This document shows, piece by piece, positions 1 to 64,000 of a stretch of 64,000 bases of DNA. Positions within the stretch are counted from its first letter, which is position 1. Each line of letters starts with the position of its first letter. Under the pieces are notes generated by a model. That model saw nothing but the letters and a program-made list of their open reading frames with translations. It searched no databases and had not been told where the DNA came from. The DNA is from Thioalkalivibrio versutus (GTDB lineage: Bacteria; Pseudomonadota; Gammaproteobacteria; Ectothiorhodospirales; Ectothiorhodospiraceae), in assembly GCF_001999325.1 (NCBI RefSeq), contig NZ_MVAR01000022.1, positions 1 to 64,000 on the forward strand, written 5' to 3'. Both the position numbers and the translations under genes were made by a program.

Positions 1-49
1 GCGACTCGAGCGCGAGCGTGTGCATTGATCAGTGTTTCCCAAGGGGACG

Positions 50-583
50 TCAGTCGTCCCAGCGCTGGGGTACGCGCTGGATCTCGTCGGTGTCGTAGCC
101 GAGCTCGTCCAGGTAGGCGAGGATGGCCTGGTAGTCGTCCTCGGGCATCTCCGGCTCGCGCGCCATGATCCAGACGTAGTCGCGTTTGCTGCGGCCGATG
201 ACCGTCTGGCTGTACGCCTCGTCGAGATAGATGATCAGGAACTCGGCCTTGAACGGCCACAGGAACCGCATGCCCCATTCGGCGTTGTCCTCGCTCTGCA
301 CGAAGCCCGTGGGGTTGTACTCGCGGCGCGGCCCGTCAAAGCCGCCCTTGTTGAACGAGAAGGTGGTGGCGATGGTGCCGTCGTCGTTCAGCGCGTACTG
401 CTCCAGCGCGTTGTAGGCATCGCGCTCGAGGAAGGTGGGGATATTCGCGATCACGTACCAGTCGCCCATGTAGCGATCGAGGTCGACGTGGTCCACGGTC
501 GGCATCTTCTGCGGGCTGCTGCATCCGGTCATCAGGATCCCCAGTACCAGGCCCGCGAACAGGGCCGCCAGTGTGCGTGTCAT
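50..583 (-). CDS. blc: Lipocalin family outer-membrane lipoprotein (Blc-like)
   Basis: This 177-residue protein has a lipoprotein signal peptide ending in a lipobox (LMTGC, Cys21), so it is probably a membrane-anchored periplasmic protein. The lipocalin signature follows: a G-D-W motif (YMGDWYVIANIP, about residues 39-50) and strands typical of bacterial Blc. Family members carry lipids or other hydrophobic molecules and respond to envelope stress. The ligand here is unknown. The C-terminal region contains the IMAREPEMPEDDY segment common in Blc homologues. It is followed on the same strand by nothing before the window edge, so operon membership cannot be judged. Length is normal for the family. 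Confidence 0.9.
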   Translation of the reverse strand: MTRTLAALFAGLVLGILMTGCSSPQKMPTVDHVDLDRYMGDWYVIANIPTFLERDAYNALEQYALNDDGTIATTFSFNKGGFDGPRREYNPTGFVQSEDNAEWGMRFLWPFKAEFLIIYLDEAYSQTVIGRSKRDYVWIMAREPEMPEDDYQAILAYLDELGYDTDEIQRVPQRWDD

Positions 584-681
584 CGATGCATCCCAAAGGG
601 GTTCGAGAGATGGACCGCGTCGCGGCGGAAAAGGTCCGGCTGGGGTGGCAGGTCGCGTGCCGAACCGGGCCAGGGTTGGAC

Positions 682-2793
682 TCAGGCGGTCTGGCCGAGG
701 CGCTGGTCCATCAGGTGATCGAACAGCGATTCTTCCGGAATGATCTGCGCGCGACCGCTGCGGAATTCGTGCGCCAGACCCTGAATACTGTGCTGGCGCT
801 TGGCCCGTCCGGCGGCATCAGTGAACAGCAGGCGTCCGGCGTGACTGCCGCGCCAGACCAGCTTCATGCGCGTGACCTTGGTGCCGGCGGGGGAGGTGAA
901 CTGGATCCAGGTGCCGGAGATCAGGTTGTCGGCATGCTCGACATGCTCGTCGTCATGGTCGCGCATCAGGGACGGGTCGTCGTCCGGATGGCGCGGTGAA
1001 CTGCCGAAGATGGAACCCGGGCGGGCGCTGGCTCGCTTGCGCGCCGGCTGCTCGGACCGTTCTTCGCTGGTGCCAGACTCGCCGGTTGGCCCAGTCGGCG
1101 CCTGTTCGGCTGGCGACTGCCGATCGGCGGTGGCGGAACGGCGTTTCCCGGCGGCGACCAGGTGGGCACTGACCAGGTCCTGCTTGATGCGGGCGCGCTC
1201 TTCCTTCGACAGCGGGGCGCGATCGAGGAAGGCGCGGATGCGGGCCAGGAGCGGGGCGGAGGACTGGAAGTCCGGCTCCTTCTGCATCAGCGCCAGCAGT
1301 TCGTGCAGCAGAGCCATCCCATCGTTGTCCGGGTTCGCCGGGTCCGCGGGGGCATCAGAGGACGCCGAAGTCTCGGCGTCTGCGGTCTTCTGGGCCGTCA
1401 TCAGGGGTACCCAGGCATCCATCAGCTGCTCGCGCGCCTCGTCGGGGATGTCCTGGCCCATGGAGATCACGGTGCGCTCCACCGTGGATTCGACGCTGTA
1501 ACGGATCTCCAGCGTGCGCTCTTCCTGCTGTGCCTCGGCCTGCTCGCTTGCTGCCTGGTGAACGATCTGCTCCTCGGCTGTCGCGAGTTCGTCCCGCAGT
1601 CGGTTCAGGGCCTCGTCAAAGGCAGCGCTGTCGCTAAGACCACCGTTGCGCACGCGCTCCACGTTCTCGAACACCAGGCGGGTGAGCGGCAGCTGTCGGG
1701 CCTCGTCCAGGGGCAGGTCGGGGTCGATGCGCAGCGCGATGTTCAGTAGCAGGCCGGTTATCTGGCGCGCCGGGTGTGTGCGATCGCGGAAGAAGTGGGT
1801 TTCGCGCATCGCGATACGCACCAGTGGCAGCTGCAGGTCGGCAAGCGGTTCGCGCAGGGCCGGGTTGAGGTCGTCCCGTTTCAGGATCAGGTCGAACAGA
1901 CCCTGCAGCAGATCCATGATGAACGGTTCCAGCGTGCTGGCCGGGGATGTGTTCAACACGGTCGTGATGGCCTCGACCGGGCTGCCGGCGGGCACCTGTC
2001 CGGTTGCAGTCATTACCTGGCCGGCGAGCGGTACCTGGTACCCGAACTGGCCCCAGTGGCCCGATGCGGTGCCGGTCCCGCACAAGTCGGTCCCCGGCGG
2101 GGCGCCGGTGGGGGCGGTTTGTCCCGCGTTGGGGTCGCTGCGACCGGCCGGCCTGCGTGTCGTCTGGCGCACCTGGGGAACCGTGAAGCCGGCCTCGCGG
2201 AAGTCCTGCAGCAGCGCCTGCATTTCGGGCTGCATTTCCCGGAGCATGTCACGATCGAACCAGTGCAGGAGCAGCAGGCATTCGTCGGCGGACAGCGGGA
2301 CGGCCTCCATAGCCTCGAGGAACGCCTCGCCCAGTGCGTGGGGGTGCCAGGGCGCGGCTTCGGGCGGCGTGGCCAGGTCATAATCCCGAGTGACCGTCTC
2401 CAGCGCGTCGATCTCCTCGGACAGGCTGGAGCGCGCGCTGGTGACGAGCTTGCGCAGGGCAACTTCACGTTCGGTGTCGGCGTCATCCATCAGGGACAAT
2501 TCCAGGCCGTCACCGGTGAGGTCGCCTGCGCCCTCTGTTTCGTCAACAGAGATCAGGGCCGCGTGTAGTCGCTCGCGGAAGTGTTGCCTGATCGTCGAGC
2601 TCCCCATTCGAACCTGTCGCGACAGGGCGAAATTCTGGGCCGCCCGCTGCGAATCGATGGCCCGTTCGGAGGCCTCCATCAGGCGGTCGTCGAGGTCATT
2701 CAGAAAGGCGTCGTGTCGCTCCTGGACCGCCTTGAAAAAAGGTGCCCAGATGCGGTGGAGGGTGCGGGCCGGGATCCGTTGGGGTTGCGCCAT
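682..2793 (-). CDS. DUF1631 family protein
   Basis: This is a 703-residue, acidic, mostly helical and probably cytoplasmic protein. The N-terminus (HRIWAPFFKAVQERHDAF) and the C-terminal segment (TWIQFTSPAGTKVTRMKL, ending in LFDHLMDQRL) match my memory of the DUF1631 family. That family is large, of unknown function, and common in gammaproteobacteria. The C-terminal beta-rich part, about residues 600-700, resembles a PilZ-like fold, but the RxxxR and D/NxSxxG c-di-GMP motifs are not evident. No signal peptide or membrane segment is seen. It is a single gene with lipocalin downstream and a divergent methyltransferase upstream. Function is not assigned. Confidence 0.8.
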   Translation of the reverse strand: MAQPQRIPARTLHRIWAPFFKAVQERHDAFLNDLDDRLMEASERAIDSQRAAQNFALSRQVRMGSSTIRQHFRERLHAALISVDETEGAGDLTGDGLELSLMDDADTEREVALRKLVTSARSSLSEEIDALETVTRDYDLATPPEAAPWHPHALGEAFLEAMEAVPLSADECLLLLHWFDRDMLREMQPEMQALLQDFREAGFTVPQVRQTTRRPAGRSDPNAGQTAPTGAPPGTDLCGTGTASGHWGQFGYQVPLAGQVMTATGQVPAGSPVEAITTVLNTSPASTLEPFIMDLLQGLFDLILKRDDLNPALREPLADLQLPLVRIAMRETHFFRDRTHPARQITGLLLNIALRIDPDLPLDEARQLPLTRLVFENVERVRNGGLSDSAAFDEALNRLRDELATAEEQIVHQAASEQAEAQQEERTLEIRYSVESTVERTVISMGQDIPDEAREQLMDAWVPLMTAQKTADAETSASSDAPADPANPDNDGMALLHELLALMQKEPDFQSSAPLLARIRAFLDRAPLSKEERARIKQDLVSAHLVAAGKRRSATADRQSPAEQAPTGPTGESGTSEERSEQPARKRASARPGSIFGSSPRHPDDDPSLMRDHDDEHVEHADNLISGTWIQFTSPAGTKVTRMKLVWRGSHAGRLLFTDAAGRAKRQHSIQGLAHEFRSGRAQIIPEESLFDHLMDQRLGQTA

Positions 2794-3068
2794 GTCGGTT
2801 CAGTAGCTGAGATCAAGGTTGCCAATCTAGCACCCCGGCAAGCAAAGGTGTCAGTCACCCGCGACGTGTCCCTGGCTTGACGGGGAAACGCATGTTGGGC
2901 CCCGGGTCAACGAGGTTGATGTTGATTCATTCGCACGTTGGCGTTGATCCTTCTATCTTTCTACAAGCCCCGGCGCGGCGGGTGCCGGAGCTAGCACGCA
3001 AGGCCGACTCGAACGCCAAAGTGCGAACGGGTCAGTGTCTCCCTGAATATTGCAACAGAGGCCGACAG

Positions 3069-4106
3069 ATGCAGCGGATGATCGAATGGGCGGAACAGGG
3101 ACGGGTGCCGGACCCGCTCGTGCGGGCGGGGATTCGTCGGCTGCTGGCCGAGCGGCTGCGCGCGAGTGGTGCCCCGGCCGAAGAGGCGATGGAGCGGCGC
3201 TATGCGTTGATCGAGGCGATGCGCGCCGCGCCCGTGGCGTTGTCCACCGAGGTGGCGAACGAGCAGCACTACGAGGTTCCGACCGAATATTTCGAGCGTT
3301 GCCTCGGGCCGTGGCTGAAATACTCCTGCGCCTGGTGGCCAGAGGGCGTGGATGACCTGCGCGGGGCGGAGGCGGCCATGCTGCAGCTGACCTGCGAACG
3401 GGCAGGCCTCGAGAATGGGCAGCAGGTCCTGGAGTTGGGCTGTGGCTGGGGTTCGCTGTCGCTCTGGATGGCGGAGCAATACCCGCGGTCGCGCATCGTC
3501 TCGGTGTCCAACTCGGCGACCCAGCGGGCCTCGATCGAGGCCCGGCGGGATGCGCGCGGGCTGGAAAACCTGACGATCATGACCGCGGACATGAACACCT
3601 TTGCGCCGGAGCAGACCGGGTTCGACCGCGTGGTGTCGGTGGAGATGTTCGAGCACATGCGCAACTGGCCCGAGCTGTTGCGGCGCGTGGCGACCTGGTT
3701 GCGTCCGGGCGGGCAGTTGTTCATGCATGTCTTCGCCCATCGCGAGTTCGCCTACTTCTTCGAGAGCGAGGGCAAACACGACTGGATGGGGCAGTACTTC
3801 TTCCGCGACGGGTTGATGCCATCGGATGATCTGGCGCGGCATTTTCAGGAGGATCTGCGCGTGGTGCGCCAGTGGCGGGTGAACGGCCACCACTACGCGC
3901 GCACCCTGAACGCCTGGCTGGCGCGCCAGGACGCCGCGCGGGACGAGCTGATGCCATTGTTCGAACAGACCTACGGCGCACAGGATGCCGCGCTGTGGTT
4001 CCAGCGCTGGCGCATGTTCTACATGGCCTGCGCCGAATTGTTCGATTATCGCGGCGGGAACGAGTGGTTCGTGTCGCATATCCTGTTTCGCCGGCCCGAG
4101 GCCTAG
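3069..4106 (+). CDS. SAM-dependent methyltransferase, cyclopropane-fatty-acyl-phospholipid synthase family
   Basis: This 345-residue protein has a class I SAM-binding motif (VLELGCGWGSLSLWMAEQ) about residues 121-138, followed by VEMFEHMRNW as in CFA-type enzymes. The start at 3069 (MQRMIEWAEQG) is chosen because the in-frame extension upstream lacks homology-like character. Family members methylate unsaturated acyl chains or other lipids. The usual long CFA N-terminal domain is shorter here, so the substrate need not be a cyclopropane precursor. The next gene starts 3 bases after the stop and encodes a DUF1295 membrane protein. That pairing is often seen with lipid-modifying methyltransferases and suggests a shared lipid pathway (inference). 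Confidence 0.82.
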   Translation: MQRMIEWAEQGRVPDPLVRAGIRRLLAERLRASGAPAEEAMERRYALIEAMRAAPVALSTEVANEQHYEVPTEYFERCLGPWLKYSCAWWPEGVDDLRGAEAAMLQLTCERAGLENGQQVLELGCGWGSLSLWMAEQYPRSRIVSVSNSATQRASIEARRDARGLENLTIMTADMNTFAPEQTGFDRVVSVEMFEHMRNWPELLRRVATWLRPGGQLFMHVFAHREFAYFFESEGKHDWMGQYFFRDGLMPSDDLARHFQEDLRVVRQWRVNGHHYARTLNAWLARQDAARDELMPLFEQTYGAQDAALWFQRWRMFYMACAELFDYRGGNEWFVSHILFRRPEA

Positions 4107-4109
4107 CGG

Positions 4110-4883
4110 ATGGCCGGTTGGGTGATGTTCCTGGTCGGGTTCGGCGCGGCGCTGGCCCTGATGACGGGGGTCTGGGCGACGAGCGTGCTGCGGCGCGACG
4201 CGAGCCTGGTGGACCGCTACTGGGGTCTGGGTTTCGTCCTGGTCACGCTGGTGTGGTGGGGGCTGGCCGGGTGGCCTCTGCTGGGGCTGTGGATCGTGAT
4301 CCCGGTGCTGTTGTGGGGGCTGCGGCTGTCCGCCTTTATTACCTGGCGCAATTGGGACCACGGCGAGGACGGGCGTTACACGGACATGCGTGCGGGCCGA
4401 AGCGAGGGTGCCTTTGCCGCGCGCAGTTTGGTCACGATCTTCTGGTTGCAGGGCGCACTGGTGGCGGTGATCGGTCTGCCCATGCTGGCCGTGGTGCGGG
4501 CCGAGGTGGTGTGGTGGCCGCTGGCCGTCGCCGGGTTGCTGTTCTGGGCGGTGGGACTTTTTTTCGAGACGGTGGCGGATGCGCAGATGGCACGTTTTCG
4601 CGCCGATCCGGGCAATCGCGGGCAGGTGATGGATCGTGGCCTGTGGCGCTACAGCCGTCACCCCAACTATTTCGGGGAGATTGTGGTCTGGGTCGGGTTC
4701 GGCCTGCTCGCCCTGGCGGCGGGCGGCTGGTGGGCCGTTCCCTCGGCGGTGCTGATGATCCTGCTGATCCTGCGTGTGTCCGGTGTCACGTTGCTGGAAA
4801 GTCGTCTGCATGAATCCCGCCCCGGTTATGCCGACTACGTGCGCCGCACCAACACGCTGATCCCGGGCCCGCCGCGCAGCTGA
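4110..4883 (+). CDS. DUF1295 / steroid 5-alpha-reductase-like membrane protein
   Basis: This 257-residue polytopic inner-membrane protein has six or so hydrophobic segments. The N-terminal part contains SLVDRYWGLGFV. The C-terminal part contains GLWRYSRHPNYFGEIVVW and SRLHESRPGYADYVRRT, the signature of the DUF1295 / isoprenylcysteine-methyltransferase-like superfamily. Relatives are NAD(P)H-dependent reductases or methyltransferases acting on lipophilic substrates. It starts 3 bases after the methyltransferase gene, so the two are almost certainly co-transcribed. The substrate cannot be read from the sequence. Confidence 0.85.
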   Translation: MAGWVMFLVGFGAALALMTGVWATSVLRRDASLVDRYWGLGFVLVTLVWWGLAGWPLLGLWIVIPVLLWGLRLSAFITWRNWDHGEDGRYTDMRAGRSEGAFAARSLVTIFWLQGALVAVIGLPMLAVVRAEVVWWPLAVAGLLFWAVGLFFETVADAQMARFRADPGNRGQVMDRGLWRYSRHPNYFGEIVVWVGFGLLALAAGGWWAVPSAVLMILLILRVSGVTLLESRLHESRPGYADYVRRTNTLIPGPPRS

Positions 4884-5021
4884 TGTGGCGGCAGGAGTGA
4901 TCCCGCACCCTTGCTGTGCTTTCCCTGTCCGCGCTATAAAGCGCACGTCCTGTCCGGCGCTCCAGATGCCGGACGCCGCCCCTGTTTTGTGCACGTCACC
5001 GCCAGCGAGCCAGCCGATCCG

Positions 5022-5792
5022 ATGAGCGCGTCCCCGAGTTCTGTCCAGGCCATTGAATTGAAAGGCCGCATGATGCTGGTCTCTGTGCTGCGCGTGTACC
5101 AGACCGATCCGCAGGTTCTGGGCGAGGTGCTGGCCGCGCGGCGCGACCAGGCCCCGGATCTGATGCGCGACATGCCCATCGTGCTCGATTTGGAGGCAGT
5201 GGCCGAGAGCCCGGAGTCCGACCTGCAGGCAACCATCGAGCGCGTACGCGCCGAGGGCTTCAAGCTGATCGGCCTGCAGGCAGGCGCCGCCGCCGAGCGC
5301 CTGCAGAGCTATGCCGAACTGTTCGACGTCCTGCCGGTGCTGCAACTGGGCGGGCGTGGCGGCGCACCCTCCGGCGAGGTGCCGCTGGAAGACGAGCCCC
5401 CGGCGCAGGACAAGGCCGTCGAGCCCGAGCAGGAACGCCCGCCGACCGCCGTGGCGGCGGTCCACAGCGCGACTCGTATCGTCGATCAACCGGTGCGTTC
5501 CGGGCAGCAGATCTACGCCCGCGGGGGGGACCTGATCGTGACCGGCGCAGTCTCGCCGGGCGCCGAACTGCTGGCGGACGGGCATATCCATGTGCTGGGT
5601 CCGTTACGTGGGCGTGCGCTGGCCGGGGTGCGCGGTCTGGTGACCGCGCGTATCTTCTGTCGGCGCCTGGACGCCGAGCTGTTGTCCATCGCCGGACACT
5701 ACCGGATCGCCGAAGACATCACGGAAGCCGAACGCGGCGAGAATCGGCTGGTGACACTGGACGACGAAAGCCTCAAGATCGCGGAGATCTGA
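5022..5792 (+). CDS. minC: Septum site-determining protein MinC
   Basis: This 256-residue protein is the FtsZ-polymerisation inhibitor of the Min system. The start at 5022 (MSASPSSVQAIELKGR) gives normal length. Longer upstream reading is not homologous. The N-terminal domain (residues 1-105) is the FtsZ-binding part. A variable acidic linker rich in Glu/Pro follows (about 115-145). The C-terminal beta-helix (about 150-256) carries the QIYARGGDLIV and GRALAGVRG motifs that bind MinD and membrane-proximal partners. It is first in a minC-minD-minE operon. A perfect 8-bp hairpin overlaps its stop codon. Confidence 0.96.
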   Translation: MSASPSSVQAIELKGRMMLVSVLRVYQTDPQVLGEVLAARRDQAPDLMRDMPIVLDLEAVAESPESDLQATIERVRAEGFKLIGLQAGAAAERLQSYAELFDVLPVLQLGGRGGAPSGEVPLEDEPPAQDKAVEPEQERPPTAVAAVHSATRIVDQPVRSGQQIYARGGDLIVTGAVSPGAELLADGHIHVLGPLRGRALAGVRGLVTARIFCRRLDAELLSIAGHYRIAEDITEAERGENRLVTLDDESLKIAEI

Positions 5793-5810
5793 CCGGCCAC
5801 CTGCCGGTCA
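5790..5810 (+). other. Hairpin overlapping the minC stop codon
   Basis: TGACCGGC at 5790-5797 and GCCGGTCA at 5803-5810 form a perfect 8-bp stem with a 5-base loop. The minC TGA stop is its first three bases. There is no T-run after it, so it is more likely an mRNA-stability or translation-spacing element in the minC-minD gap than a terminator. Confidence 0.4.
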
Positions 5811-5883
5811 CGAATGACAGGAACCCGTCCGCACGCCCCGGGAACACCGGGCGCGTGCAAGACGACAAGGAGCTACCGCCAAC

Positions 5884-6693
5884 ATGGCACGTATCGTAGT
5901 GATTACCTCCGGCAAGGGCGGGGTGGGCAAGACCACCACCTCGGCCGCGATTGCCACTGGCCTGGCCCAGCGCGGTCACAAGACCGTCGTGATCGATTTC
6001 GACGTCGGTCTGCGCAACCTCGATCTGATCATGGGCTGCGAGCGGCGCGTGGTGTACGACTTCGTCAACGTGATCAACGGCGATGCGAACCTGAAGCAGG
6101 CCCTGATCCGCGACAAGCGTGTGGACAACCTCTACATCCTTCCCGCCTCGCAGACCCGCGACAAGGACGCCCTGAGCCAGGATGGCGTGGAGCGCGTGCT
6201 GAACGAATTGTCCGGCGACTTTGACTTTATCGTCTGCGACAGCCCGGCCGGGATCGAGCGCGGCGCACTGATGGCCGCCTACTTTGCCGACGAGGCGATC
6301 GTGGTGACCAACCCCGAGGTTTCCTCGGTGCGCGACTCCGACCGCATCCTCGGCATCCTGGCGAGCAAGACGCGCAAGGTGGAGCAAGGCGGTGAGCCGA
6401 TCGAGGGCAAGCTGCTGCTGACGCGTTACTCCGCCGAGCGCGCCGAACGCGGCGAGATGCTGAGCATCGAGGATGTCGGCGAGATCCTGGCGATCGAACT
6501 CCTGGGCGTGATCCCGGAATCCCAGGCGGTGCTGAATGCCTCGAACGCCGGACAGCCGGTGGTGCTGGACGAGGAATCCGACGCCGGGCAGGCCTACCAG
6601 GACGCGGTGGACCGGTTCCTGGGCGAGGAACGCCCGCTGCGCTTTGTCGATGTACCGAAGAAGGGCTTCTTCGGGCGCCTGTTCAAGGGTTGA
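5884..6693 (+). CDS. minD: Septum site-determining ATPase MinD
   Basis: This 269-residue deviant-Walker ParA-family ATPase has the P-loop GKGGVGKTT at residues 10-18 and the [15 protein letters not shown] motif after it. The C-terminal amphipathic membrane-targeting helix is present ([13 protein letters not shown] at the extreme C-terminus). MinD recruits MinC to the membrane, and MinE drives its pole-to-pole oscillation, so division is confined to mid-cell. The ribosome-binding site is ACAAGGAGCTACC ahead of ATG. It sits 91 bases after minC and 2 bases before minE, in the canonical order. Confidence 0.98.
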
Positions 6694-6695
6694 TC

Positions 6696-6953
6696 ATGGG
6701 GATTTTCGATTACTTCCGTCAGCCGCGGCAGAAGAGCGCCAGCGTTGCCAAAGAGCGCCTGCAGATCATCGTGGCGCGCGAGCGTGCGGCGCGCTCCGGG
6801 CCCGACTACCTCCCGGCCATGCAGCAGGAGCTGCTGCAGGTGATCCGCAAATACGTTCAGGTAGACGACGAGGCCGTGCAGATGAACGTGGACCGCGAAG
6901 GGGACTGCGAGGTCCTCGAGCTGAACATTACCCTGCCGGACGACCAGGACTAA
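6696..6953 (+). CDS. minE: Cell division topological specificity factor MinE
   Basis: This 85-residue protein begins at ATG 6696 (MGIFDYF), two bases after the minD stop. A TTG two codons upstream is in frame but unlikely to be used. It has the N-terminal membrane-binding amphipathic stretch, the MinD-stimulating segment ([14 protein letters not shown]) and the C-terminal topological-specificity domain. MinE stimulates MinD ATPase activity and creates the oscillation. The length is normal. Confidence 0.97.
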
Positions 6954-6957
6954 CGCG

Positions 6958-7965
6958 ATGAAAGTTCTTGTGACCGGCTCGGCCGGCTTCATCGGCAGCG
7001 CCCTGAGCCTGCGCCTGCTGGAGCGTGGCGACCAGGTGGTCGGCGTCGACAATCTGAATGACTACTACGACGTCTCGCTGAAGGAGGCGCGCCTGGCGCG
7101 CACCCAGGACCACCCGAACTTCACCGAGGTGCGCGAGGACATCGCCGATCGCGCCGCGATGGAGCGGGTGTTCCGCGAGCACCGCCCGCAGCGGGTGGTG
7201 AACCTGGCGGCCCAGGCCGGCGTGCGCTATTCACTGGAGAACCCGGCGGCCTATGTCGACACCAACCTGGTCGGTTTCGGCAACATCCTGGAAGGCTGCC
7301 GGCATAACGGCGTCGAGCACCTGGTCTATGCCAGCTCGAGCTCGGTCTACGGCGCCAACACCACCATGCCGTTCTCGGTGCACGACAACGTCGATCACCC
7401 GCTGAGCCTGTACGCCGCCAGCAAGAAGGCCAACGAGCTGATGGCGCATACCTACAGCCATCTCTACGATCTGCCGGTGACCGGGCTGCGCTTCTTCACT
7501 GTCTACGGCCCCTGGGGCCGCCCGGACATGGCGCTGTTCATGTTCACCAAGAAGATCCTGGCGGGCGAGCCGATCGACGTCTTCAACTACGGCCACCACC
7601 GGCGCGACTTCACCTACATCGATGACATCGTCGAGGGTGTGATCCGCACCCTGGATCACGTGGCCCCGCGCAACCCCGACTGGAACGGGGCCGAGCCCGA
7701 CTCGGCCACCAGCGCAGCCCCCTACCGCCTGTACAACATCGGCAACCACGAGCCGGTGGAGCTGATGCGCTACATCGAGGTGCTCGAAGAGTGCCTGGGC
7801 AAGAAGGCCGAGAAGAACCTCCTGCCGCTGCAGCCGGGGGATGTGCCGGACACCTATGCCGATGTCGAGGCCCTGCGTCAGGACGTGGGCTATGCCCCCG
7901 CGACCGCGGTGGAAGATGGCATCGCCCGCTTCGTCGAGTGGTATCGCGAGTACTACCGCGTCTGA
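6958..7965 (+). CDS. NAD-dependent epimerase, UDP-glucuronate 4-epimerase-like
   Basis: This 335-residue extended short-chain dehydrogenase has the Rossmann motif GSAGFIG at residues 7-13 and the catalytic YxxxK pair Y152/K156 ([11 protein letters not shown]), with serines at SSSSVYG. The segment [16 protein letters not shown] and the ending EYYRV are characteristic of UDP-glucuronate 4-epimerases (Cap1J/LspL type), which make UDP-galacturonate for surface polysaccharide. The substrate is inferred from family resemblance. It starts 4 bases after minE, so it is probably transcribed with the Min operon, which is an uncommon partner. Confidence 0.88.
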
Positions 7966-8138
7966 TGCCCAGCCCGCGGCTATCCGGCCGCGCGGTTCTT
8001 CGGGTCTCTCGTTTGCTTGATCCTTCCGCGTCTGTTTTTCGCCGTCAGACTCGCTGCTCGTTCACCCAGGCCTTGCACACCAGGAACCTGTAGCCGGCCG
8101 GCGAGTCCACCGGAGACATGGATGCAAGGAGACAAGGG

Positions 8139-8813
8139 ATGAGCCAGACGATTCTGATGGTAGTAACCAGTCACGGCGAGATCGCTCCAGGCCAGGCGAC
8201 GGGCGTATGGTTCGACGAGTTCGCCGAGCCTTATGATCGCTTTCGCAAGGCGGGTTTCGAGGTCAAGGTGGCCAGTCCGAAGGGCGGCCCCGTGCCGCTG
8301 GATCCGAAAAGCCTGGAGGCCAGTCATGCGGGCCCCGCGGCGGTGGCCGCGCAGGAGGCCCTGGATGACACCATCGCGCTGACTGAGCACACGAACCATG
8401 GGGCCTATGCCGCGATCTTCTTTCCCGGCGGTCACGGCACCATGTTCGATCTGCCGGACAACCCGCATGTCCAGCGGCTGGTCGCGGAATTCATGGACAA
8501 CGACAAGGTGGTTGGCGCCGTCTGTCACGGGCCGGCCTGTCTGGTCGGTGCGATGCTGGCGGATGGCACTTCCGCGGTGAAGGGGCGCAAGGTGGCGGCC
8601 TTCACCAACAGCGAGGAGAAGGCGGTCCAGCTGGACACTGCGATGCCGTTCCTGCTGCAGGACAAGCTGCAGGAGCTCGGCGGCGAGGTGGATACCGCCG
8701 ACGACTGGGCCGATCACGTGGTGGTGGACGGCAAGCTGGTGACCGGGCAAAACCCGCAGTCCAGCAAGAGTGTCGCCGACGCGATCGTGCGGCTGTTGCG
8801 CGAGACGGGCTGA
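8139..8813 (+). CDS. Type 1 glutamine amidotransferase-like protein (DJ-1/PfpI superfamily)
   Basis: This 224-residue protein has the nucleophile elbow AVCHGPACL, with Cys129 followed by His130, in a DJ-1/PfpI fold. It also has the oxyanion FFPGGHGTMFDLPD. The start at 8139 is supported by an AAGGAGACAAGGG ribosome-binding site, and the upstream in-frame ATG lacks one. Superfamily members include chaperones, deglycases/glyoxalases and proteases. This one is closest to the HchA-like/glyoxalase III group by length and by the EIAPGQATGVWFDEFAEPY N-terminus. A strong terminator follows immediately, so it is monocistronic. Confidence 0.88.
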   Translation: MSQTILMVVTSHGEIAPGQATGVWFDEFAEPYDRFRKAGFEVKVASPKGGPVPLDPKSLEASHAGPAAVAAQEALDDTIALTEHTNHGAYAAIFFPGGHGTMFDLPDNPHVQRLVAEFMDNDKVVGAVCHGPACLVGAMLADGTSAVKGRKVAAFTNSEEKAVQLDTAMPFLLQDKLQELGGEVDTADDWADHVVVDGKLVTGQNPQSSKSVADAIVRLLRETG

Positions 8814-8828
8814 ATACTCGAATCGGGG

Positions 8829-8857
8829 GGCCGGGGCATGCTGTCCCCGGCCTTTTT
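8829..8857 (+). terminator. Rho-independent terminator after the DJ-1/PfpI gene
   Basis: GGCCGGGG at 8829-8836 pairs perfectly with CCCCGGCC at 8845-8852 across an 8-base loop, followed by TTTTT. It lies 16 bases after the stop codon at 8813. Two copies of ACTCGAATCGGG (8816-8827 and 8867-8878) flank it. Confidence 0.85.
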
Positions 8858-8902
8858 CGGGACCTAACTCGAATCGGGTTCAAAAAACGTAGTGGGTTCG
8901 AT

Positions 8903-9655
8903 ATGCTGAGCGCCATGACTACCGGGGATCGCAAACGCCGCGAGCGCGAGACGCGCGAGGCGCTGTTCATCGAGCGGGCGCACGAGCGCATCCGCGAGGA
9001 GGGCCTGCTGGCCCTGCAGATGTCGAAGCTGGCGGCGGACTGCGAGTATGCGACCGGTACGCTGTACCAGCACTTCGAGTCGAAAGAGGATCTGCTGGCG
9101 GCGGTCGCGGCACGCACCACGCTGCAACGGGCGGCGCTTTTCCGGGCCATCCCCGAGCTCTCCCTGGGCACGCGCTCGCGCATGCTGGCGATCGTGCTGA
9201 CCGACATCGATTTTGCCGCGCAAAACCCCGACTACTATCGCCTGACCCAGTACCTGGTGACCGAGGTGGTCTGGGCGAATGTGTCGGCTCCGCGCCGCAT
9301 GGCATTGCTGGAGGCCGGGAAGCCGATCAGCGAGGCGGTGCATGCGGTGGTGGCCGAGGCGCGTGACCGCGGCGACCTGCCGCCGGCCCGCGAGATCTCC
9401 GAAGACGAGATGGGGCTGGGCCCCTGGGCGCTGAACGTGGGGATGCAGAGCCTTGCCAATGCGCAGGGGTTGCTGGATGCCTACGACATCCATCGGCCCT
9501 ATGACCACCTCATCCGGCATTTCCATGCCCTGATGACCGGCTGGCGCTGGGAGCCGCGGCTGGATCCGGACGAGCCCACGGTGGTTCGGGCGGAGACGGC
9601 GCGCGTGCGTGCCGCCCTGCGCGATGCAGGTCTCTGCGACCCGGGCGCTGTTTAG
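8903..9655 (+). CDS. TetR/AcrR family transcriptional regulator
   Basis: This 250-residue protein has an N-terminal TetR helix-turn-helix (about residues 15-70). It is recognisable by LALQMSKLAADCEYATGTLYQHFESKEDLL, quoted here only as landmarks at residues 35-64. The C-terminal ligand-binding half is divergent. A second in-frame ATG at 8918 could also be the start. It lies 81 bases upstream of an RND adaptor/pump pair in the same direction, the usual layout for a local efflux repressor. The inducer is unknown. The repeated ACTCGAATCGGG and GGGTTC motifs just upstream are candidate operator sequences. Confidence 0.88.
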   Translation: MLSAMTTGDRKRRERETREALFIERAHERIREEGLLALQMSKLAADCEYATGTLYQHFESKEDLLAAVAARTTLQRAALFRAIPELSLGTRSRMLAIVLTDIDFAAQNPDYYRLTQYLVTEVVWANVSAPRRMALLEAGKPISEAVHAVVAEARDRGDLPPAREISEDEMGLGPWALNVGMQSLANAQGLLDAYDIHRPYDHLIRHFHALMTGWRWEPRLDPDEPTVVRAETARVRAALRDAGLCDPGAV

Positions 9656-9736
9656 AGTCCGGCGACGGGCGAGTCTGTTGAACTCATTTCATGATGCCGG
9701 TGGGAATGCCCCCGCCGGTGTCTCCAGGAGACCCTG

Positions 9737-10846
9737 ATGAAGCGTTTTATCCTCATGCTGGTGGCGGTGGCCATCGTGCTCGGCGGTATTTTCGGCTTCA
9801 AGGCCTTTGTCGATCAGCAGATCGCAGAGTACTTCGAAGATATGCCGGAGCCCGTGGTGACCATCAACGCCGCAGAGGTGTCGACGGACTCCTGGACTCC
9901 GCAGGTGCGTGCGATCGGTAGCCTGGAGGCCGTGCAGGGCGCGACCCTGAGCTTCGAGGCGCAGGGCATTGTCCAGGCGATCCACTTCGAGAACGGGGCG
10001 CGGGTCGAGGCCGGCGATCCGCTGGTGGACCTGGATACCACCCTGGACGAGGCCGAGCTCGACAACCTGCGGGCCGGCGAGCGCCTGGCGCGCCGCGAGC
10101 TGGAGCGCGCCAGGGGCCTGATCGAGCGCAACGACATCTCGGATTCGGAATTTCAGCGCCGGGTCGCCGAGGCCGAGCAGGCCCAGGCCTCGGTGAAGGC
10201 GCAGGAGGCGCGCATCCGGCAGAAGAGCCTGCGCGCGCCGTTCGCGGGCGAGCTGGGTATCCGCGAGGTGAGCGTCGGGCAGTTCGTCGGGCCCGGGGAT
10301 CCGATCGTGGTGCTGGAGGCGTTGCAGCCGCTGTATGTGAATTTCACCCTGCCGGAGCGCCGCCTGGGCGAGATCGCCCTGGGTCAGGACGTCCGTGTGG
10401 AGGTGGATGCCTTTGGCGAAGAGTTCACCGGCGAGGTCACGGCCATCGAGCCGCGGGTCCGCGCGGCCTCGCGCATGTTCCGCGTGCAGGCCCTGCTGGA
10501 AAACGAACAGGGTCGCCTGCGTGCGGGGCAGTTCGCCCGGGTGACGCTGGATCGCGGGGAGTCCGAGGAGGCGGTGGTCGCGCCGCAGACCGCGATCCGC
10601 TTTGCGCCCTGGGGGCAATCGGTATTCGTGATCGCGGAGGACGACGAAGGCCAGCTGCGGGTGGAACAACGCCTGATCGAGACCGGCGCGCGCCGCGGTG
10701 ATCTGGTGCAGGTCCTTGACGGGCTGGAGCCGGGTGAGCGTATCGCGGCCAGTGGCCTGCTCAAGCTGCAAAACGACTCCCCGGTCGAGATCACCGAGGA
10801 TGCCCAGCCCGATGCCGAGCGCGACCCGCGCCCGGCGAACCGCTAG
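9737..10846 (+). CDS. RND efflux system periplasmic adaptor (membrane fusion protein)
   Basis: This 369-residue protein has an N-terminal membrane anchor (about residues 5-25). It has a split biotinyl-lipoyl domain (ATLSFEAQGIVQAIHFENG and LRAPFAGELGIREVSVGQ), an alpha-hairpin rich in Glu/Arg (about 110-160) and beta-barrel/membrane-proximal domains. It links an RND pump to an outer-membrane channel. No tolC-type gene is adjacent, so a channel encoded elsewhere is presumed. The ribosome-binding site CCAGGAG precedes ATG. It sits 15 bases ahead of the pump gene. Confidence 0.93.
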   Translation: MKRFILMLVAVAIVLGGIFGFKAFVDQQIAEYFEDMPEPVVTINAAEVSTDSWTPQVRAIGSLEAVQGATLSFEAQGIVQAIHFENGARVEAGDPLVDLDTTLDEAELDNLRAGERLARRELERARGLIERNDISDSEFQRRVAEAEQAQASVKAQEARIRQKSLRAPFAGELGIREVSVGQFVGPGDPIVVLEALQPLYVNFTLPERRLGEIALGQDVRVEVDAFGEEFTGEVTAIEPRVRAASRMFRVQALLENEQGRLRAGQFARVTLDRGESEEAVVAPQTAIRFAPWGQSVFVIAEDDEGQLRVEQRLIETGARRGDLVQVLDGLEPGERIAASGLLKLQNDSPVEITEDAQPDAERDPRPANR

Positions 10847-10861
10847 AGCGGGGTCGCTGGC

Positions 10862-13800
10862 ATGCGCTTTACCGATATCTTCATCCAGAAGCCGGTGCTC
10901 GCCACGGTGGTGAGTCTGTTCATCCTGTTGTTCGGGGTGCGCGCGGTATTTGACCTGAACGTGCGCCAGTTCCCCGAGGTGCAGAACGCGGTGGTGACCG
11001 TCAGCACCGCGTATATCGGCGCGGATGCCGATCTGGTGCAGGGCTTCATCACCACGCCGATGGAGCGCGAGGTGGCCGAGGCCGAGGGGATCGATTACCT
11101 CGTCTCCACCAGCCGCGCGGGGATCAGCATCGTCGAGGCCCATCTGGAGCTGGACTACGATCCCAACGTGGCCCTGACGCAGATCGCGGCCCAGGTGGAC
11201 AAGATTCGCAGCGACCTGCCGGCGGAGGCCGAGGACTCGGTGGTGGATCTGTCCGTGGGGCAGGACGTGGCCGCAATGTACATGTCGTTCTACTCCGAAC
11301 GGCTGTCCAACAACCAGACCACCGATTACCTGATCCGCGAGGTGCAGCCGGAACTGGCGACCATCAACGGCGTGCAGCGAGCCGAGATCCTGGGTGCCCA
11401 GAGCTTTGCGATGCGCGCCTGGCTGGATGCCGATCGCATGGCCGCCTTCGGTGTGACCGGGCGCGACGTGCGCGAGGCCCTGGAGCGCAACAATGTGCTG
11501 TCCGCCGTGGGCCAGACGCGGGGTTCCATGGTTGGGCTGGACCTGACGGCGGATACCGATCTGAGTCGTCCGGAGGAGTTCGAGCAGTTGATCCTGTTCG
11601 AGACCGACGGCGACCTGGTGCGCCTGGGCGACGTGGCCGAGGTGGAGCTGGGCTCGGAGAATTACGACACCTCGGTGCGCTTCAATGGCGAGGCGGCCAC
11701 CTTCGTCGGTATCGAGATGGCGCCGGATGCCAACGCCCTGGACGTGATTGCCGAGGTCCGCGACGTATTCGACGAGCGCATCCTGCCGCGCCTGCCCTCG
11801 GGGCTGGAAGGGGAGATCGTCTACGACTCCACGGACTACATCCAGAGTGCGATCGACGAGGTGCTGGTGACCATCGGCCTGGCGCTGGGGATCGTGCTGG
11901 TGGTGATCTACCTGTTCCTCGGCTCGTTGCGCAGCGTGATTATCCCGGCCGTAGCGGTGCCGCTGTCGCTGGTGGGCACCTTCATGCTGATGCTGCTGAT
12001 GGGGTTCTCGCTGAACCTGTTGACCCTGCTGGCGATGGTGCTGGCCATCGGCATCGTGGTGGATGACGCCATCATCATGCTGGAGAACATCTCCCGCCAT
12101 ATCGAGGAGGGGATGTCGCGCATGGACGCGGCGATCCAGGGGGCGCGCGAACTCGCCTGGCCGATCGTGGCGATGTCGACCACCCTGGTGGCGGTGTTCC
12201 TGCCGCTGGGCTTCATCGGCGGGCTGACCGGGACGCTCTTCATCGAGTTCGCGTTCACCCTGGCGGCGACTGTCGTGATCTCGGGCATTGTCGCGATCAC
12301 GTTGTCGCCGATGATGTGCTCGAAGATCCTGCGCGATGGCGCCACCGAGAAGCGCGGACGGATCGAAGGCTGGCTGGATGCACGCTTCGACTCCCTCCAG
12401 CAACGCTATCGTCGGCGCCTGCATGGGGCGCTGAATGACCGCTTCACCATCGCGGTGTTCGGTGCCATCGTGCTGGTGTCCTGCTACTTCCTGTTCGTCA
12501 CCTCGCAGAGCGAGCTGGAGCCGCCGGAGGACCAGGGCTTCGCGTTCTCCATCATGGAAGGCGACGCCTACATGGGCCTGGACTGGCTGGAACGCAACAC
12601 CGAGTTGACCGACCGCTTCTTCGACGAAATCCCGGAGCTCGATAACATCTTTATCGTGAACGGTTTTGGCGGAGGCCCGGGCATCGCCGGTGCCGGCAAC
12701 CAGGCCCTGGGCGGTTTCGTCCTCGCACCCTGGGATCAGCGTGATCGGGATACCGAGACCATCCTGCAGGAGGAGCTGCAGCCACGCCTGGACCGCATCC
12801 CGGCGCTGGAGGTGTTCGCGATCCAGCCGCCGCAGCTGCCCACTCCGGGCGACGGTGCACCGGTCAGTGTGGTCCTCGGCTCCACCGGTTCGTTCGAGGA
12901 GCTGGAGCAGTTCGCCAGCGAGATCATGCAGCGGGCGATGGCGACCGGGCGCTTTATCTTCATGGACTCCGATCTCGACTTCGATCAGCCGCAGGTGGAT
13001 CTCAAGATCGACCGCGAACGCGCCGCCCAGCTCGGGATCGACATGGCCACGCTCAATGCCGATCTGGCAACCATGCTGTCTGGCGGGTTTGCCGGGCGCT
13101 TCGCGATGGAGAACCGCAGCTATCGCGTGATCCCCCAGGTGCAGCGCAGCGAGCGCCTGAATCCGGAGCAGCTGGAAGAGTTGTTCACGCGTACCCGTGA
13201 CGGCGAGCCGATCCCGTTATCCAGCATCGTGACACTGGAAGAAACGGTGACCCCGCGCTCGCTCAAGCGCTTCCAGCAGCTCAATGCCGTGACCCTGTCG
13301 GGCGTGCCGCGGCCGGGGGTGACCCTGGGCGAGGCGCTGGACATCGTCGACGAGATTGCCGCCGACGTGCTCCCACCGGATGTCAGTGTCGACTATGCCG
13401 GACAGTCGCGTCAGCTGAAGGCCGAGGGCAGTGAGCTGGTGGTCACCTTCTTCTTTGCCCTGTTGGTGATCTTCCTGGTCCTGGCTGCTCAGTTCGAGTC
13501 ATTCCGCGACCCGTTGATCATTCTGACCACGGTGCCGATGTCGATCGCCGGGGCACTGATCTTCATCAGCCTTGGGGTGACTTCGCTGAATATCTATACC
13601 CAGGTGGGCCTGCTGACCCTGATCGGCCTGATTGCCAAGCACGGCATTCTGATCGTGGAGTTCGCCAACCAGCTGCAACGCCAGGGCCGGACGCTGCGCG
13701 AAGCCATCGAGGAGGCGTCGGCCCTGCGCCTGCGGCCGATCCTGATGACCACCACCGCGACCGTGGTGGCGATGGTGCCCTTGCTGATGGCCGCCGGGGC

Positions 13801-13960
13801 CGGTGCCGGCTCGCGTTTCGCGATGGGCCTGGTGATCGCGAGCGGCATGGCGATCGGGACACTGTTCACCCTGTTCGTGGTGCCCGCCATCTATCTCTAC
13901 CTGGCGCGGGATCACCATGCCGCCGGTGACGGAGAGCCCGCCACTGCCTCCACGTCCTGA
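10862..13960 (+). CDS. RND family efflux pump, inner-membrane permease
   Basis: This 1032-residue HAE1/AcrB-like permease has 12 predicted membrane helices and two large periplasmic loops. The proton-relay aspartates in TM4 are visible as D401-D402 (IGIVVDDAIIMLEN). The sequence begins FTDIFIQKPVLATVVSLFI, as in the MexK/MexW-like and VexF groups. It exports hydrophobic compounds by proton antiport together with the preceding adaptor. Substrates cannot be predicted. Length is typical. The upstream TetR gene is the probable local regulator. Confidence 0.95.
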   Translation: MRFTDIFIQKPVLATVVSLFILLFGVRAVFDLNVRQFPEVQNAVVTVSTAYIGADADLVQGFITTPMEREVAEAEGIDYLVSTSRAGISIVEAHLELDYDPNVALTQIAAQVDKIRSDLPAEAEDSVVDLSVGQDVAAMYMSFYSERLSNNQTTDYLIREVQPELATINGVQRAEILGAQSFAMRAWLDADRMAAFGVTGRDVREALERNNVLSAVGQTRGSMVGLDLTADTDLSRPEEFEQLILFETDGDLVRLGDVAEVELGSENYDTSVRFNGEAATFVGIEMAPDANALDVIAEVRDVFDERILPRLPSGLEGEIVYDSTDYIQSAIDEVLVTIGLALGIVLVVIYLFLGSLRSVIIPAVAVPLSLVGTFMLMLLMGFSLNLLTLLAMVLAIGIVVDDAIIMLENISRHIEEGMSRMDAAIQGARELAWPIVAMSTTLVAVFLPLGFIGGLTGTLFIEFAFTLAATVVISGIVAITLSPMMCSKILRDGATEKRGRIEGWLDARFDSLQQRYRRRLHGALNDRFTIAVFGAIVLVSCYFLFVTSQSELEPPEDQGFAFSIMEGDAYMGLDWLERNTELTDRFFDEIPELDNIFIVNGFGGGPGIAGAGNQALGGFVLAPWDQRDRDTETILQEELQPRLDRIPALEVFAIQPPQLPTPGDGAPVSVVLGSTGSFEELEQFASEIMQRAMATGRFIFMDSDLDFDQPQVDLKIDRERAAQLGIDMATLNADLATMLSGGFAGRFAMENRSYRVIPQVQRSERLNPEQLEELFTRTRDGEPIPLSSIVTLEETVTPRSLKRFQQLNAVTLSGVPRPGVTLGEALDIVDEIAADVLPPDVSVDYAGQSRQLKAEGSELVVTFFFALLVIFLVLAAQFESFRDPLIILTTVPMSIAGALIFISLGVTSLNIYTQVGLLTLIGLIAKHGILIVEFANQLQRQGRTLREAIEEASALRLRPILMTTTATVVAMVPLLMAAGAGAGSRFAMGLVIASGMAIGTLFTLFVVPAIYLYLARDHHAAGDGEPATASTS

Positions 13961-14277
13961 TACCCGGGGTCGTTGCTGCGTGACGGGGCGTTCCCGGCGG
14001 CCCGTCACAGGGCCTGTGCGGCGGGTCGCGCCGAAGGCATGCAACGGCTACGGTCTTCGACTACAATCGACGTCCGCAATGGGTCGCGGTCGGCGTTTCG
14101 GCGCCTGACTGCATCCTTGCGAACCCGAACCCCTGCCGGTCAGCGGCCCTCCCGCTGCCCGGCTTTTATATAAACGATTGTCTATCGGTCGCATCTAGAT
14201 TATTTATTTGTTATTAGTGATTGCCCTCCCTAATCTAGGCGACCATCACGATTAACCAACGCGTAGGAGAAGGCCAC
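13961..14277 (+). promoter_or_regulatory. Intergenic control region of the carboxysome operon
   Basis: These 317 bases hold no convincing gene. Near the pump gene, GTGACGGG (13980-13987) and CCCGTCAC (14001-14008) form an 8-bp hairpin. A TACAAT hexamer lies at 14062-14067. The last 110 bases become AT-rich. TTGTCT (14178-14183) is followed after 17 bases by TATTTA (14201-14206), a weak sigma70-like pair. TTA-N7-TTA at 14204-14216 fits the TNA-N7-TNA pattern of CbbR/LysR sites. An inverted repeat spans 14187-14244: GGTCGC(AT)CTAGATTA against TAATCTAGGCGACC. AGGAGA precedes the cbbL start at 14278. The exact promoter is not established. Confidence 0.55.
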
Positions 14278-15702
14278 ATGTCTGCCGCCAAGAAGTACTC
14301 CGCGGGCGTCAAGGATTACCGCGAAACATACTGGATGCCCGAATACACGCCGCTGGATACTGACCTGCTGGCGTGTTTCAAGATTACCCCGCAGCCCGGT
14401 ATCGACCGCGAAGAAGCTGCCGCCGCTGTGGCAGCCGAGTCCTCCACCGGTACCTGGACCACGGTGTGGACCGACCTCCTGACCGACATGGATTACTACA
14501 AGGGTCGGGCGTACATGATCGAGGACGTCCCGGGTGACGACGAGTCCTTCTACGCGTTCATCGCCTACCCGATCGACCTGTTCGAAGAAGGCTCCATGGT
14601 GAACGTGTTCACCTCCCTGGTCGGTAACGTGTTCGGCTTCAAGGCCGTGCGTATGCTGCGCCTGGAAGACGTGCGCTTCCCGATCGCCTACGTCAAGACC
14701 TGTGGCGGTCCGCCCATGGGTATCCAGGTCGAGCGTGATCGCCTGAACAAGTACGGCCGCCCGATGCTGGGTTGCACCATCAAGCCGAAGCTGGGTCTGT
14801 CCGCGAAGAACTACGGCCGTGCCGTCTACGAGTGCCTGCGTGGCGGTCTCGACTTCACCAAGGACGACGAAAACGTCAACTCCCAGCCGTTCATGCGCTG
14901 GCGTGACCGCTTCGATTTCGTCCAGGAAGCGACCGAAAAGGCCGAAGCCGAGACCGGCGAGCGCAAGGGTCACTACCTGAACGTCACCGCGCCGACCCCG
15001 GAAGAAATGTACAAGCGTGCCGAGTACGCCAAGGAAATTGGCGCACCGATCATCATGCACGACTACATCACCGGCGGTTTCTGTGCCAACACCGGCCTGG
15101 CCAACTGGTGCCGCGACAACGGCATGCTGCTGCACATCCACCGTGCCATGCACGCGGTTATCGACCGTCATCCGAAGCACGGTATCCACTTCCGTGTGCT
15201 CGCCAAGATCCTGCGTCTGTCCGGCGGCGACCACCTCCACACCGGCACCGTGGTCGGCAAGCTGGAAGGCGACCGCGCCGCGACGCTTGGCTGGATCGAT
15301 CTGCTGCGTGAATCCTTCATCCCGGAAGACCGCTCGCGCGGCATCTTCTTCGATCAGGACTGGGGTTCCATGCCGGGCGTGTTCGCCGTGGCCTCCGGTG
15401 GTATCCACGTCTGGCACATGCCGGCCCTGGTCTCCATCTTCGGCGACGACTCCGTGCTGCAGTTCGGTGGCGGCACCCTGGGCCACCCGTGGGGCAATGC
15501 TCCGGGCGCGACCGCCAACCGCGTGGCCGTCGAGGCCTGCGTCCAGGCGCGCAACGAGGGTCGCGAGATCGAGAAGGAAGGCAAGGAGATCCTGACCCAG
15601 GCCGCCCAGCACAGTCCCGAACTGAAGATCGCCATGGAAACGTGGAAGGAAATCAAGTTCGAGTTCGACACCACCGACAAGCTGGACGTCCAACACAAGT
15701 GA
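14278..15702 (+). CDS. cbbL: RubisCO large subunit, form IA (carboxysomal)
   Basis: This 474-residue protein carboxylates ribulose-1,5-bisphosphate in the Calvin cycle. Catalytic residues are in place relative to the spinach enzyme: K169 in TIKPKLG, the carbamylated lysine K195 in [14 protein letters not shown] with D197/E198, H288 in LLHIHRAMH, and loop-6 K328 in [10 protein letters not shown]. Its position as first gene of an alpha-carboxysome operon and its sequence style (N-terminal [15 protein letters not shown]) indicate form IAc, which is packaged through CsoS2. Expression is probably controlled by the LysR regulator encoded at the operon's end. A perfect 12-bp hairpin separates it from cbbS. 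Confidence 0.99.
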
Positions 15703-15710
15703 TCGTCCGT

Positions 15711-15739
15711 GTGCGGGCGGCCTGAATGGCCGCCCGCAC
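15711..15739 (+). other. Perfect 12-bp intercistronic hairpin between cbbL and cbbS
   Basis: GTGCGGGCGGCC (15711-15722) and GGCCGCCCGCAC (15728-15739) pair perfectly around the 5-base loop TGAAT, beginning 9 bases after the cbbL stop. No T-run follows, so it is probably a 3'-end stabiliser or processing barrier for the cbbL message rather than a terminator. Confidence 0.7.
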
Positions 15740-15770
15740 CTTCAGAGAACAAGCGCATAGGATTAACGAC

Positions 15771-16103
15771 ATGTCCGATATTCAGAACTTCAAGCCGGTG
15801 CAGAAGTACGAGACCTTCTCCTACCTGCCCGAGATGAACGCCGATCAGGTTCGCCGTCAGATCGAATACGCCATTGCCCAGGGCTGGAATCCGGCGGTCG
15901 AGTACAGCGAAAAAGAACACGCCATGTCCAACTACTGGTACATGTGGAAGCTCCCGATGTTCGGCGAGCAGTCCGTCGAGACCGTGCTGAGCGAGATCGA
16001 GCAGTGCCGCCGTGCCAACCCCGGCATGATGGTTCGCTTCCTCGCCTACGATAACTACGCCCAGAGTCAGGGCACGGCCTTCGTGGTCGATCGCGGTCGC
16101 TAA
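15771..16103 (+). CDS. cbbS: RubisCO small subunit, form IA
   Basis: This 110-residue small subunit begins at ATG 15771 ([22 protein letters not shown]). The longer in-frame start upstream falls inside the intercistronic hairpin and is rejected. Conserved landmarks are [19 protein letters not shown] and the C-terminal [12 protein letters not shown]. Eight copies cap the L8 core to form L8S8 holoenzyme. Its surface, together with CbbL, is the docking site for CsoS2 N-terminal repeats. The immediate downstream region has another strong hairpin before csoS2. Confidence 0.99.
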
Positions 16104-16117
16104 TTAGGGCCCGGTAC

Positions 16118-16145
16118 CTGCCGGGTCCGCCTTCGGGCCCGGCAG
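16118..16145 (+). other. Hairpin between cbbS and csoS2
   Basis: CTGCCGGGTCCG (16118-16129) and CGGGCCCGGCAG (16134-16145) form a 12-bp stem with one G-T wobble and a CCTT loop, 14 bases after the cbbS stop. It is followed by TTCAGTAAAG, not a T-run. It probably protects the abundant cbbLS transcript from 3' decay and lowers read-through into csoS2 (inference). Confidence 0.6.
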
Positions 16146-16195
16146 TTCAGTAAAGCGTTATTTACCGTTGCTGCCGCCAACTGTAAGGAAGTGCC

Positions 16196-19100
16196 ATGAG
16201 TAATCCGACATCTGCGTCTGAAGGTCTCTCGGGGCGTGAACGTGCCCTGGAACGGCGCAAAGCCATGTCTCGCAATGGCAAGGCTGCCGTGAAGTCGACC
16301 GACCAAACCAAAGGGAGCAGCCGCTCCGCTGGGGCTGCGCGAGATGCGCGCCAGGCGAAGGCGGACCCTGCCCCGGCACCCCAGGCGCGGGAGCCGGAGA
16401 TGCACTCCAGTGAATCCTCGTCGCAGGTCTCCGTCGAGACTCGCGACACCACCCCCGAGCGCCGCCCGGAACCGGGCGCGCACACGGGTATCTCGAATGG
16501 CCGCCAGGCCGCCCTTGAGCGCCGCCAGAAGATGGCGCGCCAGGGCAAGAAGGCTGTGGGCCGAACCAACACGCGTGCGCAGGCCGCGGGTGGCATGGCC
16601 CCCGCCGGCGCCGAACGTTCGCGCCAGCTGGAAGCGCTGGCCCAGTCGCAGAACGTCGAGGTCGATTGCTCGAACATGAGCGGTCGCGAGATCTGCCGCC
16701 TGCGGCGTCAGGCGCTTTCCACGGAAGGCAAGAAGGCCGTTGCGCCGGAACCGCGCCGTGGGGATCGCATCAAGGGATCGGAACCGGTGGCTGCCGCGAC
16801 CCAGGAATCCAAGAAGGATTGCGGCTGCGGCTGCAAGGGCGAGAAGGCCGAGCGCGATGCGTCGGTAAACAGCGCCCCGAGCCGCGACGCCGCGGTGGTC
16901 GAAAGCGGCTTGGACCAGCTGTGCCACAAGGTCGAGTCCGGGGGCGAAGCCGCCGGTCCGCATCCGATGATCTCGGAGGTTCGCGCGATCTGTATGGCGC
17001 GCCGGGATGCCATGGCGCAGAGCGGCAAGAAGGCCCAGCGTCGGCGTTTTAACGGCGGTCAGGCCCGCGGCACCATGCCGCAGGAAGGCGCCTGGAAGGC
17101 CGCCAAGCGCCAAGGGATGTCCGCCCGCGAAGTCGCTCGGCAGCGCCGTGAAGAACTGTGCAAGCTGGGCCGTGGCTCCTCCGAGCCGGGGCGTCCCTGT
17201 GGCCGGCCACGCCCCGTCGAGGGCGATGTGCCGCCGAAGGTTGAAGAGGGCACCACGCTCGCCGGCAGCCACGTCAGTGGCACGCAAGTCGAGCGGAGCT
17301 CCGGCGTTACCGGCACCGAGGCGGGCAGCTGCTCGTCGGTCACCGGGACCGAATACCTTGGGGTGGAACATTACGAGCGTTACTGTGGCGTGTCCCCCGC
17401 AGGTAATCCGCCTAAGGTGGGCGCTTCGCACACGGCGCACGGCCAGTCCGTCAGTGGCACCGAAGTAGGGCGGTCGAACCGTGTGACCGGCGACGAGCGT
17501 GGGTCCTGCGAGACGATCACCGGCACCGAATATCTCAGTACCGAACAATACGAAGGCTTCTGCGGCACGCGTCCGCAGGCCGGGCCGGCCCGAACCAGCG
17601 TGATGGTCACCCGTCAAGGGGAAGGCGTATCGGGCACCTCGGTCGGGCGTAGCCCGAGCGTTACCGGCGACGAAGCCGGCTCTTGCCGCGATGTGACCGG
17701 TACTGAGTACCTGAACACCGCGGCCAGCGAGGTTCCCTGTAACACGGGAAAGTCGAACGGGGCGCCGGCGAAGGTTGGCGTAATGCATACGCTTCGCGGT
17801 CGTGAGCTGACCGGTTCCGAAGTCGGGCGCTCCGTGAACGTAACCGGCAACGAATATGGCAGCTGCAAACCGGTGACCGGGACCGAGTATCTGGGCACCG
17901 AGCAGTTCCAGGGCTTTTGCGGTACTCGCCCGGAGCCGGCCCCGGCCAAGGTCCAGGAGTCGCACACCATGGAAGACCAGAGCGTGACGGGTGTGGCCGT
18001 GGGGCGTAGCCGGCATGTAACCGGCGACGAGCGCGGCTCCTGTGCCTCGCTGACCGGTACGCCGTACTACAACAAGTCCGACTTTGGTGAACTGTGCGAG
18101 CGCCCGGACGCCGGGGGCGTCCCCAAGGTCGGTGTAATGCACACCCTGCGGGGTCGCGAGGTTTCCGGTACCCAGGTGGATCATTCGATCCACGTGACGG
18201 GTGACGAATATGGTGGTTGCAAGCCGATCACCGGCACGGAATATGCCGGCTCCGAGCACTATGACGCCTTTTGTGGCGGTCAGCGCCCGGAAGCCAGCCC
18301 GGAGAAAGTGACTGTGGGCCGTACCTGGAATCAGCAGATTGTGTCCGGCTCGGCGATCGGGCGTTCCTCGCGGGTCACCGGTGACGAATATGGCGCCTGC
18401 AAGCCGGTGAGCGGCACGGCCTATATCGGTCCGGATCAGTACGACCAGTTCTGCGATACGCAGGATTCGAAGGAGGCCGGGACCCGTGTGGCCGAGCGCC
18501 AGTCCACGCCGGGGCACTCGCTGTCCGGCAGCCAACCGGGCTACGACAAGCGCGTGACCGGTACCGAACGGGGCGCCTGTCAGGACGTGTCCGGTTCCCC
18601 GTATGTGGGCGGTAACGAATTTGCCAAGAGTTGCGCCAGTGCCGCGAGCAGTCTGCATCCGCGTCTGCGCCCGGAAGGGATGGGCATGCAGGCCGCGCCG
18701 GCGCAGCCAGTGGCGCAAGCCGCTTCTCGCCCGATGCCCAACGCCGGCTTCAGCGTGGACACCCCGGCGCGGGTCGCCGCAGAGCGTCGGGAGCGCGTGA
18801 CGGGGACGGCCTATGGCAGTAGCGGAAGCCTGACCGGTTCCATTAACAAGGCGATGGGTCTGGTCTCCGGCACCGAAGAGTTCCGTTATGGCGCCAGCAA
18901 GCAGTCCGTGGCCGCGGAGCCGGTGGAAGAAGCGGAGAAGGTCGGTGCCAACCGGGTGACGCTGAACGGCAGCAGCAATGGCGTCTCCATTACCGGCGAC
19001 GACTGGGGGCGCGGTGACCACGTGACCGGGACCGAGGGCTTCTCGACGCGCCGCAACCAGACGCAGAAGGGTAACCCGCGTGGTGAAGGCCGCAGCGCTT

Positions 19101-19213
19101 ATATCAATCGGGAACTCGAGCGCAAGGAAGCGCCCACGAGCAGGATCACGGGTTCCTCCGGGAACAGCGACGCCGGTTCTCTGGTGACGCTGTCCGGCGG
19201 GGCGCGCGGTTAA
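16196..19213 (+). CDS. csoS2: Carboxysome scaffold protein CsoS2
   Basis: This 1005-residue, largely disordered organiser of the alpha-carboxysome links RubisCO to the shell. The N-terminal region (about 1-345) has short basic helical repeats of the type ALERRxxMxxxGKKAV (five recognisable, for example LERRQKMARQGKKAV). These bind the CbbL-CbbS interface. The middle region (about 360-815) has eight repeats of about 59 residues, each with SGT, VTGxExGxC and TGTEY motifs and paired cysteines. The C-terminal domain (about 830-1005) has further VTGT and ITGSSG motifs that bind the shell. In Halothiobacillus a programmed frameshift yields a short form, CsoS2A. T-rich heptamers that might serve are present but unproven here. 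The start is supported by GGAAG ahead of ATG. Confidence 0.97.
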   Translation: MSNPTSASEGLSGRERALERRKAMSRNGKAAVKSTDQTKGSSRSAGAARDARQAKADPAPAPQAREPEMHSSESSSQVSVETRDTTPERRPEPGAHTGISNGRQAALERRQKMARQGKKAVGRTNTRAQAAGGMAPAGAERSRQLEALAQSQNVEVDCSNMSGREICRLRRQALSTEGKKAVAPEPRRGDRIKGSEPVAAATQESKKDCGCGCKGEKAERDASVNSAPSRDAAVVESGLDQLCHKVESGGEAAGPHPMISEVRAICMARRDAMAQSGKKAQRRRFNGGQARGTMPQEGAWKAAKRQGMSAREVARQRREELCKLGRGSSEPGRPCGRPRPVEGDVPPKVEEGTTLAGSHVSGTQVERSSGVTGTEAGSCSSVTGTEYLGVEHYERYCGVSPAGNPPKVGASHTAHGQSVSGTEVGRSNRVTGDERGSCETITGTEYLSTEQYEGFCGTRPQAGPARTSVMVTRQGEGVSGTSVGRSPSVTGDEAGSCRDVTGTEYLNTAASEVPCNTGKSNGAPAKVGVMHTLRGRELTGSEVGRSVNVTGNEYGSCKPVTGTEYLGTEQFQGFCGTRPEPAPAKVQESHTMEDQSVTGVAVGRSRHVTGDERGSCASLTGTPYYNKSDFGELCERPDAGGVPKVGVMHTLRGREVSGTQVDHSIHVTGDEYGGCKPITGTEYAGSEHYDAFCGGQRPEASPEKVTVGRTWNQQIVSGSAIGRSSRVTGDEYGACKPVSGTAYIGPDQYDQFCDTQDSKEAGTRVAERQSTPGHSLSGSQPGYDKRVTGTERGACQDVSGSPYVGGNEFAKSCASAASSLHPRLRPEGMGMQAAPAQPVAQAASRPMPNAGFSVDTPARVAAERRERVTGTAYGSSGSLTGSINKAMGLVSGTEEFRYGASKQSVAAEPVEEAEKVGANRVTLNGSSNGVSITGDDWGRGDHVTGTEGFSTRRNQTQKGNPRGEGRSAYINRELERKEAPTSRITGSSGNSDAGSLVTLSGGARG
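17273..18637 (+). repeat. Eight tandem coding repeats (CsoS2 middle region)
   Basis: Units begin at 17273, 17450, 17627, 17807, 17984, 18161, 18341 and 18521, giving a period of 177-180 bases (59-60 codons). Each encodes SGT/TGS, then VTGDE or VTGTE, a G-x-C, and TGTEY/SGTAY, usually ending in FCG or similar. Units 3 and 5 are the most divergent at their ends. They are protein repeats, not a CRISPR array. Confidence 0.92.
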
Positions 19214-19240
19214 GGACAGGCGAGGACTCTGAAGAACGTC

Positions 19241-20788
19241 ATGGTGCGTGGTCGCCGCAAAAACAGCTCCATGGGCTCGCGCTTCGCGAAGTCCCGGATT
19301 GCGGCTGCGCGCGCCGCGGCGCCGAGTAGTGCGGTCCCGGTGTCCGCGGTGCCGGCCTGCGGCTCGTCGTCTCCGGACATGGCGCGTGAACTGACCGCGG
19401 GTCACGCGTTGGCGGATGTCCCGATGAACGAGCGGTTGCACGCCTTCGAGCAGGGGTTCCGGGAGCGCTTCGCGCAGCTGGTTCCGGTGCTCAAGGAGGT
19501 GCATGCGCTGCAGCACGAGCGGGACTTCGAGGCGCGGGCGCAGGCGATCGTCGAGGAGCGCCTGGGGTATCAGCTGCCGCAAAAGGCGCTGGAAGATGCC
19601 TGGATCAACGATCTGGATACGCGCGAACTGTATCTGCACGGGACGTTCGAGCTGTTCGATCAGGTGGTCAACGAATACTGGGCCGGCCGTGATGACCTGG
19701 TCGCCGAAGCGGAAAGCGCAATTGCGTATTTCCTCGACTGCGACTTCCACGAAGTGGACATCTCCCCGTGCTCGGACGGCCGACTGCTGGGGTTGCGCCG
19801 CTTCATCCTGCGGCTTCCTGATCTCGCGGTGCGAGTGAAGAGTTACGCCGGGGCGCAGTTCGACATCGAAGAGGACGTACGTCACTGGACCAAGCGCGAA
19901 CTGCTGCGCTTCCGTGAGGGGCGGCCGACCACGGCCGATGTCCCCAGCCGCTATCTGAAGATTGCGGCTTACCACTACAGTGGCGCGGATCCGCTGCATC
20001 AGGGCTGCGCGGCGCACGGCAACAGCGAGCGCGATGCGGCGGACGGCGCCCTGCACCAGCTGCGCGCGTTTCGTCAGGCGATCGAGAACACCTACTGCTG
20101 TGGGGCCTCGGTCGACACGCTGCTAATCGGGGTGGATACCGATACGGATGCGATCAAGATCCACATCCCGGACGCGGACACACGGATGAGCCTGTATCGC
20201 TTCGTGGAAAGCGCGGAGTTGTACCGGGCGACGCAGGGGCTGGACGAACAGACCGCATCGCTGCGGGTGTATCAGGCGATCCAGGACACGATTCACCAGC
20301 AGGGCTGGGGGCGCGGTAACGGCGCGCCGCATGAAGGGATGCTGCGCCTGATCTCGCGGCTGCTGCTGAGCAATATTTCGCAGCTGGATTATGTGGCGCG
20401 CTATCACGGAGGCCATTACGCCGATGTCGGCCACCGCGAGCGTGTGATCATCGTCGGCCAGGAAATCGAGGAGATGCAGGTTCGCAACTTCGCGTACTTC
20501 GCTCACCTGGAGACGATGGAAGAGGGCGCCGAGGGGATGGATGTCGGCGTGAACAAGATTTTTCGCAAGCTGAATGTCGAGCGCGGCCTGCCAATTCCGG
20601 TGGTGGTGCATTACCGCTACGACCGCAAGGTGCCGGGATCGCGGGAGCGGGTCGAGGCGCGTTGTCGCCGGATTCGCAACACGATCATGGATCGCTATCG
20701 CGACCTGGCTGAAAAGGGCCTGATCGGCTGCCACATGGTGATCCGCGACAAACGCAGCGGAAGCCGTCTGGAACCACTGGCCGCCTGA
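19241..20788 (+). CDS. csoSCA: Carboxysomal epsilon/beta-type carbonic anhydrase CsoSCA
   Basis: This 515-residue carbonic anhydrase (also called CsoS3) converts bicarbonate to CO2 inside the carboxysome. Zinc ligands align as C177 (SPCSDGR), H245 (AAYHYSG) and C256 (HQGCAAHG), with the catalytic D179-R181 pair. The ENTYCCGASVDTLLIGVDTDTDAI stretch is a family landmark at about residues 282-305. The basic, low-complexity N-terminus (about 1-55) matches the disordered tail that tethers the enzyme to RubisCO in relatives. The start at 19241 has only a weak upstream GAGGA, so a slightly different start is possible. It follows csoS2 as in other cso operons. Confidence 0.97.
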   Translation: MVRGRRKNSSMGSRFAKSRIAAARAAAPSSAVPVSAVPACGSSSPDMARELTAGHALADVPMNERLHAFEQGFRERFAQLVPVLKEVHALQHERDFEARAQAIVEERLGYQLPQKALEDAWINDLDTRELYLHGTFELFDQVVNEYWAGRDDLVAEAESAIAYFLDCDFHEVDISPCSDGRLLGLRRFILRLPDLAVRVKSYAGAQFDIEEDVRHWTKRELLRFREGRPTTADVPSRYLKIAAYHYSGADPLHQGCAAHGNSERDAADGALHQLRAFRQAIENTYCCGASVDTLLIGVDTDTDAIKIHIPDADTRMSLYRFVESAELYRATQGLDEQTASLRVYQAIQDTIHQQGWGRGNGAPHEGMLRLISRLLLSNISQLDYVARYHGGHYADVGHRERVIIVGQEIEEMQVRNFAYFAHLETMEEGAEGMDVGVNKIFRKLNVERGLPIPVVVHYRYDRKVPGSRERVEARCRRIRNTIMDRYRDLAEKGLIGCHMVIRDKRSGSRLEPLAA

Positions 20789-20805
20789 CGCACACGGGAA
20801 CGGGA

Positions 20806-21057
20806 ATGAAGATCTGCAAGGTTGAGAAGACGCTGGTTTCGACCAACCGCATCCGCGATCTGGGGCACCGGCCGTTGCTGGTGGTTCAGGAAAAGGCGGG
20901 TGGGCCGCGCACCGTGGCGGTCGATGCGGTCGGGTGCGTGCCCGGGGACTGGGTCATCGTAGTGGGCAGCTCGGCGGCGCGCGAAGCGGCCGGTGACAAG
21001 TCCTACCCGAGTGACGCGACGATCGTCGGGATCATCGATTACTGGGAGGAGCAGTAG
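20806..21057 (+). CDS. csoS4A: Carboxysome shell vertex protein CsoS4A (BMC-P pentamer)
   Basis: This 83-residue pentameric bacterial-microcompartment vertex protein has the EutN/CcmL fold. Recognisable segments are MKICKVEKTLVSTNRI, VAVDAVGCVPGDWVIVVGSSAA and the C-terminal IVGIIDYWEE. Pentamers close the twelve vertices of the shell and prevent CO2 leakage. It sits 17 bases after csoSCA and 4 bases before csoS4B, so the three are translationally close. Length is standard. Confidence 0.97.
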   Translation: MKICKVEKTLVSTNRIRDLGHRPLLVVQEKAGGPRTVAVDAVGCVPGDWVIVVGSSAAREAAGDKSYPSDATIVGIIDYWEEQ

Positions 21058-21061
21058 CTCC

Positions 21062-21394
21062 ATGGAAATCATGCAGGTGCAGGATGAACTGGTGGTGACC
21101 CGTCGCGTCGACGGGTTGAGCACCATTTCGCTGCGCGTGCTGGTCGACCAGAAGGGCGCGCTCAGTGTGGCCGTGGATCCGGTCGGGGCGCATCCGGGTA
21201 ACTGGGTATTCACCATCAGCGGGTCGGCCGCGCGGCTCGCGCTGGACGACAACACTATCCAGACCGATTTGACGATCGGCGGCATCATCGACCACTGGGA
21301 CGATGGTGGTAAGAAGACGGAAGGGTCGAAGGACGTGGCAGGACAAGACCAGACCGATGCACAGCGCTCTGCTGGTTCCCGCAAGGCGGCGTGA
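21062..21394 (+). CDS. csoS4B: Carboxysome shell vertex protein CsoS4B with C-terminal extension
   Basis: This is the second BMC-P pentamer. The pentamer core spans residues 1-81 (MEIMQVQDELVV to GGIIDHWDD) and carries VAVDPVGAHPGNWVFT. The start ATG at 21062 is 4 bases after the csoS4A stop. It differs from most CsoS4B proteins, which end near residue 81, by a polar, charged tail of about 29 residues (82-110) rich in Lys, Asp, Gln and Ala. The tail could project from the vertex. A short AT-rich island follows before csoS1. Confidence 0.94.
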   Translation: MEIMQVQDELVVTRRVDGLSTISLRVLVDQKGALSVAVDPVGAHPGNWVFTISGSAARLALDDNTIQTDLTIGGIIDHWDDGGKKTEGSKDVAGQDQTDAQRSAGSRKAA

Positions 21395-21439
21395 GCGTCA
21401 TTTTTGTTTTAAAAAACCGTAAATCCAGGAGAGAAGACA

Positions 21440-21733
21440 ATGGCAACTGAACGTTTTGGTGTGGCGCTGGGCATGATCGAGACCCGTGGTCTGGTGCCGG
21501 CGATCGAGGCCGCGGACGCAATGACCAAGGCCTCCGAGGTGCGTCTGATCGGGCGCCAGTTCGTGGGTGGTGGTTACGTGACCGTGCTGGTCCGTGGCGA
21601 AACCGGTGCCGTGAACGCCGCCGTGCGTGCCGGTGCGGATTCCTGCGAGCGTGTCGGTGACGGCCTGGTGGCCGCGCACATCATTGCTCGCGTCCATTCC
21701 GAGGTGGAAAACATCCTCCCGGAAAAGCCGTAA
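21440..21733 (+). CDS. csoS1C: Carboxysome shell hexamer CsoS1 (first copy)
   Basis: This 97-residue BMC-H protein forms the hexameric tiles of the shell facets. It has the canonical GVALGMIETRGLVPAIEAAD start and GAVNAAVRAGADS core, with the pore motif near RLIGRQFVGGGY. A clear AGGAGAGAAGAC ribosome-binding site precedes it. It is nearly identical in protein and DNA to the next gene. Assignment to the C rather than the A paralogue is by position only. A perfect hairpin with a T-run follows. Confidence 0.96.
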   Translation: MATERFGVALGMIETRGLVPAIEAADAMTKASEVRLIGRQFVGGGYVTVLVRGETGAVNAAVRAGADSCERVGDGLVAAHIIARVHSEVENILPEKP

Positions 21734-21750
21734 CTCACGGCGGCCGAACC

Positions 21751-21783
21751 CCGTCGGGCCCGGATCGGGCCCGACGGCTTTTT
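21751..21783 (+). terminator. Terminator-like hairpin between the two csoS1 genes
   Basis: CCGTCGGGCCCG (21751-21762) pairs perfectly with CGGGCCCGACGG (21766-21777) around the loop GAT, followed by CTTTTT. This is a textbook intrinsic terminator shape inside an operon. It is therefore probably a partial terminator that lowers expression of downstream genes relative to RubisCO and the first csoS1. Confidence 0.8.
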
Positions 21784-21799
21784 CATGAAGAGGTAGATG

Positions 21800-22114
21800 A
21801 TGGCTAACGAAATTTCTGGTGTGGCCCTTGGCATGATCGAGACCCGTGGTCTGGTCCCGGCGATCGAAGCCGCGGATGCGATGACCAAGGCCGCCGAAGT
21901 GCGCCTGATCGGTCGTGAATTTGTCGGTGGCGGTTACGTGACCGTCCTGGTCCGTGGTGAAACCGGTGCCGTGAACGCCGCTGTGCGTGCGGGCGCGGAT
22001 TCTTGCGAGCGTGTGGGTGACGGCCTGGTGGCTGCGCACATCATTGCTCGCGTGCATTCGGAAGTGGAAGGGATCCTGCCGACGGCACCGACTGCCGGCG
22101 GTTCGGCCAGCTGA
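21800..22114 (+). CDS. csoS1A: Carboxysome shell hexamer CsoS1 (second copy)
   Basis: This 104-residue BMC-H hexamer differs from the first copy at few core positions and has a longer C-terminus (ILPTAPTAGGSAS). Two adjacent ATG codons (21797, 21800) are possible starts. The second is chosen because MANEISGVALGMIETRG aligns with family starts. Only two csoS1 genes occur here, whereas Halothiobacillus has three. No csoS1D pseudohexamer/trimer gene is seen in this window. Paralogue naming is positional. Confidence 0.95.
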   Translation: MANEISGVALGMIETRGLVPAIEAADAMTKAAEVRLIGREFVGGGYVTVLVRGETGAVNAAVRAGADSCERVGDGLVAAHIIARVHSEVEGILPTAPTAGGSAS

Positions 22115-22124
22115 GGCGACATCC

Positions 22125-22547
22125 ATGTCCGATCCACGGATCGTGGGGTACCTGAACCGGGCGGTGGCACACGAGCTGTCGGCGGTCCAGCAGTACCTGG
22201 CCCAGGCGCGGTTGACCGCGATGTGGGGGATGACTGACGTAAGCGACTGCCTGCGTCGGGACGCCCAGGAAGAGCTGGATCATGCGGATCGCTTCATGAC
22301 TCGCATGTTCCACTACGGGGTGGCGCCGAACGGTAGCCAGCTGGCGCCGGTGCGGCTTGGTCGCTCCATGGCCGAGCTTTTGGCGCACTCGCGCGAGCTG
22401 GAGATGGAGGCGATTCGTCTGTACGACGAAGCAGCCGTCTATTGCCGGCGCGTCGGTGCGGTGGATGATGCGGCGCTGTTCGAGAGCATCCTCGAGGATG
22501 AACTGGAACACGTGCGCGAGATCGATGCCCAGGGCAGCACCGCGTGA
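22125..22547 (+). CDS. Bacterioferritin-like diiron protein of the carboxysome operon
   Basis: This 140-residue ferritin-like four-helix protein keeps a complete diiron ligand set by alignment with bacterioferritin: E17, E50, H53, E93, E126 and H129. The position equivalent to the heme-ligating Met52 is Leu51, so a heme-bridged Bfr dimer is unlikely. It is shorter than Bfr (about 158). Bacterioferritin-like genes are recurrent in alpha-carboxysome operons, but their role is unproven. Iron handling or redox protection of the compartment is inference. The start ATG 22125 lies 10 bases after the second csoS1. Confidence 0.88.
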   Translation: MSDPRIVGYLNRAVAHELSAVQQYLAQARLTAMWGMTDVSDCLRRDAQEELDHADRFMTRMFHYGVAPNGSQLAPVRLGRSMAELLAHSRELEMEAIRLYDEAAVYCRRVGAVDDAALFESILEDELEHVREIDAQGSTA

Positions 22548-22582
22548 CGAGCGCGGACGCGGCAACACAAGCGGAGTAGGCA

Positions 22583-22864
22583 ATGGCGGATACCGATCTC
22601 GTGGTTCCGGCCGGGTGGGAACCCGGCAAGGGGACCTCGGCGTCCATGAGCAAACAGTTCACGTTCGACCGCTACGGCATCACGCGGAAGTTTCTAGACC
22701 ACGTGGCCGAGCTGTCGGAGCAGGATGGTTATCATCCGAACATCAGCTTCGGCACGACCTACGTGAACATCACGATCGACGCCCGTGATGGCGAACAGCT
22801 TGGGGAAGGCGACAAGGCCTTTGCCCTTGAAGTCGACCGCCTGGCCGATGCCACCACCGGCTGA
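22583..22864 (+). CDS. Alpha-carboxysome RubisCO assembly factor acRAF (PCD-like)
   Basis: This 93-residue protein has the pterin-4a-carbinolamine dehydratase (PCD) fold. The PCD active-site motif ExxxHHP reads as EQDGYHP, with the first histidine replaced by tyrosine, consistent with loss of dehydratase activity. Members of this carboxysome-linked clade have been reported to aid RubisCO assembly (acRAF). Further landmarks are NISFGTTYVNITI and the C-terminal FALEVDRLADA. It lies between the bacterioferritin-like gene and mcdA, the usual place. Confidence 0.9.
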   Translation: MADTDLVVPAGWEPGKGTSASMSKQFTFDRYGITRKFLDHVAELSEQDGYHPNISFGTTYVNITIDARDGEQLGEGDKAFALEVDRLADATTG

Positions 22865-22925
22865 GCCGGGGGATTCTTGATGGGCCGGGTTGAGAGCCCG
22901 GTCCCCTTCCGCAGGAGGCTGTTGC

Positions 22926-23561
22926 GTGGGTTCGAGGGTAATCGCGGTAGTCAATCAGAAGGGCGGCACTGGCAAGACCACCCTGACCATGAACCTGGCC
23001 GCGGGGCTGGCCCGGCGGGGCCGCACGCTGGTGGTCGACGCTGACCCTCAGGGTTCGGCCGGTCAATGGGCCCGCATGGCCTCCGAGGATCGTCCGTTTG
23101 CGGCGTCGGTGTTTGCGGTTGCCGGGCCCCTCGACCGCGAGTTGAAGGCCCTGCGCAAGGACTACGACCACATCGTGGTGGATTGCCCGCCGACGCTCGA
23201 GGGCGGGGCCGTCACCGGTGCCCTGGCGGCCGCGGACGAGGTCCTGATCCCGGTGCTTCCGTCGCCGGTGGATCTGTGGGGTAGCGTCCGTATGGGGCGC
23301 GGGCTCGAAGAGGCCAAGCTCAGGAATCCCGCCCTGCGCCCCTACATCGTGATTAATCAGCTCGAAGTCCGCAGTGCGCTGTCGCGTGCGATGAAACACG
23401 CACTGATGGAGATCGACATCCCCGCCCTGGAGCAGTCGCTCCGCCGGCGGGCCATATATCGGCGTTCTGCGCTGGAAGGCTGTTCCGTCTTTGATCTGGG
23501 CAAGCCGGGCGAGGCGGCGGCGGCGGAGATCGAAGCCATCATCGAGGAGGTGTCGCAATGA
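22926..23561 (+). CDS. mcdA: ParA-family ATPase, carboxysome-positioning McdA
   Basis: This 211-residue protein starts at GTG 22926, preceded by a strong GCAGGAGGC ribosome-binding site. It has the deviant Walker A motif KGGTGKTT and the switch motif VDADPQGSAGQW typical of ParA/McdA. Further landmarks are YDHIVVDCPPTLEGGAV and the C-terminal AIIEEVSQ. McdA ATPases form nucleoid-bound gradients that spread carboxysomes along the cell when paired with McdB. The stop overlaps the next gene's start by 4 bases. The adjacent disordered protein is the expected McdB partner. Confidence 0.9.
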   Translation: MGSRVIAVVNQKGGTGKTTLTMNLAAGLARRGRTLVVDADPQGSAGQWARMASEDRPFAASVFAVAGPLDRELKALRKDYDHIVVDCPPTLEGGAVTGALAAADEVLIPVLPSPVDLWGSVRMGRGLEEAKLRNPALRPYIVINQLEVRSALSRAMKHALMEIDIPALEQSLRRRAIYRRSALEGCSVFDLGKPGEAAAAEIEAIIEEVSQ

Positions 23562-23950
23562 GCAATCTGCAAGACAAGCTGGCAGCCGGCGTGCGCAGTG
23601 CGCGCGAGGACCAGGACAAGGACAAGAGCCCGGACAACACGGCCACGGCCGACGCGCCGGCCGCGGCACAGAAGGACACGAGCCAGGAGCCGGCGAGCAG
23701 CAGCCCGCGGGCTGCCGCGAGTACCAAGGCGGCCGCCACCAAGAAGGCGGCGACCACGACCCGCAAGGCTCCGGCCCGCAAGGCGGCCACGGCGCGCAAG
23801 AAGCCGGCAGCGACGAGGAAGACGGGGACGACCGCCCAGTCGACCCAGGCCAAGGCAACCCCGGGCCGGAAAAAGCCGGCTGCAAAGAAGGAGCCGAAGG
23901 CGAACAAGGGCGGCAACGCGTTGCATCCGGATCGGGTTTGGCCTGACTGA
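23558..23950 (+). CDS. mcdB: Carboxysome-positioning adaptor McdB (alpha type), histone-H1-like tail
   Basis: This 130-residue disordered protein starts in the mcdA stop (ATGA overlap at 23558). After a short N-terminal amphipathic segment (MSNLQDKLAAGVRSARED) it has an acidic/Ser-Ala linker. A Lys-Ala-Thr-rich region follows (about 50-115) with repeats like KKAATTTRKAP and GRKKPAAKK, reminiscent of AlgP/histone-H1-like proteins. It ends in an aromatic HPDRVWPD. Identity as alpha-McdB is inferred from the position next to McdA, disorder and the terminal Trp. It would link the carboxysome to McdA on the nucleoid. Non-specific DNA binding by the basic region is possible. Confidence 0.75.
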   Translation: MSNLQDKLAAGVRSAREDQDKDKSPDNTATADAPAAAQKDTSQEPASSSPRAAASTKAAATKKAATTTRKAPARKAATARKKPAATRKTGTTAQSTQAKATPGRKKPAAKKEPKANKGGNALHPDRVWPD

Positions 23951-23967
23951 CGCCGATGCGTGCCGGT

Positions 23968-23994
23968 GGCCGGGGCCTGCGCCCCGGCCTTTCT
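23968..23994 (+). other. Terminator-like hairpin between mcdB and cbbQ
   Basis: GGCCGGGGC (23968-23976) and GCCCCGGCC (23981-23989) pair perfectly over a CTGC loop, followed by TTTCT. The T-tract is weak, so partial termination or message stabilisation is likely. cbbQ has its own ribosome-binding site GAGGAGTCG just after it. Confidence 0.6.
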
Positions 23995-24011
23995 GATTGA
24001 GGAGTCGAAAC

Positions 24012-24815
24012 ATGCAGGACGAACTACGCGATCACCTGATCACCGAGGAGCCTTACTATCAGTCCACGGCGGATGAGGTGGAGCTGTACGAGGCTGCCTA
24101 TTCGGTGCGCATGCCGATGATGCTCAAGGGCCCCACGGGTTGCGGCAAGACGCGCTTTGTCGAGCACATGGCCTGGAAGCTGCGCAAGCCGCTGATTACC
24201 GTCTCGTGTAATGAGGACATGACCGCCTCGGATCTGGTGGGGCGCTATCTGCTGGATGCCAACGGCACGCGCTGGCAGGACGGCCCGCTGACCCAGGCGG
24301 CACGCCACGGGGCGATCTGCTACCTCGACGAGATCGTCGAGGCGCGCCAGGATACGACCGTCGTGATCCACCCGCTGACCGACAATCGTCGCATGCTCCC
24401 GCTGGAGAAGAAGGGCGAGATGGTCGAGGCGCATCCGGATTTTCAGGTGGTGATCTCGTACAACCCGGGCTATCAGAGCCTGATGAAGGATCTGAAGGAG
24501 TCGACCAAGCAGCGCTTCGGCGCGCTGGACTTCAACTACCCGGATCACGCAACCGAAACGCGGATTGTGGTCCACGAAGGCGGGGTCAACGAGGACATGG
24601 CCAGCAAGCTGGTCAGCGTCGCGGAGCGCGCGCGCAATCTGAAGGGCCACGGGCTGGACGAGGGGATCTCGACCCGCATGCTGGTGTACGCCGCGTCGCT
24701 GATTGCGAAGGGAGTCGCGCCGCTGGCCGCCTGCCGCATGGCCCTGGTGCGTCCGATCACGGACGATCCGGACATGCGCGACGCCCTCGACTCCGCCGTC
24801 ACGACGTTCTTCTAG
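24012..24815 (+). CDS. cbbQ: RubisCO activase AAA+ subunit CbbQ (MoxR family)
   Basis: This 267-residue AAA+ ATPase has Walker A GPTGCGKT at residues 40-47 and Walker B ICYLDE, with D106-E107. It starts at ATG 24012 with a GGAGTCG site. MoxR-type CbbQ hexamers work with CbbO to remove inhibitory sugar phosphates from RubisCO. CbbQ has been found associated with carboxysomes. [16 protein letters not shown] is a family landmark. It is followed by cbbO at 18 bases. Confidence 0.96.
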
Positions 24816-24833
24816 GCGCGTGCGCCGGACACG

Positions 24834-27155
24834 ATGAGCATCCATCTGGAGGAATACCAGGACCTCCTCGAGGACCTCGGGGGGCAGGCCGCCGAGGTAC
24901 TCGAGGCCTCGTGGCAGGAAGCGACGCGGGCCTTCAGTACGGGTGGTCTGAAGCGCTACTACCTGGAAGGCGCACGCAGCCTGCACTCCCTGGGGCGAGG
25001 TTCGGAGATGGTCGTGGCCTTCGTCCAGGAGGCGCCGGATCTGGCGCAGGAGCTGGGCGAGGATGCGGTCGGAGAGCTGGTGAGCTCGGCGATCAAGATG
25101 TACTCCAAGACGAGTGGGGCGGTCATTACCCTGCTGATCTCCACCAGCCCGATTGCGGCGCGACGCCTGGGCGACCTGCGCCTGTTCGGGGGATATCTGC
25201 GCCTGGTCGACAACCTGCTGGGGCAGGCGCCACGCGGCGTTCGGCCGATGCTGGAACGCCTCGACGAGTTGCTTTCGCAACTGACGCTGGGCGGGTTGCG
25301 CCGTTGGGCGACCTGGGGCGCGCAGGCCCACCGTACCGACCTCGAGGAACAGATCGCCTATTTTGGTCTGGAATCGCCCGAGTCCCGTTCAGTATTCCAG
25401 AAGGAGCGACGCGGCACGCTGTTCGTGGATGTGCAGCGGCGCATCAACCTCTACCTGCGTTCGCTCTGGGCGCGCGATTTCTTCATGCGGCCGACGAGTG
25501 GCGACTTCGAGTCGCGCGAGGGCTACAAGCCCTATATCGAGGGCTTCACGATCTTCCTGCCGGATGCCTTCGACGACTGGGAAGGCCTGACCGGGCTCGA
25601 TCTCTACCGTGCGGCGGCGGCCCATGCCGCGGCCCATGTGGTCTACACGCGGGAAATGCAGCCAGAGGAGGCGCCGCGCGGCGTGACCGGCGTGCTGACC
25701 GAGTTGTTCGAGGATGCCCGCGTGGAGGCCCTGGCAAGCCAGGGTTTCCCGGGTTTGCGCAACCTCTGGACACCCCTGCATACCGCGACCCCGGACGACG
25801 GTGAAGCGCCGCAGGCCCTGCTGGCCCGCACCGCCCGGGCCCTGCTGGACCCGGACTACCGCGACGACCATCCGTTCGCGACCAGGGCCCGTGCGGCGCT
25901 GGCCGAACGGACGGAGGATCTCGAGGCCCCCGGCCTGGCGCGCGCCCTGGCCGAGGCCCTGGCGCCGGAATTTCCGGAGCAGGGCTACATGAACCCGCGG
26001 CAGGTCGCGCCGGATGTGCTCTACCGTGACGACAATCGCTACATGTGGGCGTTCGGGCGCGAGGAAGACGACTTCGAGACGCTGATGGCCAGCGGTTCGA
26101 ACCAGGAACGCGTCTACGTGACCCCCATGGAGATGATCAACACCCTCGATGTCCCTGGCGCTGGGGACGATGCCCAGATGATCATGGTGCTGGCGACCGA
26201 ATGGTTCCGGGACGGCGAAGAGGAAAGCATCAACCAGCAGGAGGGCAAGGAGCCGATCTCGCTGCCGTATCACTACCATGAGTGGGATTACCAGATGCAG
26301 CTGGAACGGCCGCACTGGGTCACCCTGCTGGAGCGGCGTCCGCAGAAGGGCGACGTGGCCGAGATCGACGCGATTAACGAAAAGCACAAGCCGCTGATCT
26401 CGCGCCTGAAGTTCCTGATCGAGGCGATGCAACCGCAGGGTGTCCAGCGTCTGCGCAAGCAGGCCGAGGGCGACGAGCTGGACTTGAACGCGCTGGTCGA
26501 TGCACAGATCGATCTGCGCATGCGGCGGCAGCCCGACGAGCGCATCTACGTGCGCAATATCCGCCAGGTGCGCGATCTGTCGGTGCTGGTGCTGCTGGAT
26601 CTGTCCGAGTCCACCAACGAGATGGTCCAGGGTACGGATACCAGTGTGGTACAGCTGGCGCGCGAGGCCACCGCTCTGCTGGGCGGCGCAATCTCCAAGA
26701 TTGGCGATCCCTTCGCTATCCACGGCTTTGCCTCGGATGGTCGCCACGATGTCGAGTACTACCGCTTCAAGGACTTCGGCGCCCCCTACGACGATCACGC
26801 CCGGGCACGACTGGCCGGGATGAAGGGACAGCTCTCCACTCGCATGGGCGCGGCCGTTCGGCATGCCGGGCATCTGCTGCAGCAACAGGGGACGCAGAAG
26901 AAGCTGTTGCTGATCGTGACCGACGGCGAGCCGGCGGATACCGATGTGCGCGACCCGCAGTACCTGCGTCAGGACGCGAAACGTGCGGTGGAAGAGGTGG
27001 GAAAGAACGGCGTCTACAGCTTCTGTATCAGCCTGGACCCGAACGCCGACGAGTACGTCGAACGGATCTTCGGGGCACAGCACTTCATGGTGCTGGATCG
27101 TATCGAACGGCTCCCGGAAAAGCTGCCGATGCTGTACGCCGGTCTCACCCGGTAG
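24834..27155 (+). CDS. cbbO: RubisCO activase partner CbbO (VWA domain)
   Basis: This 773-residue partner of CbbQ has a long helical N-terminal region and a C-terminal von Willebrand A domain (about 580-770). The domain has the MIDAS motif LLDLSEST, residues D589, S591 and S593. In characterised systems CbbO binds RubisCO through its VWA domain and CbbQ supplies ATPase power. Length is standard for the CbbO family. The only sign of a ribosome-binding site is a poor CCGGA, so its expression may depend on coupling with cbbQ. Confidence 0.94.
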   Translation: MSIHLEEYQDLLEDLGGQAAEVLEASWQEATRAFSTGGLKRYYLEGARSLHSLGRGSEMVVAFVQEAPDLAQELGEDAVGELVSSAIKMYSKTSGAVITLLISTSPIAARRLGDLRLFGGYLRLVDNLLGQAPRGVRPMLERLDELLSQLTLGGLRRWATWGAQAHRTDLEEQIAYFGLESPESRSVFQKERRGTLFVDVQRRINLYLRSLWARDFFMRPTSGDFESREGYKPYIEGFTIFLPDAFDDWEGLTGLDLYRAAAAHAAAHVVYTREMQPEEAPRGVTGVLTELFEDARVEALASQGFPGLRNLWTPLHTATPDDGEAPQALLARTARALLDPDYRDDHPFATRARAALAERTEDLEAPGLARALAEALAPEFPEQGYMNPRQVAPDVLYRDDNRYMWAFGREEDDFETLMASGSNQERVYVTPMEMINTLDVPGAGDDAQMIMVLATEWFRDGEEESINQQEGKEPISLPYHYHEWDYQMQLERPHWVTLLERRPQKGDVAEIDAINEKHKPLISRLKFLIEAMQPQGVQRLRKQAEGDELDLNALVDAQIDLRMRRQPDERIYVRNIRQVRDLSVLVLLDLSESTNEMVQGTDTSVVQLAREATALLGGAISKIGDPFAIHGFASDGRHDVEYYRFKDFGAPYDDHARARLAGMKGQLSTRMGAAVRHAGHLLQQQGTQKKLLLIVTDGEPADTDVRDPQYLRQDAKRAVEEVGKNGVYSFCISLDPNADEYVERIFGAQHFMVLDRIERLPEKLPMLYAGLTR

Positions 27156-27172
27156 GGGTCACGGGTACTAGC

Positions 27173-28207
27173 ATGGCCAGGAAAGGGACCGGCACGACAC
27201 CGCAGAAGGAGTCCGGCCTTCCGCAGGTGATGCTGAAATCCGAACTGCCGGCGCACCTGATCCGGCACGCCACCCTGCGCCAGCTGCAGGTGTTCGAAGC
27301 GATCGTGCGCCTGGGTAGCTTTACCCGCGCGGCGGAAGAGCTTTACCTGACCCAGCCCACCGTCTCCATCCAGATCAAGAAGCTCTCCGGCGCCCTCGGC
27401 CTGCCGCTGTTCGAGTACGTTGGGCGCAAGGCCTTCCCCACCGAGGTCGGGCTGTTGCTGTACGACACCTGTCGCGAGATGCTCGGCGCGCTGACCAACC
27501 TGGAGATGAAGCTCGCGGAAATGCACGGGCTCAAGCGGGGGCGGCTGCGCCTGGCGGTGATCACCACCGCGCAGTACTTCGCGCCGACGATCCTCGGGCA
27601 GTTCGCCAAGCGCTATCCGGACATCGAACTGTCGCTGGAGGTCAGCAACTTCGATCGCGTGCTGCAGCGCCTGGCCAACAACGATGACGATCTGTACATC
27701 ATTGGACACGTGCCCGAGCGGCTGACCGACATCGCGGTGTATCCGTTCGCACCGAACCCGCTGGTGGTGATGGCCAGCCGCGATCACCCGCTCGTCGGAC
27801 AGCGCAACATCCCGATCGAACGCCTGGAACAGGAGACGTTCCTGATGCGCGAGCCGGGCTCCGGGATCCGCGAGGCAACGCTCAAGCTGTTCCAGGAGCA
27901 CGGGATCAGCCCGACGGTGCGCATGGAGCTCGGGTCCAACGAGGCGATCAAGCAGGCGGTAATCGGCGGCCTGGGGATTGCGGTGCTGTCATTGCACACC
28001 CTCAGCGCGGAGGGGGCGGGCGGGCCGGTAGCACTGCTGGATGTGGAGCACTTCCCGATTCACCGCCAGTGGCACATCGTTCACCCCAGGCAGAAGGTCC
28101 TGTCGGTGGTCGCGCAGACCTTTCTCGACTTCGCGATCCAGGACGAGGCGCGCGTGCGCGGCCAGGTCGAGGATCTCCTTGCGGCCTTCAAGGCCCAGGC
28201 GAGCTGA
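27173..28207 (+). CDS. cbbR: LysR-type regulator, CbbR-like
   Basis: This 344-residue LysR regulator has an N-terminal helix-turn-helix (about residues 35-90, LRQLQVFEAIVRLGSFTRAAEELYLTQ as landmark) and a substrate-binding domain. Its likely start is either ATG 27173 or the in-frame ATG 27230. The latter gives the usual N-terminal length. CbbR proteins activate cbb/cso operons in response to metabolites such as RuBP, phosphoglycolate or NADPH. Its position directly after cbbO, 17 bases on, makes autogenous control of the operon plausible. Assignment as CbbR is from context plus family resemblance. Confidence 0.84.
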   Translation: MARKGTGTTPQKESGLPQVMLKSELPAHLIRHATLRQLQVFEAIVRLGSFTRAAEELYLTQPTVSIQIKKLSGALGLPLFEYVGRKAFPTEVGLLLYDTCREMLGALTNLEMKLAEMHGLKRGRLRLAVITTAQYFAPTILGQFAKRYPDIELSLEVSNFDRVLQRLANNDDDLYIIGHVPERLTDIAVYPFAPNPLVVMASRDHPLVGQRNIPIERLEQETFLMREPGSGIREATLKLFQEHGISPTVRMELGSNEAIKQAVIGGLGIAVLSLHTLSAEGAGGPVALLDVEHFPIHRQWHIVHPRQKVLSVVAQTFLDFAIQDEARVRGQVEDLLAAFKAQAS

Positions 28208-28285
28208 CCACAAACGGCCATTGCAAGCGCAGCGGCCCAATCTGCAGGGGGCGCTGACAGCGGAGTCATTCGGGGCGGGCCCGGA

Positions 28286-28314
28286 ATGACAGGCCCGGGA
28301 GCGTACCTTACAAT
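28286..28314 (+). promoter_or_regulatory. Sigma70-like promoter ahead of the CaMKII-AD gene
   Basis: ATGACA (28286-28291) and TACAAT (28309-28314) are separated by exactly 17 bases. Each matches the consensus at five of six positions. The candidate lies 45 bases ahead of the GTG start at 28360. It would transcribe that gene separately from the carboxysome operon. Confidence 0.55.
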
Positions 28315-28359
28315 TCACGGATTACCCGGCCGCTAACGGCCGAACTCGGAGATCAGTCA

Positions 28360-28926
28360 GTGACCACGAGCAGCCGACCGCGTATCAGCGGCACCCAGTT
28401 CATCAACGCCGACCAGGCGCCGCGCGCGCGCCTGAGCCTGAGCGCCTCGCACCGCGACCAGCACCATCCGGTGACCGGGACCGGCGGTGATCCCCGGTTC
28501 GGCGCGATCGATACCCCAGCCAACGAGAGCTGCGTGGTCTGTGCGCCGGCGACCCGCCGACTGGCCGAGGAACTGTTCGAGGGCTGGAACGCGGCCCTGC
28601 AGACGGGTGACGCGCGCAAGGTCGCCGAGCGCTATGCCGAGGACGCTGTTCTGCTCCCGACCGTCTCCAACGTCCCGCGCACCACGCACGCCGAGATCCA
28701 GGACTACTTCGAGCACTTCCTGGAGAAGAAGCCCTTTGGGACGATCAACACCCGCAACGTGAAGCTTGGCTGCAACAAGCTCACCGATGCCGGCACCTAC
28801 ACCTTTCGCGTGACGGATGGCGGTGAGACCAAGGAAGTCCCCGCGCGCTACACCTTCGTCTACGAGAACCGTGACGGGGGATGGAAGATCGTCCATCACC
28901 ACTCCTCGATGATGCCGACCGCCTGA
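28360..28926 (+). CDS. CaMKII-association-domain / SgcJ-EcaC family protein with CsoS2-like N-terminal tail
   Basis: This 188-residue protein starts at GTG 28360. The C-terminal part (about 60-188) resembles the NTF2-like CaMKII-association/SgcJ-EcaC fold, with ELFEGWNAALQTGDARKVA, AVLLPTVSN and the end GGWKIVHHHSSMMP. The N-terminal ~55 residues are disordered. They carry PRISGTQF, HHPVTGTGGDP and SCVVCAP, echoing the SGT and VTGT elements of the CsoS2 middle and C-terminal repeats. It lies just after the operon with its own promoter. Targeting to the carboxysome is inference. The domain's ligand is unknown. No signal peptide is seen. Confidence 0.8.
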   Translation: MTTSSRPRISGTQFINADQAPRARLSLSASHRDQHHPVTGTGGDPRFGAIDTPANESCVVCAPATRRLAEELFEGWNAALQTGDARKVAERYAEDAVLLPTVSNVPRTTHAEIQDYFEHFLEKKPFGTINTRNVKLGCNKLTDAGTYTFRVTDGGETKEVPARYTFVYENRDGGWKIVHHHSSMMPTA

Positions 28927-28993
28927 AGAGGGTGTCTCCCCAGTACGGAGGCCTTTCGGGCCTCGGGCACCGCTTAACGTAAGTTGACTGTTC

Positions 28994-30817
28994 TCAACGC
29001 TCCCGGCTTCGCTCCAGCGCCCGCGCGAGCTTGATGCCGCTCGAAATCAGGCCGACGTGGCTGAACGCCTGCGGGAAGTTGCCGAGGAAAGCGCCGCTAG
29101 CGGGGTCGATCTGTTCCGGGAGCAGACCCAGCGCATTGGTGCGGTCGCACAGGGAGTCGTACAGCGCCTGGGCCTCCTCCAGTCGACCCTGCCCGACCAG
29201 ATTGTCGACCAGCCAGAAGCTGCACAGCACAAACGCACCCTCGTGCCCGGGCAGTCCGTCCGGGGATTCCTCCGGCAGATAGCGGTAGAGCAGGCCGTTG
29301 CCGGCACCCAGGCGCCGGACGACGGCCTCGGTAGTGGCGACCATCTTCGGGTGATCCGCGGGGATGACGCCGCGTCCGGGTAGTGCCAGCAGACTCGCGT
29401 CGATGCCGCCGCCGCCCAGATGTTCGGTCAGGCTCTGGAGTTCGGGGTCCCAGGCCTGTTCCAGGATCGCCTCGTGGATCTGCCGCGCCTCGGAGCGCCA
29501 GAGCGCACTGTCGCCTTGCACGCCGTTGCTCTCGGCCAGCGCAGCCCCGCGCTCCAGCGCGACCGCGCACAGGGCGGCGGAGTAGGTAAACGGTCGTCCG
29601 GCTGTGCGGACCTCCCAGATCCCGTGGTCGGGGTTTTTCCATTCGGTCTTGGCGGACTCGACCAGGCGCCGCAGGCGCTGCCACAGGTGATCGTCCAGCG
29701 TGCCGCCCCAGCGTACCCAGCGCCAGGCGCAATCGAGGATCTCCCCGAACACGTCATGCTGGCGCTGTTCGACCGCGCCGTTCCCCCAGCGCACGGGCCC
29801 CGAACCACGGTAGCCCTCCAGTTCGGGATCGCTGCGCTCCGGTTGCGGGAGGTGGCCGTCCACGTCGTACAGCACCCGGGGCCAGCCCGCGCGATCGACG
29901 GCGTCCAGGGCCCAGCCGATAAACCCGGCGGCCTCGTGGGTCATGCCGATATCGCTCATCGCATACACCGAGAACGCCGCATCGCGGATCCACGCGTAGC
30001 GGTAATCCCAGTTGCGCGGGCCGCCGATCGCCTCCGGCAGGGAGGATGTCGGTGCCGCGATCATGGCCCCGGTCGCGGTGTAGTCCATCTGCTTGAGGGT
30101 GACAGCCGAGCGGCGGACGAGGTCCTCGCGAGGCCCTTCATAGCTGAAGTGCGTCATCCAGCGTCGCCAGACCAGCAGGGTGGCCTCGAGCAGGTCCTGC
30201 GGGGTGCGGGGCTGGAACCGATGCGTATGCGGCCCCCACCCGAGGAGCACGTGGTGCTGCTCCCCGGCCTCCAGTTCATGCAGGCTGTCCGCGTCCTCCA
30301 GCGGCAGGGACGAGCTCAGGGCCAGTTCCAGGTCCGGCTGGCGGTGCAACGCCAGGCCCAGCCCGGCCCCGTGCGGATAGACATCCGCACCGCCCCGGGG
30401 TGTGACGCGGACCCGCAGGTGTACCCGGCCCTCCAGCACCTCGATCCGGCGAAGCAGCTCATTCCGTCCGGCGGGTGCGTCCTCAGAGAGGTCTGCCCCT
30501 GCGCGCAGGGGCAGACAGTCGGTCACCCGGACGCGCCCCTCTGGTCCGGTCATCTCGGTGATCAGGACGGCGGTATCCGGAATATAGCGCTGGTGCGAGG
30601 TGACCAGGGGTTCCGGGGCCACGGTGAAGGCGCCGCCGCGCTGGTGATCCAGCAGCGCGCAGAACAAGGGTTCGGAGTCAAAGCGGGGGACGCACATCCA
30701 GGGGATGGTCCCGTCGCGACCGACCAGGGCGGCAGTCGTGCAGTTCCCGATCAGGCCGTGCTCCTCGATCGGCAGGTAGCCGTCAATGCGGTGTACGGGG
30801 CGGTCGGATACGGTCAC
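28994..30817 (-). CDS. Glycoside hydrolase family 15 protein (glucoamylase/trehalase-like)
   Basis: This 607-residue GH15 protein has the family landmark NWDYRYAWIRDAAFSVYAM (about residues 268-286) and an N-terminal super-beta-sandwich. GH15 enzymes hydrolyse alpha-1,4 glucans or trehalose. No signal peptide is seen, so it is probably cytoplasmic. It starts at GTG 30817 with the ribosome-binding site AAGGAG embedded in the end of treZ, so it is translated with treY-treZ. Together they suggest glycogen/trehalose turnover. Which activity dominates cannot be read from the sequence. Confidence 0.88.
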   Translation of the reverse strand: MTVSDRPVHRIDGYLPIEEHGLIGNCTTAALVGRDGTIPWMCVPRFDSEPLFCALLDHQRGGAFTVAPEPLVTSHQRYIPDTAVLITEMTGPEGRVRVTDCLPLRAGADLSEDAPAGRNELLRRIEVLEGRVHLRVRVTPRGGADVYPHGAGLGLALHRQPDLELALSSSLPLEDADSLHELEAGEQHHVLLGWGPHTHRFQPRTPQDLLEATLLVWRRWMTHFSYEGPREDLVRRSAVTLKQMDYTATGAMIAAPTSSLPEAIGGPRNWDYRYAWIRDAAFSVYAMSDIGMTHEAAGFIGWALDAVDRAGWPRVLYDVDGHLPQPERSDPELEGYRGSGPVRWGNGAVEQRQHDVFGEILDCAWRWVRWGGTLDDHLWQRLRRLVESAKTEWKNPDHGIWEVRTAGRPFTYSAALCAVALERGAALAESNGVQGDSALWRSEARQIHEAILEQAWDPELQSLTEHLGGGGIDASLLALPGRGVIPADHPKMVATTEAVVRRLGAGNGLLYRYLPEESPDGLPGHEGAFVLCSFWLVDNLVGQGRLEEAQALYDSLCDRTNALGLLPEQIDPASGAFLGNFPQAFSHVGLISSGIKLARALERSRER

Positions 30818-30821
30818 TGGA

Positions 30822-32606
30822 TCACTCCTTTGACATGGACGGTTGGCAGGGCAGGCAGGAGGGGGCAGGCGCGTCCAGGATCACGACGGACTCGCCGGGC
30901 AGCTCCAGGGTGTCCGGACCCACCACGATACCTGTATCGGACTGGAGCAGGAGGTGACCGGCCGCGGCGCCCGGGCAGGCCAGCCGTTGCGGGGCAGGGT
31001 GCAGGTTGCACACCACCCGCAGTCCGGGCCGGTGCACGATCAACCAGCGTGCCGCCTCGTCGAAATGCGCCTCGATCGCCTCCAGACGGTCGTCGCCGAA
31101 CGCCGAGTGGGCATGCCTCAGGGCGATCAGGGCCCGGTACCACTGCAAGATGTCGGCATGCGGCTCGCGTCCGAGCTCGTCCCAGTCCAGGCGGGATTGT
31201 TCGAAGGTCTCGATGGATTGCGGGTCCGGGACGTTGCCGGGATCGGTGCCCCGGCGGAAGGCCGCGAACTCGCGCTGGCGGCCTTCGGTCACCGCGCGCC
31301 CCAGGTCGGTGTCCGTGTGATCGGTGAAATACAAAAACGGCGTCGCGGCCGCCCATTCCTCCCCCTGGAACAGCATGGGCACGAAGGGACTGGTCATCAC
31401 CAGGGCTGCGCCAATCTTCAGTAGTCCCGGCGAGACGCCTTCACTGATTCGGTCCCCCAGGGCCCGATTGCCAATCTGGTCGTGGTTTTGCAGGCAGCCG
31501 ATGAAACGCCGTCCGGGCAGGTCGGAGGCCGGTCGCCCGTGGGTACGCCGGCGGTAGTGGGAGTAGCGCCCGTCATAGACGAGGCCGCGCGTCAGCGCCC
31601 GGGCGACATCCGCGAGGCGTCCGAAGTCCGCGTAGTACCCGTCGGATTCCCCGGTCAGCAGGGCATGCAGTGCGTGATGGAAGTCCTCGTTCCACTGCGC
31701 GTCCAGCCCGTAGCCGCCGGCCTCGACCGGCCGTGCCACGCGCGGGTCGTTGCGGTCGTTCTCCGCGATCACCACCAGGTGCCGCCCGCGCGCGCGCCCG
31801 AGGCGTTGCACCTCGGTGGCGAGCTGCTCGATGAAATGGGTGGCCGAGGTATCGACAATCGCGTGTACCGCGTCGATGCGCAGGCCGTCGATGTGGTAGT
31901 CGCGCAGCCACATCAGGGCGTTGTCGACGAAGAAGCGGCGCACGGGGTCACTGTCCGGGCCGTCGAGGTTCATCGCGTCGCCCCAGGGGGTTTGGTAGTG
32001 GTCGGTGAAATAGGGGCCGAACTGCGCCAGGTAGTTGCCGTCCGGCCCGAGGTGGTTGTAGACCACGTCCAGCAGCACCGCGATGCCGCGGCGGTGGCAG
32101 GCATCCACCAGCCTTTTCAGGCCATCGGGGCCCCCGTAGGCGTGGTGCGGTGCGTACAGGTCGACCCCGTCGTAGCCCCAGCCGCGCTCGCCGGGGAATG
32201 CCGCCACCGGCATCAGCTCCAGGTGGGTGATGCCGAGGTCGACCAGGTGATCGAGGTGGTCGATTACGCCGTCGAAGCTGCCTTCCGGGGTAAAAGTGCC
32301 GACGTGGATCTCCTGGATCACCGCCGCGGCCAGCGGCGGCGCCTGCCAGCCGGCGTCGTTCCAGACGAAGCGGGAATGCTCCAGCCAGCACGACGGGCCG
32401 TGCACGCCCTGTGGCTGCCAGGCGGAGCGCGGGTCGGGGAACGGGCCGTTGCCGTCGACGCGGAAGGCATAGTCGCTGCCGTGCACCACCCGCGAGGTCT
32501 GCAGCGACCACCAGCCGTCCGCGCGGCAGTCCATTGGCATGCGGCTGCCACCGCACTCCAGTTCGACCTGATGCGCCTCGGGGGCCCACACGCTAACGGT
32601 GGTCAT
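30822..32606 (-). CDS. treZ: Malto-oligosyltrehalose trehalohydrolase TreZ
   Basis: This 594-residue GH13 enzyme releases trehalose from malto-oligosyltrehalose. It starts at ATG 32606 (MTTVSVWAPEAHQVELE), overlapping the treY stop by 4 bases (ATGA). An N-terminal CBM48-like domain is followed by the TIM barrel with GYDGVDLYAPHHAYG, the nucleophile region LRIDAVHAI, and WNEDFHHALHALLTGE, which is characteristic of TreZ. It belongs to the treY-treZ-GH15 unit. Trehalose acts as a compatible solute under salt stress, consistent with a halophile. Confidence 0.95.
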   Translation of the reverse strand: MTTVSVWAPEAHQVELECGGSRMPMDCRADGWWSLQTSRVVHGSDYAFRVDGNGPFPDPRSAWQPQGVHGPSCWLEHSRFVWNDAGWQAPPLAAAVIQEIHVGTFTPEGSFDGVIDHLDHLVDLGITHLELMPVAAFPGERGWGYDGVDLYAPHHAYGGPDGLKRLVDACHRRGIAVLLDVVYNHLGPDGNYLAQFGPYFTDHYQTPWGDAMNLDGPDSDPVRRFFVDNALMWLRDYHIDGLRIDAVHAIVDTSATHFIEQLATEVQRLGRARGRHLVVIAENDRNDPRVARPVEAGGYGLDAQWNEDFHHALHALLTGESDGYYADFGRLADVARALTRGLVYDGRYSHYRRRTHGRPASDLPGRRFIGCLQNHDQIGNRALGDRISEGVSPGLLKIGAALVMTSPFVPMLFQGEEWAAATPFLYFTDHTDTDLGRAVTEGRQREFAAFRRGTDPGNVPDPQSIETFEQSRLDWDELGREPHADILQWYRALIALRHAHSAFGDDRLEAIEAHFDEAARWLIVHRPGLRVVCNLHPAPQRLACPGAAAGHLLLQSDTGIVVGPDTLELPGESVVILDAPAPSCLPCQPSMSKE

Positions 32607-35326
32607 GACGTGGCCTCCTCGCGTTCGAGCAGGGCCACCGGAAACGCATCGAGGATCTCCGCGACCGGGTAGTCGCCGCCTTGCAACGCCGCGCCGGACA
32701 GGCGGTTGTGCCAAGTGCCGGGTGGAACCGCAAGCCGGGTGCCGCCCCAGTCGCCCGCCAGCCCGAGTGTCAGGCGCGGCACCAGCACCAGCGCCCCTTC
32801 GCCGCGCAGGTAGGCGACCGCGTGCCCGGCGCGTTCGCCGCTGGCGCGCAGCGGGGTACAGGCCGCGTCCGGGCGGAACCACTCCGGGTGGCGGCGGCGC
32901 AGGGCCAGGGCCTGGTGCACCACCCACTGCTTGGGCAGGCCCTCGTCGCCGCGGGCGTTGATCTGTGCCGGCGAGAGGTGCGCGAGTTCCTCCAGCAGGC
33001 GGGTCCGCGTGTCGAAGTCCACCGGGCGGCGATTGTCCGGGTCGACCAGGCTCAGGTCCCACAGCTCGCTGCCCTGGTAGATGTCCGGGATGCCCGGTGC
33101 GGTGAGCTTGATCAGGGTCTGCGCCAGACTGTTGGTGCGGCCGGGGCCGACCAGTGGCTGCAGGAACGACTCCAGCGATTCGCGAAACCCCGGGTCGTCC
33201 AGGGTGCCGGCCACGAAATCGCGCAGGGCCTGCTCGTAGTCCTCCTGCGGATGGGTCCAGCTGGTGTGCTGCTTGGCCTCGCGTGCGGCCTTTTCCATGT
33301 AGGCCGTCATGCGCTCGGCGTCGATCGGCCAGGCACCGACCAGCGTCTGGTAGTACAGGTACTCGGTGGCCGGGTCCGGCCACCCACCACTGCGGTGGCG
33401 GGCGTTGTGACGCATCCAGCGACGCACGCTCCTGGCCCAGGCCTCCGGCATCTCGGAGAGCAGCAGAAGGCGAGCGCGTACGTCCTCGCTGCGCTTGGTG
33501 TCATGGGTCGAGGTGGCCAGCATCGCCTCGGGGTGCAGCGCCCGGGCCCGGGCGCTGGCCTCGTGGAATTCGTCCACCGACAACCCGAAGCTTCCCGGGT
33601 CGCCGCCGACCTCGTTGAGTGCCGTCAGGCGGTGGAAGCGGTACAGCGCGGTATCCTCCACGCCCTTGGCCATCGCCGGGCCTGTCAGCTGCTGGAAGCG
33701 CAGGGCGAGCTCGGTCTCGCGCTCGCCGGGGATGCGTAGCAGGAGCAGGTTGCGCAGGAACTGCAGCAGCTCGCTGTCCAGCTCCGGGCGGCGCTCGGCG
33801 GCCTGCTGGATCGCGGTCTCCACGCAGCCGACGTCGGCCGCCGTCACGCCGCCTTCGCGTGGGGTGACATAGGTGCGGTAGACCGGGAAGCAGGCCGCCG
33901 CCTCCAGCAGGGCGAGGTACAGCTCGTGACGGGTGTAGTCGCGGTGGCGGCGGTGGCGTTCGCAGATATCCACGAACAGCGAGCTCAGGCGATTGAGTTC
34001 GCTGCCGAGCAGGTCCTTGAGTATCTGTCGCTTGGATTCGTAGATCAGTCCCGGGTAGTCGGCCTCCTCGCCGGTGAGCTCCGCGAACAGCCGTGTCAGC
34101 GGGGTCTCGCCGGCCGGGTCCGCGAACAGCCCCTGCACGCGGTTGAGGAAGTCGTAGCCGGTGGTGCCGGCGATTGGCCAGTCGTCCGGCAGCTGCTCGC
34201 CGGGCTCGAGGATCTTCTCGGCGACGATCCAGGTGTCCGGACAGGCGCGGTGCAACTGGCTGAAGTACTGCCGGGGGTCGCGCAGTCCGTCCGGGTGGTC
34301 GACCCGCAGGCCGTGCACCGAGCCTTCCGCCACCCAGCGGACCGGCAACGCATGCAGGGCCTGGAAGACCTCCTCCTTCTCCTGCCGCAGCCCGGCCAGG
34401 TCGTTGATGTCGAAAAACCTCCGGTAGCCAAGGTCGCGGCCGGCGGTGCGCCACCAGGCCAGCCGGTAGTTCTGCTTCTCGATCAGCGCATCCAGGGCAT
34501 CGGGGTCGGCGTTGATCCGCTCGACCTCGGTCGCGATCGCCTCGGCGGCCGCCGGGTTCTGGCGGGTCGTGTCGTCCAGAAGCTGGCGGATCACGTCCTG
34601 GTCGCGGTGGCGCCGTTGCACCGAATGGTGTGCGATCAGATGCGGCTGTGGCAGGCGTGCACAGGATTCCGCGAGAAAGCCCAGCAGTTCGATACCCGTG
34701 GCGCGACAGGCGCGGGCGAGCAGCTCGTTGAGCGAGGAGGGGTCTAGCGGGAAGCGGTGCTCGTAATAGGCGAGGTCGAACAGCCCGGCGCCATATTGCA
34801 GGCGGATCTCGCCGGCCTCGAGGACACGGCCGTAATGATCGCCCAGCACCGGGAGCAGGACCTTGTTTGGCCAGCGCTCCTCCGAGGACTCCCAGTCGAC
34901 GTCGAAGTACGTCGCAAACGGGCTGGACGGGCCGTTCTCCAGCACATCCCACCACCACGGGTTCTGGTCCCCGGCCACCGCCATGTGATTGGGCACGATG
35001 TCCAGTACCAGGCCCATCCCGGCCGCCGCCAGCGCCGCGCACAGGCGCTGGCGTGCTGGCTCGCCGCCAAGCTCTTCGTTGACGCGCGAGGGGTCGACCA
35101 CGTCATAGCCGTGGGTGCTGCCGCGCACCGCCTGCAGGATCGGCGAAAGATAGACATGCGAAACCCCCAGCCGCGCGAGATAGGGAACAATCGCGGCAGC
35201 GTCGTCCAGCGTGAACCCCGGGTGCAGCTGCAGGCGACAAGTCGCGATTCGCTCGGGTTGGGCCTGTCGCCTCTCGCGGCCGTCCGCAGACCCCGCGCTT
35301 CCTGTACTGCTGATGGATCCCTGCAT
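32603..35326 (-). CDS. treY: Malto-oligosyltrehalose synthase TreY
   Basis: This 907-residue GH13 enzyme converts the reducing end of maltodextrin to a trehalosyl unit. Landmarks are RLQLHPGFTLDDAA, GVSHVYLSPILQA, GSTHGYDVVDP and LRVDHPDGL in the catalytic barrel. The C-terminal part carries TSWTHPQEDYEQAL and PGIPDIYQGSELWD. It begins with an alanine/serine-rich stretch of about 25 residues that may not all be translated. GGAGGG precedes the start. It is first gene of treY-treZ-GH15. Glycogen or starch-like glucan is the expected substrate. Confidence 0.95.
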   Translation of the reverse strand: MQGSISSTGSAGSADGRERRQAQPERIATCRLQLHPGFTLDDAAAIVPYLARLGVSHVYLSPILQAVRGSTHGYDVVDPSRVNEELGGEPARQRLCAALAAAGMGLVLDIVPNHMAVAGDQNPWWWDVLENGPSSPFATYFDVDWESSEERWPNKVLLPVLGDHYGRVLEAGEIRLQYGAGLFDLAYYEHRFPLDPSSLNELLARACRATGIELLGFLAESCARLPQPHLIAHHSVQRRHRDQDVIRQLLDDTTRQNPAAAEAIATEVERINADPDALDALIEKQNYRLAWWRTAGRDLGYRRFFDINDLAGLRQEKEEVFQALHALPVRWVAEGSVHGLRVDHPDGLRDPRQYFSQLHRACPDTWIVAEKILEPGEQLPDDWPIAGTTGYDFLNRVQGLFADPAGETPLTRLFAELTGEEADYPGLIYESKRQILKDLLGSELNRLSSLFVDICERHRRHRDYTRHELYLALLEAAACFPVYRTYVTPREGGVTAADVGCVETAIQQAAERRPELDSELLQFLRNLLLLRIPGERETELALRFQQLTGPAMAKGVEDTALYRFHRLTALNEVGGDPGSFGLSVDEFHEASARARALHPEAMLATSTHDTKRSEDVRARLLLLSEMPEAWARSVRRWMRHNARHRSGGWPDPATEYLYYQTLVGAWPIDAERMTAYMEKAAREAKQHTSWTHPQEDYEQALRDFVAGTLDDPGFRESLESFLQPLVGPGRTNSLAQTLIKLTAPGIPDIYQGSELWDLSLVDPDNRRPVDFDTRTRLLEELAHLSPAQINARGDEGLPKQWVVHQALALRRRHPEWFRPDAACTPLRASGERAGHAVAYLRGEGALVLVPRLTLGLAGDWGGTRLAVPPGTWHNRLSGAALQGGDYPVAEILDAFPVALLEREEATS

Positions 35327-35537
35327 CGCCCTCCGTCCCGAAGGCAGACCGGCCGGGCAATCCGACCGCTAACCCGAATATGGACCACATCCCGAACGAA
35401 GGGAATCCGCATCGCCGGCCAACGCCCAGAAACTGGGGCACGGCCGTCGGGATGGACCGCATGGCAGGAGGCAGGAGCTTCGCGGGGTGATGGGGTAAGC
35501 TTCCGGCATACCCCCACCCATGCGAAGGAGCTCCCGT

Positions 35538-36014
35538 ATGCGTCGAGCGCTGGTCCTGCCCGCCTGTCTGGTCTCGTTGTTTTCCGTTGCGCTGGTTTCC
35601 GGGAATGCCCACGCGGCCGGGGCCGCGATACTGGTCCTGGAGGGCGATGAGTACGTGCTGGAGATGGAGGTCTGTGATTTCTCGGGTGAGTCGGATGACC
35701 GCTACCAGACGCTGGTGGCGCGCGCGGATACGGATCGCGGCCCGCTGCGGGTATTTGCCTCGCGCAATGCGGTTGCGGGGATGCTGACGCACTCGGTGTC
35801 GCTGCAGTTTGGGGACTTTCGTGCGGGGGGCGAGGTGCTGGAGGCCAATCGGACCCGCATGGGCCAGCAGTGGATTAGTGCCGCCGGAGGGGCTGCCGAG
35901 CCGCTGCTCCAGATCGACGGAAGCGAACTGCAGGCCGACGGCCGATTCGTGGATATGGAGATGACGGGGGAGCCGGTGGACGGGCGCCTGACCGCAACCT
36001 GCGATCACCGATAG
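35538..36014 (+). CDS. Exported hypothetical protein
   Basis: This protein of about 158 residues starts at ATG 35538, preceded by a GAAGGAGC site. It has a Sec signal peptide (MRRALVLPACLVSLFSVALV, then cleavage after NAHA). The mature part is acidic and probably beta-rich (ILVLEGDEYVLEMEVCDFSGE, LQIDGSELQADGRF), suggesting a small periplasmic protein. I recognise no family. The neighbours treY (divergent) and a small unknown gene give no strong clue. An upstream ATG at 35520 is in frame but poorly spaced. Confidence 0.65.
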   Translation: MRRALVLPACLVSLFSVALVSGNAHAAGAAILVLEGDEYVLEMEVCDFSGESDDRYQTLVARADTDRGPLRVFASRNAVAGMLTHSVSLQFGDFRAGGEVLEANRTRMGQQWISAAGGAAEPLLQIDGSELQADGRFVDMEMTGEPVDGRLTATCDHR

Positions 36015-36111
36015 GGTTGGCGGGCCTATCGCTGCCGTTGCATTATTTTCGGTCTGTTGGGCGCGCACTCGCCTGACCACCTGACGTGTCGAGTTTCAGG
36101 AGGCGGCCGGA

Positions 36112-36426
36112 ATGATCAAGGAGTCGGACTGGAAGCGGTTCAGCCGGTTGAAGGAAACCGCGCTGGATCGTTACTGCGAACGAGCCCTGGCCGATTGTCG
36201 GGCGACTATGGAACAGGACGACCGGTCGAATCACGAACGCTTTCTGGACCTGTACGAGCAAGTGCGCGCAGCGGACAAGCGGCTTGCGTTCATCTTCGAT
36301 GGCCACGCCCGCTCGAAGGCGCTTGACCAGTTCACGTGCATGCGGCGCGAGGGGCTGATCGAGGATGCGGAGCTGGAAGCGTTTACCACGGAATTCGAGG
36401 AGAAGACCCGGCCGCAGGGCCCGTAG
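36112..36426 (+). CDS. Small acidic hypothetical protein
   Basis: This 104-residue cytoplasmic, helical and charged protein (MIKESDWKRFSRLKETALDRYCERALADC) resembles small proteins of unknown function in gammaproteobacteria. A CAGGAGGCGG ribosome-binding site precedes ATG 36112, which supports it as real. It has two cysteines in the first 30 residues and no membrane segment. It is convergent with ettA, 111 bases away. No function can be assigned. Confidence 0.65.
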   Translation: MIKESDWKRFSRLKETALDRYCERALADCRATMEQDDRSNHERFLDLYEQVRAADKRLAFIFDGHARSKALDQFTCMRREGLIEDAELEAFTTEFEEKTRPQGP

Positions 36427-36537
36427 TCTCCAGCCGGGCCGGGCGCCCGATGAAACGGGCATTGCCCGTGAACGGATCGTGGCGTGCCGGGGCGCGGAAA
36501 GGCGAAGGCCCGGCGGGTGCCGGGCGTTCGGGGTGGA

Positions 36538-38205
36538 TCAGGAGGCGAGTCGCTTGTACTTGACCCGGTGCGGCTGGTCGGCCGCGGCGCCCAGGCGCTT
36601 GTGGCGGTCCTCCTCGTACTCCTGGTAGTTGCCGTCGAAGAACACCACGTTGCCGTCTTCCTCGAACGCGAGGATATGCGTGGCGATGCGGTCGAGGAAC
36701 CAGCGATCATGCGAGATCACGATCACGGAGCCGGGGAAGTCCAGCAGCGCCTCTTCCAGCGCGCGCAGGGTCTCCACGTCCAGGTCGTTGGTCGGTTCGT
36801 CGAGCAGCAGGAAGTTGCCGCCGCTTTGCAGCAGCTTGGCCAGGTGCACGCGGTTGCGCTCCCCACCGGAGAGATCCTTCATGCGCTTTTGCTGGTCGGT
36901 GCCCTTGAAGTTGAAGCGGCCGACGTAGGCGCGTGACGGCATCTGGAAGTTGCCGACCTGGATGATGTCCTGGCCGTTGGAGATCTCCTCCCAGACCGTC
37001 TTCTCGTCCTGCAGGGCATCGCGGCTCTGGTCGACATACGCCAGCTGCACGGTTTCGCCCAGTTCGATGGTCCCTTCGTCCGGTTGTTCCTGGCCGGCGA
37101 TCATGCGGAACAGGGTGGTCTTGCCCACGCCGTTCGGGCCGATCACGCCGATCAGCGCACCGCGCGGAACGGAGAGAGACAGGCCCTGGTAGAGCACGCG
37201 ATCGCCGAAGTGCTTGGACAGGTTGTCCACCTCCAGCACCTTGTCGCCCAGACGCGGGCCCGGCGGGATGTAGATCTCCTTGGTCTCGGAGCGCTTCTGG
37301 TAGTCGGTGGAGGCGATCTCCTCGAAGCGCTTCAGGCGGGCCTTGCTCTTGGCACCACGGCCCTTCGGGTTGGAGCGCACCCACTCCAGTTCGGATTCCA
37401 TCGCCTTCACGCGGGCCGCCTCGGACTTTTCTTCCTGCTTCAGGCGCTTTTCCTTCTGTTCCAGCCACTGCGAGTAGTTGCCCTGGAACGGGATGCCTTG
37501 GCCACGGTCCAGCTCGAGGATCCAGCCGGCCACATTGTCGAGGAAGTAGCGGTCATGGGTCACCGCAACCACGGTGCCCTGGAACTCCTGCAGGAAGCGC
37601 TCCAGCCAGGCCACGGATTCGGCGTCCAGGTGGTTGGTCGGCTCATCGAGGATCAGCATGTCCGGGTTGGACAGCAACAGCCGGCACAGCGCCACACGGC
37701 GGCGTTCCCCCCCGGAGAGGTTCTTCACGTCGGCATCCCACGGCGGCAGGCGCAGGGCGTCGGCAGCCACCTCCAGCTTTCGCTCCAGGTTGTGGCCGTC
37801 GGCGGCCTCGATCTTCGCCTCCAGCTCGCCCTGCTTCGCGGCCAGGGCGTCGAAGTCGGCCTCCGGCTCGGCATAGGCGGCATACACCTGATCCAGCTCG
37901 GCCAGGGCTTCCTTGACCGGGGCCACGGCCTCTTCCACGTTGCCGCGGACATCCTTGTTCTCGTCGAGCTGCGGCTCCTGCGACAGGTAGCCGATGTGGA
38001 TGCCCGGCTGCGGGCGCGCCTCGCCGACAATGTCGGTATCCACGCCTGCCATGATGCGCAGCAGGGTAGATTTGCCCGCGCCGTTGTAGCCCAGCACGCC
38101 AATCTTGGCGCCCGGGAAGAAATTCAGGTTGATGTCCTTGAGGATGTACTTCTTCGGCGGGACGATCTTGCCCACGCCGTTCATGGTGAAGATGTACTGC
38201 GCCAT
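36538..38205 (-). CDS. ettA: Energy-dependent translational throttle protein EttA (ABC-F)
   Basis: This 555-residue cytoplasmic ABC-F protein has two ATPase domains: Walker A GYNGAGKST and GPNGVGKTT, signatures LSGGERRRV and LSGGERNRV, and Walker B LILDEPTNHLDAES and LLLDEPTNDLDVET. EttA binds the ribosomal E site and gates entry into elongation according to ATP level. The start has an AGGAG site. It is divergent from the cation-exchanger gene. A weak hairpin GCCCGGC...GCCGGGC (36508-36525) lies after its stop. Confidence 0.97.
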   Translation of the reverse strand: MAQYIFTMNGVGKIVPPKKYILKDINLNFFPGAKIGVLGYNGAGKSTLLRIMAGVDTDIVGEARPQPGIHIGYLSQEPQLDENKDVRGNVEEAVAPVKEALAELDQVYAAYAEPEADFDALAAKQGELEAKIEAADGHNLERKLEVAADALRLPPWDADVKNLSGGERRRVALCRLLLSNPDMLILDEPTNHLDAESVAWLERFLQEFQGTVVAVTHDRYFLDNVAGWILELDRGQGIPFQGNYSQWLEQKEKRLKQEEKSEAARVKAMESELEWVRSNPKGRGAKSKARLKRFEEIASTDYQKRSETKEIYIPPGPRLGDKVLEVDNLSKHFGDRVLYQGLSLSVPRGALIGVIGPNGVGKTTLFRMIAGQEQPDEGTIELGETVQLAYVDQSRDALQDEKTVWEEISNGQDIIQVGNFQMPSRAYVGRFNFKGTDQQKRMKDLSGGERNRVHLAKLLQSGGNFLLLDEPTNDLDVETLRALEEALLDFPGSVIVISHDRWFLDRIATHILAFEEDGNVVFFDGNYQEYEEDRHKRLGAAADQPHRVKYKRLAS

Positions 38206-38545
38206 GGTGCTCCTGCGACGAATTCGGTTTGGATGAGGGGGCTGGCCACTCGTGGCCCGCGCTGGGTCGGCACTTTACCACCCCGAGGGGGGTGCAGGCT
38301 CGTGCCGACGTCGGCACGGTACCCCTCGGCGGCCGCTGCTTCCGGACATTCGTGCCCAACCACTTCGTCGTCTGCCGATTCCCGGTCAATTCCGCGGACG
38401 CGGCCGGCCTGCTAGATTCGGAGGTAGACCCCGGCATTCCAACGACACGGGGGACAAGAGTTCCACTGTGCTGCAACTTTGCGCCTGTGACGCGCGTTAG
38501 CCCTCGTCGCGACCGTGTTGGCGATAGAGGAGTTCGAGGCCCAGA
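38206..38545. promoter_or_regulatory. Divergent intergenic region between ettA and the cation exchanger
   Basis: This 340-base gap has no convincing gene. A perfect 18-bp palindrome CGTGCCGACGTCGGCACG lies at 38301-38318, enclosed by CCGAGGGG (38283-38290) and CCCCTCGG (38322-38329). A further GTCGGCAC half-site lies at 38266-38273. These are operator-like. Promoters for both directions are expected here but are not clearly readable. Confidence 0.5.
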
Positions 38546-39565
38546 ATGCTTTCATCCTTGATCCCCAGCATGATCGCCTTTGGCATCGCGGCCGTGGTCA
38601 TCATCATTGCGGGGAGTCGGCTGGCGCGGGTGGCCGATGAACTGGCCGACCGCACTGGCCTGGGCGAGGCACTGTTCGGAATTTTCCTGCTGGCGGGCGT
38701 GACCTCGGTGCCCGACTTTGCCGCGACCCTGACTGCTGCGCTGGATGCCCGGCCCGACCTGGCGATGAGCAACGCTATGGGCAGCATGGCAGCGAATCTC
38801 GCGTTTCTGGGCATCGCGGACGTGGTCTACCGCAAGGCGAACCTGGAACATGCGGTCGCCTCACCCACCACCCTGATGCAGGCTGCATTACTGATCGTGC
38901 TGCTGGCGCTGCCGTTGCTTGCTATTGCTTCCCCGCCTGTGTCGATGTGGGGCCTGCACCCGATTACCCCGGTGATCGTCGTCGCGTACCTGTTCGGGCT
39001 GTATCTGGTTCGCAGCACAAAAAACAAACCCATGTGGTTTCCCCGACGTACCCGCCAGACGGTTCCGGATAAGCCCGAACGCCACCGTCATGGTGGACTG
39101 GGCAGGGCCTGGATCAGCTTTATTGGTCTGGCGGCTGTGACCGGAATCGCCGGCTGGGTGCTGATGGAGGCCGCCAAGGTCATCAGTGACCAGACCGGGC
39201 TCTCCGAAACCATGGTCGGGGGCCTGCTGACGGCGCTTGCCACCTCCTCGCCCGAGCTGGTGACGACCATCGCGGCCATCCGCCGCGGGGCGCTGACTTT
39301 GGCGGTGAGCAACATCTTCGGCACCAACTGCTTCAACATTCTGGTGGTGGCGGCCGCCGACGGTGGCTATCCCGGTGGATCCATCTACCACGACATGGCG
39401 CCGGTGCAGATGACCTGGGGCCTGATCAGCATTCTGATGACCGCCATTCTGCTACTGGGCATGGTGCGACGCGAGACCTATGGGGTCGGCCGAATCGGAT
39501 TCGAAAGCGCACTTGTCCTGGCTGTTTACGCCGTCGCACTGGGCATTGTTCTGGCGAGCGGCTGA
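38546..39565 (+). CDS. Sodium:calcium antiporter family membrane protein (CaCA)
   Basis: This 339-residue inner-membrane exchanger has about ten transmembrane segments. Two inverted alpha-repeats are visible: GIFLLAGVTSVPDFAATL with MSNAMGSMAANL, and GGLLTALATSSPELVTTI with VSNIFGTNCFN. These are the ion-binding helices of the Ca2+/cation antiporter superfamily. It could exchange Na+ or H+ for Ca2+. The second repeat is more conserved. A hydrophilic loop of about 45 residues with several basic residues separates the halves. It is upstream of the heme oxygenase gene but may be independently transcribed. Confidence 0.88.
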   Translation: MLSSLIPSMIAFGIAAVVIIIAGSRLARVADELADRTGLGEALFGIFLLAGVTSVPDFAATLTAALDARPDLAMSNAMGSMAANLAFLGIADVVYRKANLEHAVASPTTLMQAALLIVLLALPLLAIASPPVSMWGLHPITPVIVVAYLFGLYLVRSTKNKPMWFPRRTRQTVPDKPERHRHGGLGRAWISFIGLAAVTGIAGWVLMEAAKVISDQTGLSETMVGGLLTALATSSPELVTTIAAIRRGALTLAVSNIFGTNCFNILVVAAADGGYPGGSIYHDMAPVQMTWGLISILMTAILLLGMVRRETYGVGRIGFESALVLAVYAVALGIVLASG

Positions 39566-39652
39566 ATGATCCTGTTGGCATGGTGGAAGGAAAACCCCAG
39601 CACTGGGGCTGCCGGGCAGCACAGGTTCGGCCAAAACGGGTATCTTGAATCC

Positions 39653-40255
39653 ATGAACAGGCATCAGCGGGGATACGTGCACCAGACCTTGCGTAGGGCC
39701 ACGGCGGCGGCGCACAAGGCGCTGGACCATCACCGGTTGATGCGACGCCTGACCGGCAGTGATCTTACCCGCGAGCAGTACGCCGAATTACTTGCGGCCA
39801 TGTGCCGACCGCATGCCCGATTGGAGCGGCAGGTTCATGCAAGCCGCCATCATGCGGAGTCGGGACTTGAGCTGTCACCACGTCTCGCGCGACTGGAAGC
39901 GGACCTGGTCGAGTTGGGCCAGCCCGTCCCCCCGGTCTCGCAGACGCCGCCGGACCTTTCGGATGGACGTGCGGCCTGGTGGGGCCGGGTTTACGTACTG
40001 GAGGGATCGCGTCAGGGCAGTGCGTTGATTGCCCGGTGCATCCATTCCAGCCTGGGCGATACGGTGCCTTGCCGTTTTTTCGGTGAGACCATCGTGCCCG
40101 ACGATTTTGGTCGCTTGCTGGCGACGCTCGAGCGCGAGCTGGAAGTCGAGGACGCTCTCGCGCAGGCTGTAGCAGGCGCCCGAGAGGCGTTCGCCGACTA
40201 CAAGGCCGAGCTGGATGCCTTCGACAGCAGGAAACGCGCTGTCGAAATGCGGTAA
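39653..40255 (+). CDS. bphO: Biliverdin-producing heme oxygenase (BphO-like)
   Basis: This 200-residue helical protein resembles bacterial heme oxygenases. The probable proximal heme ligand is H21 in TAAAHKALDHHRLMRRL. Further landmarks are AWWGRVYVLEGSRQGSALIA and CRFFGE. The start ATG 39653 (MNRHQRGYVHQTLR) is chosen over an upstream in-frame ATG at 39566. It opens heme to biliverdin, the bilin chromophore of bacteriophytochromes. The next gene, 40 bases downstream, encodes such a phytochrome, so the pair is a chromophore-synthesis/receptor unit. Confidence 0.88.
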   Translation: MNRHQRGYVHQTLRRATAAAHKALDHHRLMRRLTGSDLTREQYAELLAAMCRPHARLERQVHASRHHAESGLELSPRLARLEADLVELGQPVPPVSQTPPDLSDGRAAWWGRVYVLEGSRQGSALIARCIHSSLGDTVPCRFFGETIVPDDFGRLLATLERELEVEDALAQAVAGAREAFADYKAELDAFDSRKRAVEMR

Positions 40256-40295
40256 ATTAACGGCCCGCTGTCACTCCGCGAAGGAGACGAAGGAT

Positions 40296-42323
40296 ATGGA
40301 CGAGCCGGAACTGGACGCCGCGCTCGAGGCTTGCGACCGCGAGCCGGTGCATATCCCGGGAGCGATTCAGCCGCATGGTGCGCTGGTTGCCATGGACGAG
40401 CAGCTCCAGGAAGTGCGCCAGGTCAGCGCCAACCTCGAATCCATCCTCGGTGTGGCGCCGGCCGATGCCCTTGCCATGACACCCGAGCGGATGTTCACTC
40501 GCCGCTGGCTCGATCAGATCCGCATCCAGCTCGACTCACGGAACCGTTACGGTGCGCTGATCGTGTCGCTGCGTAGCCGTGGCCGGTCGCAGCGTTTTCG
40601 CCTGCTGTCGTATCGCAGTGGTGCGCGCGTGGTGGTCGAACTCGAACCGATTTCCGGCAATCCCGAACGCTGGCTGTTCGGCGCGATGGCCGACTGGCAG
40701 ACCGAGCTGTCCGGCCATACGACCCGTGACGGGCTGCTGCGCGCGCTCACCGCCCTGGTGCGTGAGCTGGCCGGCTACGATCGGGTGATGATCTATCGGT
40801 TCGACGAGGACTGGAACGGCAGCGTCGTCGCCGAAAGCCTGGCCGACGGTGCCGACACCTACCTGGGTCACCACTTTCCGGCCAGCGACATTCCCGCCCA
40901 GGTGCGGCAGCTCTACAGCATCATGCGGGTGCGCGACATCCCGGATGCTTCGGCGGCAGCCGTGCCGCTCGTCCCGGCAAGCGACCCGGCCGACGCTTCT
41001 CCCCTCGATCTTTCGTGCGGCATCCTGCGGGCGGTCGCACCGATCCATGTCACCTACCTGGCCAACATGGGCGTGGTTGCCTCGATGTCGATCGCCCTGC
41101 ACCTCGATGGACGGTTGTGGGGGTTGCTGGCCTGCCATGCAGCGGCACGCAATATCCTGTCGCCGGCGTTGCGTGATGCCCTGCGCGCCATGGTGCAGAC
41201 CACCTGTGTTCAGCTCGAATTGGTCCAGGCCCGCGAGGAGGCCGCGCTGATTCAACGGGCCAACGACAGTCGTGACGTCCTGGTCGATCAGCGTGGGGAG
41301 TTTCCCGAACCGGAAGAACTGCTGGCAAGCCACGGCAAGGAATGGTTGCGGATCTTCCGGGCCAGTGGTGCGGTTCTGGCCGCCGGTGATCAGAGCGCCG
41401 GCGTGGGCACGGTGCCGGATGCGGAATCGATCGACGGGATCGTCGCCTGGTTGAACAGGCATCACTCCGGCGATCTGGCCTGGTCATCGCGAGAACTCGG
41501 CCGGACCGAACTGGGAAGGTTCTGCGAACCCGCCCGGGCCTCGGGCTTGCTGGCGGTACCGCTGCCGATCCGGAACCCGCGTGACGCCTGGCTGCTGTTC
41601 TTTCGATCCGAGAAGGCCGAAACGCGCATCTGGGCGGGCAACCCCGAAAAGACACTCGACCGACAAAGTGGGCGAATTTCGCCGCGCGAGAGCTTCGCCT
41701 CCTGGAAGGAAATCGTGCGCGGACAGAGTGTCCCGTGGCAATCGGCGGAGCTGCGTGCGGCGACCGACCTGGCCAGCGATCTGGCCGTGCTGATCGCGGC
41801 CGGCGAAATCAGTCAGCTTAACCAGCGGCTCGAGCGCCTGGCCACCCGTGACCATCTCACCGGCCTGTGGAACCGCTACCGCATGGAGGAGGCGATCGAC
41901 CAGGAGGTCGCCGTGGCCGAACGCTACGGGCGACCTTGCGCGCTGGTCATGTTCGATATCGACCATTTCAAGCGCTTCAACGATACCTGGGGTCACGATG
42001 CCGGTGACGAAGTGCTGGTCACGGTGGCGCGGACCGTCTCGACCTTCATGCGCGATGCCGATCTTGCGGGTCGCTGGGGCGGTGAAGAATTCCTCGTACT
42101 GGCAGCCAATACCGGTCTCGAGGGTGCAACCCGCCTGGCAGAACGGTTGCGCGCGGCGATCGCGGGCCTGGAGATCCGTGACTACGGCAGTGTGACCGCC
42201 AGTTTCGGCGTGGCGGTATACCGGGAGGGTGATCAGAGACGCGGAATCGTCAAGCGTGCTGATCTGGGTCTGTATGCCGCCAAGGAGGGCGGGCGCAACC
42301 GGGTAGAAGTCAGCGCGGGTTGA
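40296..42323 (+). CDS. bphP: Bacteriophytochrome with GGDEF diguanylate cyclase output
   Basis: This 675-residue sensor is preceded by AAGGAGACGAAGG. The PAS domain carries the bilin-attachment Cys13 (EACDREPVHIPGAIQPHG). The GAF domain has the PASDIP motif at 195-200, H251 (APIHVTYLANMGV) and H281 (ACHAA). A PHY-like region follows (about 300-500). The C-terminal GGDEF domain has GGEEF at 595-599 and an RxxD inhibitory site at R586-D589. It should make c-di-GMP under red/far-red control, with product feedback. No EAL domain or histidine kinase is present. The paired heme oxygenase upstream supplies biliverdin. Confidence 0.94.
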   Translation: MDEPELDAALEACDREPVHIPGAIQPHGALVAMDEQLQEVRQVSANLESILGVAPADALAMTPERMFTRRWLDQIRIQLDSRNRYGALIVSLRSRGRSQRFRLLSYRSGARVVVELEPISGNPERWLFGAMADWQTELSGHTTRDGLLRALTALVRELAGYDRVMIYRFDEDWNGSVVAESLADGADTYLGHHFPASDIPAQVRQLYSIMRVRDIPDASAAAVPLVPASDPADASPLDLSCGILRAVAPIHVTYLANMGVVASMSIALHLDGRLWGLLACHAAARNILSPALRDALRAMVQTTCVQLELVQAREEAALIQRANDSRDVLVDQRGEFPEPEELLASHGKEWLRIFRASGAVLAAGDQSAGVGTVPDAESIDGIVAWLNRHHSGDLAWSSRELGRTELGRFCEPARASGLLAVPLPIRNPRDAWLLFFRSEKAETRIWAGNPEKTLDRQSGRISPRESFASWKEIVRGQSVPWQSAELRAATDLASDLAVLIAAGEISQLNQRLERLATRDHLTGLWNRYRMEEAIDQEVAVAERYGRPCALVMFDIDHFKRFNDTWGHDAGDEVLVTVARTVSTFMRDADLAGRWGGEEFLVLAANTGLEGATRLAERLRAAIAGLEIRDYGSVTASFGVAVYREGDQRRGIVKRADLGLYAAKEGGRNRVEVSAG

Positions 42324-42384
42324 AGCCGCAATCCCTCCAGATCGGATTTCCCCTGGTTATGGCGTTCCTGCGCAGCACCGGGAT

Positions 42385-45093
42385 TTACTGGTGCGGGTTG
42401 AAGCCGCGGCGGCGCAGGAAGGCCTTTTCCAGCTCGACGAGGGTGAACAGGACGATCCCAAACACGAGGATGCGGCCCCATTCCTCCAGGCCGATGGCGG
42501 TGGTGCCGAACAGGAACTGCAGCGGTGGGGCGTAGGTAAACAGGCCCTGTAGCAGGATCAGGGCGCCGACGGCGATCAGCACGGGGCGGCTGCCGAACAG
42601 GCCCTCGCGATTGCAGGACGGTTCCAGGATGTAGCGGCTGTTGAACAGGAAGAACAACTGGCCCATGACCAGGGTGTTGATCGCCACGGTGCGGGCGAAT
42701 TCGTCGGCCACGCCCTGTTGTTCCAGCCACAGGAAGTGGCCGAAGGTGCCGGCGACCAGCAGTGCCGAGACGAACCCCACGCGCCAGATCAGGAAGCCGG
42801 ACAGCAGGGGGGTGCGCGGCGGGCGTGGAGAGCGCTGCATCACGCCGGGTTCGGTCGGTTCGAAGGCCAGCGCCAGCGCCAGGGTCACGGCGGTGACCAT
42901 GTTCACCCACAGCACCTGCACCGGGGTCAGCGGCAGCGTCAGGCCGAGCAGGATGGCGGCGACGATGGTGAAGGCCTGGCCGCCGTTGGTGGGCAGCAGA
43001 AACAGGATGGCCTTCTTCAGGTTGTCGTAGACCGTGCGGCCTTCTTCCACCGCGTTGGCGATGGAGGCGAAGTTGTCGTCGGCCAGCACCATCTCGGAGG
43101 CCTCGCGCGCGGCCTCGGTGCCCTTGATGCCCATGGCGATCCCGACATCCGCGCGTTTGAGCGCCGGGGCGTCGTTGACGCCGTCGCCAGTCATCGCCAC
43201 CACCTCGTGATGGCTCTGGATGGCGCGCACCAGGCGCAGCTTGTGCTCGGGCGTGGCGCGGGCGAACACGTCCACGTGGCGGACCTGCTCCTCCAGCTCT
43301 TCGTCGGTGGCGTTCTCCAGCTCGTGGCCCACCACCACGCCGCCCTCGGTGCGGATGCCCAGTTCGTCGGCGATGGCGCGCGCAGTGACGCCGTGATCGC
43401 CGGTGATCATCTTTACGCGGATGCCGGCTTCCTGGCAGTGGGCCACTGCCTTGATGGCCTCTTCGCGGGGCGGGTCGATGATGCCGCAGACGGCGACCAG
43501 GGTGAGACCGCCATCCTCGATGTCGGCAAACTCCAGTTCCCGGCGATGATCCTCCATGCTCCGCGTGGCCAGGGCGAGCAGGCGCTGGCCGCGCGCGGCG
43601 ACGCCGTCCATCCACTGCTGCCAGTGTTCGGCGTCCAGGGGCTCTTCGCCGTCGGCGGTGCGCTGGGTGCTGCAGACGGCCAGCACGCGTTCCGGCGCGC
43701 CCTTCAGGAAGACGAATGCCCCGCCTTCGTGATCGTGATGCAGGGTCGCCATGAACTTGTAGGACGACTCGAAGGGGATCACGTCGTCGCGTACATAGCG
43801 CTCGTTGACCTCCTTCGGGTCCAGCCCGCCCTTCATCGCCGCAGTGATCAGCGCCCCCTCGGTGGGGTCCCCCTCCATGGTCCAGGCGTCGTCCTTCGGG
43901 TAGACCTCGGCATCGTTGCACAGCAGGATGCCGCGCAGGATCTCCGCGAGCAGCGGGTCGGATTCTGGGTCGGCCTCCTGGCCGTCGCGGGTAATCCCGC
44001 CGTGCGGCTCGTAGCCGACCCCGGTCAGCTCGTACTCCGCCGCGGTGGTGACGATGCTCTTCACCGTCATCTCGTTGCGGGTCAGGGTGCCGGTCTTGTC
44101 CGAGCAGATGGTGGTGACCGAGCCGAGGGTCTCCACCGCCGGCAGGCGGCGGATGATCGCGTGGCGCGCGGCCATGCGCTGTACCCCGATCGCCAGGGTG
44201 ATGGTCATGATCGCCGGCAGGCCCTCGGGGATGGCCGCGACCGCGAGGCTGACCGCCGCGAGGAAGGTCTCCACCAGGTCGTAGTCGCGCACCCAGAAGC
44301 CAAAGGCGAAGGTGGCCGCGGCCAGTATGCCGATCGCCACCGACAGCCAGCGGCCGAACTGCGCGATCTGGCGCAGCAGCGGCGTCGTCAGGGTCTCCAC
44401 CTCGCCGATCATGGTGGAGATGCGCCCGATCTCCGTATCGGCCCCGGTGCCGATCACCACGCCGCGCCCCTGGCCGAAGGCGACGAGTGTGCCGGAATAC
44501 GCCATCGAGACGCGGTCGCCGAGGTCGGCCTCTGGCTCCACCGGGGCGGTCTGCTTCTCGCTGGCGACCGATTCGCCGGTCAGCGCGGCCTCGTCGATGC
44601 GCATGTTGTGCGCCCCGGTCAGGCGCAGGTCCGCCGGGACGCGGTCTCCCGCCTGCAGGTAGACGATGTCGCCGGGGACCAGCTCTTCCGCAGGGATACT
44701 CCGGCGCTGGCCGTCGCGCAGCACCTGCGCCTTCGGCGAGAGCATCTGGCGGATTGCATCCAGCGCCTTTTCCGCCTTGCCCTCCTGGATGTGGCCGATG
44801 ATCGCGTTGATCAGTACCACCCCTAGGATCACGCCGGTATCCAACCAGTGCCCGAGGAAAGCGGTGCCGATGGCCGCGGCGATCAGTACGTAGATCAGCA
44901 CGTTGTGAAACTGCAGCAGGAAACGCCGGATGGGTCCGGTGCGTGCGGTTTCCGGCAGGCGATTGGGGCCGACGTCCTGCAGCCTTTGTTCGGCATCCGG
45001 AGACTTGAGCCCGTGCTCGTCCACCTCCAGGCGCTTGAGGACCTCGTCGGTCTTCAGGGCGTGCCAGTCGAGGGATGGGTCACGATTGCTCAT
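42385..45093 (-). CDS. Cation-translocating P-type ATPase (P2/PMCA-SERCA-like)
   Basis: This 902-residue pump has the phosphorylation motif CSDKTGTLT (D332), the AAIPEGLPA segment of TM4 (residues 287-295) found in Ca2+ and other P2 ATPases, and TGES in the actuator domain. [20 protein letters not shown] is the hinge. Ten membrane helices are predicted. It probably exports Ca2+ or exchanges monovalent cations in this setting. The metal cannot be decided. Its downstream neighbour on the other strand is the phytochrome gene, convergent. The start lies 157 bases from the divergent hydrolase. Confidence 0.93.
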
Positions 45094-45250
45094 GCGTCTA
45101 CCGTCAAGGTGGCGGCGGCGGGGCCGTTCCAGATTTGCCTATCATGCGCTGCGCAGGTCGCGCTGTCAGGACTACGCCCGCCCGTTCGGGCGGAATTTTC
45201 CCACCGCTACTGAGTCTATTGGATCACGCTAACCACCCAGGAGGTTCCCC

Positions 45251-46156
45251 ATGTCCCGTTGGATCGCCACGGCCGCCCTTGCGGCCGCAGCATTGTTGGT
45301 GGCCCCGGCCGCGCTGGCTGCGGAGAAGGTCACGCTGGAACGCGATGATCTGACCCTGGTCGGGCATATGAAGGAAGGCATGGGGGCGAGCCCCTCCGAC
45401 GGTGTGGTGCTGATGCTGCACGGCACCCTGGCGCACGGGCGCATGGAGGTGATGGCGGGGGTGCAGGACCTGCTGGCCGAGCACGGACTGAACTCCCTGT
45501 CGATCAACCTGAGCTACGGGATCGATGCACGTGAAGGGATGTTCGAGTGTGACGCCCCGGTGCGTCACGGGGTCGACGATCACCTGCAGGAGGTCAGCCT
45601 GTGGCACGAATGGCTGCAGGACGAAGGCTACGGTCCAGTCACCCTGTTCGGGCACTCCCGTGGCGCCAATCAGGTCGCCCGCTACCTGATCGAGCACGAC
45701 CCGGACGGCATCCGCGCCCTGGTGCTGGTGGCGGCTTCCACCTTTGACGAGGATGAGGCTGCGGCGGATTTCGAGGAGCAAAGCGGCCTGCCGCTGCAGG
45801 TGATGCTGGATCGTGCCCGCGAACTGCAGCGCATGAACCAGGAAGAGACCCTGATGGAGGACGTGCGCTTCCTCTATTGCGAGGAGCTGGACGTGACCCC
45901 GCGCGCCTTTCTTGGCTACTACGAACCGACCCGCCAGAACGATACCCCTTCGGTGATCCGCGGGATGCAGATTCCGACGCTGGTGATCGTCGGCTCCGAG
46001 GATGACGTGGTGCCGGACCTGCCGCAGAAGGTCGAGGCGGTGAAGGACAGCGGCGACATCACCCTGATGACCGTGGACGGTGCCGATCACTTCTTCCGCG
46101 ACTTCTTCGCGGATGACGTGGCCGATTTCACCGCGGACTTCATCGATCAGAACTGA
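45251..46156 (+). CDS. Exported alpha/beta hydrolase
   Basis: This 301-residue protein has a Sec signal peptide (MSRWIATAALAAAALLVAPA, cleavage near AALA-AE). The mature domain has LHGTLAHGRMEV at the oxyanion region, the nucleophile elbow LFGHSRGAN (S136), VVGSEDDVVPD carrying the acid, and DGADHFFRDF with the histidine. It is probably a periplasmic esterase or amidase-like enzyme of unknown substrate. It has its own AGGAGG site and an excellent terminator after it, so it is monocistronic. Confidence 0.88.
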   Translation: MSRWIATAALAAAALLVAPAALAAEKVTLERDDLTLVGHMKEGMGASPSDGVVLMLHGTLAHGRMEVMAGVQDLLAEHGLNSLSINLSYGIDAREGMFECDAPVRHGVDDHLQEVSLWHEWLQDEGYGPVTLFGHSRGANQVARYLIEHDPDGIRALVLVAASTFDEDEAAADFEEQSGLPLQVMLDRARELQRMNQEETLMEDVRFLYCEELDVTPRAFLGYYEPTRQNDTPSVIRGMQIPTLVIVGSEDDVVPDLPQKVEAVKDSGDITLMTVDGADHFFRDFFADDVADFTADFIDQN

Positions 46157-46191
46157 TCGGTAAGCCCTCAAGAACAAGTCGGCGCTAGTGC

Positions 46192-46227
46192 AAGGCCGGC
46201 CCGGGAATTCCCCGGGCCGGCCTTTTT
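46192..46227 (+). terminator. Intrinsic terminator between the hydrolase and the Mrp cluster
   Basis: AAGGCCGGCCCGGG (46192-46205) and CCCGGGCCGGCC (46211-46222) form a very stable stem around AATTC, followed by TTTTT. It ends the plus-strand hydrolase message. The same hairpin, but with a weak T-tract, would face the convergent Mrp cluster. Confidence 0.9.
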
Positions 46228-46244
46228 CGTGCCCGTGTTAGGGG

Positions 46245-47963
46245 CTATCCGACCAGCAACGTCAGGTAGAGCCCGAGCATCGCGGCGGAGAACAGCAGCC
46301 CGATGGTCTCCCATCGCGTCAGGACGCGTTCGGCGTCTTCCAGACGCTGGCGCAGTTTCAGGCGCAGTAGCCGCAGGCGTGCCGGCATCCGGTGCGGCCG
46401 GGGTGGTCGCAGGGCCAGGCTTCGGTGGGTACGGCGGGCGGCACTCCAGGCGGCCTCGGCCAGCACGGCCAGATCGCCCTCCGGCACGCGTGGGGTCTCG
46501 CGGTCACGGATCAGCCGGTAGGCGATGCCGGCGAGGACGAGCCCCAGGGCGATCGGCCACAGCAGGGCCAGGCCATACAGATCCCGTGGCTCGACGGGCA
46601 GGCCGCCGGGCCCGACGACCAGGACCCCGAACGGGAGCAACAACCCCGTCAGTGCAAGACTGCCCCAGGCCCACCACCGGTGCCGGTCAAGTCCGTTGGC
46701 GGGTGCCCGCAGCCCGGCCTGCCAGCACCACAGGAAACGCAGCAGCAGTACGGTGGTGCCCGCTGCGGCGAGGGTCAGCAGCAACTCCGTATGCGCCAGC
46801 CAGCCGGGCAGCGCGTCGGGGGCCAGCGGGCCCTTTAGCGTGTTCTTGGCCAGCGCGCCGCTGGTGAACGGCAACCCGGCCAGCGCCAGGGCCGGCAACA
46901 GGGTGAACAGGACAAACGCGGCCCGGGCCAGGCGCGTACCCGGCCATTGGTTCTGCATCCCCGCCGTCAGGAACAGCGCGCCCTTCGCCAGGCCGTGGTG
47001 AACGGCGTACAGCGTGACGGCGGCCAGCAGCCAGCCGCGCGCCTCCGGCAGCAACAGGGCCAGGCCTATGCCGACCGTCATCAGTCCCATCTGCGAGATG
47101 CTGGAGTAGGCGAGGATGGTCTTCGGTCGTACCTGCAGGACGCCCACCAGGACCCCGAGGAAGGCCGCTGCCAGGCCCAGCAGGACCAGGGTCTCGCCCA
47201 GCACTGCATGCCCGGTGGCGTCGAGCGGCAGCAACCGCATCCAGCCCAGCAGCCCGGCCTTGATCATCGCCCCGGACAGCACGGCGCTGGCCGGCACGGG
47301 GGCCGCCGGGTGGGCCAGGGGCAGCCAGGAGTGCAGCGGCAGCATGCCGGCCTTGATCCCCAGGCCTACGACCAGCAGTGCGAGCGCCCAGCCCTCGGGG
47401 CGGGCCGCTGCCACCGCCGCCAGGCTGGATTGCCCTGCGGCGTGGACGGCCAGGAGCAGGCCCGCGAGCAGCAGGACCTCGCCCAGTACCGCGAGGATCA
47501 GGTACACCCGCCCGGCGCGCCACGCCTCCGGCTTTCCGGAGTGGACCACCAGCCCGTAGGCGGAGAGGCTCATCAGGGAGAAAAACAGGTAGAACGATGC
47601 CGCGTCCTGCGCGAGGACCAGGCCCAGATTCCCGGCCAGGGCCAGCAGCCAGAACACGTAAAAGCGCTCGCGCCGGACGTCGTCACGCCGCTCGCCGAGG
47701 GCGAATAGTCCGGCTGCCAGCCAAAGGCCTGCAGTCAGGGCCAGAAACGCCCGCCCGGTTGGGTCGACGGCCAGGTGGGTCCCCATCAGCAGGCTATCGA
47801 AGGTCGCCTCCAGCCCGGTCGGGGCCAGGGCGGCGAGCAGCAGCCCGGGGAGCGCGGCCCAGGGGACCAGGCGGTTCAGCCGCGCCTGCCCCGGGCGCAG
47901 GCCGATGAATACCGCCAGCAGCAACGGCAGCAGTGGGACGGCGAGCAGGAGGATGCTGCTCAC
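46245..47963 (-). CDS. NuoL/MrpD-like proton-conducting transporter subunit (third copy)
   Basis: This 572-residue polytopic membrane protein of the complex I / Mrp antiporter (PF00361) family starts at GTG 47963, overlapping the upstream gene's stop (GTGA). It has many helices (LVVGLGIKAGMLPLHSWLPLAHPA, with a lysine in the TM) and a long, basic, cytoplasmic stretch near 480-560 (PRPHRMPARLRLLRLKLRQR) before a last helix. It is the last of three D/N/L-type subunits in the cluster. Function is coupled ion translocation by the assembled complex. No single activity can be given. Confidence 0.86.
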   Translation of the reverse strand: MSSILLLAVPLLPLLLAVFIGLRPGQARLNRLVPWAALPGLLLAALAPTGLEATFDSLLMGTHLAVDPTGRAFLALTAGLWLAAGLFALGERRDDVRRERFYVFWLLALAGNLGLVLAQDAASFYLFFSLMSLSAYGLVVHSGKPEAWRAGRVYLILAVLGEVLLLAGLLLAVHAAGQSSLAAVAAARPEGWALALLVVGLGIKAGMLPLHSWLPLAHPAAPVPASAVLSGAMIKAGLLGWMRLLPLDATGHAVLGETLVLLGLAAAFLGVLVGVLQVRPKTILAYSSISQMGLMTVGIGLALLLPEARGWLLAAVTLYAVHHGLAKGALFLTAGMQNQWPGTRLARAAFVLFTLLPALALAGLPFTSGALAKNTLKGPLAPDALPGWLAHTELLLTLAAAGTTVLLLRFLWCWQAGLRAPANGLDRHRWWAWGSLALTGLLLPFGVLVVGPGGLPVEPRDLYGLALLWPIALGLVLAGIAYRLIRDRETPRVPEGDLAVLAEAAWSAARRTHRSLALRPPRPHRMPARLRLLRLKLRQRLEDAERVLTRWETIGLLFSAAMLGLYLTLLVG

Positions 47964-49480
47964 AGCCCGAACTCCGGCAGCGAATAGTCGCGCCGCACGA
48001 TCAGGCTGACCCAGCCCAGCGGGCTCAGCCCCAGCCCGGCGAAGAGTCCCACCAGCAGGCCCAGCGCAGCGGTGAAGACTACCGGAAACAGCAGCATCCA
48101 GTGGGTCTCGAAGCGGGTCGGCCCGGCATGCGCCTGCAGCGGTTCGTGCCACGGCTCGCGGCGCTCACCGAGCCAGCCACGGATCACCGGCGGCAGGAAA
48201 TAGGCGGCGTTCAGCAGGCTGCTGAGGACCAGCACGCCCAGCACCCAGGGCATGCCGGCCTCCAGCGCCCCCAGCCCGAGATGCCACTTGGTCACGAATC
48301 CCGCCAGCGGTGGCAGGCCGATCATACCCAGCGCCCCGAGGGTGAAGGCGAGCATGGTCAGCGGCATGCGCCGGCCGACCCCGTCGAGCTCGCTGATGCG
48401 GTGGATGCCGAGGGTCTCGGCGAAGTTGCCGGCGCAGAAGAACAGGGTGATCTTGGTGATGCCCTGATGCACCAGATGCACCAGCCCGCCGATGATGCCC
48501 AGCGGCCCGGCCAGCGCCACGCCGAGGATGATGTAGGAGACCTGGCTGATGGTGGAGAAGGCCAGGCGCTGTTTCAGGTCGTCCGTGCGCAGGGCCTGGA
48601 TGGAACCGTAGACAATGGTGATCGCGGCCACCACCAAAAGCCCGGCGGTCAGGCCCAGTTCGATGGCCAGCTCGGTTCCATAGACGTCGTTGACGACGCG
48701 GATGATGCCGAAGGCGCCGGCCTTGACCACGGCCACGGCGTGCAGCAGCGCGCTCACCGGCGCCGGCGCGACCATCGCAATGGGCAGCCACGAATGCAGC
48801 GGCACCAGCGCCGCCTTCACCCCGAAGCCGATCATCAGCAGCACGAACAGGATCTGGAGGGTGGTCGCGTGCGTCTCCGCGAGACCGTCCAGGTACCCGC
48901 CCGGGGTGAAGCCCTCGGCTCCGGCCAGGAGCGTGAGCCAGACAATCGCCGTGAACAGCACCAGCCCGCTGGTCAGCGTGTAGGCGAGATAGAGCCGTCC
49001 GGCCCGCAGCGCCGCCGGCGTACCGCGATGGACCACCAGCGGCCAGGTCGCCAGCGTCAGGATCTCGTAGAAGATCAGGAAGGTGATCAGGTTGCCGGAC
49101 AGAGCAATGCCCACCGTGGCACTGACGCACAACGAGAAGAACCCGAAGAAGCGGCTGCGCCGGGGCGAACCCTCCAGGTAGCCGATCGCGTAGACGGTGG
49201 TCACGAACCACAGCACGGCCGAAAGACTGGCGAATAGCAGCGACAACGCATCGGCGGCCAGGACCAGGTCGATGCCCGGCATCAGCGGCAGGCTGAAGCG
49301 GTATTCGTCGCCGCGCAGCACCCCGGCCAGCAGGACTCCGACCAGTGCCAGCTTGGTGCCGGCGCCACCCAGGTTCAGCGCGGTACGCAGGCCTTGGCGA
49401 TGCTCGGGCAGGAAAAAGATCGCGATCCCCGGCCCGAGGGAGCTGAACAGGATCGCGAGCAGCAGCCAGCCGCCGTCCAT
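47960..49480 (-). CDS. Mrp-type antiporter subunit D-like protein (second copy)
   Basis: This 506-residue polytopic protein starts at ATG 49480. The start overlaps the preceding gene's stop by one base, so the two are translationally coupled. It has GFGVKAALVPLHSWLPIAMVAPAP and INAA-like helices of the MrpD/NuoN type, with a lysine in the K-A-A-L-V-P-L-H-S-W segment. It translocates protons or Na+ as part of the Mrp complex. The C-terminus carries SLIVRRDYSLPEF. Three paralogous D-type genes in a row are unusual. Confidence 0.88.
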   Translation of the reverse strand: MDGGWLLLAILFSSLGPGIAIFFLPEHRQGLRTALNLGGAGTKLALVGVLLAGVLRGDEYRFSLPLMPGIDLVLAADALSLLFASLSAVLWFVTTVYAIGYLEGSPRRSRFFGFFSLCVSATVGIALSGNLITFLIFYEILTLATWPLVVHRGTPAALRAGRLYLAYTLTSGLVLFTAIVWLTLLAGAEGFTPGGYLDGLAETHATTLQILFVLLMIGFGVKAALVPLHSWLPIAMVAPAPVSALLHAVAVVKAGAFGIIRVVNDVYGTELAIELGLTAGLLVVAAITIVYGSIQALRTDDLKQRLAFSTISQVSYIILGVALAGPLGIIGGLVHLVHQGITKITLFFCAGNFAETLGIHRISELDGVGRRMPLTMLAFTLGALGMIGLPPLAGFVTKWHLGLGALEAGMPWVLGVLVLSSLLNAAYFLPPVIRGWLGERREPWHEPLQAHAGPTRFETHWMLLFPVVFTAALGLLVGLFAGLGLSPLGWVSLIVRRDYSLPEFGL

Positions 49481-50964
49481 CAGGGGGCCCCCGGCGTCAG
49501 CGCGAGCGTGTTGAGGGTCAGCGTCCCGGCCAGCCCGGCGAGCGCCGCGACAGTCGCCAGGCCCAGTGGCACCCAGTCCATCCACGGCGAGACCGCCTCG
49601 CCGGCATCTTCGTGTCCGCGGTGAAAGGCCGGGGCCACCATCCGCAATATGTAGGCCGCCGCGAGCAGGCCGCCGCCGGCGATCGCCAGCACCCACAGCA
49701 CGCCGATCACGCTGCCGGCCAGTACTGTGCCCAGACCGGCCTCCAGCAGCAGGTACTTGGCGATGAAGCCGCCAGTGAACGGCAGCCCCATCAGGCTGAC
49801 GCCGGCCAGCCCCAGGGCGAAGACCGTGCGCGGCCGCGCCCGCAGTACATCGCCGAGATCGGCCAGCCGATCATGCCCGGCGGCGTGCTGCAGCGTGCCG
49901 GCCGCCAGGAAGACCGAGGCCTTGGCCAGCGCGTGGACGACCGCGAAGAACACCACCACCCGCCAGGCACCCGGATCCACCAGCATCAGCGGGAAGGCCA
50001 CCAGCAGATAACCGAACTGGGCCACGGTGGAATAGGCCACAATCGATTTGAGGCGGCCGGCGCGCAGGGCCTGCAGCGAGCCCCAGACCAGCGCCGCCAC
50101 GCCGAGCATCCCGACGAGGATGCCGAAGGCCGGGGTGGCCAGCGGGGCGAACACGCCCATCCACAGACGCAGGATCAGATAGAACGACCCGGTGACCACC
50201 AGCCCTGAGAGCACCGCGCTGACCGGCGCCGGGGCCGAACCGTGGGCCGGCGCCAGCCAGACATGCAGCGGGAACAGCGCAGCCTTGAGCATGAGCCCGG
50301 CGGTCATCAGTACGGCAGCCATGCGTTCTGTGGGGCCCGCCTCGGTGCGCGTCTCCAGCAGCAGCAGGTCGAGGACCCCGTGCTCTCCGAACAGCAGCAC
50401 CACCCCCATCAGGAAGCTCAGCGAGCCGAGGATGTTGACCAGCAGATAGCGCACCGCGCCGGAGACCGCGGCGGCCGTTCCGGTGAAGGCGACCAATGCC
50501 ACTGCCGACAGCGAGACCACCTCCAGCGTGATGTACAGGTTGAAGGCATCGCCGGAGAGAAACAGCATGTTCAGGCCGGCCCACAGCCAGAGCCACAAGG
50601 GCCAGAATTGGCGCCGCTCGATGCGATCATGCACATAGCCCAGGCTATAGAGGCTGGTCGCAAGCCCCACGACGGCCGTCAGCACCAGCAGGGTCATGGA
50701 CAGCCCGTCCAGATGCAGCATCAGGCCCAGTGGCGCCTCCCAGCCCCCCAGTGCCACCCGCGTCGCGGCGGCCTCCGGATCCGGTCCGGCGTTCAGGAAC
50801 AGCGCGCTCAGACCGAGCACCCAGGCCGTGATCGCGAGCGCCCCCAGCAGGCCGACGCGATGGGCCTGGCGCGGCCAGGCCGTCGCCAATACGGCCACTA
50901 CCAGCGACAGCGCGACCAGCCCGGCGATCGCCGCCGGGAGCCACTCGGCATTTGCCGGGGTCAC
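49480..50964 (-). CDS. Mrp-type antiporter subunit D-like protein (first copy)
   Basis: This 494-residue membrane protein of the NuoN/MrpD family starts at ATG 50964. The core helix ALFPLHVWLAPAHGSAPAP (about residue 234 onward) is preceded by a conserved lysine in MLKAALFPLH. It has 13 or 14 predicted helices. It overlaps the subunit-C gene's stop by 4 bases and is followed without a gap by the second D-type gene. In Mrp complexes the D subunit is one of the ion-translocating channels. Confidence 0.9.
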   Translation of the reverse strand: MTPANAEWLPAAIAGLVALSLVVAVLATAWPRQAHRVGLLGALAITAWVLGLSALFLNAGPDPEAAATRVALGGWEAPLGLMLHLDGLSMTLLVLTAVVGLATSLYSLGYVHDRIERRQFWPLWLWLWAGLNMLFLSGDAFNLYITLEVVSLSAVALVAFTGTAAAVSGAVRYLLVNILGSLSFLMGVVLLFGEHGVLDLLLLETRTEAGPTERMAAVLMTAGLMLKAALFPLHVWLAPAHGSAPAPVSAVLSGLVVTGSFYLILRLWMGVFAPLATPAFGILVGMLGVAALVWGSLQALRAGRLKSIVAYSTVAQFGYLLVAFPLMLVDPGAWRVVVFFAVVHALAKASVFLAAGTLQHAAGHDRLADLGDVLRARPRTVFALGLAGVSLMGLPFTGGFIAKYLLLEAGLGTVLAGSVIGVLWVLAIAGGGLLAAAYILRMVAPAFHRGHEDAGEAVSPWMDWVPLGLATVAALAGLAGTLTLNTLALTPGAP

Positions 50965-51383
50965 GAGGGCCGATCCTCGTCCGAGGCGGCGGGGCCGCCG
51001 TCGGCGTGATGTTCTCCGCGCGAGATGTCTTCCACCGGGGCGTCGTCGTCCGGTGGCCCGGGGAGCATCACTGCATGGCCCGTCAGCCGCGTCAGGTGCA
51101 CCACCAAAGCCAGGGCGAAGGCGGTCGCGCTGACCGCGACCACGATGCCGGTCAGGGTCAGGGCCTGCGCCACCGGGTCCGGCGGGCCCTCGCCGCGGGC
51201 GGCCACACCCAGCAGCACCATGAACACGCCCGAGCCCATGATGTTCAGGGCCAGGATGCGCAGGACCAGATGGTGCCGGCGGATCAGCCCGTACAGCCCC
51301 AGGGCAAACAGGATGGCGCCAGCGGTGGGGTACAACAGGCCCGGTGCCAGCGTGTGGGCCAGCGTTTCGGCCAGGCCGTTCAT
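50961..51383 (-). CDS. mrpC: Mrp-type antiporter subunit C (NuoK-like)
   Basis: This 140-residue protein of about three transmembrane helices is homologous to MrpC/MnhC and NuoK. Landmarks are GAILFALGLYGLI, RILALNIMGSGVFMVLLGV and LTLTGIVVAVSATAFALAL. The C-terminal tail (about 108-140) is acidic and hydrophilic (DDDAPVEDISRGEHH). It starts at ATG 51383, overlapping the previous stop by 4 bases. It is part of the coupled E-F-G-(A'B)-C-D-D-D order. Confidence 0.9.
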   Translation of the reverse strand: MNGLAETLAHTLAPGLLYPTAGAILFALGLYGLIRRHHLVLRILALNIMGSGVFMVLLGVAARGEGPPDPVAQALTLTGIVVAVSATAFALALVVHLTRLTGHAVMLPGPPDDDAPVEDISRGEHHADGGPAASDEDRPS

Positions 51384-52375
51384 GCGTCGTCCCCGGCCGG
51401 GCGCCCGGCCACGAACAGGGCCACCAGGGCCAGTGCGATGGACAGCGTCGCCGCGACCTCGATCAGGAGGATCAGCGGGTAGGCCCAGGCGTCCGCATAG
51501 CCGAGAAAGCCGTGTCCGGCCACGAGGCCGTACAGCCCCACCAGCAGGAACAGGGCGACGCCGGCGGTCAGGCCCAGGCGCAGCGGCACCCCCGGCGCCA
51601 TCGGCAGCTGGCGGGGCCGCGCCAGTACCAGCAGGATCCCGGCTGCGCCGAGGATGGCCCCGGCCTGGAAGGCCCCGCCGGGGGCGTGGCTCCCGGCCCA
51701 CAGCACGTACACCCCGGTGACGATCGCGACCGGGACCAGCAGGCGCAGGGTGCCGGGCAGGATCGGGCCCGGGGCCGGACGCGCCGGGATCAGGTCATGT
51801 CGCCCAAGGGACCAGGCGCCCAGCAGCGCGATCAGCACGATGGCCAGCTCGAGGAAGGTGTCGTAGGCGCGGAAGTTCAGCAGCACCGCGGTGATCGGGT
51901 GATCGACGCCGGAGATGTCCATGTGGGCATCCACTACCGGTTCCAGCCCGGTGGAATGCGGCTGGTGCCACAGCGCCGTGACCAGCAGTCCACCGACCAC
52001 CAGGGCAAAGCTCAGCGCGGGGATAAAGGTCCGGCGTTCGGGCGGTGGGTCGTGCAGCGCCCGCAGCAGGGCATGCGGCCCGGTGGGGTCGGGCGGGGGC
52101 GTATGCGGGCGGCCACTGCGCCGCTCGGCCATGATGCTGCGCAGGCGTTCCAGCGTGACCAGAAGCAGGGCCCCGGTGATGCCCGCGCCGATCGCGGCCT
52201 CGGCCAGCGCGATGTCCGGGGCCTCCAGCCGCACCCAGGCCAGCGCCAGCAGCAATCCGAAGGTAATGAACAGCACCACGGCCCGGAACAGGTCGGTACT
52301 CGCCAGGCAGCGCCAGGCTACCCCGACGATGCCGGCCAGCAGGACCAGATCGAAGAGGACCAGCAGCCCGTTCAT
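51380..52375 (-). CDS. Fused DUF4040 / MrpB-like antiporter subunit
   Basis: This 331-residue membrane protein combines two parts. The N-terminal DUF4040-like region (about 1-85, FDLVLLAGIVGVAWRC and APDIALAEAAIGAGITGALLL) corresponds to the C-terminal part of MrpA. The C-terminal MnhB-like region (about 140-331) has HAPGGAFQAGAILGAAGILL and GYADAWAYPLILLIEVAATLS. No full-length MrpA is present, so the antiporter's A functions are split among the D-type genes and this fusion. It overlaps neighbours by 4 bases on both sides. Confidence 0.85.
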   Translation of the reverse strand: MNGLLVLFDLVLLAGIVGVAWRCLASTDLFRAVVLFITFGLLLALAWVRLEAPDIALAEAAIGAGITGALLLVTLERLRSIMAERRSGRPHTPPPDPTGPHALLRALHDPPPERRTFIPALSFALVVGGLLVTALWHQPHSTGLEPVVDAHMDISGVDHPITAVLLNFRAYDTFLELAIVLIALLGAWSLGRHDLIPARPAPGPILPGTLRLLVPVAIVTGVYVLWAGSHAPGGAFQAGAILGAAGILLVLARPRQLPMAPGVPLRLGLTAGVALFLLVGLYGLVAGHGFLGYADAWAYPLILLIEVAATLSIALALVALFVAGRPAGDDA

Positions 52376-52668
52376 CGATCCGACTCGAACTCCCCGTGGG
52401 TCCAGGTTCGTTGCGCCACCATGTGCGCGGCGGTGGTCCCCGCGGCCAGGACCAGAAGCCAGATCAGCAGCAGCTTGAGGATGTCCGCCGGACCGCTGGC
52501 CTGGAACATCAGTCCGAGTACCACCAGCCCGAGCCCGACGTTGTCGGCCTTGGTCAGCGCATGCAGGCGCGAGTAGACGTCGGGGAAGCGCAGCAGCCCG
52601 GCGGTGCCGGCGGCGAAGAACACAAGCCCGGCCAGGAGCAGGAGTACGGTCAGGGTATTAGCGATCAT
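52372..52668 (-). CDS. mrpG: Mrp-type antiporter subunit G
   Basis: This 98-residue membrane protein has two or three helices and the MnhG landmark GTAGLLRFPDVYSRLHALTKADNVG. It overlaps the mrpF gene by 11 bases and the DUF4040 fusion by 4 bases. Subunit G is a small accessory required for assembly of the Mrp complex. The length is normal. Confidence 0.95.
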   Translation of the reverse strand: MIANTLTVLLLLAGLVFFAAGTAGLLRFPDVYSRLHALTKADNVGLGLVVLGLMFQASGPADILKLLLIWLLVLAAGTTAAHMVAQRTWTHGEFESDR

Positions 52669-52984
52669 CGTTCGACTCCCTTGATTCCGTGGACTCGGGA
52701 TGCTGGCGGTGGGTCGGGGTATCCGGCGGTTCCGGCAGGCCGTGCTGGCGGACGAAGGCCACGGCGGCGACCACCGCCAGCAGTGCGAAGACCAGGGCTA
52801 CGTCCACCAGGGCGGATTCCTCCAGTGCCAGCGACAGCAGCAGCAGGATCGTCACCCCGGTGGTGCCGAATAGTTGCGCGGCCAGCATCCGGTCCCCGGA
52901 ACCCGGCCCGCGCAGTACCCGAACGAGACCCAGCAGGATGGTGCCCAGCAGGAACAGCGCCGCGGCCAGGTAGAAGACGCTCAC
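52658..52984 (-). CDS. mrpF: Mrp-type antiporter subunit F
   Basis: This 108-residue protein has three transmembrane helices. Landmarks are RVLRGPGSGDRMLAAQLFGT and ALVDVALVFALLAVVAAVAFV, typical of MnhF. The hydrophilic C-terminal tail (about 85-108, PDTPTHRQHPESTES) is longer than in many homologues. It overlaps mrpE by 4 bases and mrpG by 11. It takes part in the Na+/H+ antiporter complex. Confidence 0.94.
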   Translation of the reverse strand: MSVFYLAAALFLLGTILLGLVRVLRGPGSGDRMLAAQLFGTTGVTILLLLSLALEESALVDVALVFALLAVVAAVAFVRQHGLPEPPDTPTHRQHPESTESRESNDDR

Positions 52985-53544
52985 GAGGTTTGCCCGTTGC
53001 GTTTGTCGCGGTGGTCACGCGGGTCGCGGAAGGCGGCCCGGATGCGTCGTTCCAGAGCGATCAGCGCCGCCCGGGTGTCGGCGTCGCGATCCAGCACATG
53101 CAGGGTCAACAACCGGCCCTCCAGCCGAATGCTGAGCGTGCCGGGCAACAGGCTAATGACCGCCATGAACAGGGTCAGCGGCGGCCCATGGGCCAGTTCG
53201 GTTCGGTAGGTGACGAACGCCGGATGGATTGGCAGGCGCGGATCCAGGGCGCGGCGCGCGACATCCAGGCCGCCCAGAAACGAGTTGCGAAGAAAAAAGC
53301 CCAGCAGGCCGGGCAGGGCGCGCAGGCGTAACGGGAGCGGCCGGCCGGTCGGCAGCAGCAGGCTGGCGCTACCGGCCAGAACGATCGCCAGCAGGGCCAG
53401 CGGTTCCAGCAGGGCCTCGTGGCCCGCGAGTACCCACCACAGCAGCGCGGCCGCGGCCGCAGTCCCGATCGCCCGCCTGCCACGTGACCGCGCGCGTCCC
53501 GGGAAGCCGGGGTTCGGTTGCGAGGAGCGAGACGCGGGCGTCAT
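52981..53544 (-). CDS. mrpE: Mrp-type antiporter subunit E
   Basis: This 187-residue protein has N-terminal membrane helices and a cytoplasmic C-terminal domain. Landmarks are PAFVTYRTELAHGPPLTLFMAVISLLPGTLS and LHVLDRDADT. The first 25 residues are basic and probably cytoplasmic. It is the first gene of the eight-gene cluster. Together the cluster encodes a putative Na+/H+ antiporter, useful for pH homeostasis in alkaline, saline habitats. The promoter is presumably in the 43 bases before it or upstream of the IalB-like gene. Confidence 0.92.
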   Translation of the reverse strand: MTPASRSSQPNPGFPGRARSRGRRAIGTAAAAALLWWVLAGHEALLEPLALLAIVLAGSASLLLPTGRPLPLRLRALPGLLGFFLRNSFLGGLDVARRALDPRLPIHPAFVTYRTELAHGPPLTLFMAVISLLPGTLSIRLEGRLLTLHVLDRDADTRAALIALERRIRAAFRDPRDHRDKRNGQTS

Positions 53545-53587
53545 CGAGTCGCTGACTGGCGGAGGTGCCGAGGTGATCCTGGCGCTC

Positions 53588-54157
53588 TTATCTCAGCTCG
53601 TTGCTGGCGTCGGTGAACCCCATCAAGGACACGTCAAAGACGAACGGTTGCTCCTGGTGCAGGGCGCGGAAGGCCACGGTCAGGGCCTGCCCGCCTCGCA
53701 GCGAGCTCATCTGCTGGCTGTTCAGTTCGCGTCCGGCGACACAGCCCTGCTGCACGCAGGTCACGTAGCCGGCGTCCATTTCCTCGCCCGCGTCATCGAC
53801 CTGCATGCGGATACCGGGTCGCAGATCCACGCCCAGCGGCACCAGCACCTCGATCACATGCTGGTCACCGTCACGGCGGATGGTGGCCTGCAGAAACAGT
53901 CCCTGCGCCTGTTCGTCCTGAATCTGCAGGGTCTGCTGCATCTGGCAGCGCTCGCCGTTCGGGGTGTCGATGCAGGCGACCTCCCAGTCCTGGTAGACGG
54001 TGGTTTCCGGCTCCTGCTGCACGGGCTGCTGCGGTTGGCCGGGTTGTCCCATGTCCTGCGCTGCCCCCGGGGCGGCGAGGGCCGTGAGCAACAGCGCAAC
54101 AATGGCAACGAATGGGCTGCGGCGGACGTGTCGAAAAGACTGGATGGCCATAGGCAT
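53588..54157 (-). CDS. Invasion-associated locus B (IalB) family periplasmic protein
   Basis: This 189-residue protein has a Sec signal peptide ending near AAPGAAQ and a Gln/Pro-rich linker (about 35-50). The IalB-like domain begins at TVYQDWEVACIDTPNGERC. A second cysteine pair is at YVTCVQQGCVAG, so disulfides are expected. The family name comes from Bartonella, but most homologues are environmental. Function is unknown. It lies between the Mrp cluster and the arabinose-lipid cluster. Confidence 0.86.
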   Translation of the reverse strand: MPMAIQSFRHVRRSPFVAIVALLLTALAAPGAAQDMGQPGQPQQPVQQEPETTVYQDWEVACIDTPNGERCQMQQTLQIQDEQAQGLFLQATIRRDGDQHVIEVLVPLGVDLRPGIRMQVDDAGEEMDAGYVTCVQQGCVAGRELNSQQMSSLRGGQALTVAFRALHQEQPFVFDVSLMGFTDASNELR

Positions 54158-54259
54158 GATCAGGGTGGTCTCCGATGTTGAAACGTGGTCCTACTCTAGC
54201 GCGCCAGGCAAGGGACTGCTTTGAACCGGTCTCGGTTCCGGTGGTGCCCGCGTAGCCTC

Positions 54260-55771
54260 TCATGGCCCGGTGGTATAGCGCTCGACGAAGTCGCAGCGGC
54301 CCTCGGGCAGCCAGTCCGGGAGGTCGTAGTAACGTTCGAGTACCGGTTGCAGGATCTGGTCGTGGTAGGCGGCGTAGTCGAAGCCGTGGCCCTCGGCGAG
54401 GGCCCAGGCGACGCCGCGGATGGTCACTTCGCGTACGCGCACCTCGTCGAAGAAGGGCTCCACATGCGCCGGGTCCAGCTCGCCGCGGGTGGGGACGTAG
54501 AGCAGGTTGGCGCCGTCCAGCGCGCGGAAGTCGGTGAGCAGGTCGTCCTGGCGGCCATAGTGCGAGCCGGGGCCGAACACCCCGACCTCGCGGCCGGCGT
54601 AGTAGCCCAGTACCGCCGAGCGCGAGTAGCTGCGGGTGAAGACGTGCCAGTCCGCGTCGTATTCGCCCACCACCCCGGCCACCGATTCCGGGGCCAGGTA
54701 GAACACGGCGTCGGCGTAGCGGTCCTGGCCCTTCAGCCATTCCACCGGCATCAGCGCGAGGGTCAGGATCGCGACGGCGTGCAGCATCGCGAGGGCCCCG
54801 GAGAGCCAGACGCCGAGCGTCAGCGAGCGTCGGGCCAGGAACAGCGCGGGCAGCAGCAGGAAGGGCGCGAAGGCGGCGAGCCAGTGCAGCCCGATGCTCT
54901 TGAACGGGGCGAGCAGGGCAAACAGGATCAGCGGGATCAGCCCGGCGGAGAGGAACACGCCCAGTTGGTACTCGCGGATGCCGGCGGCCAGGGCGCGCCA
55001 CTGGCGGGCGTAGAACCACAGCAGCCAGGGCGTGAACAGATAGACGAGCAGGATCGCGTAGGTGAGCCAGTTGCCCGGGTCGAAGCCGCCGTCGCCATGC
55101 CGGTTCACGACGTTGAACATCACGTTGTACCAGCAGTTGTCCCAGTTCCAGTACAGATTGAGGGCGACCGCCGGCACCACGCCGAGGATGATCAGCAAGA
55201 GGCCGCGCCAGTGCTGCCGCGCGAACAGCAGGATGTGCAGCCCCAGCGCGATGCCCAGGAGCACCGCGAAGTACTTGGACAGGAACGCCAACCCCAGGGC
55301 CAGCCCGGCGAGCAGGAAATAGGCCGCGCGCCCGGTGCGGAGCGCCAGCCAGGCGAGGCCGGTGGCGAGCAGGGCGAACAGGATCAGCGGGGTGTCCGTC
55401 GCGGTGATGACCGCGATGAAGAACAGCGGCATGAACAGCGCCAGCAGGGAGACCAGGCGCGCCCGGACCGGATCGGTATGCCGCCACCAGAGAAAGACCG
55501 CGAGCGCCGGGGCCATGGAGGCGAAGATGCCCAGTGCGCGGATCGCCAGCGGGTGGTCCGACAGCGGCAGGATGGCGCCGAGCCACCAGCCGATCATCGG
55601 CGGGTGGTCGTAATAGCCCAGATCCGGGTTATGGCCCCAGATGAGGAAATAGGCCTCGTCGCCGGTGATCGGCAGCGCCCATGCCATGCCGATCTTGACC
55701 AGCAGGACGGCCAGCAGGATCGCGCCGTAGTGGCGCGCGAGCCACGGCCACGAGTTGGGTGTCGGTCTCAC
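54260..55771 (-). CDS. ArnT-like polyprenyl-phosphate-sugar glycosyltransferase (GT39/GT83 family)
   Basis: This 503-residue integral-membrane GT-C enzyme has about 10-12 helices. The first periplasmic loop carries TGDEAYFLIWGHNPDLGYYDHPPMIGW, with the acidic catalytic pair of ArnT/PMT enzymes, at about residues 37-63. It starts at GTG 55771, overlapping the HAD gene's stop by 4 bases. It is the last gene of the arabinose-lipid module. The likely job is to transfer the sugar from a polyprenyl-phosphate donor to a surface acceptor in the periplasm. The acceptor is unknown. Confidence 0.85.
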   Translation of the reverse strand: MRPTPNSWPWLARHYGAILLAVLLVKIGMAWALPITGDEAYFLIWGHNPDLGYYDHPPMIGWWLGAILPLSDHPLAIRALGIFASMAPALAVFLWWRHTDPVRARLVSLLALFMPLFFIAVITATDTPLILFALLATGLAWLALRTGRAAYFLLAGLALGLAFLSKYFAVLLGIALGLHILLFARQHWRGLLLIILGVVPAVALNLYWNWDNCWYNVMFNVVNRHGDGGFDPGNWLTYAILLVYLFTPWLLWFYARQWRALAAGIREYQLGVFLSAGLIPLILFALLAPFKSIGLHWLAAFAPFLLLPALFLARRSLTLGVWLSGALAMLHAVAILTLALMPVEWLKGQDRYADAVFYLAPESVAGVVGEYDADWHVFTRSYSRSAVLGYYAGREVGVFGPGSHYGRQDDLLTDFRALDGANLLYVPTRGELDPAHVEPFFDEVRVREVTIRGVAWALAEGHGFDYAAYHDQILQPVLERYYDLPDWLPEGRCDFVERYTTGP

Positions 55772-56448
55772 TCGGGGGCACCCTCCAGGGCGGGTCCGTG
55801 GACGCGCCGGAAGCGGCCCCGACGCAGCCGGTAGCCGCTGCGGGCCAGCTCCAGCATTGGCTGGTCGGCGTCGCTGTCGCCGTAGGCCGCGACCAGGTCC
55901 ACCGGCTCCTCCGGGGGCAGGGTCGCCAGCCAGGCGGCGATGGCGGCCGGCTTGGCCGCGCCCCGGCAGTTGGTACCGTCGAGGCGCCCGGTCACGCGTT
56001 CGCTGTCATCGACCGCCAGGCGCGAGCTGACTACGCCGGCAAGGCCGTGGCGCTCGGCCCAGGGCTGCAGCCAGAGATCCAGCGAGGCGGACACCAGCAC
56101 GCAGTCATGGCCCGCGGTCTGGTGGGCCTGGAGCGCACGCATGCCCGCCGGGCGCAGCAGACGGTCCAGGCGGCCCTCGGCGAACTCGCGGCCCTTTGCC
56201 TGCAGGTGGGCGAGGGTCTCGCCGGCCAGCATACGGGTCAGCACGGCCTCCTTCGCGTCCTGGTTGGAGAGGCGCTTCAGCGCCAGGCCGGTCAGCGCGG
56301 GGAGGCAGTCCGGCAGGCGGCGCAGGAATTCCACTGTCCCCAGCGCGTGGCGCAGGAAGGGGAACAGGCTGTCGCGCCGGGTCAGGGTGCCATCAAAGTC
56401 GAACAGCACGATCTGCCGCGCGGGGCCGGGCCGGGTGGGGGCGGACAT
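55768..56448 (-). CDS. HAD-superfamily phosphatase (HAD-IB), candidate polyprenyl-phosphoribose 5-phosphatase
   Basis: This 226-residue HAD-IB hydrolase has motif I FDFDGTLTRRDS (nucleophile D17, D19), motif II VSASLD, and motif IV YGDSDADQPML. It starts at ATG 56448 (MSAPTRPGPARQ). In mycobacteria a phosphatase of a different fold removes the 5-phosphate from decaprenylphosphoryl-phosphoribose. Here the HAD enzyme sits between DprE2 and the glycosyltransferase, so it could fill that step (inference). It is coupled to the next gene by a 4-base overlap. Confidence 0.85.
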   Translation of the reverse strand: MSAPTRPGPARQIVLFDFDGTLTRRDSLFPFLRHALGTVEFLRRLPDCLPALTGLALKRLSNQDAKEAVLTRMLAGETLAHLQAKGREFAEGRLDRLLRPAGMRALQAHQTAGHDCVLVSASLDLWLQPWAERHGLAGVVSSRLAVDDSERVTGRLDGTNCRGAAKPAAIAAWLATLPPEEPVDLVAAYGDSDADQPMLELARSGYRLRRGRFRRVHGPALEGAPE

Positions 56449-56453
56449 GGTCG

Positions 56454-57215
56454 TTACAGCTTGAGGCGCTTGAACAGGTATTCGGGGATCAGGCGGATGA
56501 TGGTCATGATGACCCACCACTTGCCGGGCAGGTAGGCCACGTCGCGGCCACGGTGCATGGCGCGGACGATGCCCCGGGCGACCGTTTCCGGTTCGGCCCA
56601 CAGGGCGCCGGCGCGGTTGAAGCCCTCGGTCATCGGGGTGCGCACGAAGCCGGGCTTGAGCGTGACCACGTCCACGCCGCTGAAGAACAGCCGGTTGCGC
56701 AGCCCCTGCAGGTAGATCGCGAGCATGCCCTTCGCCGTGCCATAGGCGTAGTTGCTCTGGCGCCCGCGGTCGCCGGCGACCGAGCCGATGGCGGCGATCA
56801 CGCCCCGGCCGCGGGCCTCGAAGTCCGGCGCGATGCGGGCGAGCAGGGCGATGGCGCTGGTGCCGTTCACGTGGATCGCTTGCAGGGTCTCGTCCACCGA
56901 GGCGTTGCAGGCCGCCTGGTCGGGCAGGGTGCCCCAGGCCAGCAGCACGCTGTCCACCTCGCCCAGGGCCTCCTGCGCCTGTTGCCAGATGGCGGCGTGG
57001 CCGTCGACGTCGGCCAGATCCGCCGTGGCGCCGAGGATGCGGGCGCCGTCCGGGTCGTCGCCACGCACCCGCAGGTCGGCCAGCAGGGCCTCCAGCGCCT
57101 CGCCGTCGCGGGCCACGCAGAACAGCCGGGCACCGGTGTCCACCAACTCCCGCGCCGCCGCGGAGGCAATGGCCGAGGTGGCACCAAAGAGGACAACGTT
57201 GTTCATTGGGTTCAT
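56454..57215 (-). CDS. dprE2: DprE2-like short-chain dehydrogenase (polyprenyl-phosphate 2-keto-ribose reductase)
   Basis: This 253-residue SDR starts at ATG 57215, overlapping the DprE1 stop by 4 bases. The cofactor motif is FGATSAIASA and the catalytic pair Y158/K162 lies in YAYGTAKGMLAIYLQGLRNR. The C-terminal LPGKWWVIMTIIRLIPEYLFKRL resembles DprE2 tails. In mycobacteria DprE2 reduces decaprenylphosphoryl-2-keto-ribose to the arabinose form. Neighbouring DprE1 supplies the keto intermediate. Function is inferred from the paired locus. Confidence 0.88.
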   Translation of the reverse strand: MNPMNNVVLFGATSAIASAAARELVDTGARLFCVARDGEALEALLADLRVRGDDPDGARILGATADLADVDGHAAIWQQAQEALGEVDSVLLAWGTLPDQAACNASVDETLQAIHVNGTSAIALLARIAPDFEARGRGVIAAIGSVAGDRGRQSNYAYGTAKGMLAIYLQGLRNRLFFSGVDVVTLKPGFVRTPMTEGFNRAGALWAEPETVARGIVRAMHRGRDVAYLPGKWWVIMTIIRLIPEYLFKRLKL

Positions 57216-58510
57216 GCAGTCACCCTGCGCCAGAAGCCGGAGGAGAATTCGGGGTCCACATACTCGGCGAAGGCCTCCCAGCGGGGGAACCCCTGGCGGA
57301 AGACGTCGGCCGGCATGCGTGCGTCCTTCGCAGGGTACAGGGCACCGCCGGCCTCCTGCACGATCGCGTCCAGGCGCGCGAACAGGCGTTCGGTGTCGCG
57401 GCCCTTTTCCGGGAAGTCCAGCGCGAGCGTGGCACCCGGGCGCGGGAAGGACAGCAGGCCCGGCGCGGCGCGGTCGCCGAAGGTCTTGAGCACCGCGAGG
57501 AACGAGCCCTGGCCACTGGCGGCGATGGCATCCAGCAGGGCCTGTACGCCGTCCTTTGAAGCCGCTGGTGGCAGCACGCACTGGTACTGGTAGAAGCCGT
57601 TGTGCCCATAGATTCGGTTCCAGTGCCGGATCGCGTCCAGCGGGAACAGCCACGGCCGGTGGTGGACTGCGCGCGGCGTGGCGTGCACCGGCTGGCGGTA
57701 ATAGAGGTGGTTGAACGCCCGCAGGGTCAGACGGTTGACCAGCGACACCGGCGGGTCCAGCGGGATGCTGCGGCGGCGTTCGTGCCAGGCGTCCTTGCGC
57801 GGCGCGGTGGTCGCATGGCGCCCGCCGCTGTAAATGCCGCGTCCGACGCGCCCGCCCGCTCCCGGGTTCAGGCAGTCGATCCAGGCGACGGTGTAGGGCC
57901 ACTCGCGCTCGGCCTGCGCATTCAGCTCCCAGAACGCCTCCAGAGACTCGAAGCGCTGCGACCAGGCGCGCATCCAGGCGCTGCGGATCGGGGTCAGTTG
58001 CAGGGTCACGGTCTCGATCAGGCCGGTCAGGCCCAGGCCGCCGACGGTCGCGGCGAACCAGTCGGGCGTGTTCTCGGGGGTGACCTCCAGCACCTGGCCA
58101 TCGGAACGACGCAGGGTCAGGGCGCGTACATGGTCGCCGAAGCTGCCGGCCTGGTGGTGGTTCTTGCCGTGCACGTCATTGGCGATCGCACCCCCCAGGG
58201 TAACGAAGCGCGTGCCGGGCACCACCGGCGGAAACCAGCCGCGCGGCACGGCGAAGCGCAGCAGCGCATCCAGCGATACCCCGGCCTCGGCGGTGAGCTC
58301 TCCGGTGGTTGCGTCGAAGGCCACGAAGCGATCCAGCCCCGGGGTGTGCAGCAGCGAGGCCTCCGGGTTCAGGCAGACGTCCCCATAGCTGCGCCCCAGG
58401 CCGTGGGCGAGCAGAGGCCGCGGCACATCGGGCAAGGCCCGACCGCGCCAGCCCAGCGCGACCTCGGCGGCGTGCTCGACCCGCGGGATACGGTTCCAGC
58501 TGGCGGTCAT
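57212..58510 (-). CDS. dprE1: DprE1-like FAD-dependent polyprenylphosphoryl-ribose oxidase
   Basis: This 432-residue FAD enzyme of the VAO family has AHGLGRSYGDVCLN for FAD binding and GGAIANDVHGKNHHQAGSFGDHV (about residues 106-128), nearly diagnostic for DprE1. It oxidises C2 of polyprenylphosphoryl-ribose, and the DprE2-like neighbour then reduces it to arabinose. The ATG at 58510 lies after a 375-base gap that holds two repeat elements. The conserved C-terminal half includes YNRIYGHNGFYQYQ-like residues (NRIYGHNGFYQYQCVLP). Confidence 0.92.
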   Translation of the reverse strand: MTASWNRIPRVEHAAEVALGWRGRALPDVPRPLLAHGLGRSYGDVCLNPEASLLHTPGLDRFVAFDATTGELTAEAGVSLDALLRFAVPRGWFPPVVPGTRFVTLGGAIANDVHGKNHHQAGSFGDHVRALTLRRSDGQVLEVTPENTPDWFAATVGGLGLTGLIETVTLQLTPIRSAWMRAWSQRFESLEAFWELNAQAEREWPYTVAWIDCLNPGAGGRVGRGIYSGGRHATTAPRKDAWHERRRSIPLDPPVSLVNRLTLRAFNHLYYRQPVHATPRAVHHRPWLFPLDAIRHWNRIYGHNGFYQYQCVLPPAASKDGVQALLDAIAASGQGSFLAVLKTFGDRAAPGLLSFPRPGATLALDFPEKGRDTERLFARLDAIVQEAGGALYPAKDARMPADVFRQGFPRWEAFAEYVDPEFSSGFWRRVTA

Positions 58511-58536
58511 GCAAGGCCTCCGGCGCCTTTCCCGTA

Positions 58537-58696
58537 CCCGTCATTGCGAGGCCCCGCAGGGGCCGCGGCAATCTCCAGAAGCTGTTCCCGGCATTGGGGG
58601 ATAACTCGCTGCACTCGCCCTTCGGGCCGGCCTGCGGCCGTTCGACGCGCTACGCGCTTTTGTACCCCGGCCCCTGCGGGTCCTCGCAATGACGGG
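58537..58696. repeat. 160-bp inverted-repeat element (MITE-like)
   Basis: The 28-base arms (58537-58564 and 58669-58696) are complementary with one mismatch and begin CCCGTCATTGCGAGG. The CGTCATTGCGAGG motif is a widely dispersed palindrome type in proteobacterial genomes. The interior has the palindromic CCGGCCTGCGGCCG. There is no open reading frame. It interrupts the arabinose-lipid gene cluster. Confidence 0.75.
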
Positions 58697-58778
58697 GTTG
58701 TGGAATGTCGGTTGCGCACGACGATGTCGGGATGGCACCAGGAGAATCTTGCGGACCCTGCGGCTCTGTGGCTTCGAA

Positions 58779-58854
58779 CCTGTAGGAGCCCGGCCCTCCG
58801 GGCGATTGGGGCATTGGTTGCACCCCATCGGCCAGGGGGCTGGCCTCCTACAGG
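58779..58854. repeat. REP-like palindromic repeat
   Basis: CCTGTAGGAG (58779-58788) and CTCCTACAGG (58845-58854) are perfect inverted repeats around GCCCGGCC...GGGGGCTGGC. The TGTAGGAGC style resembles REP elements known in Pseudomonas and relatives. It lies in the same 375-base gap as the other repeat. No coding potential is seen in it. Confidence 0.6.
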
Positions 58855-58885
58855 GCTTCGCCATGACGTGGTGAGAGCGAGGCGC

Positions 58886-59860
58886 CTACGCATGGTGCTC
58901 GTCCGGGTGTTCGCGGCCGTGGGCCTCGGGATTGGTGGCCAGTGCCACCAGGCCGAGGATCACCGCGAACCACAGGGTGGTGAAGCGGATCAGCATCGTC
59001 GCCGCGACCGCGTCGGCCGGCGGCATGTCGGCCCACAGCAGCAGGGCGACCATCACCGCCTCGGTCCCGCCCAGTCCCCCTGGCAGGAAGCTCAGCGCGC
59101 CGGCCAGCATGGCCAGGGCGAAGACGAAGGCGGCAAAGGCGAAGCCGGCCTCGAAGCCCATGGCGTTGAGGATCCACCAGAAGGCCAGGGACTCCGCGCT
59201 CCAGGCGATCACGCTGAGGGTCGTTGCGCCGGCCAGCAGGGCGGGGCGGTGACAGCGCCGCGCCTGCAGCAGCACAGTGACCAGGTGGTGCAGGGTGCGC
59301 CACAGGCGCCGGCCGGGCCGGTCGCTCAGGGCCTGGAGCCACACGAGCGGCCGGCGCCAGGCGAGCACCACCAGCGCAGCGAGGATGCAGGCCGCGCCGA
59401 CCAGGATCAGCCAGGTGCCCTGTGCGACCAGCGTCAGGCCCAGCATGGACAGCAGCACCACCGCGATCAGGTCGGACAGGCGTTCGGAGACGAACGCGGC
59501 GAAGCTGTCCGGGTAGGGCACCCGGCGGCGCTTCAGGAGCACGCCGCGCAGGGCCTCGCCGGCCTTGCCCGGGGTGGTGGTCAGGGCAAACCCGGCCACG
59601 TAGATATGCAGGCTGGCGCGGGCCGGGACGGCATGGCCGAGGGTGCGCAGGTACAACTGCCAGCGGGTGAAGCGCAGGCTGTAGTTCACCAGCGACAGGC
59701 CCAGCGCCAGCAGCAGTCCGCCGATGCCCACCAGCTTCAGGGCGCGCCACACCTCGTCCGCCCCGGCCCACAGGGCGACCCCGAGATACAGCGCAACGGC
59801 GACGATGATCGAGAGCACCACCGCGCGCAGGCGCCAGCCCGAGAGATGCACCGCGCTCAT
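58886..59860 (-). CDS. YbhN/UPF0104-like membrane protein, candidate lipid flippase
   Basis: This 324-residue polytopic protein (lysylphosphatidylglycerol-synthase TM region-like) starts at ATG 59860, overlapping the UbiA gene's stop by 4 bases. Landmarks are FALTTTPGKAGEALRGVLLKR and LPGGLGGTEAVMVALL. The C-terminus is His-rich (HGREHPDEHHA). The family is suspected to move lipids. In this cluster it could flip polyprenyl-phosphoryl-arabinose across the inner membrane (inference). Confidence 0.85.
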   Translation of the reverse strand: MSAVHLSGWRLRAVVLSIIVAVALYLGVALWAGADEVWRALKLVGIGGLLLALGLSLVNYSLRFTRWQLYLRTLGHAVPARASLHIYVAGFALTTTPGKAGEALRGVLLKRRRVPYPDSFAAFVSERLSDLIAVVLLSMLGLTLVAQGTWLILVGAACILAALVVLAWRRPLVWLQALSDRPGRRLWRTLHHLVTVLLQARRCHRPALLAGATTLSVIAWSAESLAFWWILNAMGFEAGFAFAAFVFALAMLAGALSFLPGGLGGTEAVMVALLLWADMPPADAVAATMLIRFTTLWFAVILGLVALATNPEAHGREHPDEHHA

Positions 59861-60735
59861 GCGAGCACGAGGATGGTGACCCCCAGCCACACCGCGACGG
59901 TGGCCAGCAGGTGGGGGTCGGTGACCAGGTCGCGCGAGGTGTCGTTGCCGCCGCCGCGGGCGTGCAGCAGGAACAGATAGCGGAAGATGCCGTAGATCAC
60001 GAACGGCAGGGTATAGATCAGCCCGTCGGTGCCGTGCAGGGCCATGGTCTCCGCGCTGACGGTGTACAGGCCATAGGCGAGTACCGTGCAGGCGGCGCTG
60101 ATGGAGGTGAACTGATCGAGCAGGCTGAGGCTGTAGTCGTCGAGTACGCGCCGCGGCCGATCGGCGTTGCCGCGGCGTTCGATGGTGTCGTCGGCCAGCT
60201 CCGCGCGGCGCTTGGCGAAGCCGAGAAACAGCGTCAGCATCAGGCCGCACAGCAGCAGCCACTGCGAGGGCTCGATGCCCAGGCCCAGGGTGCCGGCGAG
60301 GATGCGCAGCATGAAGCCGGCCGCGATGCTGAATACATCAAGGATCACGATGTGCTTGAGCGACCAGGAATAGGCCACGTTCAGCACCAGGTAGGTCAGG
60401 ATCAGCGCGATGACCCAGGTGCTGACCATCGCCGCGAGGACCAGCGCGAGGACCGCCGCCGTTGCGAAGATCGCCCAGGCGGTGGGGACGCTGATCGCAC
60501 CGCTGGCGATGGGGCGGTCGCGCTTGGTCGGATGCTGGCGGTCGGCCTCGACATCGACGATGTCGTTCAGCACGTACACGGCGCTGGCGATCGCGCAGAA
60601 GGCGAGGAAGGCGAGACTGGCCGCCAGCACCGTGCCGGGTTCGCCCCACTCGTGCGCGAACACCACGCCGAGGAACACGAACCCGTTCTTGATGTACTGG
60701 TGCGGGCGCAGCAGTTTGATCAGCGAATACAGCAT
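59857..60735 (-). CDS. UbiA-family polyprenyl-phosphate phosphoribosyltransferase
   Basis: This 292-residue intramembrane prenyltransferase has LLRPHQYIKNGFVFLGVVF and NDIVDVEADRQHPTKRDRPIASG, the first Asp-rich motif of decaprenyl-phosphate phosphoribosyltransferases (mycobacterial Rv3806c type). It would attach phosphoribose from PRPP to polyprenyl phosphate, the first committed step to the arabinose donor. It is the first gene of the six-gene module. The start ATG 60735 faces the divergent lipoprotein gene at 123 bases. Confidence 0.92.
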   Translation of the reverse strand: MLYSLIKLLRPHQYIKNGFVFLGVVFAHEWGEPGTVLAASLAFLAFCAIASAVYVLNDIVDVEADRQHPTKRDRPIASGAISVPTAWAIFATAAVLALVLAAMVSTWVIALILTYLVLNVAYSWSLKHIVILDVFSIAAGFMLRILAGTLGLGIEPSQWLLLCGLMLTLFLGFAKRRAELADDTIERRGNADRPRRVLDDYSLSLLDQFTSISAACTVLAYGLYTVSAETMALHGTDGLIYTLPFVIYGIFRYLFLLHARGGGNDTSRDLVTDPHLLATVAVWLGVTILVLA

Positions 60736-60858
60736 GCAGGCGTCGGTCGTGAAGGTCGTTGCAGTCTACTGACGCACTCGATGCGTTACCATCGGCGGCG
60801 CTAAAGCGCGCCCGTGCTGCGCGCTCGATTCCATGTTCTGACTCGCAGGAGAACTGTC

Positions 60859-61371
60859 ATGTCCCGTATCGCCCGATCCTTTCTGCCCGCCGTCCTGCTG
60901 GCCGCGGCCGGGCTTGTTGCCGGTTGCATGTCCGGCGGTGGCCCGGAGCCCGAGTTCGCCGAAGGCCAGCCCTTTCCCGAGCGCACCCTGAACGACCAGC
61001 ACGGCAATCCGGTGGAGCTGCCGGGCAACGCCCGCGTGATCCTGAAGACCGTGGAGGCCGCGCCGGCCGGTGTGGCCAACGCGGTGCTGGATGGCATGGG
61101 TGCCGAGGCGCGCGATGCGCTGGGCATCATCTACATCGCCGATATCCACGAGATGCCGGCGCAACCGATGCAGAACGTGGTGCTGCCGCGGATGCAGGCG
61201 CGTGACTATTCCATCGTGGTGACCTCCAGCGCGGCCGATGCTGGCTTCCTGCCGCATCAGCGCGAGCAGGTGACCGTGATCCTGCTGGACACCGAGGGTG
61301 TGGTGACCGGCGTCGGCCATGCCGGTAGCGAAGAGGCCCTGAAGGACATGCTCGACGGCGCGCACGAGTAA
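60859..61371 (+). CDS. Lipoprotein of unknown function, possibly thioredoxin-like
   Basis: This 170-residue protein starts at ATG 60859 with GCAGGAG ahead. The lipobox AGLVAGC (Cys23) marks a lipoprotein. The mature part (EGQPFPERTLNDQHGNPVEL, IYIADIHEMPAQPMQN, VTVILLDTEGVVTGVG) has the pattern of a thioredoxin-like fold without a CxxC motif, so it is unlikely to be an active oxidoreductase. It is divergent from the UbiA gene. The family is not recognised with certainty. Confidence 0.75.
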   Translation: MSRIARSFLPAVLLAAAGLVAGCMSGGGPEPEFAEGQPFPERTLNDQHGNPVELPGNARVILKTVEAAPAGVANAVLDGMGAEARDALGIIYIADIHEMPAQPMQNVVLPRMQARDYSIVVTSSAADAGFLPHQREQVTVILLDTEGVVTGVGHAGSEEALKDMLDGAHE

Positions 61372-61410
61372 GCCCGCGCATGATGGGTTCGAACCGCGGC
61401 AGGGTCTGAG

Positions 61411-62301
61411 TTGGCGTTCTTTCTGGGCCTGCTGACGGCCCTGGGGTTTGGCGCCGGCGATTTCTTCGGCGGGCTGGCCTCGCGACGCATTCCGGCGCTG
61501 GTGGTGGCCTGCTATTCGCAGATCCTTGCGACCGCGGCCCTGTTGGTGATCGCCCTTCCACTGGCGGGGCTGCCTGGAGCGCAGGCCCTGATCTGGGGTG
61601 GCGCCGCGGGGCTTGCTCTGGCGCTGGGCCTGCTGGCGTACTACCACGGCCTGGCCCAGGGTTCGATGGGGCTGGTCGCTGCGGTGACCGGGGTGATCTC
61701 GGCGCTGGTGCCGCTGCTGGTCGGACTCGCGCTGGGTGAACAGCCGGGGCTGCTGGCGTTGCTCGGGATCGCCGCGATCGTGATCGCGATCGGGATGATC
61801 TCTGGCGGGGCGCGCAAGGCGAGTCCGCGCAACCTGGATGAACCGGTACGTGGCCTGATGGCGCTGGCGAGGGGGGAGCATCCGGTTCGTGGCCTGCTCG
61901 ACGCGGCGATCGCGGGGGCCTGCTTCGGTCTGATATTCGTGTTCCTCAACGAGGCCGAGGCCGGCTCGCCGCTGTGGCCGGTGGTCGCGACCTCGGCAGT
62001 GGGTGCCCTGGCCCTTCTGGTGGTGATGCTGATCCGCCGTCCGCAGCTGGGGATGAGCCGCTCGACCCTGGTGTTGCTGTCGCTGGCAGGTCTGTTACAG
62101 GCGGCGGCCACTCTGGCCTTCGTGGTCGCGGTGCGCATGGGCCTGTTGTCGATCATCGCGGTGGCCGGGGCGCTGTCCCCGGCGCCGACGGCGCTGATGG
62201 CGCGATTGTTCCAGGCCGAGCGCATGTCACGGGTGCAACTGGCCGGGTTCTTCTTTGCCCTTGTCGGTATCCTGCTCATCGTGCTGGGCGGGCCCGGATA
62301 G
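61411..62301 (+). CDS. EamA/DMT-superfamily transporter
   Basis: This 296-residue protein with ten hydrophobic segments is a drug/metabolite transporter. It starts at TTG 61411. Duplicated EamA halves are visible: GAGDFFGGLASRRIPALVV in the first, and GLIFVFLNEAEAG with VGILLIVLGGP at the end. Substrates in the family range from amino acids to nucleotide sugars, and none can be assigned. The spacing from the previous lipoprotein is 39 bases. Confidence 0.85.
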   Translation: MAFFLGLLTALGFGAGDFFGGLASRRIPALVVACYSQILATAALLVIALPLAGLPGAQALIWGGAAGLALALGLLAYYHGLAQGSMGLVAAVTGVISALVPLLVGLALGEQPGLLALLGIAAIVIAIGMISGGARKASPRNLDEPVRGLMALARGEHPVRGLLDAAIAGACFGLIFVFLNEAEAGSPLWPVVATSAVGALALLVVMLIRRPQLGMSRSTLVLLSLAGLLQAAATLAFVVAVRMGLLSIIAVAGALSPAPTALMARLFQAERMSRVQLAGFFFALVGILLIVLGGPG

Positions 62302-62357
62302 GCATCGGGCGAGTCTGATAAGTTGGTCCCCGTCATTCACGCCACAGGAGGTGCGAA

Positions 62358-62747
62358 GTGTCCGAAGATCCGAAACCGGAAGTTGTGCGCAGCGACGTGA
62401 GCGAGCCCACGCTCGGCCCGCGCAAGGATGCCACCATGGTCACCGTGGTATACGTGCTTTATCTGGTCAGCTTCCTGACCGCGCTGACCGCCATCGCCGG
62501 TCTGATCATTGCCTATATCAAGCGCGGCGAGGCCGATACCGTCAGCGTCTCCCACTTCACCTACCAGATCCGCACGTTCTGGATCGGGCTGTTGTTTGCC
62601 GTGCTCGGGGTCATCACGACGCCGATCGGCATCGGCTTCGTGATCTTCCTCGCCCTGGTGATCTGGCTGCTGGTGCGCTGCATCAAGGGCCTGCTGGCCA
62701 ACAACGACAACCGCGCTATCGAGCAACCTGAAACCTGGCTCTGGTAA
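62358..62747 (+). CDS. DUF4870-like small membrane protein
   Basis: This 129-residue protein starts at GTG 62358 (CACAGGAGG ahead). It has a hydrophilic N-terminus and three helices: VYVLYLVSFLTALTAIAGLI, FWIGLLFAVLGVITTPIG and VIFLALVIWLLVRCI. The sequence VSHFTYQIRTFWIG is a family landmark of uncharacterised membrane proteins. The following gene is 12 bases downstream, so they may be co-transcribed. Function is unknown. Confidence 0.75.
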   Translation: MSEDPKPEVVRSDVSEPTLGPRKDATMVTVVYVLYLVSFLTALTAIAGLIIAYIKRGEADTVSVSHFTYQIRTFWIGLLFAVLGVITTPIGIGFVIFLALVIWLLVRCIKGLLANNDNRAIEQPETWLW

Positions 62748-62759
62748 ACGCCTTGTGTC

Positions 62760-63746
62760 GTGCCGGAGCCGCGTTCGCGGATGCGTGAGCGGCTGGAGCA
62801 GTATCAGGTACTGATCTACCTAGTGACGATCGCACTGGGGCTTTTCCTGGGCTTGTCCGCGCCGGAGGCCAGCGAGTGGCTGGATGTGGTGCTCTGGCCC
62901 GTACTCGGGGTGCTGCTGTACGCCACATTCACGCAGACGCCGCTGCTCCACCTGGGCGAGGCGTTCCGCGAGCCGCGTTTGCTGCTGGCCGCGGTGATCG
63001 GCAACTTCGTGGTGATCCCGCCGCTGGTCTGGACGATCCTCCAGGTGGCGCCGGGCGATCCGGCGATCCTGCTGGGGATCGCCCTCGTGCTGCTGGTGCC
63101 CTGCACCGACTGGTTCATCACCTTTACCCATCTCGGCGGCGGCGATACCCGCCGCGCCATCGCCTTCTCCCCGATCTCGCTGCTCATGCAGCTGGCGCTG
63201 CTGCCGCTTTATCTGTGGCTGTTCTTCGGCGGCGAATTCACCCTGGCGCTGGCTGGCGAGGACGTGCTGAAGGCCTTTGCCGGCCTGATCCTGGTCCCGC
63301 TGATCCTGGCGTACTTGACCGAACGCTGGGCCGACGACGACCCCGGCCGCGGACACCTGATCTCGGGCATGGCCTGGCTGCCGGTCCCGTTGCTGGCCGT
63401 GGTGGTGTTCATCATCGCGGCCTCCCAGTTCAACACGGTGCTGGACGGTGCCGGTGTGCTGTTCCCGCTGTTGCTGATCTTCGCCGGCTTCCTGGTGGTC
63501 GCGGCCCTGCTGGCGCGGGCGTTGGCCCGGGCCTTCGGCCTGCCGGTGGCCGAAGGGCGGGTGCTCGCCTTCAGCCTCGGGTCGCGCAACTCCTTCGTGG
63601 TCCTGCCCATCGCGCTCGCCCTGCCGCAGGGGCTGGAACTCGCCGTGGTCGTGGTGGTGTTCCAGTCCCTGGTCGAGCTGATCGGAATGATGGTGTACCT
63701 GTGGTGGATTCCCCGCCACCTGTTCCCCGATCGCCCTGCCGCCTGA
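62760..63746 (+). CDS. ACR3/arsenite- or bile-acid-symporter-like permease
   Basis: This 328-residue polytopic protein of the bile acid:sodium symporter/ACR3 superfamily has about ten helices. The conserved cysteine of ACR3 is C115 in LLVPCTDWFITF, and a glutamate is present in VFQSLVELIGMM near the C-terminus. It starts at GTG 62760. ATG 62781 is an alternative. ACR3 proteins export arsenite. Whether this one does is unproven, since no arsR or arsC is in the window. It is the last complete gene. Confidence 0.82.
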   Translation: MPEPRSRMRERLEQYQVLIYLVTIALGLFLGLSAPEASEWLDVVLWPVLGVLLYATFTQTPLLHLGEAFREPRLLLAAVIGNFVVIPPLVWTILQVAPGDPAILLGIALVLLVPCTDWFITFTHLGGGDTRRAIAFSPISLLMQLALLPLYLWLFFGGEFTLALAGEDVLKAFAGLILVPLILAYLTERWADDDPGRGHLISGMAWLPVPLLAVVVFIIAASQFNTVLDGAGVLFPLLLIFAGFLVVAALLARALARAFGLPVAEGRVLAFSLGSRNSFVVLPIALALPQGLELAVVVVVFQSLVELIGMMVYLWWIPRHLFPDRPAA

Positions 63747-64000
63747 GGCGGCACTTCCGAGCCCCGGATCGTCGTCCGGCCTTCTCGTACTGGGTCGATC
63801 ATCCATTGCGTGCAGGGCAGCCCGCGGGACGATGCGGCCGTCAGCGGAGGCGGCCGCGCGGCAAGCACTTCCTGGCGCGGATGCGTAGCAGGGTTGGTGG
63901 GCGTTGCGCGCCGCCAGCGGAGGGGCCGCTCCCCGGGTGGTGGCGCAGCTCCTGACTGTGAGCTGCGCCCAGGCTGGCGGCTGGCTGGGACAGGTCTTGC
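63747..64000. other. 3' end of the window without a recognisable gene
   Basis: No convincing coding sequence is seen. GGCGCAGCTC (63942-63951) and GAGCTGCGCC (63960-63969) form a 10-bp hairpin with an 8-base loop and no T-run. The region may be the start of the next transcription unit beyond the window. Confidence 0.4.

Follow-up and report, generated by a model that had tools for sequence, protein, structure and literature searches.

How enzymes are recruited into the alpha-carboxysome is unsettled; the routes described in the excerpts of the literature on which this study draws are the scaffold CsoS2, a Rubisco-binding peptide of the carbonic anhydrase CsoSCA, and non-specific contacts between CsoSCA and the shell. 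A gene directly behind the carboxysome locus of the soda-lake sulfur bacterium Thioalkalivibrio versutus (contig NZ_MVAR01000022.1; "the window" is the whole 64,000-nucleotide stretch that was analysed) raises the question of whether a further route exists, the preliminary description having seen in it a CaMKII-association-domain protein with a CsoS2-like N-terminal tail that might be a client, a decoy or a shell-binding protein. The analysis points, with somewhat better than even confidence, to a non-secreted iota-carbonic anhydrase (iota-CA) that is alpha-carboxysome cargo, docked on the shell by its CsoS2-like tail as a second carbonic anhydrase. Articles cited by PMC number are represented by excerpts, and statements attributed to them refer to those excerpts. 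Numbers beginning with G and L denote genomes and loci.

The gene behind cbbR and its enzyme domain

The open reading frame begins with GTG and encodes 188 amino acids, its end coordinate including the stop codon (Table 1). A gap of 152 nt separates it from cbbR, the final gene of the alpha-carboxysome locus, confirming the placement right after cbbR in the preliminary description; the good sigma70-like promoter of its own that was also claimed there was found again, and in an alignment of upstream regions a pair of the ATGACA/TACAAT type can be seen by eye in 8 of the 12 genus loci, one of them the window. GGAGA is present in all 12 rows of that alignment. The locus runs in the order cbbL, cbbS, csoS2, csoSCA, csoS4A, csoS4B, two csoS1 genes, a ferritin-like gene, a pterin dehydratase-like gene (acRAF), a ParA gene, a basic 130-residue ORF, cbbQ, cbbO and cbbR, in which cbbL, cbbS, csoS4B, cbbO and cbbR are what we take these genes to be from their sequence. 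The basic ORF (23558-23950), which is of low complexity, has no Pfam match and evolves fast (pN/pS 0.597); it is perhaps an McdB-type partner of the ParA gene. A pseudogene reading of the iota-CA frame was rejected, as the frame is open in 12 genus loci and pN/pS is low.

Table 1. Positions of the iota-CA gene, its parts and the neighbouring carboxysome genes in the window.
Feature	Position	Strand	Basis or remark
cbbL	14278-15702		first of the listed locus genes, followed by cbbS
csoS2, source of the compared VTG motifs	16196-19213	+	PF12288
csoSCA, canonical carboxysomal carbonic anhydrase, intact	19241-20788	+	PF20686, PF20687, PF08936
two csoS1 shell hexamer genes	21440-22114 (21440-21733, 21797-22114)	+	PF00936 (first gene scanned)
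cbbO	24834-27155		precedes cbbR
cbbR (LysR-type regulator), immediately preceding the iota-CA gene	27173-28207	+	sequence
sigma70-like promoter of the iota-CA gene, ATGACA-17-TACAAT	28286-28314	+	1 found against 0.1 expected in shuffles
GGAG, likely ribosome-binding site, 8 nt 5' of GTG	28348-28351	+	sequence
putative iota-CA with N-terminal CsoS2-like tail, 188 aa	28360-28926	+	ORF, domain searches, alignment
N-terminal tail, residues 1-60, without a signal-peptide-like hydrophobic stretch	28360-28539	+	alignments, hydropathy
box 1, RPRISGTQFI, triplet [VI][ST]G	28375-28404	+	44 of 44 tails, which were cut using it as anchor
box 2, RLSLSASHR, without an established CsoS2 counterpart	28429-28455	+	alignments
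box 3, HPVTGTG, second triplet	28465-28485	+	spaced 27-29 residues from the first triplet in 39 of 44 tails
box 4, AIDTP, near the enzyme-domain junction	28504-28518	+	alignments
iota-CA domain (NTF2-like, CaMKII_AD / SgcJ-EcaC)	28540-28923	+	PF08332, TIGR02246, structure and profile matches
HHHSS motif, residues 179-183	28894-28908	+	sequence

Residues 71-186 match the CaMKII_AD family PF08332 (E 2.4e-21; 76.7 bits against a cut-off of 22.1), and the NCBIfam SgcJ/EcaC model TIGR02246 is matched as well (E 4.6e-18; 65.4 bits against 33.95). Among solved structures, Xanthomonas 3h51 is the nearest (E 3e-38), followed by the iota-CA 7c5x (E 4.5e-7). In PMC8425729, 3h51 is treated as a Xanthomonas iota-CA, bacterial iota-CAs are said to carry the annotation SgcJ/EcaC oxidoreductase, and (H)HHSS is given as the hallmark of the class; HHHSS is invariant in all 14 rows of the protein alignment, and in its domain and HHSS the window protein resembles both Xanthomonas 3h51 and Burkholderia BteCA-iota, which are of the SgcJ/EcaC type. 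Residues T101, Y116, H181 and S182/S183 are likewise invariant in the 14 rows and common to 3h51, and may correspond to Thr106, Tyr124, His197 and Ser199 of AspCA, a chain that was not among the matches. On these sequence grounds the protein is by family an iota-CA, and it is predicted to be catalytically active. Bacterial iota-CAs generally have a pre-sequence of at least 19 residues (PMC8425729), in whose place a conserved tail is found here.

This assignment alters the preliminary description in two respects. The NTF2-like PF08332 domain recognised there is present, but a CaMKII-type signalling partner is rejected by the combination of PF08332, TIGR02246 and the C-terminal HHHSS, which marks an iota-CA; a decoy without an enzyme domain is likewise discarded, as an iota-CA domain would make the protein an enzyme cargo. 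The frame is also not a CsoS2 fragment; neither the CsoS2 middle-region model PF12288 nor the CsoSCA catalytic-domain model PF20686 matched it at E up to 1.

The N-terminal tail and its likeness to CsoS2

Relatives were collected by scanning one genome per species, 84,980 species in all, with two peptide patterns, a scan that covers relatives carrying either pattern. The best 80 of 106 confirmed places were sorted by reading into 44 loci (43 genomes) with the tail and 36 without it. In the window protein the two motifs named in the preliminary description are present (PRISGTQF at residues 7-14 and HHPVTGTGGDP at residues 35-45), and the genus alignment holds RPRISGT[QR]FI, SLSAS[HY]RDQ, HPVTGTG and AIDTP nearly invariant. 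Between the triplets ISG (residues 9-11) and VTG (37-39) the start-to-start distance is 28 residues, which agrees with the spacing given earlier as about 28 and differs from the roughly 8 of the CsoS2 repeats. Their form, [VI][ST]G, is that of the published CsoS2 shell-binding motif: the (V/I)(T/S)G triplets of CsoS2 bind the shell, contact His79 of CsoS1A and are required for carboxysome function (PMC11365436, PMC10484944). The window csoS1 genes encode the His in AAHII, which is residue 80 in the first of them.

Among the best 80 of 106 places, [VI][ST]G[TS] stands near the start of each of the 44 tails, which were cut with the first triplet as anchor. Two triplets occur in 42 of these 44, at a distance of 27-29 residues in 39 and of 16 residues in three (L114, L115 and L120, in which the box 3 triplet is absent); the tails of L106 and L107 have one triplet only, leaving five of 44 without a second triplet at the place of box 3. 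By comparison, 33 of the 36 tailless N-terminal extensions from the same 80 places, some of them very short, contain no triplet. Residue shuffles of the tails yield two triplets in 0.7% of draws. Two triplets per tail are thus more than chance would give, yet the tails are related and were cut by the first-triplet anchor, and therefore do not represent 44 free trials. A mean hydropathy of 2.0 over 12 residues is reached by none of the 44 tails, against 18 of the 36 tailless extensions (best 80 of 106 places). The tail may be disordered.

The constraint on the tail was estimated as pN/pS over 13 loci or 24 sequences, out of the tailed set of 44 loci and the window. In 13 Thioalkalivibrio loci the four boxes, which were picked from an alignment already seen, give 0.041, compared with 0.229 for the whole tail, 0.387 for the tail outside the boxes and 0.129 for the enzyme domain; the boxes are therefore tight and the remaining tail is loose. 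Over the 24 more diverse sequences the whole tail (0.406) exceeds the domain (0.213). In the same Thioalkalivibrio genomes CsoSCA residues 12-55 reach 0.748, a value that alignment gaps may inflate, and the McdB-like basic ORF after parA has 0.597.

Comparison of the tail with CsoS2 gave a graded picture. A tail profile built from 32 of the 44 tails after an 85% identity cut was run against 4552 ORFs of the window and 36 loci (L091-L122 and L159-L162, the latter including repeat genomes of the set; L079-L090 were left out), and the CsoS2 proteins rank 39-43 (E 0.001-0.03), directly behind 38 iota-CAs. For 23 of 25 CsoS2 proteins (L177, which is cut off, and L046, a repeat, were set aside), the summed tail-to-CsoS2 score is reached by 0-5 of 200 composition shuffles per protein; single domain scores lie mostly within the shuffle range. 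Alignment of the tails with the CsoS2 C-terminal or middle region by hhalign has a probability under 1% and is not significant, and HMMs of the CsoS2 C-terminal peptide and of the VTGTEG segment do not single out the iota-CA, whose best ranks are 53 and 45, with 40 and 32 non-CsoS2 ORFs, respectively, scoring above it. Extended homology between tail and CsoS2 was rejected on these results, and the claim is therefore one of a short linear motif with its own spacing. The tail fares better than the earlier caution that the match could be chance had suggested; similarity to CsoS2 beyond the triplets is not significant. CsoS2 and the tail have the (V/I)(T/S)G triplets in common; CsoS2 is a scaffold with PF12288, N-repeats, an SGGARG end and a triplet spacing of about 8, whereas the tailed iota-CA, which has no SGGARG end, would be a cargo enzyme with a spacing of 28.

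In genome G076, the tail ITGTSGIDHSQAAGVSLSNSLR looks by eye like ITGSSGNTKHGASVTVSGGARA, the C-terminal peptide of that genome's CsoS2; this likeness, which the HMM test does not support, is only a lead.

Distribution of the tail among genomes with carboxysomes

The tailed proteins of the best 80 of 106 places come from Thioalkalivibrio, Guyparkeria, Halothiobacillus MAGs, Ectothiorhodospiraceae MAGs, Methylonatrum, Chromatiales MAGs, Thiomicrorhabdus, Thiomicrospira and others. CsoS2 was found in 42 of the 43 tailed genomes, the exception being the 1.1 Mb MAG of L112, whereas the same model found it in 0 of 36 genomes of tailless homologues (best 80 of 106 places). Tails equally common in organisms without carboxysomes were to have counted against the reading of the preliminary description; the counts instead favour that reading. 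In a draw of 370 gammaproteobacterial genomes, which overlaps with the scan and is not independent of it, 76 are CsoS2-positive and 29 give an iota-CA profile match with an E of at most 1e-5; CsoS2 is present in all 10 genomes whose match covers the tail and in none of the 19 whose match does not (HHSS occurs in 13 of these 19, and the six weakest, without HHSS, may be other NTF2-like proteins). Within the genus, the full-length protein occurs in 12 of 25 genomes (11 of 24 relatives and the window genome), and CsoS2, present in the window genome, in 22 of 25; all 12 carriers are among these 22, and the other 10 are without the iota-CA gene.

Fisher tests of the association between tail and CsoS2 give 5e-8 and 9e-22. 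In a quick-method tree (130 columns, 83 rows), 46 tailed rows form a group with two tailless ones (SH-aLRT 99), a topology uniting the tailed rows in one clade is not rejected (p-AU 0.65), and the starred branches hold one independent contrast (sign test p 1). The Fisher values therefore overstate the evidence; the tailed proteins may be one clade and the association may not represent many independent events. One of the two tailless rows, L138, is a long-branch iota-CA from a gammaproteobacterial MAG without CsoS2; its start resembles a signal peptide, and a long extension follows at the C-terminus.

A shell-protein or csoS2 gene lies in 22 of the 44 tailed loci (best 80 of 106 places), as found by tblastn with the window proteins, a search that under-detects divergent loci. 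The distance from csoS2 to the unlinked tailed gene is about 1.28 Mb in G421 and 81 kb in G436; in L091-L094 the two genes are on separate contigs, the flanks of the tailed gene being free of cso matches for 10 kb on each side. The tail is retained in these unlinked genes.

Several genomes hold more than one iota-CA or an altered one. In T. thiocyanoxidans (G020, L088/G404; strain ARh2, L015/L211), a tandem paralogue, the other tailless row of the tree, directly follows the tailed gene; its domain is 71% identical, and a signal-peptide-like start, containing one VSGT, replaces the tail by eye. G414 and G418 have the tailed enzyme and a further iota-CA match that does not cover the tail. The genomes of L204-L206 (G076, G518 and G523, taken as Thiomicrospira) contain a second tailed copy, divergent and some 2 kb away from the other, that retains box 1 and has no second triplet. 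Thiomicrorhabdus marina has two one-triplet iota-CA genes (L106, L107), each with a cbbR-like gene about 1 kb before it, along with two csoS2 matches (G422) and two csoSCA matches in what is apparently the same genome (G499). The main counter-example comes from G491 and G474, in which a tailless iota-CA stands behind an FKBP_C domain (PF00254, 5e-8 and 2.1e-5); these fused genes (L207 of G491, - strand, HHHSS near 3249; L208 of G474, + strand, near 13524) lie shortly after cbbO in cso loci without csoSCA. The fusion is presumably a different architecture of carboxysomal carbonic anhydrase, and the tail is therefore not the sole way.

In work from 2024, Wieschollek et al. reportedly found an iota-CA in Thiomicrospira carboxysome preparations and found it to be needed at low CO2. 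A carboxysomal iota-CA is already known from Thiomicrospira. The enzyme is named as carboxysomal in PMC12628692 and PMC12646314, the latter adding that it might be the functional enzyme there, and PMC12918739 and PMC13159521 make a similar statement for sulfur oxidisers, with the genus not named in the excerpts; these statements go back to Wieschollek et al. According to PMC9164163, all Thiomicrospira cso loci are without csoSCA and hold a degraded gene with a CsoSCA-like N-terminus. Of 55 genomes of the Thiomicrospira family, 24 carry an iota-CA, tailed in 22 (a count that overlaps the tailed set of the scan) and not in two; CsoS2 was found in all 22 and in both of the others, and the 12 CsoS2-negative genomes are all without an iota-CA. 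Among the 43 CsoS2-positive genomes, the 10 without CsoSCA all have an iota-CA (eight tailed, two FKBP fusions), and of the 33 that encode CsoSCA 14 carry a tailed enzyme. The genus to which G076 belongs, complete in this draw, is taken as Thiomicrospira because the match coordinates of G519, G523 and G381 equal those of named Thiomicrospira loci; the tailed enzyme occurs there in 8 of 8 genomes and CsoSCA in 0 of 8. In the 370-genome draw CsoSCA is present in 71 of 76 CsoS2-positive genomes, and of the five without it G076, G133 and G381 have a tailed iota-CA; G066 and G393, in which csoS2 lies at a contig end, were not scored as having lost csoSCA. The Thiomicrospira case is alike in enzyme class, in the tail (8 of 8 genus genomes) and in its setting in a carboxysome-bearing sulfur chemoautotroph, but there the iota-CA replaces CsoSCA, whereas in the Thioalkalivibrio window csoSCA is intact and the iota-CA is additional, with its own promoter.

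A proposed docking route and its alternatives

In the proposed mechanism, the tail of about 60 residues would be the recruiting element of the iota-CA. Its two CsoS2-type [VI][ST]G motifs would dock where the CsoS2 triplets bind, on the inward-facing CsoS1 surface of the shell, a binding suggested by the motif and its conservation; docking would bring the enzyme into the carboxysome and hold it at the inner shell face, where bicarbonate enters. The Thioalkalivibrio enzyme, probably located inside the carboxysome, would be expressed from its own promoter and dehydrate bicarbonate alongside CsoSCA as a second such enzyme, and in Thiomicrospira, without CsoSCA, the tailed iota-CA would be the known carboxysomal carbonic anhydrase. 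A cytosolic carbonic anhydrase reportedly short-circuits the CO2-concentrating mechanism (CCM; PMC10614612), and PMC10880623 finds it "a bit alarming" how many cytoplasmic carbonic anhydrases are predicted for organisms with carboxysomes; given this harm and the 0 of 44 hydrophobic tails (best 80 of 106 places), encapsulation is the natural solution. An iota-CA may also suit alkaline conditions with low cofactor solubility (PMC12918739). Metal-free iota-CAs are, on the other hand, probably not capable of bicarbonate dehydration (PMC8425729, section 3.2), which would weigh against the proposed role if valid here. The client or shell-binding reading of the preliminary description is supported in part: the tail tracks CsoS2 genomes, but extended similarity to CsoS2 is not significant.

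Even if the enzyme is carboxysomal, its tail could bind Rubisco as the CsoSCA N-terminus does and resemble the CsoS2 triplets by coincidence, a reading that we consider unlikely, though it deserves serious weight. CsoSCA is recruited via a disordered Rubisco-binding N-terminal peptide that is diverse and has no cross-species consensus (PMC10614612), and the tails contain several conserved arginines; as N-termini recruiting a carbonic anhydrase the two would be alike, but the CsoSCA peptide binds Rubisco and varies fast (0.748 over residues 12-55, perhaps gap-inflated, against 0.229 for the tail). The Rubisco-binding motif RxxxxxRRxxxxxxGK, of which the window CsoS2 has four, occurs in 0 of 44 tails (best 80 of 106 places), an absence that is weak against Rubisco binding because the pattern also misses 7 of 25 control CsoS2 proteins, including those of G076, G207 and G381 in the Thiomicrospira family (L159-L161). 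What speaks for the shell instead is that the conserved tail positions read I/V, S/T, G, as the shell-binding triplet does. Somewhat less probable is recruitment chiefly by the folded domain, with the tail stabilising the dimer, capping the active site or regulating the enzyme: the tailless FKBP-fused iota-CAs in CsoSCA-less cso loci suggest that the tail may be dispensable for recruitment, box 4 is well conserved near the domain junction, and CsoSCA also enters minishells via non-specific CsoS1A contacts (PMC12646314), but tailless relatives of the same fold occur in genomes without CsoS2 (0 of 36 positive; best 80 of 106 places) and the tail is constrained at its triplets.

A cytosolic iota-CA without a carboxysome role, whose tail is a lineage mark of carboxysome-bearing sulfur chemoautotrophs, appears improbable. 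It would fit the compatibility of the tailed proteins with a single clade, by which the CsoS2 association is perhaps inherited, and the T. thiocyanoxidans paralogue with its signal-peptide-like start; against it stand the reported harm of a cytosolic carbonic anhydrase to the CCM (PMC10614612), the naming of the Thiomicrospira enzyme as carboxysomal (PMC12628692, PMC12646314) and the family pattern, in which 10 of 10 CsoS2-positive genomes without CsoSCA have an iota-CA against 14 of 33 with CsoSCA. That the likeness to CsoS2 is chance, and the tail conserved for some function outside carboxysome biology, has very little credence; the triplets are short and the profile comparison is not significant, but two triplets in 42 of 44 tails, 27-29 residues apart in 39, and their absence from 33 of 36 tailless extensions, some very short, argue otherwise (best 80 of 106 places).

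Building on the shell-docking reading, a broader view may be put forward tentatively, as falling somewhat short of an even chance: the (V/I)(T/S)G pocket of CsoS1 would be a general dock open to enzymes besides CsoS2, and the tail a native peptide that targets cargo independently of CsoS2 as a two-motif clamp, which would have enabled the addition of a carbonic anhydrase and the displacement of CsoSCA in Thiomicrospira, with the FKBP fusions as a second solution.

A literature search, with Wieschollek et al. 2024 outside its coverage, returned no description of this iota-CA tail, the novelty of which is not established. The excerpts of the papers on T. thiocyanoxidans mention csoS3 alone, and its genome (G404, the genome of L088) has two iota-CA genes; carboxysomal carbonic anhydrases can go unnoticed under the names "CaMKII association domain" or "SgcJ/EcaC oxidoreductase". 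If the shell-docking reading is true, a short conserved peptide that grips the shell directly would add a recruitment route, offer engineers a portable targeting tag and shed light on how the carboxysomal carbonic anhydrase is swapped or doubled.
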